The translations under genes and the position numbers were made by a program. Shown here piece by piece: positions 1 through 41,681 of a stretch of 41,681 nucleotides of DNA. Under the pieces are notes generated by a model. The model worked only from the letters and a program-made list of their open reading frames with translations. It was not told where the DNA came from and made no database searches. Source of the DNA: Desulforegula conservatrix Mb1Pa (GTDB taxonomy: Bacteria; Desulfobacterota; Desulfobacteria; Desulfobacterales; Desulforegulaceae); NCBI RefSeq assembly GCF_000426225.1, contig NZ_AUEY01000032.1, positions 1-41,681 on the forward strand, in the 5' to 3' direction. How positions within the stretch are numbered: the stretch's first letter is position 1; every line of letters begins with the position of its first letter.

Positions 1-211
1 TTACCGACGCCTGATGGTGACACTTGTGGCATTGGTACAGATCTCTTGATTTGAGCTCGCAAAATTTCGAACCGCCGCAATTCGGACAACGAAAACCATG
101 CGGCCATCTAAGTCTGAATAATGAATCCTGGCACTTATCTTCGGTCCCATATTCGGACAGGAATTCGTGAATACTCTTTCCTTTTTGAAATTGGATCATA
201 TTTTTTGCCAT
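1..211 (-). CDS. IS1595-family transposase, N-terminal part
   Basis: The first 70 codons of a transposase are visible; the rest lies outside the window. The start is the ATG at 211, preceded by a strong GGAGG ribosome site six bases upstream. The visible part carries the zinc-ribbon head typical of IS1595 transposases: a W-P-H-G-F-R-C-P-N-C pattern, then Q-C-H-K-C-H-H-Q-A-S-V, giving two CxxC pairs about 20 residues apart. This domain binds DNA in the family; the DDE-type catalytic domain is not visible. A near-identical second copy starts at 41504 on the other strand. Family assignment is confident; whether the element is intact is unknown. Confidence 0.8.
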   Translation of the reverse strand, partial: MAKNMIQFQKGKSIHEFLSEYGTEDKCQDSLFRLRWPHGFRCPNCGGSKFCELKSRDLYQCHKCHHQASV

Positions 212-288
212 GCTACACCTCCATCATATCTGGATAATCTTTAACCTGCCTTAAGATAAGCATGGCGGAGTAAAAATGGTAATCAAAT
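1..288 (-). mobile_element. Left end IS1595-type insertion sequence, partial
   Basis: The outer edge of this copy is taken as position 288 because sequence identity with the inverted copy at 41427-41681 starts exactly there. Over the 255 positions present in both copies I count five differences and no gaps. Two differences are in the leader, two are synonymous codon changes and one changes Arg to Ser. The element runs off the window, so its other inverted repeat and target duplication cannot be checked. Confidence 0.8.
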
Positions 289-299
289 TGTTTTTTGAA

Positions 300-347
300 A
301 TACTATGTTCCCGTTCAATGCTGAAATCTGAAGAATAAATCATTTTT
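300..347 (+). repeat. Fragment resembling the left end of the 4980-5261 MITE
   Basis: The stretch beginning CTATGTTCCC aligns by eye with the left end of the MITE at 4980 (CTATGTTCCCCTTAG) and stays similar for about 45 bases. It sits directly between the IS1595 edge and a dispersed palindromic repeat. No matching right end or target duplication is visible here, so it looks like a broken remnant. Confidence 0.4.
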
Positions 348-480
348 GATGGACTCGCAAAAAGTCAAAATAAGGCGGTGGCGTCTTGCCTGACTTGATC
401 CGGCATCCAGTATTTTCAGATGTTTAAGGATTCCGGTCTGCGCCGAAGTGACGTAAACGGACTCTTTGCGGTCTTGTCAA
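348..480. repeat. Dispersed palindromic repeat, family 1, copy 1
   Basis: The copy starts with GATGGACTCGCAAAAAGTC and ends with GCGGTCTTGTCAA. Its ends share the inverted core CGCAAAAAGTC/GACTTTTTGCG, slightly decayed at the right end. Inside are a GGACTTGATCCGG half-palindrome and a degraded GGATTCCGG...CGCCG arm. Five other full copies and one half copy lie in the window. No coding potential is seen. Confidence 0.85.
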
Positions 481-580
481 CAGGCTGTTTTTTAGATTTG
501 AATATCAGAGAGATATTTGTATGTATCCTTTTTCATAATTAAAGAGGGCAAAGCTTTTTTAAACGAACCGCATGTTCGTC

Positions 581-1333
581 CTACAGCCTGATTTCTTTCA
601 GCTTGTCAGTTGTTCTGATATCCGCTTTTTCCTTTAGCTCATATTTCCATTTTTCAAATAGAAATTCTTTTTTGTCTTTTTCAAGTTTTTCTGTAATGGC
701 TTTTTTGTCATTTTCAGGAATATGTCCAATCGCAGCAAGATCCTGTTCCATCATATCGAGCTGGATGATCTCATAGCCAGTCTCAGTCTTGTAAGGATTT
801 GTTTTTTCTCCCGGGGATAGCATTCCTACCCTGTAGGAAACAGGGCCAGACAGTTTTTCAAAGGATATGGTTTTACTTTTACCTGATGGGTCTCCACCTG
901 ATTTTGCGGATTCCATATCTTCATAAGCATATGTTGTTATGGATACTTTGCCCTTGTAAATCTTCAGATAAGCTTCAGTCTCTTCAATAGAAGGCGATGA
1001 ATTTATTGATGAGAATGCTTTCTCAAGAACCATTGCTGCAAGCTTATCGTTAAATACTTCGGGCTGGACATCTTGCAATGAAGGATCTTTGTCCAGTTTG
1101 TTCTTTTTTCCATATGAAAGGAGCAGTTGCATTTCAATAAATTTGTCCAGGCATTTTTCGACAGATTCACATGGTTTGCCATTTATTTTGAAGGCCAACA
1201 ACTCGGAAGCTCTAATTTTCGCTCCGTCAATCAGCATTATTGTAGGATTCTTGTTTTCATCCATTAATCCGTAGAAATAGTAGCTTCCTGCTGCCAGAGC
1301 TGAAAGAACAAGTATTATAAGTATTTTTTTCAT
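581..1333 (-). CDS. Exported parvulin/SurA-like peptidylprolyl isomerase family protein
   Basis: The 250-residue product begins with a short basic N-terminus and one hydrophobic segment (about residues 4-20), fitting a signal peptide or membrane anchor, so it should act in the periplasm. Residues about 40-125 form a helical SurA-N-like region. Residues about 130-195 resemble a degraded PpiC-type parvulin domain, with the family-like ending S-P-G-E-K...T-E-T-G-Y-E-I-I-Q-L. It is shorter than SurA or PpiD and has a single, weak rotamase domain, so it may be only a chaperone. It follows the queE-queC-DUF89 operon on the same strand, but a dispersed repeat separates them. The start has a GGAAAG ribosome site. 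Function is inferred from fold-level resemblance only. Confidence 0.55.
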   Translation of the reverse strand: MKKILIILVLSALAAGSYYFYGLMDENKNPTIMLIDGAKIRASELLAFKINGKPCESVEKCLDKFIEMQLLLSYGKKNKLDKDPSLQDVQPEVFNDKLAAMVLEKAFSSINSSPSIEETEAYLKIYKGKVSITTYAYEDMESAKSGGDPSGKSKTISFEKLSGPVSYRVGMLSPGEKTNPYKTETGYEIIQLDMMEQDLAAIGHIPENDKKAITEKLEKDKKEFLFEKWKYELKEKADIRTTDKLKEIRL

Positions 1334-1401
1334 TTGTTACAGCTTTCCGAATCAAATATTTCCGGTATATCAGACCATGAAATATGCTTAATTAAATAAT
1401 T

Positions 1402-1558
1402 GATGGACTCGCAAAAAGTCGAAAAAGGGCTTTGGCATCATGCCGGACTTGATCCGGTATCTTTGTGTTTTCAATTGCTCCTGGATTCCGGCTCCAGGTT
1501 TTCACAAGGACAGGCCCCGCCGGAATGACGGAAATTGAACTTTTTGCGATCTTGTCAA
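1402..1558. repeat. Dispersed palindromic repeat, family 1, copy 2
   Basis: Begins GATGGACTCGCAAAAAGTC and ends CTTTTTGCGATCTTGTCAA. It contains both internal arms, ATGCCGGACTTGATCCGG and CGCCGGAATGACGG. It is about 24 bases longer than the other copies because of extra sequence (CACAAGGACAGGCCC) in the right arm. It fills the gap between the 595-residue DUF89-like gene and the parvulin-like gene. Confidence 0.85.
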
Positions 1559-1577
1559 TAATTGGAATTTGTCATTA

Positions 1578-3365
1578 TTATGGTTTTGTACGTCCGCCGA
1601 GTCTTCTGTCATGCATCATACCAACACCATACTCCTTGCGCCTCATAAATTTTTCCTTTGGAGGGCCGATAATCTGCATTTCAGGGTGCTTTTTCAGCAC
1701 ATCTTCTGCAATTGCCATTTCTTTAGTGCAGCCTGTGCTGTAAGTGGCATCCTTTCCAGACCATTCCGGAGGTATCTTTTCACCGATTATTTCAAATGCC
1801 GTTGCTATGTCCTCACTGGTCTGGAAACGCCAGATGTCTATACAACCGCTTCTTTGGACTATTTCCCACATATACATGAGATCATCGGCATCCATGCCAG
1901 GTTCATAGTATCTGGATGGGTTGATGATAAATGTATTCAGCAGGTGGTTGTTCAGGTAATCAATGAAAGTCGCCATTATTTTTATGGCTTCATCTATCTT
2001 GCCAGGTATTGATCCGACTATGCCGCTGTAGAACATTACGGACATTCCGTTATTCTTTGCAGCCCTCATTTTTTCAATTATGGCGTCCGCCTTTTCTTCA
2101 AGATCCTTGTGCGAAAAGTGGATGACCATTGAGTGCTTGCGTTTCAGATTTATATCTACGGTGCCGTCTTCATTCTTTGAAATATTAAAAATATCCTGGG
2201 TGAACGTGAATCTGCTGTCAAATATCCTTCTTTTCTGATCAGGGCCCCTTGTTATTATTCCGTCAACCTCTTTAAAGACCCTTGCAAAGGCTGTGGAAGT
2301 CATAAGAAGATTCATATCCTCCCTCGTTCCATCAGGCATTAGAAAAAGATGCTGGTCTCTTCTCAGGATATCTATGAGCTCATTTTTTGTAAGCCTGTTG
2401 TCCCTTATTATCAGGGATGTTGCCAGAAACTCTCTTAGGTTGGAGTCTTCGAACATATCATCGAAACTTACTTTTTTAAAGAAGGGCCCTTCCTTTAGAG
2501 CTACAATCACCTTGTGACCGAGTCTTGTCAGATATCTGATAATTGCCATATCCACAAGGAATTCTCCTGACTCATTGGCTATCCAGAGAATTTTTTTTGA
2601 TTCTGACGAACTGTCCGCTGCTTTTACAGCATTAACGCCAAGAAATTCAAAAAGGTCCGATTTGGCTCCTCCGCCTATTGGGGAATTCAGGATTCTTTCA
2701 TAATCTTCGATGGTGAATCTTTCTGCAGCGTCTGTTTCCCATATCTCTTCTGATGCTGTCAACGCGATCAGCCTTCTCAGTTCAACCCTTTCAAGCTCTT
2801 CCCTGACCTTTGAAAGAGTATCCGGAAGATTTTTCATTTTAGAAATATCAATGCTGTTGACTGCTGACTTGAATTCAGGAGATTTGAGGCATCTTGCTAC
2901 CCTGCTGTTCCTCTTTTTCTTGTCTTCGAGGTAGGTGTCAATCATGAAAGCGTGGTTATGTATGATTTTGAACAGTCTTTTCTCAAGTCTTGACGGGATC
3001 ATTATGAAGTCCCTGGTCTCATGCTCAAACTTCATGCATATAAGGGCTTTCAGGTATTCCCTCTGATATTGTGAAGTGATTTTTTCATTTATTATTTCCA
3101 TGATCCTTGCAAAGACCTGATTGTATCTTGATATCAGATAATCCCTGTCGCAGCCTGTCATTATGGCGTTGAACATTCTTTCTGCGCATGGATAATAGCG
3201 GTCGTTCCCTTCAAGGTGAACCATGAAGCCTATCTGTTCCGGGGAAGCAACCTCATCCGGGTAAGCATTGTGATCAAGATGATTTTCAAGAAAAAAAGCC
3301 GAGTATCTTGCGTCCTTAACCGGGTCCTGACCAAGGGTATATATCGGATGTGGATTGTCGTTCAT
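1578..3365 (-). CDS. Large DUF89/ARMT1-like domain protein of unknown function
   Basis: This 595-residue protein starts at an ATG with an AAGGAAAG ribosome site, 16 bases after queC. Residues about 60-235 look helical. Residues about 260-400 resemble the DUF89/ARMT1 phosphatase core: I-L-W-I-A-N-E-S-G-E-F followed by V-D, comparable to the family's D-N-x-G-E...D signature, then a conserved-looking V-I-V-A-L-K-E-G-P, and V-D-G-I-I-T-R-G-P where the family has its late alpha/beta elements. The first metal-binding Asp of the family motif appears replaced by Ala, and the usual N-D after the Lys-x-x-Pro is K-K, so catalysis is uncertain. The last 190 residues match nothing I recognise. DUF89 proteins are metal-dependent damage-control phosphatases; acting on a pathway intermediate here would be an inference from the queE-queC neighbours. 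Confidence 0.5.
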   Translation of the reverse strand: MNDNPHPIYTLGQDPVKDARYSAFFLENHLDHNAYPDEVASPEQIGFMVHLEGNDRYYPCAERMFNAIMTGCDRDYLISRYNQVFARIMEIINEKITSQYQREYLKALICMKFEHETRDFIMIPSRLEKRLFKIIHNHAFMIDTYLEDKKKRNSRVARCLKSPEFKSAVNSIDISKMKNLPDTLSKVREELERVELRRLIALTASEEIWETDAAERFTIEDYERILNSPIGGGAKSDLFEFLGVNAVKAADSSSESKKILWIANESGEFLVDMAIIRYLTRLGHKVIVALKEGPFFKKVSFDDMFEDSNLREFLATSLIIRDNRLTKNELIDILRRDQHLFLMPDGTREDMNLLMTSTAFARVFKEVDGIITRGPDQKRRIFDSRFTFTQDIFNISKNEDGTVDINLKRKHSMVIHFSHKDLEEKADAIIEKMRAAKNNGMSVMFYSGIVGSIPGKIDEAIKIMATFIDYLNNHLLNTFIINPSRYYEPGMDADDLMYMWEIVQRSGCIDIWRFQTSEDIATAFEIIGEKIPPEWSGKDATYSTGCTKEMAIAEDVLKKHPEMQIIGPPKEKFMRRKEYGVGMMHDRRLGGRTKP

Positions 3366-3381
3366 TTTCTTTCCTTAATTC

Positions 3382-4086
3382 TTAAATACTCAAATAATAT
3401 CTTGTCGGGTCATTCATTTCTGCTTCAGCAAAACCTTTTTTTCTGAGAATACAGCTGTCGCAGGAGCCGCAGGCAAAACCACCAGGATGAGGATCATAGC
3501 AGCTATGTGTAATGGAATAATCGACTCCGAGAGCGACACCCTGCTTTATAATTTCTGCCTTGGAAAGGTCAATCAGCGGAGTTTTGATTTTGATGCTTGT
3601 TGTGCCTGAAACACCTACTTTTGTTGCAAGGTTCGCCATTTTTTCAAAAGCCTCTATGAATTCAGGTCTGCAGTCAGGGTATCCGCTGTAGTCAACGGCA
3701 TTTACCCCTATGAATATTTCATTGGCTTCTTTGACCTCTGCCAAAGCAAGGGCGTATGAAAGAAATATTGTGTTTCTTGCAGGGACATATGTTACAGGTA
3801 TTTCTTCTTTTGGTGGTTTATCTGAATCTTTTTTTGGAACAGGTATATCGGCGGTCAGTGCAGATCCTCCAAAGATTCTCAGATCAATTTTTGCAACAAT
3901 ATGTTCTTTAACTGCAAATGCCTCTGCAATTTTCTTAGCAGCCTCAAGTTCATATGAATGTCTCTGACCATAGTCAAAGCTCAGGCTGTAGATATCGTAA
4001 CCCAATGAAGAGGCAATTGCCATGACAGTGGTGGAGTCAAGCCCGCCGCTAGATAGTACAACCGCGTTTTTTGAATTTGTTTTCAT
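3382..4086 (-). CDS. queC: 7-cyano-7-deazaguanine (preQ0) synthase
   Basis: QueC converts 7-carboxy-7-deazaguanine, ammonia and ATP to preQ0, in the queuosine pathway in the cytoplasm. The 234-residue product has the PP-loop S-S-G-G-L-D-S-T-T near residue 12 and the C-terminal zinc site C-Y-D-P...C-G-S-C-D-S-C, both diagnostic. Length is normal for the family. An upstream in-frame ATG at 4182 would overlap queE and add 32 residues unlike QueC, so the ATG at 4086, 11 bases after queE, is chosen; its ribosome site is weak, suggesting coupling to queE translation. It is the middle gene of queE-queC-DUF89-like. Confidence 0.95.
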
Positions 4087-4097
4087 TTTTTTGAAAT

Positions 4098-4745
4098 TTA
4101 TACCCCTCTGTCTATATCTGGCCAGATCTGTCTGTGAAGTTGAAGCTGCATCCTGACCTCTATGCCTGATTCCAGGATCCACGAAGCGAGCTGATCCGGT
4201 TTCAGTGTTCCTGCCACAGGAGAGGCAAGTATGGAACCATATGGAAGCTGCGGTTTATGTTTGATTAGAACTTCTGACATATAATCAAAATCAGTTTTAT
4301 CAGAAATTACAAATTTTAGCTGATCTTTGCTTGTCAGTCTTTTCATATTAGAAAAATCATTTTTTTCAGACATTCCGCTGCTAGGACATTTTACGTCAAC
4401 TATCCTTATGCACCTGTTGTCAACCAGATCTATATCAAGGCTGCCGTTTGTTTCCATCAGCACATCAAAGCCTTTGGAAAGAAGTCTTGATGCAAGCTCC
4501 GGCGTTCCATTCTGCATCAATGGTTCTCCACCTGTTAGTTCTACAAGCCTGCATCTGTATGAATTGACTTTTTGAAGCACTTCATCAAGGCCTATAAGCT
4601 CTCCCTTGCCATGGGAGTATTGTGTGTCACAGTATGAGCATCTCAGATTACAGCCTGATAGTCTTATAAAAACGCATGGCAGGCCTGTGTAAGTTGACTC
4701 GCCCTGGATGCTGTGAAAAATTTCTGATATTTCAAATTGTTGCAT
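4098..4745 (-). CDS. queE: 7-carboxy-7-deazaguanine synthase, radical SAM
   Basis: QueE rearranges 6-carboxy-tetrahydropterin to 7-carboxy-7-deazaguanine with S-adenosylmethionine and a 4Fe-4S cluster. The 215-residue protein has F-H-S-I-Q-G-E-S near its N-terminus, the cluster motif [10 protein letters not shown] (CxxxCxxC) at about residues 32-41, and L-T-G-G-E-P-L at about 69-75. These are hallmarks of QueE. The product feeds QueC, encoded next. QueD and QueF are not in this window. No preQ1 riboswitch signature was found in the leader. The gene opens the queE-queC-DUF89-like operon. Confidence 0.95.
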
Positions 4746-4971
4746 TGTATTCTCTGCTTTATTAGGTTTTTATCTTGGGCACTTTATCTTTTTATGAGTC
4801 AGCTATCAAGATAATGATAACCAGATAATAATAATCTGATAATAATTTGGTAATAATAATTGGGCTTATTGATTTGAACTTACATTTCGTCGCTGTTTTA
4901 AAAAAATCTGGCATTTTGGTTTTTGGGAAGATATTGTCAGGACATTTTTGAACAGCGCTATGATCTATACA
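4746..4971. other. AT-rich intergenic stretch with TAATAA-type repeats
   Basis: No gene is seen. Around 4810-4862 the trinucleotide-like pattern ATAATAAT recurs in degenerate direct repeats (GATAATGATAA, AGATAATAATAATCTG, GATAATAATTTG, GTAATAATAATTGG). The stretch would contain the queE promoter on the minus strand, but no convincing -35/-10 pair stands out. Confidence 0.4.
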
Positions 4972-4979
4972 TTAAAAAA

Positions 4980-5261
4980 GGCTATGTTCCCCTTAGATGT
5001 TGAAAAGCGAAATAATAATCCTTTTTGGACTTATGGATCTTGGGGTACTTTTTGTAAAAAGTCCCTTAAGTCCCCTCAAAAACTTTATGTATTTTATGAT
5101 CAGACGCAAATGCCCTAAAATTGTGCATGCACTGTCTAATTACCTGAAAGTTTTTGCGGAGCTTTTTTCAAAAAACGACCCGCCGGAGGCCGCTTTTTTA
5201 TTTAAAGTATTAGTTAGTTATTGGAATGATAAAATATTCCACACCTAACGGGAACAGAGCC
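4980..5261. mobile_element. 282-bp MITE with inverted ends and 8-bp target duplication
   Basis: The left end GGCTATGTTCCCCTTAGATG and the reverse complement of the right end, GGCTCTGTTCCCGTTAGGTG, match at about 21 of 25 positions. Immediately outside lie perfect 8-bp direct repeats TTAAAAAA (4972-4979 and 5262-5269), as expected for a target-site duplication. The interior has no credible gene and includes a family 2 palindromic repeat and a GTACTTTTTGTAAAAAGTCC hairpin. An 8-bp duplication fits IS1595-type transposition among others; the mobilising transposase is unknown. Confidence 0.75.
5147..5190 (+). repeat. Palindromic repeat family 2, copy a
   Basis: The pattern AAAGTTTTTGCGGAGC, T-run, CAAAAAACGACCCGCC forms a GCTTTTTT/AAAAAAC-type hairpin. 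The same pattern recurs at 5368-5412 and 25884-25926, and reversed at 38995-39035. This copy lies inside the MITE. Confidence 0.65.
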
Positions 5262-5367
5262 TTAAAAAAAGTGGCTGCTCTTTATTTCAGTATTGTTTTT
5301 TGGAACGAAATAATGGGCGTCCCCCAGGCAATGGTTGCAGCTTTTATTCATAAAAACACATAACCAT

Positions 5368-5412
5368 AAAGTTTTTGCGGAGCTTTTTTTCAAAAAGCGA
5401 CTCGCAGAAGGC
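5368..5412 (+). repeat. Palindromic repeat family 2, copy b
   Basis: AAAGTTTTTGCGGAGCTT followed by a T-run and CAAAAAGCGACTCGCAG. It lies outside the MITE in the same gene-poor patch, upstream of aroQ. The rest of 5270-5479 holds no gene that I can support. Confidence 0.65.
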
Positions 5413-5479
5413 ACTCGTCACTGAGAATAAGACGGAGCCAGAAAAATAAATGCTTTTATTTTGATTATAAGGGGTGATC

Positions 5480-5920
5480 ATGGCTGGAAAAAATATCCTT
5501 GTCATACACGGGCCTAATTTGAATATGCTCGGAAAAAGGGAGCCTGGGATTTATGGCAGCACTACCCTCGATGATATAAACTCTGAACTTGTAAAAAAGG
5601 CTTCTTTAAAGGACATTGCCATAGACACATTTCAGTCAAATCATGAAGGGGCAATTGTTGACAGAATTCAGGATGCATATAAAAAATTTTCAGGCCTAAT
5701 AATAAATCCTGCCGCTTACACACACACAAGCGTTGCGATCAGAGATGCGTTGCTGCTTCTGGATGTTCCCATAATTGAGGTGCATATTTCAAATATTCAT
5801 AAGAGAGAGCCTTTCAGGCATCATTCTTATGTTTCAGACATAGCAACAGGCCAGATAGTGGGCCTTGGCGTCAAAGGTTATTATCTGGCCCTCGAAGCTC
5901 TTTCGGAAATGCTGAAATAA
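5480..5920 (+). CDS. aroQ: 3-dehydroquinate dehydratase, type II
   Basis: AroQ dehydrates 3-dehydroquinate to 3-dehydroshikimate in the shikimate pathway. The 146-residue length is typical of the dodecameric type II enzyme. Visible signatures are [11 protein letters not shown] with the catalytic Tyr shortly after (I-Y-G), [16 protein letters not shown] and E-V-H-I-S-N-I-H...R-E-P-F-R. The ATG at 5480 is chosen over a GTG two codons earlier because the AAGGGG ribosome site overlaps that GTG and sits five bases from the ATG. Only three bases separate it from mqnB, so chorismate supply and menaquinone synthesis look co-transcribed. Confidence 0.95.
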
Positions 5921-5923
5921 TAC

Positions 5924-6682
5924 ATGGATGATTCTATTCTTAGCTCATTATTCCCATTTGGAAAAAGGAAGAATATCCTTATAGCAGCGGCTGTTTACGA
6001 AGAAATTGAGCCTTTGCTTGGCTTTTATGGGGATTTTGAAAAGAGTGTTGTGGGTCGTAAATATTTATATATTCCGGATATCCATGATCAATCAATAAGA
6101 ATACTCGTAACTGGCCCTGGCATGATAAACGCTTCCCAGGGATTAACAGCTGCCATTGAATCTGAAAAGCCTGATCTGATTATTCAGACAGGTTGCGCAG
6201 GAGTATTTCGGAATAGAGGAATAGGTATCGGAGATGTAGCTGTAGCAACAAAAGAAAGGGATATTCATCTTGGAGTAGAATCTGGAGACCGTTTTGAGCC
6301 TCCTGCTGCCCTGCCTTTCAATATCCCAGGAACTGTAAAAAATGGGGATGTAGAAATATGTGCTGCTTTGAGTGAATTTTGTTTTAAATCGATTTTTGAT
6401 TCTGAAAAAGATTTCAATTTGTCGAAAGGTCCTTTTATAACGGTATCAACAGTAACATCCACAGAAGAGCGGGCGTCTTTGCTTGATAAATGGTACAGCC
6501 CTGTTATGGAATCAATGGAAGGAGCTGCTACTGCCCAGGTCTCTGGAATTTATGGGATTCCCTATGCTGAAGTGAGGTCTGCCAGTAATTTTGTAGGTAA
6601 AAGAGACAAAAGTTCCTGGAACCTGCCCCTTGCATTCAGGAATGCGTCGGCTGCAATTACAATGATTCTCAAACGGTTTTAG
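5924..6682 (+). CDS. mqnB: Futalosine hydrolase
   Basis: MqnB removes the base (hypoxanthine) from futalosine to give dehypoxanthine futalosine in the alternative menaquinone pathway. The 252-residue protein belongs to the nucleoside phosphorylase fold. Seen in sequence: G-P-G-M-I-N-A near residue 65, Q-T-G-C-A-G-V-F near 91, and the substrate loop M-E-S-M-E-G-A-A followed by R-S-A-S-N-F-V-G-K-R-D-K-S-S-W, which matches the futalosine hydrolase form rather than MTA/SAH nucleosidase. It begins three bases after aroQ and ends nine bases before mqnD. Other mqn genes (A, C, E) are outside the window. Confidence 0.92.
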   Translation: MDDSILSSLFPFGKRKNILIAAAVYEEIEPLLGFYGDFEKSVVGRKYLYIPDIHDQSIRILVTGPGMINASQGLTAAIESEKPDLIIQTGCAGVFRNRGIGIGDVAVATKERDIHLGVESGDRFEPPAALPFNIPGTVKNGDVEICAALSEFCFKSIFDSEKDFNLSKGPFITVSTVTSTEERASLLDKWYSPVMESMEGAATAQVSGIYGIPYAEVRSASNFVGKRDKSSWNLPLAFRNASAAITMILKRF

Positions 6683-6691
6683 TTATCTTAA

Positions 6692-7537
6692 ATGAAAAAA
6701 TTTACCATCTCATATTCTCCATGCCCAAACGATACGTTTATTTTTCACGCCATGACCCACGGGCTAATTGATACAGAAGGTCTTTCATTTGCTCCTTTTC
6801 TTGAGGACGTGGAGACTCTGAATCAGATGGCAGCAAAGGGCGTTTCTGATATCACCAAGCTGTCTATGGCAGCTTTTGCTCATCTCAGTGGCAGATACTC
6901 AATGCTCTTTTCTGGATCAGCCCTTGGCAGGGGATGCGGACCACTCATTGTAAAAAGGCCGGGGGTAGACACAGCAAGGCTCGCATCTTCAAAAATTGCA
7001 GTTCCAGGACTCATGACAACCGCATTTTCCCTTCTTTCATTTTATCTTGGCAAAAAGCCTGAGGCCGCCGTCATGAGCTTTGACAGGATAATGCCATCAA
7101 TGGCTTCGGGAGAATTTGATTTTGGCCTTATTATCCATGAGGGCAGATTTACCTATGCTTCCCTTGGGCTTGAGCTCGTTACCGATCTTGGAGAATGGTG
7201 GGAATCCTATACAGGGCTTCCCATACCGCTTGGATGCATTGCCATAAAAAGAGAACTTGCGGGCGAATATGCTGCAATCATCGACAGGATAATTGAAAAA
7301 AGCATCGCGCATGCTTTTGCAAATCCTGAAGATTCTATGGCGTATATCAGGGAGCATGCCCAGGAACTTGATGACTCGGTTATAGCTCAGCATATAAAGC
7401 TTTATGTTAATGATTTTTCCATAAGGCTTGGAGATGATGGAATAAAGGCCGTGGAAACATTTTTTCGAATGGGACAAGACAAGGGCTTTTGGCAAAGATC
7501 TTCAGATCAGATTTTTTATAAAAAGGCATGGTTTTAA
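6692..7537 (+). CDS. mqnD: 1,4-dihydroxy-6-naphthoate synthase
   Basis: MqnD acts on cyclic dehypoxanthine futalosine to release 1,4-dihydroxy-6-naphthoate, the ring precursor of menaquinone. The 281-residue protein has the periplasmic-binding-protein-like fold of the MqnA/MqnD family with the signature I-S-Y-S-P-C-P-N-D-T-F-I-F-H-A at its N-terminus, which is the MqnD version. G-L-I-I-H-E-G-R-F-T-Y and G-E-W-W near the middle also fit. It ends the aroQ-mqnB-mqnD run. Its last codons and stop are embedded in a hairpin that probably terminates the opposite-strand fmdB-type gene. Confidence 0.94.
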   Translation: MKKFTISYSPCPNDTFIFHAMTHGLIDTEGLSFAPFLEDVETLNQMAAKGVSDITKLSMAAFAHLSGRYSMLFSGSALGRGCGPLIVKRPGVDTARLASSKIAVPGLMTTAFSLLSFYLGKKPEAAVMSFDRIMPSMASGEFDFGLIIHEGRFTYASLGLELVTDLGEWWESYTGLPIPLGCIAIKRELAGEYAAIIDRIIEKSIAHAFANPEDSMAYIREHAQELDDSVIAQHIKLYVNDFSIRLGDDGIKAVETFFRMGQDKGFWQRSSDQIFYKKAWF

Positions 7538-7548
7538 TAAACCATGCC
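7525..7548 (-). terminator. Intrinsic terminator for the fmdB-type gene, overlapping mqnD stop
   Basis: A perfect 10-bp stem, GGCATGGTTT with AAACCATGCC, closes a 4-base loop. Read on the minus strand it is followed by TTTTT. It lies 37 bases beyond the stop of the zinc-ribbon gene. The left arm covers the last mqnD codons, so the DNA serves coding and termination on opposite strands. Confidence 0.7.
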
Positions 7549-7585
7549 CTGTGGTGAATATCTCACGGATATTCCTTTAGTGCTT

Positions 7586-7795
7586 TCAGCCTCCGCTGGA
7601 TGAACCGCATTTGGGGCCAGCAAAGCCGCCTGAACCCGATGGGATTCCGTCTGCCCTGACAAAACCAGAGGACATTAGTTTTTTTACGTCTTCAGAACTG
7701 CATTTGGGGCATGGAGGATAAGGATCTGAGGTTTTAAAAGCAAGGTAGTCAAAATGATTACCACATTTATTACAGGCATATTCATATATCGGCAT
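7586..7795 (-). CDS. FmdB-type zinc ribbon regulatory protein
   Basis: The 69-residue protein starts M-P-I-Y-E-Y-A-C-N-K-C-G and continues with C-P-K-C, giving the two CxxC knuckles of the FmdB/putative regulatory zinc ribbon family. A Gly/Ser-rich tail follows, as in many family members. The ATG at 7795 has an AGGAGA ribosome site; an ATG further upstream would add 19 unrelated residues and was rejected. The role of this family is not settled; the name comes from a gene near formamidase. It converges on mqnD and is divergent from kdsB. Confidence 0.85.
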   Translation of the reverse strand: MPIYEYACNKCGNHFDYLAFKTSDPYPPCPKCSSEDVKKLMSSGFVRADGIPSGSGGFAGPKCGSSSGG

Positions 7796-7921
7796 AGCTT
7801 TCTCCTTTGTTTTTTTGCATACAGATAATAATGTTTTGAAACCATGAGTCAAGATGAACCTGATCTGATATGCAAGATCGCAGTGAAAGATAATAAATTG
7901 ATTTAATTTCAGGAGCTCTTA

Positions 7922-8653
7922 ATGAAAATAGTTGCTGTAATACCTTCGAGGTACGGATCAACAAGATTTCCGGGGAAACCACTTGCAGAGATATGCGGAA
8001 TACCTCTGATCCAGAGAGTTTATGAGAACTGCATGAAGTCAGGGGCCGTTGATGCTGTCGTTGTTGCAACTGACGATCAGAGAATAGCTGACGCTGTTTC
8101 CGGTTTCGGAGGCAGATTCATGATGACTGGTGAGGAAAACAGGAGTGGATCAGATAGGGCCGCAGAGACCGGAAGAAAGCTTGGACTTTCTGATGAAGAC
8201 ATTATCGTCAATGTCCAGGGGGATCAGCCACTTGTTCATCCTGACTGCATAAGGGATGTGATCCAGCCTCTTCTCGAAGACAGAACCCTCGACATGAGCA
8301 CCCTTGTTTTTAAGATTGTAGATGAAAGGGAAATAACAGATCCAAAGGATGTTAAGACCGTTTTTGACAATAACGGTATGGCCCTCTATTTTTCAAGAGC
8401 TACTATTCCTTTTCCAAGAGACCCTGGAACAAAATGTGATTTTTACAAGCATCTTGGTGTTTATGCCTATTCCATGAAATTTCTTGAGTCATTCTGCAAG
8501 CTGCCAGAGGGTATTCTTGAAAACATTGAAAAGCTTGAGCAGCTCAGGGCAATAGAGTATGGCTATAAAATTAAGACGGTCATCACTGAGCATGATTCAC
8601 CGGAAGTCGATCTTCCTGAGGACATTGTAAGGATAGAGAAAATTTTGTCATAA
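7922..8653 (+). CDS. kdsB: 3-deoxy-manno-octulosonate cytidylyltransferase
   Basis: KdsB activates KDO with CTP to CMP-KDO for the inner core of lipopolysaccharide, so the organism has an LPS-bearing outer membrane. The 243-residue protein begins with I-P-S-R-Y-G-S-T-R-F-P-G-K-P-L, the nucleotide-binding signature, followed by V-V-A-T-D-D and V-N-V-Q-G-D-Q-P-L, the metal and substrate loops. H-L-G-V-Y-A-Y and L-E-Q-L-R-A-I-E-Y-G-Y complete the family pattern. Length is normal. The ATG is preceded by AGGAG at suitable distance. It stands alone between the fmdB-type and trmO genes. Confidence 0.96.
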   Translation: MKIVAVIPSRYGSTRFPGKPLAEICGIPLIQRVYENCMKSGAVDAVVVATDDQRIADAVSGFGGRFMMTGEENRSGSDRAAETGRKLGLSDEDIIVNVQGDQPLVHPDCIRDVIQPLLEDRTLDMSTLVFKIVDEREITDPKDVKTVFDNNGMALYFSRATIPFPRDPGTKCDFYKHLGVYAYSMKFLESFCKLPEGILENIEKLEQLRAIEYGYKIKTVITEHDSPEVDLPEDIVRIEKILS

Positions 8654-8672
8654 TTTGACAGGTTTTGACTTT

Positions 8673-8696
8673 GGCGGGGTTGCTTTTAGCTCCGCC
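8673..8696. terminator. Hairpin between convergent kdsB and trmO
   Basis: GGCGGGG (8673-8679) pairs with CTCCGCC (8690-8696) through seven pairs including one G-U, around a T-rich 10-base loop. It lies in the 46-base gap between two convergent genes. No clear T-run follows on either strand, so terminator function is tentative. Confidence 0.4.
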
Positions 8697-8699
8697 GGT

Positions 8700-9413
8700 T
8701 CATTCTCTTATTATGTCTTTGACCTGAATAAAGCCGTTTTCAGCTTCCCATAATATATTAAATCCGCAAACTCGAAGCGCGTAGTCTTTTTTAGTGTTTT
8801 TAGACGAATGGTAAGCCGGTCTTGGGTCCTGGGAAAGAATCTCTACAAGAAAATCCCTGAATAAGCCATTCCCATTCCAGGTTATTCGCCCGCATTTTTC
8901 TTCGGCTTCCTTTGAAAAAAAAATTTCCATATTCGCCTGGGGAGAGTCTGGGGCGAAACCACCGACTGCATTCTGGATTGAATCAGTATAAGGGATATAG
9001 GGTTTGATATCGATAACCGGAGTTTCGTGGAGAAAGTCACCGCCTGATACAAGGAGTATTTTTTTGCCTTCGGATAATTTCCACCCCTCGTTTTTGACCG
9101 CAGAAATACCTATGGGATTTGGTCTGTAAGGTGATCTTGTGGCAAATACCCCAAGCCTTTTGTTGCCCCCTTCCCTTGGGGGTCTGACCGTCGCTTTCCA
9201 TTCGTTTCTTTTTATCCTGTCGAATATAAAAAGAATCCAGACATGTGAGAAACCTTCTAACCCTCTGAAAGCCTCATCCTGGGTATAGGGATCGAAAAAG
9301 TCTATTTCAAAAATAGCTGATTTTACAATTCCTGGCTGCCTTGGTATTCCGAATTTTTCTTTAAACGGGGAATTGATAATGCCTATTGGAGACATGGTTA
9401 TAGGAAATGACAT
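8700..9413 (-). CDS. trmO: tRNA (N6-threonylcarbamoyladenosine(37)-N6)-methyltransferase
   Basis: TrmO methylates t6A37 to m6t6A37 in certain tRNAs using S-adenosylmethionine. The 237-residue protein has the TsaA/YaeB fold signatures: I-G-I-I-N-S-P-F-K-E-K-F-G-I-P-R-Q-P near the start, L-E-G-F-S-H-V-W-I-L-F-I-F, V-F-A-T-R-S-P-Y-R-P-N-P-I-G, and the C-terminal D-P-R-P-A-Y-H. The length equals that of the two-domain enzymobacterial form, so the small C-terminal domain is present. The start has a weak ribosome site; Met7 is a possible alternative. TsaB, needed for making the t6A substrate, is encoded at 18745. Confidence 0.93.
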   Translation of the reverse strand: MSFPITMSPIGIINSPFKEKFGIPRQPGIVKSAIFEIDFFDPYTQDEAFRGLEGFSHVWILFIFDRIKRNEWKATVRPPREGGNKRLGVFATRSPYRPNPIGISAVKNEGWKLSEGKKILLVSGGDFLHETPVIDIKPYIPYTDSIQNAVGGFAPDSPQANMEIFFSKEAEEKCGRITWNGNGLFRDFLVEILSQDPRPAYHSSKNTKKDYALRVCGFNILWEAENGFIQVKDIIRE

Positions 9414-9603
9414 ATTTATTCATGGATGAGCACAATTCTCAGCCTTATTTCTGAAGCAATTGTCCGCACACCCTTAAATCCTTAAAATATTTGGGTTATT
9501 GAGGCACGTTATCATAGATAATGACGGCCTTCGGAGCGCGACCCGCCGCCAGGGGGAAATCTAATCTTTGATTTCAGGAATAATTACAAATTATTTAAAA
9601 AAA

Positions 9604-10722
9604 TCAGCAGATTCCAATACTATGTTGGCCAACTTTAGATTTTTGAGATGGAGCCGGTTCAATTTCCACAAGATTTCTGCCAGCGTTTTTTGCCCTGTAA
9701 AGGGCTTCATCGGCCCTTGAAAGGACAGATTCATAGTTTTCACCGGCAATATACTGGCTGACACCTATTGATATTGTTATGGAAAAATCTCCTGAACAAT
9801 TCTGAAATTTGATCGCTGAAACAATATTTCTTATACGTTCAGCGCATATTGCGGCATCTTTCAGGTTCGGGTACGCAAGTACGAGTATGAATTCTTCTCC
9901 TCCATACCTTGCTATATGATCCTCTGCCCTGAGATTCTTGTGGATTGCGGTTGCAAGTGTCCTCAGAACCTCATCACCCTTTAAATGGCCATATGTATCG
10001 TTTACGCATTTAAAATGATCGACATCTATTATGCATACTGAAAAAGCTTCTCCTCCTCTGTCTGCGAGGGCTTTTTCCCTGGCAAGGATGTCCATCAGAC
10101 TTCTGCGGTTATTAACCCCTGTGAGCTCATCAAAGATGACCATTCTTTCAATAATCGATTTGGCCCTGTTTATTCTTACCCTAAGGCCGTTGATATATGC
10201 TCCTAATGCAGAAAACCACGGGATTATGATACCCAGAACGATTATATTCATTATTTCAATTTTCAGATTAATGGATGCGGGTCTCTGAATCATCAGGGCA
10301 AGAATGACGCCTGAATAGCAGACAAGAACAAGGGCAGCCATTAAAAGAAACTGCCTGTAGTTCAGTTTGAACATCCCAAAGACAAATATGACAAGAAAAA
10401 GGGTCAGAAATACTCCCCTTGCCTCGTCCGTATAATACATTATGACCATGCCCCATACTATCGCAGCTATCATTTGGAAAAGGGTCAGACTTGGGTCTTT
10501 GAATCTCTTGTTCAGGCCTGTTGTTATTAATACAAACACTGAAACATTTATAACTAATATGAGACAAAGAAGAACCGTCAGCATAGCCGGGGTTACCCGG
10601 AAAAGGCCGTGGAAAAATGAAAAAAGACCAAGCGCAACCCATAGCAGATAAGTTCCTCCTGCCATGAAGAAGCGTTTGAGACGTATTTCCTGTTTTTTGT
10701 CTTTTGGAAAAATTTTGAACAT
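9604..10722 (-). CDS. Membrane-bound diguanylate cyclase with six-helix sensor
   Basis: The 372-residue protein has about six hydrophobic segments between residues 20 and 178, then a GGDEF domain from about 190 to 355. The active site G-G-E-E-F is at 274-278 and D-V-D-H-F-K-C-V-N-D-T-Y-G-H precedes it, so c-di-GMP synthesis is expected. R-A-E-D at 265-268 lies five residues before the active site, the position of the RxxD product-inhibition site. The membrane domain is MASE-like but I cannot name its subtype. It is a single gene; a short family 2-like remnant (GAGCGCGACCCGCC) lies downstream around 9533-9550. Confidence 0.88.
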   Translation of the reverse strand: MFKIFPKDKKQEIRLKRFFMAGGTYLLWVALGLFSFFHGLFRVTPAMLTVLLCLILVINVSVFVLITTGLNKRFKDPSLTLFQMIAAIVWGMVIMYYTDEARGVFLTLFLVIFVFGMFKLNYRQFLLMAALVLVCYSGVILALMIQRPASINLKIEIMNIIVLGIIIPWFSALGAYINGLRVRINRAKSIIERMVIFDELTGVNNRRSLMDILAREKALADRGGEAFSVCIIDVDHFKCVNDTYGHLKGDEVLRTLATAIHKNLRAEDHIARYGGEEFILVLAYPNLKDAAICAERIRNIVSAIKFQNCSGDFSITISIGVSQYIAGENYESVLSRADEALYRAKNAGRNLVEIEPAPSQKSKVGQHSIGIC

Positions 10723-11103
10723 TATGAATGCACCCTTAGCTTTATTTGCATGGGCATATTATTCGAAGAAAAGCGGCAAGTCAAATGACAAATTGTGTTT
10801 ATTGCAGGAATAACAACATGATATGGTATTTGATTTGTGTGATAATCCGTGTAAACATTGTTATTTCAGGCGCTTGCTGTTTACTATTTTTTATTTTCTA
10901 TCGCCTGAAAAGTAAAAAGGCGATTCATTGCGAATCGCCTCAAAACTGGAGGGAGGGCTTGGGGATTTATTCAGGGGCTTTCTTTATAGCCAATATATAT
11001 CCCTCAGTTGTTCAAGTCCATAGGATGAAAAACTCATTTTGCCGGGAAAAAATCTTATGCCTGAAGGGATTTCCCTAATCTTGCCGTGTTCAGCCCTAAT
11101 TGC
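10723..11103. other. Intergenic region between cyclase and elbB genes
   Basis: No credible gene is seen in these 381 bases. An open frame on the plus strand (10746-11078) has no ribosome site and an unlikely composition. The minus-strand terminator at 10918-10940 is the only structured element recognised. The upstream part should hold the promoter of the cyclase gene on the minus strand. Confidence 0.5.
10918..10940 (-). terminator. Intrinsic terminator downstream of elbB
   Basis: AGGCGATTC and GAATCGCCT form a perfect 9-bp stem around ATTGC. On the minus strand it is followed by TTTTTACTTTT. It lies about 165 bases past the elbB stop on the same strand. Confidence 0.65.
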
Positions 11104-11766
11104 TCAAGAGCATAGCCAAAGGACAGCTTCCACAAGTTTGTCTATCCCCTTGTAAACATCCTTGATCCCAGGCCCGAGCATATATGCAGGTGTTGAGACT
11201 ATTTTATTCTTATGATCAACGTGAATGCCGTCGACCGCACATTTTATATGCTTTCCACCCATGGCCTCAATCTCAGCAGATGTTTTTTTGCAGTCTCCAA
11301 TGGTTACCTCAGGGCTTATATCGCTTAAAGCCATGACAACAGTCTTGGGTGCTATGCAGATCGATCCAATGGGTTTTCCCTGGTCATGAATATTTCTGAT
11401 TAAACCCTTAATCTCAGGGAGCAGCTCGAGCTGCCTTGGATTCTGGATGCTTCTATCCGTGAAGTTCAAAGTCGCCCCGCTTCCGCCTGGTAGAATCAGT
11501 GCGTCTATTTCATTCGGTGATACGTCCTTGACATCTTTGATTCTGCCCCTCGCTATTCTTGCGGATTCTTTAAGGACATTTCTTTTTTCATTTTCATTCT
11601 TGCCGGAAATATAATTGATTACTCTGGCCTGATCCACATCAGGTGCCATGCATATGGCTTCAATGCCCCTAAGATCAAGTGCGAGCAGTGTAAGTACGGC
11701 TTCATTGATTTCTGCGCCATCGCGAAACCCACATCCTGACAGAAGAACCCCGAATTTTTTTTTCAT
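11104..11766 (-). CDS. elbB: Isoprenoid biosynthesis glyoxalase ElbB-like, DJ-1/PfpI family
   Basis: The 220-residue product has the ElbB opening K-F-G-V-L-L-S-G-C-G-F-R-D-G-A-E-I-N-E, the loop L-I-L-P-G-G-S-G-A and the nucleophile-elbow region I-G-S-I-C-I-A-P, whose Cys is the expected active residue. Length matches E. coli ElbB (about 217). ElbB has glyoxalase activity in vitro and was linked genetically to isoprenoid formation; its physiological role is not firmly known. The ATG at 11766 is chosen because AAGGAGGGG sits just upstream; a longer frame to 11835 adds 23 residues without a ribosome site. It is divergent from the CheX-type gene at 11906. Confidence 0.9.
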   Translation of the reverse strand: MKKKFGVLLSGCGFRDGAEINEAVLTLLALDLRGIEAICMAPDVDQARVINYISGKNENEKRNVLKESARIARGRIKDVKDVSPNEIDALILPGGSGATLNFTDRSIQNPRQLELLPEIKGLIRNIHDQGKPIGSICIAPKTVVMALSDISPEVTIGDCKKTSAEIEAMGGKHIKCAVDGIHVDHKNKIVSTPAYMLGPGIKDVYKGIDKLVEAVLWLCS

Positions 11767-11905
11767 CACCCCTCCTTCATAAGCTGCGAATACATGAATC
11801 CATAATAATATCTTTGGGAACGATGTGATTTGCATAAAAAAAATAATTGTTTTTAATTATGGCAAGGATTAATCTGTTGAATCTAATACCTCAAAAGGGG
11901 ACTTC

Positions 11906-12361
11906 ATGGAAGCATCTATTGTTAATACTGTTATCGAATCAGCTTTGCATATCCTGGGAGTGACAGCCAATCTTACCCCAAAGCTTAACAGGCCTTTTAG
12001 CAAAAAGAGCAGGTATGCTCCAGGAGATATATCAGGACTTATATCTGTAAAAGGAGATATAGAAGGGTCTATATCCATAACTTTTACCGAAAAATGCATT
12101 CTGTCAGTCGTTTCTGCCATGTTTTCCGAAGAGATTACAGAGTTAAACAATGATGTAAAAGATGCCGCCGGCGAGCTTACAAACATGATCGCAGGCAGAA
12201 TCAATACAAAATTTGCTGAAATGGGAAAGAAGTGCCGGGCAGAAATGAAAGAAGTCAGGATGGACAAAAATCATCTATTGGAACATCTTCCCGAAAAGCA
12301 GGTCTTTTCAATTCCCTTTGAAGGTGGGGCAGGATATTTCAATCTGGAGATCTGTATTTAG
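11906..12361 (+). CDS. CheX-type CheY-P phosphatase family protein
   Basis: The 151-residue protein contains D-A-A-G-E-L-T-N-M-I-A-G-R-I-N near residues 86-100, the ExxN phosphatase helix of CheX, and the preceding G-S-I-S-I-T-F strand and M-F-S segment usual in the family. CheX dephosphorylates CheY-like receivers. The ATG has an AGGGG ribosome site. It stands alone but converges on the cheY-cheC-GGDEF operon, so both phosphatase types lie within 3 kb of one CheY. No CheA or chemoreceptor gene is in the window. The partner receiver is inferred from proximity. Confidence 0.85.
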   Translation: MEASIVNTVIESALHILGVTANLTPKLNRPFSKKSRYAPGDISGLISVKGDIEGSISITFTEKCILSVVSAMFSEEITELNNDVKDAAGELTNMIAGRINTKFAEMGKKCRAEMKEVRMDKNHLLEHLPEKQVFSIPFEGGAGYFNLEICI

Positions 12362-12439
12362 GTTTTCAGCTTATTTATGCTGATATCAATTAGGCCTGCT
12401 TGCTCATTTTAATGACCTATCAGGTATCTTAATCCAATA

Positions 12440-14020
12440 TCAATCTTTTCTGTGCGGTTCGGATGCCAGAAGTCTGAACGGCAGAATCTGATCAGACACT
12501 TCCGCAAGTTCAGACAACGCTTTTACAACATTATTAAAACAGCTTGTATGTGAATATGATTGGGAAAGGCTCTGGTTGATCTGGCCTGTAAGTTTTATAA
12601 GAAGGTTTCTTTCTTTCATTTTATCTGGTGATGCTTCAAGAATGATACTTAGAGCTATGCCCACCCCGGCAGATGCCGCGCAGATTCCTGAAAATCCGCA
12701 GCTTCCGTAAGGAATTGACTTGCCCCTTTCGAGTCCTGTCTTTATCTGGGTCTCGGAGATATTGCCTCCAAGGTTTCGGTATGTGGTCAGGATTACAGCC
12801 GGCACGAGCAGATGATACGCAGGGCTGCATACCGCTATGGCAGCTTGACCTATAATTGTTTCAAGAAGAACGATCATGTCTTTTTCTTCTGTGGTCAGGC
12901 AGATATTTTGAATTAGGGTTGCTATCCTTTTATTCTGGCAGGAATCACACACTGAATGTCCGTTTCCGCATTGAACAACTGCGACCCTGGCTTTTTTGCA
13001 TATATCGCATTTTGTGCTGACAGGATTATCCTTGAAGTGAAGAGGGGAGCCGCATTTCGGACATCCCTGGTCATGCGTTATTGAATCCTGCTCATTATTC
13101 TCGATTAATTCAGGGAGGCTGTTGCCGCTTGTTACCTTATTTCTTCCGGTTTCCTTGGAAACATAAAGAGCTTTATCTGCTCTTTTGAAGAAGCTGTCAG
13201 GGGTGTCCTTGTCCGGTAATAGTTCTGCTACGCCCTGGCTGACTGTTATTCTGATGGATGTGTCATTGTAGTTGAAGTAGGAGTCCTCAATCAGAAGCCT
13301 TATCGACTCTCCTAATTTGACCGCCTCATTGTTGCATGTCTCAGGCAAAAGGCAGCAGAATTCTTCTCCTCCGTATCTTGCAAATAAATCAACCGACCTG
13401 ATTCTGTTTCTGATTTTTTCAGCAAAATTTTTGAGAATGAAATCGCCTCCAAGATGGCCGTATGTGTCATTCACCTGCTTGAAAAAATCTATGTCAAAAA
13501 CTATGATGCTGAGAGGTCTGTGATAGCGGGCATGGCGATCGAATTCCTCCTTGAGCCTGTTTTCAAAGAATCGTCTGTTGTATGATCCGGTAAGGGCATC
13601 CGTTACACTCAGTTTTCTGTTCTCAAGTTCGGACGCAGCCAGTTCTGTGACGTCGTATACTATTATATAAAGATATCTGTAACGGCCTTCGGCGTCATGG
13701 AGAGGGCCCATGGTGCATCTTTGCTGCATGAATTCAAACCCCGTCTTGATATGTCTGGGGGTCATTGGGAAAAGGAATTTATGGAGTTTCTGGGACATGA
13801 ATACTACATTTTTAAATTTAAAAACCGATTTTGTGTTTCTTATGAATCCGGGGCTTTCTTTGAGATGCGGATAAAAATCAAATAATGGTTTGTTTGAAAT
13901 TTCCGAGGCCTTGATTCCGCTGAATTTTTCCATCCAGGGATTCCATTTGATGACCGAGTAATCCTCATCTATAATAACAACACCATTATCGACAATGTCC
14001 AGAAGCTGATCAGCAATCAT
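12440..14020 (-). CDS. PAS-GGDEF diguanylate cyclase fused to a DUF5714-like domain
   Basis: The 526-residue protein has a PAS-like sensor (about 1-125), a GGDEF domain (about 135-300) and a C-terminal DUF5714-like domain (about 315-526). The active site G-G-E-E-F is at 217-221 and R-S-V-D lies five residues before it as an inhibitory site. The last part starts with C-P-K-C and continues C-D-I-C, C-G-N-G-H-S-V-C-D-S-C, then I-P-Y-G-S-C-G-F-S-G-I-C-A-A and G-V-G-I-A, all DUF5714-like. Two usual family features are altered: H-G-P-E-H-H is C-S-P-A-Y-H and the terminal P-R-C-C-K-R is lost. The start ATG shares its A with the cheC stop (TAATG). What DUF5714 does is unknown. Confidence 0.8.
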   Translation of the reverse strand: MIADQLLDIVDNGVVIIDEDYSVIKWNPWMEKFSGIKASEISNKPLFDFYPHLKESPGFIRNTKSVFKFKNVVFMSQKLHKFLFPMTPRHIKTGFEFMQQRCTMGPLHDAEGRYRYLYIIVYDVTELAASELENRKLSVTDALTGSYNRRFFENRLKEEFDRHARYHRPLSIIVFDIDFFKQVNDTYGHLGGDFILKNFAEKIRNRIRSVDLFARYGGEEFCCLLPETCNNEAVKLGESIRLLIEDSYFNYNDTSIRITVSQGVAELLPDKDTPDSFFKRADKALYVSKETGRNKVTSGNSLPELIENNEQDSITHDQGCPKCGSPLHFKDNPVSTKCDICKKARVAVVQCGNGHSVCDSCQNKRIATLIQNICLTTEEKDMIVLLETIIGQAAIAVCSPAYHLLVPAVILTTYRNLGGNISETQIKTGLERGKSIPYGSCGFSGICAASAGVGIALSIILEASPDKMKERNLLIKLTGQINQSLSQSYSHTSCFNNVVKALSELAEVSDQILPFRLLASEPHRKD

Positions 14021-14661
14021 TAATATTGCTCCATAAATCCGATTAAAGCCTGCCTGAGCCATTCCATAGATTCATCGTTTGTGAGGATAAAAAGAAGTCC
14101 GTTAACATTTTTCTTTTCAAACTCGAATACTGCTTTAAGGACTATGGCTGTCTGATCTTCGCCAAATGAGTCAGCAAGATATGAGAATTCGTTATCGCTG
14201 TCGAGTATAGTCTGGGGTGGCGAGTAGGTTACAAATGTTCTTAAAAGGTCTGAAATTTTACCGACACAAGCGCCTATCAGAATATTACCGACCTCCATGA
14301 GAACTTCATGCTGTAGAGTCTGCAATGGACGATCATCCAGGGTGTCCTCACTTGAAAACCCGTTGTCCAGGATATGAACAAGATCTCTGTCCGTTTTCCC
14401 AGGAAAGACAAGCACTCCCGAACCTTTGAAATCCCCCCAGAACTTTTGTTCCACAACGCTGCTGATGGATTCCTTTATTATGTTTGTCTGGATGTAAACG
14501 GGAAGTTCTTTGGCCCTCATTACCTGGACTTCCGGGACGTTCATATGAACGTAGATGTCGATTACCTGGACAAGCTCCTCGGTCGCGCTGCCAAAAGCAA
14601 TATTCATGATTTCCTGGAGGATGTCTTTTTCCTCGTCAGAAAGGATTGGCTGATCTGTCAT
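14020..14661 (-). CDS. cheC: CheC-type CheY-P phosphatase
   Basis: The 213-residue protein carries both CheC active helices: I-L-Q-E-I-M-N-I-A-F-G-S-A near residue 14 and V-L-M-E-V-G-N-I-L-I-G-A near 119, each with the ExxN pattern that positions water for receiver dephosphorylation. The length fits CheC rather than the shorter CheX. It overlaps both neighbours by one base in TAATG junctions, so it is translated with the upstream cheY-like receiver, which is its likely substrate. CheD, the usual CheC partner, is absent here. Gene symbol is by family; a chemotaxis role is not shown. Confidence 0.85.
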   Translation of the reverse strand: MTDQPILSDEEKDILQEIMNIAFGSATEELVQVIDIYVHMNVPEVQVMRAKELPVYIQTNIIKESISSVVEQKFWGDFKGSGVLVFPGKTDRDLVHILDNGFSSEDTLDDRPLQTLQHEVLMEVGNILIGACVGKISDLLRTFVTYSPPQTILDSDNEFSYLADSFGEDQTAIVLKAVFEFEKKNVNGLLFILTNDESMEWLRQALIGFMEQY

Positions 14662-15050
14662 TATTGTTTCTCCCCCAGTTTGCTTAGATAATTGGAGGCT
14701 TTTTCAAGTGTATCTGCTATGGACTGCTTCTGTGCAGGCTTTTTAAGGACAGTGTATGCTCCGCTTTCCATGACGCTTGATATTGATTTAGGCTGGATAT
14801 CTGCGGTAAGAACAACAACAACAGCCGAAGGTTTGAACTTTTTGATTTCTTTAAGAGCTTCGTAACCACTCAGCACAGGCATGGTAAGATCCATGAATGT
14901 CAGGTCAGGCTCAAATACCTTGAAAGTTTCAACCCCTTTCTGGCCGTCCGAAGCTTCCATTATTTCATAGGAATCATTATTGGGTATGCTTGATCTCAGC
15001 ATTTTTCTTGCTATTGGGGAGTCATCAACAATGAGTATTTTTTTGATCAT
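14661..15050 (-). CDS. CheY-like single-domain response regulator
   Basis: The 129-residue protein is one receiver domain: acidic pair I-V-D-D-S near residue 8, phospho-acceptor Asp in F-M-D-L-T-M-P near 54, Thr in V-V-V-L-T-A near 82, and Lys in V-L-K-K-P near 104. No output domain is present. It starts the cheY-cheC-PAS/GGDEF/DUF5714 operon and joins cheC by a TAATG overlap. The cognate kinase is not next to it; the hybrid kinase at 33768 is a possible but unproven source of phosphate. Confidence 0.92.
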   Translation of the reverse strand: MIKKILIVDDSPIARKMLRSSIPNNDSYEIMEASDGQKGVETFKVFEPDLTFMDLTMPVLSGYEALKEIKKFKPSAVVVVLTADIQPKSISSVMESGAYTVLKKPAQKQSIADTLEKASNYLSKLGEKQ

Positions 15051-15112
15051 ATTTATTCTTTTTACCTCAAAACAGGTTGGTGACGGATTTAAAGAGCCAC
15101 ATTATGATGCTA

Positions 15113-15889
15113 TCATCGCATAAAACTGAAATACCAGTTTATAAGCTGATTACCGAAAAAAAGATGTATGACTGCGCCAATAGAAAGAAAGGGGCCAAAA
15201 GGTATGGCCAGTTTCAGATCCTTTTTCCTTTTAAAAATCATTGTCCCTATTCCTGCAATCGTTCCACTGATCGACGACAGCAGAACTGTCAGGACGACTC
15301 CTTTTATTCCTGTAAGCGCACCAATCATTGCAAGCAATTTTATGTCCCCGCCTCCCATCCCTTCTTTCCCTGTCAGAAGTGCGTAAATCAGGGCTACGGA
15401 GTAAAGACTCCCACCTCCGGCAAGTAGTCCTATGATTGCTTGTAAAGGTGTCATTCCAGGTATAAAAAATGATGCGGCAAGCACTGCGATTGGGATCCCC
15501 GGCAGGGTAATCGCATTTGGAATTATTCTATAATCTATATCAATGAATGTTATTACAATCAAGGACGATATAAAAATAAAATAAACAATTGCAGAACCGG
15601 CCGTATCGAAATATACCCATGTTGCTACAGCCATCATTCCGGTCAGAAACTCAATGGCCGGATATTTGGCAGATATTGATGTTCTGCATTTCCGGCATTT
15701 GCCTCTCAGGATCAGATAACTGATTATGGGGATATTATCATAGAATCTGATTGGTTCTTTACATCCTGGGCATGATGAGGGCGGAGTTACGACGGAAATG
15801 TTCAGGGGTATTCTGTATATGCATACGTTTAAAAAGCTGCCTATACAGGCTCCGAAGGCAAAGGCCATTAAAATAATGATTAAATCCAT
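15113..15889 (-). CDS. pilD: Prepilin peptidase / N-methyltransferase
   Basis: This inner-membrane aspartyl protease cleaves and methylates type IV prepilins and type II secretion pseudopilins. The 258-residue protein has about seven hydrophobic segments, the N-terminal G-S-F-L-N-V motif, the cytoplasmic zinc site S-C-P-G-C-K and K-C-R-K-C-R, the first catalytic Asp region D-I-D-Y-R-I-I-P-N, and the second G-M-G-G-G-D-I-K-L. All essentials are present. No pilin or secretion genes adjoin it, so substrates must be encoded elsewhere. It is transcribed towards the cheY operon with a 62-base gap. Confidence 0.95.
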   Translation of the reverse strand: MDLIIILMAFAFGACIGSFLNVCIYRIPLNISVVTPPSSCPGCKEPIRFYDNIPIISYLILRGKCRKCRTSISAKYPAIEFLTGMMAVATWVYFDTAGSAIVYFIFISSLIVITFIDIDYRIIPNAITLPGIPIAVLAASFFIPGMTPLQAIIGLLAGGGSLYSVALIYALLTGKEGMGGGDIKLLAMIGALTGIKGVVLTVLLSSISGTIAGIGTMIFKRKKDLKLAIPFGPFLSIGAVIHLFFGNQLINWYFSFMR

Positions 15890-16172
15890 TGATAATTCAA
15901 TTCATAAATTTTTAGTTGCTAAAGAAGTTTCGAGCCGGTTTTTTTGAGGGAACAAATGCTTGCTTAATGCTTATTTTCAAGATTTTAAAAAAGTTTAGCT
16001 CGAATTATTCAACTGGCGGCGCACTGAAAACTATAGGTTTTTGCTGTTTCATTAGGATTTTGAGTACGACGCTTGCTTTTTTTTGTTACTGAATAAAAGC
16101 TGCTCTAACGCGCTATTTTCTTATGAATACTTGTAATGGACTTTTATGTCACTAAAAAAATAGATATTCATG
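15890..16172. other. Intergenic region between pilD and lon
   Basis: The gap between the divergent pilD and lon genes is about 370 bases and AT-rich. I see no gene in it. A candidate lon promoter is listed separately at 16173-16200. A CGAGCCGG followed by seven T residues around 15932 has no clear hairpin partner. Confidence 0.5.
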
Positions 16173-16200
16173 TTGCGCAGTTCAAATAGTGCTTTATAAT
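16173..16200 (+). promoter_or_regulatory. Candidate sigma-70 promoter of lon
   Basis: TTGCGC (16173-16178) and a perfect TATAAT (16195-16200) are 16 bases apart, about 60 bases before the lon start. No heat-shock sigma-32 style CTTGAA/CCCCAT pair was seen. The call rests on the -10 match. Confidence 0.5.
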
Positions 16201-16261
16201 TCACCAAAGAATAATTTTTAAAAATATACCGGTCTGTTTTTTGGACAGGCAAGGAGTCAAG

Positions 16262-18745
16262 ATGGCTGTGACTGATAAGGACGATTTGATTAGCATAATT
16301 GAAGAAGATGATGATGATATAGAAATCCCTGAAGAGATGCCTTTAATGCCCGTAAGGGATGTGGTTATATTCACAGATATGCTTTTGCCGCTTTTCGTCG
16401 GGAGAGATAAATCGATAAAAGCTGTTGAGGACGCAATGTCTTCCTCCCGGCATATATTTCTTGCCACCCAGAAAGATCCCATCACGGAGAACCCAAAGCC
16501 AGAGGAAATATATACTGTTGGAACCGTGGGCAAGATACTGAGGATGATAAAGCTTCCTGACGGCAGGATAAAGGCCCTTGTTCAAGGCGTGGCCAAGGGG
16601 AATATACTTGAATACGTAAAGAAAAAGCCTTGCTTTCATGTCAAGCTGTCGATGTTTGAAGATGATCCTTGCGGTGAACTATCCCTTGAGAACCAGGCAA
16701 TGATGAGGAACGTCCGGGAGAACAGCGAGAAGATTCTTACGCTCAAGGGAGAAGTCAGTAGCGAGATTACAACTATCCTTGATTCCATAGAAGAGCCAGG
16801 AAGGCTTGCCGATCTTGTGGCGTCCAATCTTAAGCTCAAGATTGAAGAAGCCCAGGAACTGCTGGAATTAAAGGATCAGCTTGAGAGGCTGAAAAAGGTC
16901 AATGATCTTCTTGGCCGCGAGCTTGAACTAACAGTTGTTCAGGCAAAGATTCAGTCTGATGTCAGGGATGAGATATCGAAAACCCAGCGTGACTATTACC
17001 TTCGTGAGCAGGTTAGAGCCATAAATAAAGAGCTCGGGGAATTTGACGAGAGGGCTCTTGAAGCTGAAGAGTATAAGAAAAAGATAAAAAAGGCCAAAAT
17101 GTCGACGGCGGCCAAGGAAGAGTCCGAGCGTCAGTTAAGAAGGCTTGAGCAGATGCATCCTGATTCATCCGAGGCAGCCATAGTTAGATCTTATCTTGAC
17201 TGGCTTGTTGAGCTTCCCTGGAGCAAGGCTACTAAAGATTCCATTGACATAAAGGAAGTCAAGGCAGAACTTGATAAAGATCATTTTGGGCTCGATAAGG
17301 TTAAAGAGAGGATCCTTGAGTATTTAAGCGTCAGAAAGCTGAATCCCAAGATGAAGGGCCCCATACTTTGTTTTGTCGGGCCTCCGGGCGTTGGAAAGAC
17401 TTCGCTCGGTCGTTCAATAGCAAACTCCATGAAGAGAAAGTTTATCAGGATTTCACTTGGAGGAGTAAGGGATGAGGCCGAGATCAGAGGGCACAGAAGA
17501 ACTTATATTGGTGCTTTGCCCGGAAGAATTCTTCAGGGTCTTAAACAATGCGAGGTTAATAATCCAGTATTCATGATGGACGAGATAGACAAATTAGGTT
17601 CTGATTTCAGGGGGGATCCTTCCTCGGCCCTTCTTGAGGCTCTTGACCCTGAGCAGAATTCGGAGTTCAGTGATCATTACGTTAATCTGCCTTTTGATCT
17701 GTCAAACGTGATGTTTATAATGACTGCGAATATGACTGATACCATTCCTTCGGCTCTTCTTGACAGGATGGAGGTTATTGAGATTGCAGGTTACACCCAT
17801 GAAGAGAAAGAGAAAATAGCTTTTAAATACCTTCTGCCGAGGCAGATCAAGGAAAATGGCCTGAAGAAGGAGCATCTTAAACTCAGTTCTTCTGCCATGG
17901 CCCTTATCATTTCCGAATATACAGCCGAGGCCGGAGTAAGGAATCTTGAACGTGAAATAGGCTCGATTTGCAGAAAGATTGCGAGAAAGATAGCCGAAGG
18001 CAAAGACGGTAATTTCATAGTCAATGTAAATAATCTTTCCAAATATTTAGGAATACCTAAATATCAGCCTGAAATGGAACAGGAGCAGAGCCAGGTCGGG
18101 CTTTCGACTGGTCTTGCTTGGACCCAGATAGGCGGAGAGGTTTTGTATATCGAGGCATCTTTGTTGCCAGGCAAGGGGGAGATGATTATAACCGGCCAGA
18201 TCGGCGAAGTTATGCAGGAGTCCGCACGCGCTGCATTTACATATGCCAAGGCAAATCTGGGCAGGTTCGGCATGAAAGAAACTTTTCTTGACAATCAGGA
18301 TGTTCATATTCATATCCCGGCCGGCGCAATACCCAAAGACGGGCCTTCTGCAGGAACGGCCATGGCAGCGGCCCTGATTTCAGTCATCACCGGAAAGCCG
18401 ATTAAAAAAGATGTGGCAATGAGCGGAGAGATAACTTTAAGAGGCCGCGTGCTTCCTGTCGGAGGATTAAAGGAAAAATCCCTTGGAGCCTTGCGGGCCG
18501 GAATAAAAACTATAATTGTGCCTGAAAAGAATAAAAAGGACCTAACAGAGATACCTCCTAACGTTCATAAGGCCATAAGGTTTTTGCCGGTCAGTCAGAT
18601 GGAGGAAGTGCTTAAAGAGGCCATTGATGGCGACGTATTTGAAATCAAACCCAAAAAACAATCAAAAAAGCCTCAAAAGCCAAAGGTTAATAAGGCTCCG
18701 GGGCCTTCAGATATAAAAAAAGAAGATGATCAGAAGGCCGAATAA
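16262..18745 (+). CDS. lon: ATP-dependent protease Lon
   Basis: Lon degrades misfolded and regulatory proteins in the cytoplasm. The 827-residue protein has the N-terminal LON substrate domain (M-P-L-M-P-V-R-D-V-V onward), the AAA+ module with Walker A G-P-P-G-V-G-K-T-S near residue 373 and Walker B M-D-E-I-D-K, and the protease domain with catalytic Ser at about 696 in K-D-G-P-S-A-G-T-A and a Lys in A-G-I-K-T-I-I-V-P about 43 residues later. A Lys/Pro-rich tail of about 35 residues extends beyond the usual end. The ATG at 16262 is chosen for its AAGGAG site; a TTG at 16241 is rejected. Its stop overlaps the tsaB start (TAATG). Confidence 0.97.
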   Translation: MAVTDKDDLISIIEEDDDDIEIPEEMPLMPVRDVVIFTDMLLPLFVGRDKSIKAVEDAMSSSRHIFLATQKDPITENPKPEEIYTVGTVGKILRMIKLPDGRIKALVQGVAKGNILEYVKKKPCFHVKLSMFEDDPCGELSLENQAMMRNVRENSEKILTLKGEVSSEITTILDSIEEPGRLADLVASNLKLKIEEAQELLELKDQLERLKKVNDLLGRELELTVVQAKIQSDVRDEISKTQRDYYLREQVRAINKELGEFDERALEAEEYKKKIKKAKMSTAAKEESERQLRRLEQMHPDSSEAAIVRSYLDWLVELPWSKATKDSIDIKEVKAELDKDHFGLDKVKERILEYLSVRKLNPKMKGPILCFVGPPGVGKTSLGRSIANSMKRKFIRISLGGVRDEAEIRGHRRTYIGALPGRILQGLKQCEVNNPVFMMDEIDKLGSDFRGDPSSALLEALDPEQNSEFSDHYVNLPFDLSNVMFIMTANMTDTIPSALLDRMEVIEIAGYTHEEKEKIAFKYLLPRQIKENGLKKEHLKLSSSAMALIISEYTAEAGVRNLEREIGSICRKIARKIAEGKDGNFIVNVNNLSKYLGIPKYQPEMEQEQSQVGLSTGLAWTQIGGEVLYIEASLLPGKGEMIITGQIGEVMQESARAAFTYAKANLGRFGMKETFLDNQDVHIHIPAGAIPKDGPSAGTAMAAALISVITGKPIKKDVAMSGEITLRGRVLPVGGLKEKSLGALRAGIKTIIVPEKNKKDLTEIPPNVHKAIRFLPVSQMEEVLKEAIDGDVFEIKPKKQSKKPQKPKVNKAPGPSDIKKEDDQKAE

Positions 18746-19440
18746 TGAAGATTCTGGCCTTTGATACATCAGGAGGAAGCTTTTCGGCAGCCCTGTGCGA
18801 AAAAGGCAGGGTTCTTGCCGAGGAAACAATTATTACAAATAAAACCCATGCCAGGCATGTCATGCCTGTTATTGACAGGGTTCTGTCGTTGGCTGGTATT
18901 GAAATTTCAGAACTTGATTTGATAGCGGTGAGCAGGGGCCCTGGAAGTTTTACCGGTCTCAGGATAGGTTTTGGTGTGGCCAAGGGGATCTCCTATGCAC
19001 TCTCCCTGCCCGTGGTCGGAGTATCAACCCTTGACGCTCTTGTCTGGCCGTTCAGGGATTCTGCAAAGTCTGCATGTGCAATTGTGGATGCAAGGAGAGG
19101 TGCGGTTTATACTGCAAAGTATCTTTTCTCAGACGGAGTGATCTGTGATAAAACCGACGAGATGGTTTGTTCTCCAGAACAGGCCGTGAAAAATGCCGAA
19201 GATTGCGATCTCTTCTGTGGTTCAGGTGCTTCGGCTTATATTGGGCGTATGGAGGCTGCATTGAATAAAAAAATAGTGCCGCTTAATATTGAATCTGTTA
19301 TCAATGCATCGGATATTGCCTTCCTTGCGGCAGGGAAGACTCTGAATAATGACGGCTCTGATCCTTCGGCTGTTTTGCCTGTATATCTCAGGCGATCAGA
19401 AGCTGAAATTAATTTTGAGATCCGTAATCCGTCGGTTTGA
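18745..19440 (+). CDS. tsaB: tRNA t6A synthesis protein TsaB
   Basis: TsaB is the TsaD-binding subunit of the complex that transfers threonylcarbamoyl to A37 of ANN-decoding tRNAs. The 231-residue protein has I-L-A-F-D-T-S near the start, the T-H-A-R-H-V-M-P-V-I-D motif, and the conserved S-R-G-P-G-S-F-T-G-L-R-I-G. Length fits the family. The ATG uses the last base of the lon stop, so it is translationally coupled to lon. A YciO homologue and TrmO in the window touch the same modification. Confidence 0.94.
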   Translation: MKILAFDTSGGSFSAALCEKGRVLAEETIITNKTHARHVMPVIDRVLSLAGIEISELDLIAVSRGPGSFTGLRIGFGVAKGISYALSLPVVGVSTLDALVWPFRDSAKSACAIVDARRGAVYTAKYLFSDGVICDKTDEMVCSPEQAVKNAEDCDLFCGSGASAYIGRMEAALNKKIVPLNIESVINASDIAFLAAGKTLNNDGSDPSAVLPVYLRRSEAEINFEIRNPSV

Positions 19441-19501
19441 CAAGTGTAATTTATTGTGATAATTGGTATATGTTTAACTTAACTAAATCAGCGTGGTCTT
19501 A

Positions 19502-20170
19502 ATGAAAAAATTTATCTGGCCTGAACAGCAAAGTCACAGTGCATTTCCAATAGCCCGACCAGGGTATTCTTTTATTTTTGCGTCAGCTTTTGTTACCGCA
19601 ATTCTGGCAATAACAGGATTAAAGGCGTTTGCACTTTTAAGTCTCGGAATTACAATTTTTATCTGTTATTTCTTTAGAGATCCTGACAGGGTATGCCCTG
19701 AAGTCGAAGGCGGCGTCATTTCACCTGCTGACGGTAAAGTGGTATTTGCAGGGCCGATGGAAAGTAATCCTTATTTTGAAGGTCCTTGCCAGAAAATTAG
19801 TGTATTCATGTCTGTTTTTAATGTCCATGTAAACAGGATTCCTTATGATGGCAAGGTAAAGGCTATTGACTATTTCCCCGGAAAATTTTTCAATGCCAGT
19901 CTGGACAAGGCATCCACCGATAATGAAAGGAACGCGGTCACGGTAGAGCTTAAAAATGGCCGCTGCTACACCTTTGTTCAGATTGCGGGTCTCATAGCGC
20001 GTAGAATAATATGCGGGATCAAGGTCGGTGATAATGTTAGTCGCGGAACCAGATACGGAATGATCTGTTTTGGCTCAAGGCTTGATATATATCTTCCTGA
20101 GGATGCAAAAATAAATGTATCCAATGGAGAAAAAGTCATGGCAGGTTTTACTGTCATAGCTAATCTATAA
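19502..20170 (+). CDS. psd: Archaeal-type phosphatidylserine decarboxylase
   Basis: Psd decarboxylates phosphatidylserine to phosphatidylethanolamine. The 222-residue protein has two hydrophobic stretches (about residues 24-60), then Y-F-F-R-D-P-D-R, the S-P-A-D-G-K-V motif, V-F-M-S-V-F-N-V-H-V-N-R, and near the C-terminus C-F-G-S-R-L-D-I-Y-L-P. The Gly-Ser in the last motif is the expected self-cleavage site that creates the pyruvoyl group. Its short length is typical of the Psd-A class. The ATG at 19502 is preferred over a GTG three codons earlier; neither has a strong ribosome site. pssA, making its substrate, follows after 36 bases. Confidence 0.93.
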   Translation: MKKFIWPEQQSHSAFPIARPGYSFIFASAFVTAILAITGLKAFALLSLGITIFICYFFRDPDRVCPEVEGGVISPADGKVVFAGPMESNPYFEGPCQKISVFMSVFNVHVNRIPYDGKVKAIDYFPGKFFNASLDKASTDNERNAVTVELKNGRCYTFVQIAGLIARRIICGIKVGDNVSRGTRYGMICFGSRLDIYLPEDAKINVSNGEKVMAGFTVIANL

Positions 20171-20206
20171 ACTTCCCGGAAGGGAAAACGGCTTAGGGGA
20201 TTAAAT

Positions 20207-20959
20207 ATGAAGCAGGATAACATGCCTAAACGTCATAAAGGTATATACATTCTCCCCAATTTTTTTACTTCGATGAATATTTTCTGTGGCTTTTACGCTA
20301 TTGTAGCTGCCATTGATTCCAAGTTCGAGGTGGCTGCAATTGCAATTCTTGTTGCAATGGTTTTTGACATTCTTGATGGAAAGATAGCAAGAATTACAAA
20401 TACGACCAGCCAGTTTGGTATTGAATATGACTCTTTGGCCGATGTAATATCCTTTGGTCTTGCACCCGGGCTTCTTGTTTATTTATGGACTCTGAGGCCG
20501 CTCGGCAGGCTCGGGTGGCTGGCGGCGTTTCTTTATGCTGTCTGCGGAGCACTCAGGCTTGCCAGATTTAATTCAAAAGCAGACACAAATCCTAGTCCTC
20601 ATTTTACCGGGCTTCCTATTCCAGGCGGGGCCGCCATCAATGCTACAACCGTGCTTTTTTGTCTTGAATTTTCGGATAAATTCACTTTGAGCCCTAAGAT
20701 TTTTGTTGTAATGCTTTTTGCTGTTTCGTTTCTCATGGTCAGTACCATAGAATACAACAGTTTTAAAAAGTTTGAACTGCTTAAAAGAATCAATTTCAAT
20801 TCACTTGTAAGTGCAATATTGATTTTCGTCTTTATAGCGGTTAATCCTCAGTCTGCTTTGTTTTTAGTTACCTTCACTTACGTATTGTCGGGACCTTTTA
20901 ACCTGATCAAGAAAAGTATTAGACGTAATGCTGAAGATAAAGTAGAAACACATAATTAA
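20207..20959 (+). CDS. pssA: CDP-diacylglycerol--serine O-phosphatidyltransferase
   Basis: PssA makes phosphatidylserine from CDP-diacylglycerol and serine in the inner membrane. The 250-residue protein has about seven hydrophobic segments and the CDP-alcohol phosphotransferase motif D-I-L-D-G-K-I-A-R followed by F-G-I-E-Y-D-S-L-A-D, which contains all catalytic Asp residues. P-N-F-F-T-S-M-N near the N-terminus is typical of the Gram-positive/archaeal-like PssA class. A TAGGGGAT ribosome site precedes the ATG. Together with psd it makes a phosphatidylethanolamine unit. Confidence 0.95.
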   Translation: MKQDNMPKRHKGIYILPNFFTSMNIFCGFYAIVAAIDSKFEVAAIAILVAMVFDILDGKIARITNTTSQFGIEYDSLADVISFGLAPGLLVYLWTLRPLGRLGWLAAFLYAVCGALRLARFNSKADTNPSPHFTGLPIPGGAAINATTVLFCLEFSDKFTLSPKIFVVMLFAVSFLMVSTIEYNSFKKFELLKRINFNSLVSAILIFVFIAVNPQSALFLVTFTYVLSGPFNLIKKSIRRNAEDKVETHN

Positions 20960-21058
20960 GAAATTATTCCCCCTTTCAGTTTCAGGTATATTAAATACTC
21001 CTGTCTTTGAGAGGGGATTTCTATTTTTAAACACATTCTACTCAGGCAGGAGTCGAAG

Positions 21059-22081
21059 ATGAGCGCCAAGTCTTTCAATGTTGCAGTGGCAGGGGCTACT
21101 GGGGCTGTTGGAAATGAAATGATAAAGTGTCTTGAGGCACGTAATTTCCCTGTTAAGAATATCAAACTTCTTGCATCAAGCAGATCTGCTGGCAAAAAGT
21201 TAAGCTTTATGGGAGATATGGTTTCTGTTGAGGAACTGAGGGAAGACTCTTTTAAAGGTGTTGATATTGCCCTTTTTTCTGCGGGTGGGGGAACGAGCCA
21301 GACCTATGCTCCCCATGCTGCATCAAGCGGCTGTGTCGTCATAGATAATTCAAGCGCATGGCGCATGGATCCAGATGTTCCACTTGTGGTTCCTGAGGTT
21401 AACCCCCACGCTATTGCAGGGTATAAAAAAAAGGGGATAATAGCCAATCCAAATTGCTCGACCATTCAGATGCTCGTGGCCTTGAATCCGATTTACAGGA
21501 AATTCGGAATCAGACGCATAGTCGTTTCAACATATCAGGCCGTTTCAGGTACCGGAAAAAAAGCCATTGACGAGCTTTTTGACCAGACAAGGGCAATGAT
21601 AAACTTTGTGGATTATTCAACGAATGTTTATCCGCATCGAATAGCCTTTAACTGCCTTCCCCAGATTGATGTCTTCCTTGAAAATGGATATACAAAGGAA
21701 GAAATGAAGATGGTTAACGAGACGAGAAAAATTTTTGAAAATGATAAAATAGGAGTTACAGCTACTACTGTGCGTGTTCCTGTTTTTTACAGCCATAGTG
21801 AGTCCGTTAATGTCGAAACCCTTACTCCGGTATCTGCTGAAGAGGTAAGAGCACTACTTGCCATGGCTCCCGGGGTTAAACTGATGGACGACCCTAAGGA
21901 AAAAATATACCCCATGCCTATTCTCGCAGCTGGTCAGGACTTGACCCTTGTTGGGAGAATCAGGAAGGATGAATCAATCGAAAACGGGATAAATCTGTGG
22001 GTCTGCGCCGATAACATTAGAAAGGGCGCTGCCACAAACGCTGTCCAGATTGCAGAAATACTCGGAAGAGATTATTTGTGA
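21059..22081 (+). CDS. asd: Aspartate-semialdehyde dehydrogenase
   Basis: Asd reduces aspartyl phosphate to aspartate semialdehyde with NADPH, at the branch to lysine/diaminopimelate, threonine and methionine. The 340-residue protein shows the nucleotide-binding V-A-G-A-T-G-A-V-G-N-E-M, the active-site Cys in I-A-N-P-N-C-S-T-I-Q-M, and T-Y-Q-A-V-S-G-T-G-K-K-A. The substrate-binding R-V-P-V-F-Y-S-H-S-E-S is complete. A GGAG ribosome site precedes the ATG. It follows pssA by 99 bases and has a hairpin downstream before greA. Confidence 0.96.
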   Translation: MSAKSFNVAVAGATGAVGNEMIKCLEARNFPVKNIKLLASSRSAGKKLSFMGDMVSVEELREDSFKGVDIALFSAGGGTSQTYAPHAASSGCVVIDNSSAWRMDPDVPLVVPEVNPHAIAGYKKKGIIANPNCSTIQMLVALNPIYRKFGIRRIVVSTYQAVSGTGKKAIDELFDQTRAMINFVDYSTNVYPHRIAFNCLPQIDVFLENGYTKEEMKMVNETRKIFENDKIGVTATTVRVPVFYSHSESVNVETLTPVSAEEVRALLAMAPGVKLMDDPKEKIYPMPILAAGQDLTLVGRIRKDESIENGINLWVCADNIRKGAATNAVQIAEILGRDYL

Positions 22082-22112
22082 TTCTGTGGGCTTGGAAAGA
22101 AATTAAAAAAGA

Positions 22113-22137
22113 CGCCATAATTGCAAAATATATGGCG
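22113..22137. promoter_or_regulatory. Hairpin in the greA leader
   Basis: CGCCATA (22113-22119) and TATGGCG (22131-22137) form a perfect 7-bp stem with an 11-base AT-rich loop, 20 bases before the greA start. No T-run follows, so it is not a standard terminator; it may be an operator or mRNA stabiliser. Confidence 0.4.
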
Positions 22138-22157
22138 CCGGATTTAAGGAGTTTTTA

Positions 22158-22625
22158 GTGGAACGGATACCAATGACCAGGACAGGTTACCTGGGCTTGA
22201 AAGCAGAGCTTGAGAGACTGAAATCTGTGGAGAGGCCTCTTAGTATTAAAGCCATTGAAGTGGCAAGGGCTCATGGCGATCTTTCCGAAAATGCGGAATA
22301 TGATGCAGCCAAAGAAAGACAGGCATTCATCGAGGGTCGCATTGGAGAACTTGAGTACAAGCTTGCAAACGCGGACGTGATAGATCCTGAAACCCTTTCA
22401 AAAGACAAGGTTGTTTTTGGATGCATGGTCATCCTGGAAAATCTTGAAACAGGTGAGAACGTAAAATATCAGCTTGTTGGGCCTGACGAGTCTGACATAG
22501 ATGAAGGACGGATATCCGTCACGTCTCCGCTTGGTCGCGCAATGCTTGGCAAGACTCCAGGGAGCGAGGTCACTTTAGAAGCGCCTGGTGGAAAGAGACA
22601 GTACGAACTCATTGAAATTCTGTGA
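22158..22625 (+). CDS. greA: Transcription elongation factor GreA
   Basis: GreA rescues backtracked RNA polymerase by stimulating transcript cleavage. The 155-residue protein has the N-terminal coiled coil with R-A-H-G-D-L-S-E-N-A-E-Y-D-A-A-K-E, whose tip acids enter the polymerase secondary channel, and the C-terminal FKBP-like domain with S-P-L-G-R-A-M-L-G-K. The start is a GTG at 22158 supported by AAGGAG six bases upstream; the next ATG lies four codons in. It lies 22 bases before rpoZ, pairing two RNA polymerase accessory genes. Confidence 0.96.
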   Translation: MERIPMTRTGYLGLKAELERLKSVERPLSIKAIEVARAHGDLSENAEYDAAKERQAFIEGRIGELEYKLANADVIDPETLSKDKVVFGCMVILENLETGENVKYQLVGPDESDIDEGRISVTSPLGRAMLGKTPGSEVTLEAPGGKRQYELIEIL

Positions 22626-22647
22626 TTAATATGGAGAACTGTAAATA

Positions 22648-22854
22648 ATGGCTCGCGTTACTATAGAAGATTGTCTTAGAAAGGTACCTAACCGCTTTAA
22701 ACTTGTGCATATGGCTGCCCAGAGGGTGCGCCAGATAAGAGATGGTTCTGAATACCTCCTTAAGACCGCAAAAAATGAAGATGTCGTCATGTCGCTACGG
22801 GAAATAGCTGCTGGTAAAGTCGCTGAATTGGTTACAAAAAATGAGAACAGTTAG
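22648..22854 (+). CDS. rpoZ: RNA polymerase omega subunit
   Basis: The 68-residue protein begins M-A-R-V-T-I-E-D-C and has V-P-N-R-F-K-L-V-H-M-A-A-Q-R-V-R-Q-I, the conserved omega signature that wraps the beta-prime C-terminus. It ends in a degenerate charged tail, as is common. A GGAGAA site lies upstream. Length is near that of other deltaproteobacterial omegas. It directly follows greA and slightly precedes the ttcA-like gene. Confidence 0.95.
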   Translation: MARVTIEDCLRKVPNRFKLVHMAAQRVRQIRDGSEYLLKTAKNEDVVMSLREIAAGKVAELVTKNENS

Positions 22855-22865
22855 AAAATAGTATT

Positions 22866-23606
22866 TTGGTCTTCAGGCAAACTAAGCTCACAAAAAAAAT
22901 TGCACATTTGGCAGGCGATGCCATAGCTAAATATGAAATGATAAAAGACGGTGATAAGATTGTAACTGCTATTTCCGGTGGGAAGGACAGTCTGGCAATG
23001 ATTCATTTTCTTAAGTTTTTTCAGAGCGTAGCGCCTGTCAGGTTTGAGATTTTCCCGGTATACATAGATCCAGGATTTAGTCCTTCGTTCAGCGATGAGC
23101 TCTCGGAATATCTGAAGAGTAAGGAGATCGATCTTTACTGTGAAAAAGCCGATTTTGGAATTATCGCCCACAGCACTGAAAACCGGGAGAACCCATGTTT
23201 TCTTTGCTCCAGATTGAGGAGGAAGCGCCTTTTTGAGCTTGCTGACGAATGGGGCAGTTATAAGTTAGCTCTTGGTCACACCAGGGATGATATTGTTGAG
23301 ACCCTGTTCATAAATATGTGCTACAAGGGCGAACTAAGCACCATGGTGCCGGTACAGAAAATGTTCAAGGAACAGTTTTCAATAATAAGACCCCTTGCAT
23401 TTGTTGATGAAGAAATGACAGAAGCTTTCAGGAAAGAAATTGGGATACCGGCGTTTATTAATCCATGCCCTTCGGCCAGTAACAGCAAAAGAAGTGAGCT
23501 GAAAGGGTTTCTTGAAACTTTGTATGGTCATGGCCCTCAGATAAAGCCAAATGTTTTCAGGTCTCTTAGCCGAGTCAAAACTGAATACCTGCCCAAATAC
23601 ACCTGA
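22866..23606 (+). CDS. TtcA-family tRNA 2-thiolation protein
   Basis: The 246-residue protein has the PP-loop A-I-S-G-G-K-D-S-L near residue 40, the Cys pair P-C-F-L-C-S-R-L-R-R and a later N-P-C-P, matching the three cluster-binding Cys of TtcA, and G-H-T-R-D-D-I-V-E-T-L. TtcA thiolates C32 of some tRNAs with ATP and a 4Fe-4S cluster. The frame has no early ATG; a TTG at 22866 is proposed, since the next Met (about residue 24) would cut into the conserved N-terminal helix. It begins 11 bases after rpoZ. Exact substrate is inferred from family, so other TtcA/TtuA relatives remain possible. Confidence 0.8.
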   Translation: MVFRQTKLTKKIAHLAGDAIAKYEMIKDGDKIVTAISGGKDSLAMIHFLKFFQSVAPVRFEIFPVYIDPGFSPSFSDELSEYLKSKEIDLYCEKADFGIIAHSTENRENPCFLCSRLRRKRLFELADEWGSYKLALGHTRDDIVETLFINMCYKGELSTMVPVQKMFKEQFSIIRPLAFVDEEMTEAFRKEIGIPAFINPCPSASNSKRSELKGFLETLYGHGPQIKPNVFRSLSRVKTEYLPKYT

Positions 23607-23657
23607 TCTTATAAAATATCAGACTGTAAATTTTTACAATTAAAGATTAGTAGTTGA

Positions 23658-24437
23658 ATGATGAAGGATGTTCAAAACGAAAGGGATTACAGGAATATTC
23701 CAATTAATAAGGTTGGGATAAAGAATCTCAGATACCCGGTTACGGTTCTTGACAGGGCAAACGGAACCCAGCACACTGTTGCTGATATAAATATGTATGT
23801 GGATCTTCCCCAGGAATGTAAGGGAACGCATATGAGCCGTTTCCTAGAGATTCTTCAGATTTTTAAAAATGATATGTCTTTGAAAACCGTTACTAAAATT
23901 CTTGATGAGCTTAAAGGCCAACTTGGTGCAAAGTCTTCCCATATTGAAATAAAATTTCCATATTTTATTGAAAAAAAAGCGCCGGTTAGTTCAGTATCAG
24001 GATTTATGGACTATACATGCAAATTCATCGGCTCAAGTGACTCCAGCGGGAAGCTTGATCTTGTGTCCGAAGTCGAGGTCCCTGTTTCGTCAGTATGTCC
24101 TTGTTCCAAAGAAATAAGTGATTTCGGGGCCCATAATCAGAGAGGGCTTGTCTGTCTTAAAGTAAGGTCAAAGAAGTTTTTCTGGATAGAAGATTTGATT
24201 TCAATCGTTGAAAATTCTTCATCATGTGAGGTTTATTCTGTTCTCAAAAGGACTGATGAAAAATATGTGACAGAAAAAGCTTATGCAAACCCAAAATTTG
24301 TTGAGGACGTCGTCAGGGATATCGCTACAGAGCTTCTTGATGAAAAAAACATAACCTGGTTCTCTGTTAGTGCGGAAAATTTTGAGTCCATACATAACCA
24401 TAGTGCATATGCATTTGTTTCAAGTGACCTTATTTAG
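23658..24437 (+). CDS. folE2: GTP cyclohydrolase IB
   Basis: FolE2 turns GTP into 7,8-dihydroneopterin triphosphate, the entry to folate and to queuosine. It works with various divalent metals, unlike zinc-dependent FolE. The 259-residue protein shows T-V-A-D-I-N-M-Y-V-D-L-P, K-G-T-H-M-S-R-F-L-E, and the active-site V-C-P-C-S-K-E-I-S-D-F-G-A-H-N-Q-R-G with its catalytic Cys. Length is normal. Adjacent ATG codons at 23658 and 23661 are both possible starts; the ribosome site is weak. QueE and QueC, later steps from its product, are encoded at the left of the window. Confidence 0.95.
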   Translation: MMKDVQNERDYRNIPINKVGIKNLRYPVTVLDRANGTQHTVADINMYVDLPQECKGTHMSRFLEILQIFKNDMSLKTVTKILDELKGQLGAKSSHIEIKFPYFIEKKAPVSSVSGFMDYTCKFIGSSDSSGKLDLVSEVEVPVSSVCPCSKEISDFGAHNQRGLVCLKVRSKKFFWIEDLISIVENSSSCEVYSVLKRTDEKYVTEKAYANPKFVEDVVRDIATELLDEKNITWFSVSAENFESIHNHSAYAFVSSDLI

Positions 24438-24452
24438 GGATTTTATTTTATT

Positions 24453-25070
24453 ATGATCGAAGAAATTAACAATATGAATCCCCAGGCAAGAAAGATATCA
24501 AGAGTTGTGGAGGTCTTGAGGAGCGGAGGCGTTATCGCTTTCCCTACAGACACTTATTATGCAATTGGTTGCGACATTATGAATAAGAAAGCCATTGAAA
24601 AGATCTATCAACTAAAGCAAAGAGATAAGAAGCAGCCGTTCAGTTTTCTTTGCGCTGATTTGAAAAATATAAGCGAATATGCCAAGGTTTCCAATCAGTC
24701 ATACAGAATTATAAAGCGCCTTGTTCCGGGTCCTTATACATTTATTCTCGAAGGAACGAGACTCGTTCCCAAGATGATGCTAAATAAAAGAAAGGAAGCT
24801 GGTATAAGAGTTCCTGATCACACCATCTGCAATGCCATTGTTGCAGCTCTTGGGAATCCGATTATTTCCACAACAGCATCTACTCCTTCAGGAGAATATC
24901 TTGATTCACCATTTGCCATAGATTCTTTTTTTAAGAATAGAATAGATATTGTGATAGATGGTGGTAATGTTTCTGGCGGTCCATCAACAGTAATCGCTAT
25001 GTCCGACTCTGGTATAGAAGTAATAAGGGAAGGAATAGGCAAATTGGATGGATTGATAGAAGCAGAATAA
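24453..25070 (+). CDS. YciO-type Sua5/YrdC family protein
   Basis: The 205-residue protein has the YrdC-like pattern G-G-V-I-A-F-P-T-D-T-Y-Y-A-I-G-C-D, K-Q-R-D-K-K-Q-P-F-S-F-L-C, P-G-P-Y-T-F-I-L and A-G-I-R-V-P-D-H. The order and spacing resemble YciO rather than TsaC; the C-terminal Sua5 domain is absent. Family members bind ATP and make or handle threonylcarbamoyl-AMP, the t6A precursor; YciO itself is less well understood. It follows folE2 by 15 bases and ends the long plus-strand run before the cold-shock gene. Confidence 0.85.
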   Translation: MIEEINNMNPQARKISRVVEVLRSGGVIAFPTDTYYAIGCDIMNKKAIEKIYQLKQRDKKQPFSFLCADLKNISEYAKVSNQSYRIIKRLVPGPYTFILEGTRLVPKMMLNKRKEAGIRVPDHTICNAIVAALGNPIISTTASTPSGEYLDSPFAIDSFFKNRIDIVIDGGNVSGGPSTVIAMSDSGIEVIREGIGKLDGLIEAE

Positions 25071-25237
25071 AGGGTAATTGGCATCAGGATTTTTGTTTAT
25101 ATAAAGTGCAATAAAAAAATGATTTTATAAAAAATAATAGTTGTTTTTTATTAAAAAAAGTATTAAGTATAGAAATCGACTGAGAAGTGGTTTTGGTCGG
25201 TCAAAAAGATTCGCTCCAAAGAAAAGATCCATACACA

Positions 25238-25292
25238 GTGGCACCTTTTGTTTTGGAACCAAAAAATTAAAAATTTAAAAGAAAGGTGTCAC
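25238..25292 (+). promoter_or_regulatory. Leader hairpin masking the cold-shock gene ribosome site
   Basis: GTGGCACCTTT (25238-25248) pairs with AAAGGTGTCAC (25282-25292) in 11 pairs with one G-U. The right arm contains the AAAGG ribosome site and ends one base before the ATG at 25294. The 33-base loop is AT-rich. The geometry suits a temperature- or factor-sensitive switch, in keeping with structured leaders of csp mRNAs. No function is shown. Confidence 0.6.
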
Positions 25293-25293
25293 C

Positions 25294-25494
25294 ATGGCAA
25301 ACGGAAGAGTAAAGTGATTTAATAATACTAAGGGTTATGGTTTTATTGAGCAGGAAAATGGCGTTGATGTATTCGTTCATCATTCAGGAATCAATGCTTC
25401 AGGTTACAAGAGCCTTAACGAAGGCGACAGAGTAAAGTTTGACATTGAGCAGGGCCAGAAAGGTCCTTCAGCAGTAAATGTTACTCTGATATAA
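25294..25494 (+). pseudogene. CspA-family cold-shock gene with in-frame TGA at conserved Trp
   Basis: Translation gives M-A-N-G-R-V-K, then TGA (25315-25317), then [12 protein letters not shown] and on to a TAA at 25492. The rest is an intact 66-codon cold-shock domain with both RNA-binding patches, K-G-Y-G-F-I and V-F-V-H-H. TGA stands where the family has Trp (TGG) in K-W-F, so one G-to-A change explains it. An AAAGG ribosome site, masking hairpin and strong terminator frame it. It may be a fresh pseudogene, a read-through gene or a base-call error. Other genes here end at TGA (elbB, greA), so TGA is a stop in this genome. No selenocysteine hairpin is obvious after it. Confidence 0.75.
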
Positions 25495-25514
25495 TTTCTA
25501 TCTAAAGAAATTCC

Positions 25515-25549
25515 AAGGCGTCTCTTTGTAAAAAGAGACGCCTTTTTTT
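25515..25549 (+). terminator. Strong intrinsic terminator of the cold-shock gene
   Basis: AAGGCGTCTCTTT (25515-25527) and AAAGAGACGCCTT (25532-25544) form a perfect 13-bp stem closed by a GTAA tetraloop and followed by further T residues to 25549. It lies 20 bases past the cold-shock stop. Confidence 0.92.
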
Positions 25550-25666
25550 ATTCCAGCATATCTACCAATCCTTATTTACTTCCAACTCACAACTTGTTTC
25601 TTATCTGACTCAAAGAATATTTTTGGTATTGCCGATCTGATTTATGGGAAACCCATTTGAAATATT

Positions 25667-25800
25667 TTGACAAGGCCGCAAAAAGTCAGATTACCGTCAT
25701 TCCGGCTTAGGGCTGAATCCATAAGTATCTGAACATACCGGATGCCGTGTCAAGTCAGGCATGACGCCGGCGATTTTATTTGGCTTTTTGCGAGGCCATC
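25667..25800. repeat. Dispersed palindromic repeat, family 1, copy 3
   Basis: Starts TTGACAAGGCCGCAAAAAGTC and ends GGCTTTTTGCGAGGCCATC. The internal arms are inverted relative to copies 1 and 2 (CGTCATTCCGGC first, TCAAGTCAGGCATGACG second). Confidence 0.85.
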
Positions 25801-25883
25801 ATTTTTAATAGACCTTTATGAAAAATTCGTGATTTTAACCAGGCTGTACATGTATTTGGGGCTATTGGGATATTCAGATGATG

Positions 25884-25926
25884 AAAGTTATTGTGGAGCT
25901 TTTTTTTAAGCGACCCGCCTGAAGCC
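25884..25926 (+). repeat. Palindromic repeat family 2, copy c
   Basis: AAAGTTATTGTGGAGC, T-run, AAGCGACCCGCCTGAAGCC. Same pattern as at 5147 and 5368, with small changes. Confidence 0.6.
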
Positions 25927-26020
25927 ATGTTCATAATGTTTTGAGCATTATGAATCTTTCTCTTTTTTTGAAATGGAATTTGCAGTTCTTATTAAAATAT
26001 AGTTCTCTCGAGAGCTGGTT

Positions 26021-26052
26021 AAGTGGGGCTTTTATAGCAATAAGCCCCACTT
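26021..26052 (-). terminator. Hairpin downstream of zraP-like gene
   Basis: AAGTGGGGCTT (26021-26031) and AAGCCCCACTT (26042-26052) form a perfect 11-bp stem with a 10-base loop, seven bases after the gene's stop on the minus strand. There is no T-run, so it may protect the mRNA end or act with Rho. Its TGGGGC...GCCCCA arms echo the sites upstream of the same gene. Confidence 0.5.
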
Positions 26053-26059
26053 AATTAGA

Positions 26060-26605
26060 TTAGTTTTGTGGAGTATTCTGGGTTTGAGTAGCTGCAGGGC
26101 AGTTAACCATTGGCCCTCTGCCCATTCCGGCTCCCTTGCCCATGCATCCGGCCATGCCAATGCGGCCACATTTTCCGAAATTGGCACACTGTTTTGCCAA
26201 TTCAGGAGAAATTTCACGGACCTTTATGAGATGGTCTATCTTGAGCTTGTTGAAATCAGCTTCGAGGTTCGATATTTGTGCCTGGATACTTTGAAGAGTT
26301 TCTCTGTTTATTTCTGGCTTTTGTAGTTCTGCCTGCATTTCAGCTTCCTTCTGGTCTATCTGGGTTCTTATTTCGCTGGTTTCATTCCAGAATCTCGTTT
26401 TTTCAGCTTCAAGGCCTGCTTTTTGTTCGGCTGTGAGATTAACATTATTGAAACCAGGGCAATTAGCATTTCCCATACCCTGCTGGCAGCCTTGGCCCAT
26501 GTTCCCATGTCCCATGCCTTTACCTGCCATGACCGAACCAGCAGAAAGCATTGTCACTGAAATCATGGCAAATAGCATTGCAATCATTTTGATATTTTTT
26601 TTCAT
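26060..26605 (-). CDS. ZraP/Spy-CpxP-like periplasmic metal-stress protein
   Basis: The 181-residue protein has a signal peptide (hydrophobic residues about 6-25, ending A-G-S-V-M-A), then a Gly/Met/His/Cys-rich segment (K-G-M-G-H-G-N-M-G-Q-G-C) and a long helical middle with L-T-A-E-Q near residue 57, the LTxxQ hallmark of the Spy/CpxP/ZraP fold. The C-terminal part is again rich in Cys, Met and Gly. ZraP binds zinc and acts as a periplasmic chaperone in enterobacteria. The location next to zraS- and zraR-like genes and a sigma-54 promoter supports this role. The rich Met/Cys content leaves copper as another ligand. Confidence 0.8.
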   Translation of the reverse strand: MKKNIKMIAMLFAMISVTMLSAGSVMAGKGMGHGNMGQGCQQGMGNANCPGFNNVNLTAEQKAGLEAEKTRFWNETSEIRTQIDQKEAEMQAELQKPEINRETLQSIQAQISNLEADFNKLKIDHLIKVREISPELAKQCANFGKCGRIGMAGCMGKGAGMGRGPMVNCPAATQTQNTPQN

Positions 26606-26672
26606 GTTGAGCTCCTTTTTTCATATTTTGAATCATTGATTTTAAGTTGAACGTATCAGTTGTGGATATTAT

Positions 26673-26688
26673 AGCATTTATTGTGCCA
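26673..26688 (-). promoter_or_regulatory. Sigma-54 promoter of the zraP-like gene
   Basis: On the minus strand the sequence reads TGGCAC, five bases, ATGCT, one mismatch from the TGGCAC-N5-TTGCW consensus, with GG and GC at correct spacing. It lies about 70 bases before the zraP-like start. The adjacent gene encodes a sigma-54 activator of the right class. Confidence 0.8.
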
Positions 26689-26750
26689 TGGTTATAATAT
26701 ACTGATTTTAGACATTAAACATATTTTAGTAAACTCATTGTATTATTAAA

Positions 26751-26810
26751 TGGGTAATAAAGCCCCATGTCAGCTTTTTTGATTTTTTAAATATGGGGCA
26801 TAAAGCCCCA
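26751..26810 (-). promoter_or_regulatory. Two 17-bp activator-type sites upstream of the sigma-54 promoter
   Basis: TGGGTAATAAAGCCCCA (26751-26767) and TGGGGCATAAAGCCCCA (26794-26810) are near-identical partial palindromes. Their starts are 43 bases apart, close to four helical turns. They lie roughly 90-150 bases upstream of the expected start of transcription, the usual place for enhancer-binding proteins such as ZraR. ZraR binding is inferred. Confidence 0.6.
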
Positions 26811-26845
26811 CCAAGCTGGAGGCATTGCTGGATAATGCTCGAATC

Positions 26846-28198
26846 TCAGTCGATTCCATATGATTTAAGTTTTTTATGAAGAGTTTTTCTGTTTATGCCT
26901 AACTGCCTGGCTGCTTCACTCTTGTTCCATCCTGCCGCATCCAGGGCAACCATTATAGCTTTTTTCTCTATGTCTTCAAGGGAAAGGCATTTATCTAAAA
27001 TATTTTCATCATTTTTTTTTGAAATACTTGGCGGAAGTTCACTTTCAGTTACATACTCACCTATTGAGAGTATTACTGCCCTTTCGAGCATGTTTTCAAG
27101 TTCCCTGACATTTCCGGGCCAATCATAGGATATAAGGGCTTTAATTGCATCCGGGGAAATCCCGATAATATTTTTGCGGTTTTTTTCTGAAAGCCTTGCG
27201 ATAAAATACTGACATAGCGAAGGAATATCTTCTGTTTTTTCCCTTAACGACGGAACTCTCATGTTCACCACATTAAGCCTGTAGAAAAGATCTTCCCTGA
27301 AAGTATTTTCCTTTACCCTTTTAACAAGATCTTGGTGGGTTGCGGCTATTATCCTGACATCAATTTTAATATATTCTTCGCCTCCGACCCTCTGAACTTC
27401 TCTTTCCTGGATTACCCTTAAAAGTTTCGCCTGCATATGCGGAGTCATTTCGGCTATCTCATCTAAAAAAATAGTCCCTTTGTCTGCCTGCATGAAGATT
27501 CCGTTTCTTTTCGAAATTGCTCCAGTGAAAGCGCCTTTTTCATGGCCGAATAACTCTGATTCAAGGAGATTTTCATTAATTGAGGCACAGTTAACAGCTA
27601 TGAATGGCCTGTCATGCCTCAGGCTGTTTAAATGAATCAGTCTTGCTACCATCTCCTTTCCGGTTCCGCTTTCGCCTGTGATAAGAACAGTTGCCTCTGA
27701 TGGGGCGACCATTGAAAGTGTCGCTTTCAGATTTCTCATGGCCACACTGTTGCCGATGATTTGCCTTGAGCCTGCTTGTGTTCTGATCTGACTTTTTAAA
27801 GCCAGATTTTCAGCTTTAAGTCTTGCGTGATCAGATGCTCTTTCAAGAGTAATTTTAAGCTCGTCAAAATCAAGCGGCTTTGTGAGATAATCATATGCCC
27901 CTGATTTGAGGGCCTCTACAGCAGATGCGACAGAAGAATATGCAGTCATTATGATAATCGGTATGGACGGATCGTGGGATTTTATTTTGTGTAAAGCCGT
28001 TATCCCGTCCATTACGGCCATTCGTATATCCATTAAGATGACACTGTACGAGTTCTTTCTTGATTTTTCTGAAGCTTCTTCTCCATTTTTTGCAGTATGA
28101 ACCTCATATCCCCATGTAGCTGCCAGCTTGTTTATGGTGAGCCTGTGGGATTCATCATCATCTGCAACGAGTATAAGTGGTTTTACGGCATCTGCCAT
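26846..28198 (-). CDS. zraR: ZraR-like sigma-54-dependent response regulator
   Basis: The 450-residue protein has a receiver (about 1-125; phospho-acceptor Asp57 in I-L-M-D-I-R), an AAA+ sigma-54 activation domain (about 145-375) with Walker A G-E-S-G-T-G-K-E and the sigma-54 contact loop G-A-F-T-G-A at about 222-227, and a Fis-type helix-turn-helix end with N-K-S-E-A-A-R-Q-L-G-I-N-R-K-T-L. This is the NtrC/ZraR/HydG architecture. It follows the kinase by 10 bases and precedes the zraP-like gene, whose sigma-54 promoter is the obvious target. The symbol follows context and closest architecture; the sensed signal is not certain. Confidence 0.85.
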   Translation of the reverse strand: MADAVKPLILVADDDESHRLTINKLAATWGYEVHTAKNGEEASEKSRKNSYSVILMDIRMAVMDGITALHKIKSHDPSIPIIIMTAYSSVASAVEALKSGAYDYLTKPLDFDELKITLERASDHARLKAENLALKSQIRTQAGSRQIIGNSVAMRNLKATLSMVAPSEATVLITGESGTGKEMVARLIHLNSLRHDRPFIAVNCASINENLLESELFGHEKGAFTGAISKRNGIFMQADKGTIFLDEIAEMTPHMQAKLLRVIQEREVQRVGGEEYIKIDVRIIAATHQDLVKRVKENTFREDLFYRLNVVNMRVPSLREKTEDIPSLCQYFIARLSEKNRKNIIGISPDAIKALISYDWPGNVRELENMLERAVILSIGEYVTESELPPSISKKNDENILDKCLSLEDIEKKAIMVALDAAGWNKSEAARQLGINRKTLHKKLKSYGID

Positions 28199-28208
28199 TT
28201 GATAAGCC

Positions 28209-30002
28209 TCATATTATTGCTTTGGGTAGTTCGATAATCAATGAAGTACCTGTTTTTTCTGTTTTAATTCTAATACTGCCGGAATGTGCCTCGATGATTT
28301 TTTGAGCCACAGCCAATCCTAAGCCTGTGCCGTCGTTTTTTGTTGTAAAGTATGGATTGAAAACCTTGCTTAAATCTTCAGAATCTATGCCTTTACCTGT
28401 GTCAGAGACTTTAATGAAAAGATCTGACCTACCTGTTTTTTTTGCTTCTATATTTATTGTTCCGATGTTTCCCATTGCTTCCAAGGAGTTTCTGCAGAGA
28501 TTTAACAGGACTTGGGAAAGCCTGTCCCTGTCTATAAGGCATTTCAGATTATCTGGGATATTTGAAACAGTTGAAACATTCTGGTTTCTTGCGTCTGCGC
28601 TGATGAGTCTGAAAACATGATCCACGGCCTCTGAAAGTATGACTTCAGATCTTGAGATTTCAGAAGGTTTTGAAAATTCTAGAAGATCCTTTATGACCCT
28701 GTTGATTCTGTCAACCTCTTTTATCATAACGCTGGCAGTGTCCCTGCTGTCAGACCCTTCAGGAAAAAGATCCCTGAAATAGGTCGCAAGTCCTTTGATG
28801 GAACTTAAGGGATTTCTTATTTCATGGGCCACACCTGCGGATAGATTTCCTATTGCGGCCATTTTTTCATGTCTTATCAGATTGTTTTCAAGTTCCTTGA
28901 TCTGGGTAAGATCTCTTAAAATTATTATAAGGCCTGAATGCGTTATGGAGTCATTCTCATTGATTCCTGCTGCGGTGATTCCTGCATAAAATGATTTCCC
29001 ATTATCAAATGAAAGCTGTATTTCCCTTTCAGGTGAGTCTTTCTCTTCTTTAAGTGAGGTGATTTTATTCATGGCATTACTGCCGATTATCTTTTCAAGG
29101 CTTTGTCCAAGAACATTTTGAAAAGCAATGCCGCAGATTTTTTCCATGCTTTCATTAAAAACGACGATTTTATCATCAGAATCAGTGGCAATAATTCCTA
29201 CAGGCAGGCATGATATTACTTTGTCTGCAAATGCGCTCGTATCCTCAAGCCTTTGTCTTGTCTGTCTGTAGTTCTGTAGCCAGAAAAGCGATATGAAGCC
29301 GCTCAGGCCAAGGATAAGGATAATTCCTGCCATGATAAGCGCATTTTTAATTTTGTTCTGACCAGCACTCTCGAAATGGGTCATGTCAAGGCCAACTGAA
29401 ATGAACAGAGGCGGTTTATAATAAATCTGCTGTTCACCCTGATCCCACATGCAAAGGGTTTCATCGCATTTGCCGGGTCCAAATCCTGGCTCCGGGTTAG
29501 CTCCGATGCCCTTTCTCATTCTCATCTGGTGGCCTTCTGGCTTCATTGGCTTGAAAACATCAAACAGCTCAAATATTTTGCTACCTTTGCCGTCTGTGAC
29601 AATTCTGTATAAGGGCTTTTTATCGGATTCACGGGTTTTTTCCAGGATTTCAGAATCGAATTTTCCGCCTATAAGTTCCGGATTGCTGTGGCTTATTATT
29701 TTACCTGTGGAATCCGCAATAACTATTTGCTTAATATCAGGACCTTTGCCTGTTTCCTCAATAAGCCTTTGCAGATGACCAGCTCCCCAGTGCATGCGCA
29801 TCATTCCAGTCCTTGCCCCTGCCTCAAAGGCAGTAATCAGGGACTCACCCTTCTGGGTCAAGGCAATCGTCATGTGGGTTTTTTCCCTGTAAGCGCTGTC
29901 TATGGAAAAAATTATGACAATGACCAGCAGAATAACAGCTCCTCCAATTACAAGCCAAGGAGAAGTGAGAAAATAGTTTTTTGTATTTTGACTGTTATTC
30001 AT
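28209..30002 (-). CDS. zraS: ZraS-like sensor histidine kinase with Met/His-rich periplasmic domain
   Basis: The 597-residue protein has one TM segment (about 15-33), a periplasmic domain to about 220, a second TM (about 224-245), a PAS domain (about 260-365), HisKA with G-N-L-S-A-G-V-A-H-E-I-R-N-P-L-S-S-I-K-G, and HATPase with G-T-G-L-G-L-A-V-A. The HisKA sequence is very like ZraS and relatives. The periplasmic part contains a Met/His/Pro stretch (M-K-P-E-G-H-Q-M-R-M-R) and two Cys (K-C-D-E-T-L-C-M-W), suited to binding soft metals. An AAAGG site precedes the ATG. Zinc, copper or lead sensing cannot be told apart from sequence. Confidence 0.85.
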   Translation of the reverse strand: MNNSQNTKNYFLTSPWLVIGGAVILLVIVIIFSIDSAYREKTHMTIALTQKGESLITAFEAGARTGMMRMHWGAGHLQRLIEETGKGPDIKQIVIADSTGKIISHSNPELIGGKFDSEILEKTRESDKKPLYRIVTDGKGSKIFELFDVFKPMKPEGHQMRMRKGIGANPEPGFGPGKCDETLCMWDQGEQQIYYKPPLFISVGLDMTHFESAGQNKIKNALIMAGIILILGLSGFISLFWLQNYRQTRQRLEDTSAFADKVISCLPVGIIATDSDDKIVVFNESMEKICGIAFQNVLGQSLEKIIGSNAMNKITSLKEEKDSPEREIQLSFDNGKSFYAGITAAGINENDSITHSGLIIILRDLTQIKELENNLIRHEKMAAIGNLSAGVAHEIRNPLSSIKGLATYFRDLFPEGSDSRDTASVMIKEVDRINRVIKDLLEFSKPSEISRSEVILSEAVDHVFRLISADARNQNVSTVSNIPDNLKCLIDRDRLSQVLLNLCRNSLEAMGNIGTINIEAKKTGRSDLFIKVSDTGKGIDSEDLSKVFNPYFTTKNDGTGLGLAVAQKIIEAHSGSIRIKTEKTGTSLIIELPKAII

Positions 30003-30039
30003 AAGTGTGCCTTTTGTGAAATATGGAATAATTTCAATA

Positions 30040-30174
30040 TTGACAAGGTCGCAAAAAATCCGATTACTGTCATTCCAGCTCAGGCCGGAATCCAGAAGTA
30101 ACTGAAATTACAAAGATGTATGATCAAGTCCGGCATGACGCTTAAGCCATTTTTAGACTTTTTGCGATTCCATC
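30040..30174. repeat. Dispersed palindromic repeat, family 1, copy 4
   Basis: Starts TTGACAAGGTCGCAAAAAATC and ends GACTTTTTGCGATTCCATC. The internal order is CTGTCATTCCAGC first and TCAAGTCCGGCATGACG second. It occupies much of the divergent gap between the zraS-like gene and copA, so promoters there lie on its flanks. Confidence 0.85.
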
Positions 30175-30339
30175 AAAATAAACCCAAATTTTTTTCAGAA
30201 TATTAAAAAAAAGTCTTATTATTGTAATATCCTGAAATATTATCTGTCTTTATTCCGTGATTAGATTCTTATGGACAAGATATCATTTAGGATAAGACAG
30301 CATTTGCAGAATATCAGATAAATAGGGAATATAAACACT

Positions 30340-32805
30340 ATGGCCTCAAAAAAAAGTGATTTGCCTGTTATAGGAATGACATGCGCCAATTGCGCTGCAA
30401 ATATTGAGCGGGTTATCAGAAAAATGGAAGGTGTTGTTTCGTGTAATGTCAACTTCGCTGCTGAAAGGGTTCTTGTTGAATATGATGATGTGAAGGTGGC
30501 ATTACCGGATCTTATTGAAGCTATAAAAAAAGCAGGTTTCTCGGTGCCTGTCCTGGAATCAGTATTTGGTGTTTCTGGTATGACTTGTGCGAACTGTGCT
30601 TTAAATATTGAAAGAATTCTTAGCAGAAAAACAGAGGGCGTACTCAGGGCGAGTGTGAATTTTGCAACTGAAAGACTGACCGTTGAGCATCTTGCCTATT
30701 CCTCATGCTTTGAGGATATTGAAAAGGCTGTCCAAAAAGCCGGATTCAGGATTTTTCCCATAGAGAAAACAGAAACTGATGATGATGACGGGGCAGACCC
30801 TGAAAAAGCGGCCAGGGAAAAGGAAGCAAAAGACCAGAAGAAGAAATTCATTGTCGGAGCAATATTCACCCTGCCTCTTTTTTTGATAAGCATGGCCAGC
30901 GATTTTGGCCTTTTGGGGATGACTGTTCACGGTGGTTTGGCTGTTTATTTAAAATGGTTTTATTTCATTCTTGCCACTCCTGTTCAGTTTTACACAGGCA
31001 TAGATTTCTATAGGGCAGGTTACAGGAGTTTAAGGAGCGGATCGGCCAATATGGATGTTCTTGTGGCTCTCGGATCTTCAACCGCCTATTTTTTTTCAGT
31101 CGCAGTCCTTATTTTTCCGGCGATTTCAGATCATGTGTATTTTGAAACATCTGCCATAATAATCACATTGATAAGACTCGGAAAAATGCTCGAAGCAGGA
31201 ACAAAGGGCAAGACTGGTGAGGCCATAAGAAAACTTATGAATCTTACACCAAAGACGGCACTATTAATCGAAAATGGTATAGAGCGTGAAATTCTTCTTA
31301 AGGATGTAAGGGCAGGGGACACGCTTATAATAAAACCTGGCGCTTCAATTCCTGTTGACGGACTCGTATCGGATGGGGCTTCCGGTGTAGACGAGTCCAT
31401 GCTTACAGGAGAGCCTCTGCCTGTTGATAAGAAAAAGGGGGATAAGGTCACTGGCGGAACAATCAACTGTGACGGAGTCTTAAGAATTGTTGCCGAGAAG
31501 GTTGGAAAAGATACTGCTCTTGCGTCGATAATCAGAATGGTTCAAGAAGCCCAGGGCTCCAAAGCCCCTGTGCAGGCCATTGCAGACAAGGTGGCCGGTA
31601 TATTTGTCCCTGCTGTAATCATCATTGCATCCGCCACCTTTTTTACATGGTTTGCAGTAACCGGTGATTTTACCTTCTCAATGATGAGGCTTGTGGCTGT
31701 TCTTGTGATTGCATGCCCTTGCGCTCTCGGACTTGCAACGCCGACTGCCGTAATGGCAGGTACTGGTAAAGGCGCCGAATGCGGCATACTGTTCAGAAAC
31801 GGTTCAGCTCTTGAAAAAGTTGCTGCCTGCGATACTGTGGTTCTCGACAAGACAGGAACCATAACATCTGGGAAACCACAAGTCTCAAGGATCTTTTCCA
31901 TGAACACAGATGAAAAAGAGCTTATTGAAATGGCGGCGTCTGTTGAAAAAAACTCGGGCCATCCTCTCGCAGAGGCAATTGTAAAAAAGGCCGAAGCAGA
32001 AGGGCTTATTATTTATGAAACAAAAGACTTCCTTTCGCATAGCGGCTTCGGGGTTTCAGGGACTGTAAATGGAAGCATCATAATGGCAGGCAAGATCGAG
32101 TGGTTTCTGGAAAAGGGTATGGAGCTATCTGGAATAAAAGAGGAATCAGAATTATGTTATGGTAGAGGGGAATCAGTTGTTGCGGTTGCGGTAAATGAAA
32201 AGATTACAGGATTGATCGCTATTTCTGATACACTGAGGCATGATGCGGCAATAGCTGTTGATGATTTAAAGAACATTGGTCTTAATGTTGTGATGCTGAC
32301 CGGGGATTCTCTCCCTGCGGCAGAAGCAGTGGCTTCAAAGATCGGGATCGCTCAGATATATGCAGGCGTAACGCCCGAGGGCAAGGCAGAAGTTGTTAAA
32401 AATCTTAAGAATGAAGGAAAAAAAATTATAATGGCAGGAGACGGAATCAATGATGCGCCGGCTCTTGCAATGGCAGATGCCGGACTTGCCATGGGGTCAG
32501 GGACAGATGTGGCCATAGAGACAGCCGATGTAATAATAACAGGCTCATCCCTATGCACAATAGCACTTGGTGTCAGGCTTGCCAGAAAAACAATGTCTGT
32601 AATTTATCAGAATCTTTTCTGGGCTTTTTTTTATAATATTATTCTCATTCCGGTTGCAGCCGGAGCACTTTACAGCCTTGAATCAATGCCTCTGATGCTC
32701 AGGCAGCTTCATCCGATGCTGGCTGCTTTTGCCATGGCTTTCAGCAGTATATCTGTGGTCAGTAACAGTCTCAGACTTTACAGAACACGCAGGGAAAATA
32801 TTTGA
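30340..32805 (+). CDS. copA: Copper-exporting P1B-type ATPase
   Basis: CopA pumps Cu(I) out of the cytoplasm using ATP. The 821-residue protein has two N-terminal heavy-metal-binding domains, each with G-M-T-C-A-N-C (near residues 11 and 83), about eight TM segments, the ion-selectivity motif C-P-C at about 459-461, the actuator L-T-G-E-P-L-P-V, phosphorylation motif D-K-T-G-T with Asp at about 503, S-G-H-P-L-A for nucleotide binding, and [10 protein letters not shown]-end residues Y-N and M-S-S-like segments (A-F-S-S-I-S-V-V) fit Cu(I). It is divergent from the zraSRP-like genes across a repeat and followed by a His-rich exported protein, suggesting a metal island. Confidence 0.93.
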
Positions 32806-32816
32806 GTCTTAAATAT

Positions 32817-32951
32817 GATGGTCTCGTGAAAAGTCAAAAACGGGCAGTGTCGTCATGACGGACTTGATCAGGCATCTTTGTATTTACAGATACTTCTGGA
32901 TTCCGGCCTGCGCCGGAATGACGGGAATCGGACTTTTTGCGACTTTGTCAA
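32817..32951. repeat. Dispersed palindromic repeat, family 1, copy 5
   Basis: Starts GATGGTCTCGTGAAAAGTC and ends GGACTTTTTGCGACTTTGTCAA. The internal arms are GTCATGACGGACTTGATCAG and CCGGCCTGCGCCGGAATGAC. It begins 12 bases after the copA stop. Confidence 0.85.
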
Positions 32952-33003
32952 AATATGCAGGCATGAAAGATTCCAGATACATACAATAAATGAGGATTGG
33001 CTT

Positions 33004-33501
33004 ATGAAAACCTTAAAATTTTTTTCAGCGTATCTAATAATGTCATTTTTAACGGCTTCAAGGGTTTTTGCCTCTGATATCAACGATATTGTTTATCCTC
33101 CTCCTGAACCCGAAAGAATAGTAACCGAGGATAATAAAACAGGTGATGAAACTGATGCCGAAAAAATGAAGCCCGGAATTACGGAGGAGATTTCAGACAA
33201 AGATAAGATGGACAAGATATATGTATATCCGGACGGAAGGGTTCTTGTTCCAGGAACCACACCTTTTGAACCAGTGGACGCTGAAAAAAAAAGAAGGCGC
33301 AACTCCCAAGACGGATCTGATCATGATGGCGATGAATACCATAATAGCCACCACCATAACCACAACCATCATGACAATACGGATTATCAGATTGAACCTG
33401 TGCTTAGCGAAAAAAAAGGTCGGGTCAAGTCGAAGCTCGGAATAACTGGCCCTGGACACGTAATTGTTCCTGCCAAGGAAAGTAATGGAATAGGCAGATA
33501 G
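33004..33501 (+). CDS. Exported His-rich acidic protein, unknown function
   Basis: The 165-residue product starts with a clear signal peptide (hydrophobic residues about 5-20, likely cut after V-F-A). The mature part is highly charged and contains a D-H-D-G-D-E-Y-H-N-S-H-H-H-N-H-N-H-H-D stretch near residues 105-124, a classical metal-chelating pattern. I recognise no domain. The ATG has a GAGGA site seven bases upstream; a longer frame begins inside the preceding repeat and is rejected. Position just after copA suggests a periplasmic metal buffer or sink, by inference only. Confidence 0.65.
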   Translation: MKTLKFFSAYLIMSFLTASRVFASDINDIVYPPPEPERIVTEDNKTGDETDAEKMKPGITEEISDKDKMDKIYVYPDGRVLVPGTTPFEPVDAEKKRRRNSQDGSDHDGDEYHNSHHHNHNHHDNTDYQIEPVLSEKKGRVKSKLGITGPGHVIVPAKESNGIGR

Positions 33502-33690
33502 CCAGTCTGAAAATATCGATGTTTTTCAAGTGGCGTTCCTTGATTACTGTTGATTTGATCCCTGCAATATTTTAATCTGATTGGGACTGTTAAGATTAAT
33601 TGAGTATTGCTTTATCTATAAATTCCGCAAAAATAGTTTTGTTCTTGATCTATGAAGCTTTTCGTTTTCTCGATGCCTAAGCTCTTTTTT

Positions 33691-33710
33691 GACTTTTTGC
33701 GAGACCATCA
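33691..33710. repeat. Half copy of family 1 repeat end
   Basis: GACTTTTTGCGAGACCATCA matches the right end of copies 3, 4 and 6, but the rest of the element is missing. The surrounding 33502-33767 gap holds no gene. Confidence 0.6.
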
Positions 33711-33767
33711 ACCTTGTTTATACCCGTCATTTTTTTGTAATCGTTTAAAAAATAGAAAGCTTGAAAT

Positions 33768-36413
33768 TTGATAATAAGGATAAAAAAAATACTCGGATGG
33801 TTATCCGGAATAAGACCTCACCAATTGATGTGGGTTCTGGTTCTTGTCGTAATAGCCGGTGGTAGTTTTTTATCCTGGTGGACCGCTAATCGGGCTGAAG
33901 CAGAGCTTAAAAAAGAATTTCTTTCCAGAGCAATGATTGTGGCGGGATCTGTAAATCCTGCAAGAATTTCCGCGCTTAAGGGAACAGAAGAAGATCTCTT
34001 TTCGACTGACTATCACCGGCTAAAAGAACAATTATGGCTTGTCAGGCAGGTGATGCCTCAATTTGGCATTCTGTACCTGCTTGGTAAAAGAGATAACCAG
34101 ATTGTATTTTTGGTTGATTCTGAAGTACAGGGCTCTGAGTTCCATTCAAAACCCGGAGAGATTTATCCTGATTCAAACAAGGCCCACAGAATGGCATTTG
34201 AGACTGGAAAAGAGATTCTTTCCGAACCATATACGGATAAATGGGGCAAATGGATAAGCGCAATTGTTCCAATCTACAACAGGGAAACGACTGAACTTGC
34301 CGGATTATTCTGTATAGACGTAGACAGCAGGGACTGGTCCTCTAAGGTCGTTGAACATGCCATCGCCCCCATGCTTTTCACAGTTCTGATCTCATTTATT
34401 CTTTTTTTCTATTCGCTTTTTTACAGACATTATGATGAAGCCCAGAAACGTATTGCAACAACAGAAGAATATATGAATCTGGCGATCGAAGGCGCCGGAC
34501 TTGCTACATGGGAGTGGGATCTCACCACGGGCGACATTATTTCCAATGATCGTTTCAGTCAGCTAATTGGCTATGAAGGAGATCTCCTCGAGGTTAAGCT
34601 TAACAGGTGGCACCATCTTGTTCACCCTGACGAGAAAGATCATCTCCAGGAAGTGCTTGCAGCTAATTTAAATGGCGTCATAGATTTTTTTGAAGAAGAA
34701 CACAGACTGAAACACAGTGCTGGCCATTGGGTATGGGTTCTTAACAGGGGGAGGGTCATGGAAAGAACCCAGGATGGTCTGCCCTTGCGAATAGCCGGAA
34801 CCATCATGGATATTTCAGAACGCAAGCAAAACGAGAAGGCTTTAAAGGAAAGCGAGGCCAGATTCAGAAGAATTTTTGAGGAATCTCCTATCGGGATACA
34901 ACTGTACGATTTCAATGGAATCCTTATCCAGGTGAACAGGGCATGTCTTGATATCCTTGGGGTAAGCGATCCAAAAGAGATTGTCGGACTTAGTGCCTAT
35001 AATGACCCTAATCTTCTTCAGGCAATGCTTGATTCCATAAGAAACGGCAGCATATCTGGTTTTGAAGTGGCTTATGATTTTGATCTTGTCAAAAAGTACG
35101 GGCTTTACAAAACTAATCGATCAAAAAAATCCTTCCTGGATATATTTGTGAGCAGTATCGGCGTGGAAGGTTCGGGAACAGAAGCCGAATTTCTTATCCA
35201 TGTTCAGGATATTACAGACAGAAAAATTGCTGAAGAAGAGCGGATTTCGCTGGAAAAAAGAATTCAGGCTGCCCAGAAAATGGAGAGCCTCGGTTTGCTG
35301 GCCGGCGGAGTTGCCCATGATTTCAATAACATTTTAGGTGCTTTGCAGGGTTTTGCTGAAATGGCTCTTGAGATTGTTGAGCTAAGAATGCCCGGATCTT
35401 CGGCCAATGAGTATCTGACCCAGGTAATCAAGGCAAGTGCCAGGGCGGCCGATCTTGTGGATCAGATTCTTACCTTCAGCCGAAAAAGTGACAGTGTCAG
35501 AAAGCCACTTGATATAGCAGTTGTGGTAAAAGAAACTATAAAGCTTCTAAGGCCTTCAATACCTTCAAATATTTCACTTGAAAGCAGTATAGACAGCAAC
35601 TGCGGCAGGGTTCTTGTCGATCCTGTTCATGTGCATCAGATTATAATGAATCTTTGCGCCAATTCAAGACATGCCATGGGTGAAAATGGTGGAATATTGA
35701 AAATTGAGATGTCTCGGTCGGCATTTGGAGAAAAGAATATAAATGATCCTGAAGGTGATTATGTCAGAATCTGTGTCAGGGATAACGGGTGCGGGATACC
35801 GAGGGATAATATTGACAGGGTGTTTGATCCTTTCTTCACTACGAAAAGACCTGGAGAAGGTACAGGTCTCGGACTTTCAGTCGTTCACGGAATAGTCATA
35901 GCATGCGATGGATATGTTTTTGTGGAAAGCGAACTTGGCAAAGGTACTGCCATCTGTGTATATCTTCCGGAAGCAGGCGATAAGGAAGAAACAGCAATAA
36001 TAAATAATGAAGATAAGATCAAAGTAAATGGCCGGACTCCAAGGGTTCTGCTTGTGGATGACGAAAAGTCTCTTCTTGGTATGATTAATGAACGCCTGAC
36101 ATCAAGGGGGCTTGAAGTTTCAGCTTTTCTTGATCCTTCAGCAGCACTTGATTATTTGAAATCAAGACCTGGTGATTTTGATATCGTAATAAGTGATTTT
36201 AATTTATCCGGTTTAAGTGGCATGGATTTTGTTATTAAGGCTCGTGAGTCTTCTCCTGATATTCCATTTATCTTAATGCTCGGGCGGGATTCTGTATTAC
36301 AAAACGAAATTCATACTATCCAGGGACAATTTCAGATGATAAGAAAGCCCATAGCCTTTAATGATCTATTTGCTTCCATCAGAAATTTTGTTGAACATAA
36401 GGAAACTGTTTGA
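33768..36413 (+). CDS. Membrane hybrid sensor histidine kinase, two PAS domains and receiver
   Basis: The 881-residue protein has TM1 (about 20-42), a periplasmic sensor of Cache-like size (about 43-198), TM2 (about 200-222), PAS domains at about 235-350 and 360-495, HisKA with G-G-V-A-H-D-F-N-N-I-L (His about 518), HATPase with G-E-G-T-G-L-G-L-S-V, and a C-terminal receiver (about 760-875) with V-D-D-E and I-S-D-F-N-L. The receiver's usual Thr/Ser region reads I-L-M-L-G-R, slightly unusual. No nearby ATG opens the frame; a TTG at 33768 is proposed with low certainty. Its stop overlaps the next receiver gene (TGATG), so that protein is the likely phosphate acceptor. Confidence 0.85.
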   Translation: MIIRIKKILGWLSGIRPHQLMWVLVLVVIAGGSFLSWWTANRAEAELKKEFLSRAMIVAGSVNPARISALKGTEEDLFSTDYHRLKEQLWLVRQVMPQFGILYLLGKRDNQIVFLVDSEVQGSEFHSKPGEIYPDSNKAHRMAFETGKEILSEPYTDKWGKWISAIVPIYNRETTELAGLFCIDVDSRDWSSKVVEHAIAPMLFTVLISFILFFYSLFYRHYDEAQKRIATTEEYMNLAIEGAGLATWEWDLTTGDIISNDRFSQLIGYEGDLLEVKLNRWHHLVHPDEKDHLQEVLAANLNGVIDFFEEEHRLKHSAGHWVWVLNRGRVMERTQDGLPLRIAGTIMDISERKQNEKALKESEARFRRIFEESPIGIQLYDFNGILIQVNRACLDILGVSDPKEIVGLSAYNDPNLLQAMLDSIRNGSISGFEVAYDFDLVKKYGLYKTNRSKKSFLDIFVSSIGVEGSGTEAEFLIHVQDITDRKIAEEERISLEKRIQAAQKMESLGLLAGGVAHDFNNILGALQGFAEMALEIVELRMPGSSANEYLTQVIKASARAADLVDQILTFSRKSDSVRKPLDIAVVVKETIKLLRPSIPSNISLESSIDSNCGRVLVDPVHVHQIIMNLCANSRHAMGENGGILKIEMSRSAFGEKNINDPEGDYVRICVRDNGCGIPRDNIDRVFDPFFTTKRPGEGTGLGLSVVHGIVIACDGYVFVESELGKGTAICVYLPEAGDKEETAIINNEDKIKVNGRTPRVLLVDDEKSLLGMINERLTSRGLEVSAFLDPSAALDYLKSRPGDFDIVISDFNLSGLSGMDFVIKARESSPDIPFILMLGRDSVLQNEIHTIQGQFQMIRKPIAFNDLFASIRNFVEHKETV

Positions 36414-36778
36414 TGAAGACAATACTTGTGGTTGATGATGATGACATGTTCAGAAATATGCTAAGTGAGACACTCAGGGGCGCTGGATACAATGTCCTTG
36501 AAGCTGAAAACGGTAAAATTGCCATGAGGGTCATTTTAGGCAGTGCCCTTGATTTGGTGGTTACCGATCTGATCATGCCTGAGCAGGAAGGCATAGAAAC
36601 CATTAAGGAAATTAAAAGAATTTATCCGGATATGAAAATTATTGCAGTTTCAGGAGGCATGAGGGGAGGAACAATGGATTTCCTCCCAATCGCCGAATAT
36701 ATGGGAGCTGCCAGGGTTTTCAGAAAGCCTGTGGACAGAAAGACATTTCTTTCAGCAGTATCTGAGCTGGTTGGATAA
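36413..36778 (+). CDS. Single-domain response regulator partner of the hybrid kinase
   Basis: The 121-residue receiver has V-V-D-D-D-D near residue 8, phospho-acceptor Asp in V-V-T-D-L-I-M-P, Ser in I-A-V-S-G-G and Lys in F-R-K-P-V. It has no output domain. The ATG overlaps the kinase stop by one base, so the two are translationally coupled and probably form a phosphorelay. It ends four bases from the convergent adenylate cyclase gene. Confidence 0.9.
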   Translation: MKTILVVDDDDMFRNMLSETLRGAGYNVLEAENGKIAMRVILGSALDLVVTDLIMPEQEGIETIKEIKRIYPDMKIIAVSGGMRGGTMDFLPIAEYMGAARVFRKPVDRKTFLSAVSELVG

Positions 36779-36782
36779 AAAA

Positions 36783-38804
36783 CTATTTCCCGAGCGCGAT
36801 GGAACCATCCCAGTCTTCGGGCGGAGGATTTTTGATGAATTCATCACATCTTTTTGAGTATACTGCATAAACTCTGTCAGAGGGATTCTCTTCATAAGCT
36901 TTCATGAAAACAGTTTTGGCCTCTGACCATTTTTTTGAGGAATAAAGCTTTAAAGCTTCATCAAAAAGTCTTTCAGCTGAAATTTCATTATCAGTCATTT
37001 TTTTGTCCTGGTTACACAGTTCATAAATGGCGAGGGGTTTTTCCTTTCCTTTTACACGGACAAAATCAATGAATCTGCTCCTTAAACCTGAACCTGCTTT
37101 TTCAATAGTGCTCTGACCAGCCATAATAGTTGTTCCATAAATCTTGTTGACCCCCTCAAGCCTTGACGCCGTGTTAACAGCATCACCTATGACAGTATAA
37201 TTGAAGTGTTTAACTCCGCCTACGTTGCCTGCGGTCATAAAAGCTGTGTTTATTCCAATTCTTACAGATATTTTAGCGCCTTCTTTAACCGAACTCATTC
37301 TTTCAACAGCGTCTTTTATCTCAAGAGCTGCATGACAGGCTTTTTGAGCATGATTGTCACTCTTTACAGGAACACCCCAGACAGCCATTACAGCGTCACC
37401 AATGAATTTGTCCACCATTCCGCCATGTTTGAATATTATGTCCGTGAATACTTCAAGGTAGCTGTTTAAAAGTTTTATAAGCTCATCAGGAGGAGTCCTT
37501 TCAGAAAGAGATGTGAAATCAGCAAAATCAAGAAACATCACAGTGGCTTCAACTGAGTCGCCTCCAGGCTTCAGGCTTTCGGGGTTCTTAAGAAGTATTT
37601 GAACCAAATCAGGTGAAAGATAGGATGAAAATGCTAAGGTTATGAACTGCTTTTCTTTTCTAATATGCCAGTAATTAATGAATGTGGCGGAAATATAGCT
37701 GAAGATCTGGGACAGGATAATAAAGGTTAAGGGCAGCCTTGTGTTTTTATGAACAAAAAGCATGAACCCGGCTGCAATGGCTGAAAAGACTCCGGTTGAG
37801 AGAATTGCAAAAGAGGGCAGGGGACTTAATAGAAGAAAGCACAGCCCTGAAACCGTTCCTGCAATTATCCCCAAAGCAGATACAGATATGGTTGAAATTT
37901 CTCTTAGCCAAGTACCGTTAATAATGTTTTCTGCGGCATGGGCATGAATTTCAACACCGGACATATACCCTCCCTTCCATCTTGTGAAGGGCGTGGGATA
38001 GGAATCATGGCCCTTGTCTCTTCCTTCCGTGTTTACTCCGGTAACAAGCCCTACAAACACAAGCTTGTTTTTGAAAAAGCCTTTAGGAAGATTTTTTTCT
38101 GGTTCAAGCGCTTGATAATATGAAACTGTCTTGATGCTCCCATTCGGGCCTGAGAAATTGATCTCGGAATTTTGAGACATATTTTCGAGATTACTATTTA
38201 TGTCTGTTTTGCAGTCTTTTTTGTCGCAGAATGCAACAGCTGCTTCCATTGCTATTGATTTGATTCCAGATTCACCGAGAGAAAGCCTTCTTATGAAACC
38301 GTCATTATCAACCGGTAGATTGGCAAGGCCTTTCCTTGTTTCCTCATTTGAAACAGCATCACTTGGCTCTGTTATAATCTGCTGTGAATATCCTTTGTCT
38401 TTTATTATCTGAATATTTGAAGCAAGGACTGTATAGGGGTGGTCAGTGACAGCTTTTTTAAGGGCTAAGTCGTCTTCCTGATTAGAAGGCTCTCCGAATA
38501 TTACATCAACGACAACGGCAGAAGCTTCCTCTTTGAATAATGTTTCAATAAGATTTGCGTGGATCTTTCTCGGCCAGGGCCATGGCATGCCAAGAACAGC
38601 AAAAGAAGGCTCGTCTATAGCTACAATCACAATTTCATCGGGCTGGGCTTTTTCACCGCGCAGAAGATAAAGAGTATCAGAAATCAGCATCTCAGCAGTT
38701 TTGAGCCAGGGAGTGTGGCAAAGAAAAAGCGCAAGGGCAATTGATGCTGAAATTATCAAGGCTCTTTGCAACCGGCTCGTTCTATGGTTTTTATTCATAT
38801 TCAC
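36783..38804 (-). CDS. CHASE2-domain class III adenylate/guanylate cyclase
   Basis: The 673-residue protein has TM1 (about 14-32), an extracytoplasmic CHASE2 domain (about 35-300) with I-V-I-V-A-I-D-E-P-S-F, three closely spaced TM helices (about 305-375) and a class III cyclase domain (about 415-600). The catalytic region shows M-F-L-D-F-A-D-F-T for the first metal Asp, F-I-G-D-A-V-M-A-V-W-G for the second, and Y-T-V-I-G-D-A-V-N-T-A-S-R-L-E with the transition-state Asn and Arg. A TPR-like helical tail follows. The Lys before F-I-G-D and the I-G-D region favour ATP, so cAMP is the likely product. No cAMP receptor gene is nearby. Confidence 0.9.
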   Translation of the reverse strand: MNMNKNHRTSRLQRALIISASIALALFLCHTPWLKTAEMLISDTLYLLRGEKAQPDEIVIVAIDEPSFAVLGMPWPWPRKIHANLIETLFKEEASAVVVDVIFGEPSNQEDDLALKKAVTDHPYTVLASNIQIIKDKGYSQQIITEPSDAVSNEETRKGLANLPVDNDGFIRRLSLGESGIKSIAMEAAVAFCDKKDCKTDINSNLENMSQNSEINFSGPNGSIKTVSYYQALEPEKNLPKGFFKNKLVFVGLVTGVNTEGRDKGHDSYPTPFTRWKGGYMSGVEIHAHAAENIINGTWLREISTISVSALGIIAGTVSGLCFLLLSPLPSFAILSTGVFSAIAAGFMLFVHKNTRLPLTFIILSQIFSYISATFINYWHIRKEKQFITLAFSSYLSPDLVQILLKNPESLKPGGDSVEATVMFLDFADFTSLSERTPPDELIKLLNSYLEVFTDIIFKHGGMVDKFIGDAVMAVWGVPVKSDNHAQKACHAALEIKDAVERMSSVKEGAKISVRIGINTAFMTAGNVGGVKHFNYTVIGDAVNTASRLEGVNKIYGTTIMAGQSTIEKAGSGLRSRFIDFVRVKGKEKPLAIYELCNQDKKMTDNEISAERLFDEALKLYSSKKWSEAKTVFMKAYEENPSDRVYAVYSKRCDEFIKNPPPEDWDGSIALGK

Positions 38805-38889
38805 CTGGCTTATAAGTGTTTTAATGAAAAGAAGCTGTCTTGAATGGTCAAATTGCCATCAAAAAAGGCCAATTCGTAGACCAATTCCT

Positions 38890-38937
38890 ATATCGGATTG
38901 GAGCGTCTTTTGCTCGTAATCCGATATCAGTTTTTTT
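38890..38937 (+). terminator. Orphan intrinsic terminator on the plus strand
   Basis: ATATCGGATT (38890-38899) pairs with AATCCGATAT (38918-38927), with an inner GAGC/GCTC pair, and CAG plus seven T residues follow. No plus-strand gene lies directly upstream; the neighbouring cyclase gene points away. It could end a small RNA transcribed from the cyclase leader. Confidence 0.65.
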
Positions 38938-38994
38938 GATTATGGTCACAGACCAATATTTCAAAATTTCTGGATCAAAAATCTGAAATTATGT

Positions 38995-39035
38995 GCGGAG
39001 GGGTCGCTTTTTGGAAAAAGCTCCGCAAAAACTTT
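38995..39035 (-). repeat. Palindromic repeat family 2, copy d (reversed)
   Basis: GCGGAGGGGTCGCTTTTTGG, then AAAAAGCTCCGCAAAAACTTT. This is the reverse complement of the pattern at 5147 and 5368. Confidence 0.6.
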
Positions 39036-39101
39036 AAATTTATTGTGTGATCTTATTTACAGGACTTTCCGGAGAATAACGATTTCATGGCCTCCCTTTA
39101 T

Positions 39102-39235
39102 TTGACAAGGCCGCAAAAAGTCAAAAAAAGGCGTCGGCGTCATGCCGGACTTGATCCGGTATCCAGTATTTTCGATTAGTTCTGGATTCCGGTTTTCGCC
39201 GGAATGACAGTAATCGGACTTTTTGCGAGTCCATC
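39102..39235. repeat. Dispersed palindromic repeat, family 1, copy 6
   Basis: Starts TTGACAAGGCCGCAAAAAGTC and ends GACTTTTTGCGAGTCCATC, with internal arms GTCATGCCGGACTTGATCCG and CGCCGGAATGACAG. The inner part has the same direction as copies 1 and 2 while the outer ends are swapped. Confidence 0.88.
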
Positions 39236-39284
39236 TTTATTTGATCATAAGCTTATACTAAATATTCATTCTATTTCAAACTAA

Positions 39285-39799
39285 TTAGCCTCCAAGGGAA
39301 ATGCGGTATTAGAGACGACGGAGTCTTTGTTCTTGGTTGCCATGGGACTTGTGGGAGCAGGACTCGGAGGATTAACAAGAGCTTTATTGAGTAAAGCAAT
39401 CCGGCCAGCTTTTCTTCCATGATGGGCATTCATCTTGTCATAGCCGTGTTTGAAGGAATTATAACGATTTGTGTTTTGCGTCTTGCAGAATCTATTAAAT
39501 CAGATCTTTGCCTTCTGGGTCTTGCAGTTACAGCAGGTCTTGTTTCGCCCCTTGCATCAAGCCTCCCGGACGGGCTTGAAACCGCTGCCCATGCTCTTGG
39601 GATAACATCTGCAATTCAGGCTGGAACTCAGGTGTTTTCGCCCATATTCATGGAATATACGGTTCCATTTCTGCCCGGCCCACTTTCAGCCATCATGGCA
39701 GGCGTTGCCGGTGTCTGGATATCTTACGGAGTTGGAAAAAGAATCCTGTTGATGGGAGATAGAACGGCTTGTTTTATTTCTAAAATAAAAAATCATTGA
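39285..39799 (+). pseudogene. Remnant of a CbiM/NikM-PDGLE cobalt or nickel ECF transporter gene
   Basis: The last 126 codons (39419-39799) read H-L-V-I-A-V-F-E-G-I-I-T like the C-terminus of CbiM/NikM, then L-A-S-S-L-P-D-G-L-E-T-A-A-H-A-L-G and M-E-Y-T-V-P-F-L-P-G-P-L-S-A-I-M-A-G, a PDGLE (CbiN-like) domain. The family protein should have about 200 more residues with the metal-binding N-terminus, which is missing. A different frame just upstream (39285-39421) encodes a hydrophobic M-G-L-V-G-A-G-L-G-G-L segment ending in TGA, suggesting a frameshift or deletion. There is no ribosome site. A family 1 repeat lies just upstream. Confidence 0.6.
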
Positions 39800-39970
39800 T
39801 GCTTTTAAAATGTATTCTGGGGGGGCTTACTTATATTAACTAATTCGTAAGGTATCCCCATAATGCAGTCTTTTAAATTAAAAAAAACTATTATGAATAT
39901 CAAATACTTCGTTGAAATCAGAAGTCCATAGTTAACCATCTTCAGATGTAGTTTGGCGCCTCAATACTGC

Positions 39971-41236
39971 CTACGCACTGCTTTCTTCATAGGGATACCT
40001 TAGGAGGTACATTTCCATAACTAATTGGAAACGTGAATTGTATTTATCTTTCGACATCTTTCTTCTTTGGTCATCATTGATTGTGGCAGTTAATATTTGA
40101 AACTCTAAAAAAGAGAATTCATCCTTTTTGCCATTTATTTCAAGCTTACCCACAATATCGTGATTTTTTTTCTCAAGAAGCTTCCCTGTCAAAAGATATT
40201 CACTAAGTAAGTCTTCATCTAAATAAAAAGTACTATCTTTTGGAACTGTAATACTCGTTTTCCTTTTCAGTTTGTCGGGAGGTAATTCTCGTTCATCACC
40301 TTTTGAGCAATTTTCAAACATTTTACGGAATGTCATAACAGATTTCATTCCTTTTCTATCTATGTCGTCTCTGTATATAAAATAGGATGAAAACCTTGTA
40401 ATTGATGATGCTGGATAAATAATTTGAGATGGAATATGTATCTGTAGCCAATATTGATATAAATTATTACAGTTATCGAAAAGCGACATTTTATTAGCAT
40501 GATTGCCGATATTGATTAGCTTATCTTGAATAACGTCTCGAGAGTGTTCATTTGTCATTCCAAATGTAAGCCCATTATGATCAAATGCAATTTTTGTAAC
40601 ATCAGCAGCGATGCATCCAGTTACAATTCGCCCTAATGCTCTTCTAGGCATTCTTTCATTTAATTGCTTTTTAGCTTCCGAAAGTCTACCAGCAAGTTGT
40701 TTAAAATTTCCGACTCTTTTGCATTCTAAGAAGAAGGCATATTTTTTATTAAGTGCTACTATGTCAGTGTCTCCAGAAATGTCGACATAGCAACCTGCTT
40801 GGCAGAAGTAGCTTGCAATTCGTAACTCAAATTGAGTGTTTCGTGAAAGCGAATTTGAGTCTAAGGTAGCAAAATCTCTACCGCTTACAATTAATTTAAG
40901 CTTTTCATCAATCCCTTTGGGAATATGTTTCTTTAAGCCCTTAAGTATCCACATAAGCTCATGGACTTCACGTAAAGTATAAAGGTACCAATCTGTACTG
41001 CTTTCGAATGGCCCATCTGTCGAATTTTTGAATATTAGAGATTCATTTAATGGTTCTGAATTCGTTAATTTTGTTAAATACTCTGTATATCTACATATTC
41101 TAGTGTTTTTTGTTGAAATGCTACGGGCTTCAAGAAAAGCTATGATTTCCCTTAAGTCTTTTAAATGCTCAGATATCTCTACCCCTGGTAATGATTGAGT
41201 GGGGAATTTATATGATCTATTTCTAATTCCATTCAT
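39971..41236 (-). CDS. PD-(D/E)XK nuclease-like protein, unknown function
   Basis: The 421-residue protein is not a family I can name. Residues about 130-175 carry F-E-L-R-I-A-S-Y-F, G-D-T-D-I-V-A and F-F-L-E-C-K-R-V-G, which fit the E...D...ExK core of PD-(D/E)XK nucleases (D, then 13 residues, then E-x-K). The N-terminal 120 and C-terminal 200 residues have no recognised domain and no TM segments. A GGAAG site precedes the ATG. The coding sequence is more AT-rich than its neighbours and lies between a decayed gene and an IS copy, suggesting transfer. Restriction or other defence is a reasonable guess but not shown. Confidence 0.55.
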   Translation of the reverse strand: MNGIRNRSYKFPTQSLPGVEISEHLKDLREIIAFLEARSISTKNTRICRYTEYLTKLTNSEPLNESLIFKNSTDGPFESSTDWYLYTLREVHELMWILKGLKKHIPKGIDEKLKLIVSGRDFATLDSNSLSRNTQFELRIASYFCQAGCYVDISGDTDIVALNKKYAFFLECKRVGNFKQLAGRLSEAKKQLNERMPRRALGRIVTGCIAADVTKIAFDHNGLTFGMTNEHSRDVIQDKLINIGNHANKMSLFDNCNNLYQYWLQIHIPSQIIYPASSITRFSSYFIYRDDIDRKGMKSVMTFRKMFENCSKGDERELPPDKLKRKTSITVPKDSTFYLDEDLLSEYLLTGKLLEKKNHDIVGKLEINGKKDEFSFLEFQILTATINDDQRRKMSKDKYNSRFQLVMEMYLLRYPYEESSA

Positions 41237-41262
41237 TATCTTCCGCTCTCGCTGCCTGGATA

Positions 41263-41355
41263 TTAGTAGGATAAACTTGTGTCTGAATTTTTAACAAAGC
41301 GATCATAGTGCTCTGCTGCTGTTGATTTTTGCATCAAAAATGATGCTTCTTTCAT
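41263..41355 (-). CDS. Possible 30-residue small protein upstream of the nuclease-like gene
   Basis: An ATG at 41355 follows GAGGA at about eight bases and opens a 30-codon frame (M-K-E-A-S-F-L-M-Q-K-S-T onward, ending S-L-S-Y) that stops 26 bases before the nuclease-like start. It has no recognised family. It could be a short real gene, a leader peptide or the truncated start of a lost gene. Confidence 0.3.
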   Translation of the reverse strand: MKEASFLMQKSTAAEHYDRFVKNSDTSLSY

Positions 41356-41426
41356 CTTTTTTTCCTCATGCCATAAAAAACAATGTTTATTCAAATCATA
41401 TCAGATATCAATTTGTCCATTCATTT

Positions 41427-41681
41427 ATTTGATTACCATTTTTACTCCGCCATGCTTATCTTAAGGCATGTGAAAGATTATCCAGATATGATGGAGGTGT
41501 AGCATGGCAAAAAATATGATCCAATTTCAAAAAGGAAAGAGTATTCACGAATTCCTGTCCGAATATGGGACCGAAGATAAGTGCCAAGACTCATTATTCA
41601 GACTTAGATGGCCGCATGGTTTTAGTTGTCCGAATTGCGGCGGTTCGAAATTTTGCGAGCTCAAATCAAGAGATCTGTACC
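41427..41681 (+). mobile_element. Right end IS1595-type insertion sequence, partial
   Basis: Identity with the left copy starts at 41427 and continues to the window end without gaps. The orientation is inverted relative to the left copy. The element's far end is outside the window. Confidence 0.8.
41504..41681 (+). CDS. IS1595-family transposase, N-terminal part, second copy
   Basis: The first 59 codons are visible from an ATG with GGAGG six bases upstream. The product equals the left copy except for one residue (G-F-S-C instead of G-F-R-C before the zinc knuckle C-P-N-C). Two other coding differences are synonymous. The gene continues beyond the window, so integrity is unknown. Confidence 0.8.
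   Translation, partial: MAKNMIQFQKGKSIHEFLSEYGTEDKCQDSLFRLRWPHGFSCPNCGGSKFCELKSRDLY

Follow-up and report, generated by a model that had tools for sequence, protein, structure and literature searches.

An in-frame TGA at the RNA-binding tryptophan codon of a cold-shock protein gene in Desulforegula conservatrix Mb1Pa

What is to be made of a cold-shock protein gene that appears whole from leader to terminator apart from a single TGA, placed exactly where its relatives encode an RNA-binding tryptophan? Such a codon could be a fresh nonsense mutation, a UGA that is read as tryptophan or selenocysteine, or an error in the assembly, and a preliminary description of the locus had left the choice among these open. 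The gene lies in what we call the window, i.e., the whole 41,681-nucleotide stretch of the Desulforegula conservatrix Mb1Pa genome (contig NZ_AUEY01000032.1) that was analyzed. We favor, as the probable answer, a nonsense mutation of recent date by which one of the genome's several cold-shock genes would be mostly silenced; weak readthrough as tryptophan may soften the effect.

The cold-shock gene and its in-frame TGA

The interrupted gene lies at positions 25294..25494 on the plus strand, with a Sua5/YciO/YrdC gene (PF01300, 180.1 bits) directly upstream. Its frame of 67 codons, including the final TAA, translates as MANGRVK, a stop, 58 residues, and the closing stop, which would make a 66-residue protein if the TGA were read through. 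In a genome-wide profile search, the frame was matched by the Pfam cold-shock domain PF00313 with 91.5 bits and with the one TGA inside the match, and the score rises to 98.1 bits when the TGA is translated as tryptophan; by domain score, with a Pfam cut-off of 27 bits, the gene belongs to this family. It shares the whole domain with the CspA/CspB cold-shock proteins and can be aligned end to end with 3a0j and with CspB (1c9o). Unlike those proteins, it has a stop at the invariant tryptophan and encodes seven residues as written.

The TGA occupies 25315..25317 on the plus strand (codon 8). When distinct homologs with an identity of at least 60% were compared, tryptophan stood at this codon in 91 of 91 and cysteine or UGA in none, and the corresponding Trp11 of CspA is described in PMC9947658 as stacking on RNA. 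In place of the RNA-stacking aromatic tryptophan of cold-shock proteins, the window gene has a TGA, and the preliminary description was right to place a TGA at the conserved tryptophan codon of a cold-shock gene. Among the other positions conserved in more than 90% of these homologs, the window gene retains 36 of 37; the lone departure is a tyrosine for phenylalanine at residue 38, which is also present in a paralog from the same genome (L001). Arg5 and Thr12 are residues absent from all 91 homologs, both at less conserved positions. When the rest of the frame was scanned downstream of the TGA, no in-frame ATG, GTG, or TTG was found. The genome holds six other matches to the cold-shock domain, all without an internal stop, small cold-shock proteins on contigs C53, C36, and C62 among them.

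A search with a 38-base cold-shock pattern that requires TGA or TAA at this codon hit one of 389 genomes of the order, namely this one, which is the sole member of its family in the sample; because the pattern is this rare, the TGA match is not due to chance. Among 96 cold-shock hits extracted by script, the codon is TGG in 94, TGA in one (the window gene), and TCT in one, a secondary hit with 44% identity. Cold-shock protein matches were obtained in 57 of 58 genomes and, among the matches listed, had no internal stop apart from the window gene. A looser, 15-base pattern had hits in 51 of 395 genomes across the phylum, six of the hits falling in one genome. The idea that UGA recurs at this tryptophan across the phylum was nevertheless rejected: of the non-own loci with this pattern, 20 were fetched and inspected, not one of which is a cold-shock gene, and the 38-base pattern returned this genome only among the 389 of the order. 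In relatives, no cold-shock gene was found near yciO in 80 loci (L038-L117) with flanks of up to 5 kb, 34 of the 80 being shorter than 10 kb owing to contig ends. Six records of a plasmid collection matched, none at 80% query coverage, and of the five listed, four carry a cold-shock protein annotation. Searches of open-licence PMC papers found no report of a UGA at a cold-shock tryptophan in titles or abstracts, and none on csp leaders in Desulfovibrio.

Leader, ribosome site, and terminator

Upstream of the gene, the sequences GTGGCACCTTTT (25238..25249, plus strand) and GAAAGGTGTCAC (25281..25292, plus strand, ending one base short of the ATG) form the two arms of a predicted leader helix in which 12 of 12 pairs form, and the hairpin around it (25225-25300) has a predicted folding energy of -18.7 kcal/mol. 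Within the 3' arm, AGGTG at 25284-25288 is a putative ribosome site. Sixty-two leaders were aligned, picked by eye from 91 for a recognizable leader so that the counts are biased towards structure. The helix is paired in 79.5% of cells of this alignment, compared to 28.4-48.6% after a slide of one to three columns; changes on both sides are seen at 10 of the 12 pairs, and the covariation score was reached by none of 500 shuffles. A cruder test on all 91 leaders, unselected, gave a weaker signal, i.e., the longest helix formed with the region of the ribosome site averaged 7.5 pairs vs. 6.5 for a shuffled arm, and 33 of the 91 had a helix of at least eight pairs. All 12 pairs are formed in three of the 62 aligned leaders, that of the window included, and at two pairs the window leader has U-A where most other leaders have C-G. 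We infer that selection probably acted on the leader in this lineage up to a recent date. A covarying leader helix that covers the ribosome site is common to many csp genes of the order; in the window's copy, both arms are altered together and the ribosome site has drifted from GGAGG to AAAGGTG.

Downstream of the gene, an intrinsic terminator is predicted at 25515..25546 on the plus strand, consisting of a 13-bp hairpin (25515-25544, -21.1 kcal/mol) and a T run. The claim of the preliminary description that everything but the TGA is intact stands, for the coding positions and for both hairpins. The window gene also resembles the cspA thermoregulator of Rfam (RF01766), to which it aligns from leader to terminator with 50.5 bits (E 5.9e-12), a score below the gathering threshold of 78; no gathering-level match to RF01766 was found in the window, and the leader by itself gave no match to this model. 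Since the leader helix of the RF01766 model roughly coincides with the two arms given above, we do not claim the helix as a new RNA family.

Possible decoding of the UGA and the tRNA-Trp of the genome

Could the UGA be decoded as selenocysteine by way of a SECIS element just downstream, as the preliminary description had proposed? The genome encodes both SelB (381.4 bits) and a tRNA-Sec with anticodon TCA (77.6 bits), the two components expected of a selenoprotein producer, and a hairpin of -6.3 kcal/mol is predicted to begin at the UGA. Some TGG homologs form the same hairpin shape, however, and the 50-base stretch from the UGA onwards comes 70th among 91 in fold stability (window counted), with similar or stronger folds following TGG in homologs. 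General folding thus gave no UGA-specific form of the bacterial SECIS structure that the preliminary description wished to see sought after the TGA, and the relatives have neither UGA nor cysteine at the codon but, in 91 of 91, a tryptophan, at a site where this residue is described as stacking on RNA (PMC9947658). On these grounds, we consider selenocysteine extremely unlikely.

A genome-wide reassignment of UGA to tryptophan was likewise rejected as unlikely, as RF2 is intact (498.8 bits), UGA is a common stop, and no convincing interrupted gene was found in 27.8% of the genome. TGA terminates 296 of 842 genes (35.2%), compared to 28.9% of 471 in loci of relatives, which have a higher G+C; the marks of a reassigned code, i.e., loss of RF2, loss of UGA stops, and, in the part surveyed, many in-frame UGA codons, were all absent. 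When codon usage was surveyed over 1,239,681 bases (27.8% of the genome), 30 places emerged where a stop is flanked by coding sequence, 27 of them with a start codon no more than 20 codons away, as for neighboring genes, and three without a nearby start (two TGA, one TAA) with marginal scores; searches with Pfam and NCBIfam families gave no match for the two start-less TGA places. The survey requires 30 codons on each side of a stop and is therefore blind to lesions less than 30 codons from a gene start, that of the window included. That TGA commonly serves as a stop in this genome argues against an efficient readthrough.

The tRNA-Trp of this genome bears on whether a weaker readthrough may occur. 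The sole sound tRNA-Trp(CCA) found (G000:C1:124920-124992, i.e., locus L166, 1498-1573, minus strand) comes from an inventory of 41 matches, with 150 of 390 first-look candidates scored, in which ARAGORN recognized this tRNA and a second, broken copy; with the assembly 96.4% complete, a further tRNA-Trp could be missing from it. Its anticodon stem, GCGGA/TCCGA, has a G27·A43 mismatch that leaves four pairs, with A at position 9 and G at position 24. These traits agree with the Blastocrithidia-like 4-bp tRNA-Trp as set out by Fakih et al. 2026 (PMC13092985), namely a CCA anticodon, a 7-base loop, a broken top stem pair, and neither A9C nor G24A. According to that paper, overexpression of a 4-bp tRNA-Trp in E. 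coli raised UGA readthrough about 2.5-fold, in vitro work that it cites found no readthrough from unpinning alone, about 6.5% of standard-code genomes have only the 4-bp form, the form is associated with lower UGA use, and its significance at native levels is, in the authors' words, still to be assessed. Unlike the reassigned genomes with 4-bp tRNAs in PMC13092985, the present genome has the standard code, UGA as a common stop, and one candidate gene, which is known from sequence.

Among 116 related genomes, a tRNA-Trp pattern was matched in 95 and had no match in 21. The top pair 27-43 is broken in four of the 95, as G·A in this genome and G093 and as A·A in G326 and G019, and one further genome (G469) is missing the bottom anticodon-stem pair. 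Differences between the tRNA-Trp of G093 and that of this genome are confined to the variable region, and no internal stop was found in the cold-shock proteins of G093, G326, or G019 among the matches listed. Because G093 combines a nearly identical tRNA-Trp with listed cold-shock proteins free of stops, the 4-bp form would seem to be older than the csp lesion. The co-occurrence of such a tRNA, whose background is about 4%, with a stop-bearing csp gene was noticed after the fact and is suggestive and no more. A second tRNA-Trp(CCA) match (G000:C66:19632-19700, locus L266) was rejected as a suppressor, with two anticodon-stem pairs and one acceptor-stem pair broken and a score of 34.7 bits. This broken tRNA-Trp-like sequence appears to be a tRNA pseudogene or remnant.

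A probable nonsense lesion and its alternatives

Under the reading that we favor, a single nonsense substitution would recently have hit the tryptophan codon of a genuine major-type cold-shock gene. Most initiating ribosomes would halt after seven residues and, because no in-frame start lies downstream, no functional protein would follow and the copy would be largely silenced. The loss would be tolerable since intact cold-shock genes are present elsewhere in the genome and presumably compensate, and a little full-length protein might arise through misreading of the UGA by the 4-bp-stem tRNA-Trp. The intact leader helix and terminator, together with the single lesion, suggest that there has been little time for decay; along with the conserved positions that are retained, the restriction to one of the 389 genomes, and the ordinary use of UGA as a stop, this makes a recent mutation the best fit among the readings that the preliminary description had offered. 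It should be said that a functional readthrough gene would likewise show a fully intact frame and leader, that an assembly error would give the same picture, and that recency is judged here from one genome. Like the in-frame-stop genes of Belinky et al. 2021 (PMC7918605), the window gene has a frame that is conserved except for one stop. That study describes lone in-frame stops in bacteria as tending to be short-lived and reads in-frame stops as frequent readthrough or polymorphism, whereas the present stop is known from one genome.

That the UGA is instead read as tryptophan at a useful rate, yielding reduced amounts of the normal cold-shock protein, seems doubtful to us. The tRNA-Trp, with positions 27 and 43 unpaired and A9 and G24 kept, fits the 4-bp definition of PMC13092985, a form for which increased readthrough on overexpression in E. 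coli is reported there; the break is rare among relatives, and the inserted residue would be exactly that of all 91 homologs. Against this, TGA ends a larger share of genes here than in the relatives' loci, while PMC13092985 links the 4-bp form to lower UGA use; the same paper cites the lack of in vitro readthrough from unpinning alone and reports only this form in about 6.5% of standard-code genomes; among the matches listed, no stop interrupts the cold-shock proteins of the other three genomes that share the broken pair; and the association of tRNA and stop is a post hoc one. We would call it just as improbable that the stop serves as a built-in attenuator, whereby the sole 4-pair-stem tRNA-Trp would misread UGA, the leak would restore the RNA-binding tryptophan, and the nonsense codon would be tolerated. 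Nothing was found in support of the translational-fidelity sensor envisaged in the preliminary description. An error of sequencing, assembly, or binning, with TGG in the organism itself, is in our estimation fairly unlikely: one substitution in an otherwise intact gene of a draft assembly in 178 contigs is compatible with such an error, but the lack of any convincing interrupted gene in the surveyed part of the genome indicates that errors of this kind are uncommon, at least beyond the first 30 codons of genes, where the survey can see. We take the TGA to be probably a real and recent mutation at which termination would dominate.

Should the TGA be only a lesion, the locus would represent an early stage of ordinary gene loss. 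If the link to the tRNA is true, it would be a natural instance of gene-level UGA decoding by a 4-bp-stem tRNA-Trp outside reassigned genomes and would offer a clean test of such a tRNA at native levels in standard-code bacteria, its merits as a test case being one UGA, an invariant tryptophan, and no restart codon.

The window also contains a dispersed repeat of about 120-150 bases with inverted ends (GCAAAAAGTC..GACTTTTTGC), present in about six copies at about 347-480, 1391-1558 (split), 25662-25808, 30037-30175, 32809-32956, and 39112-39227. One copy lies just beyond the csp terminator.
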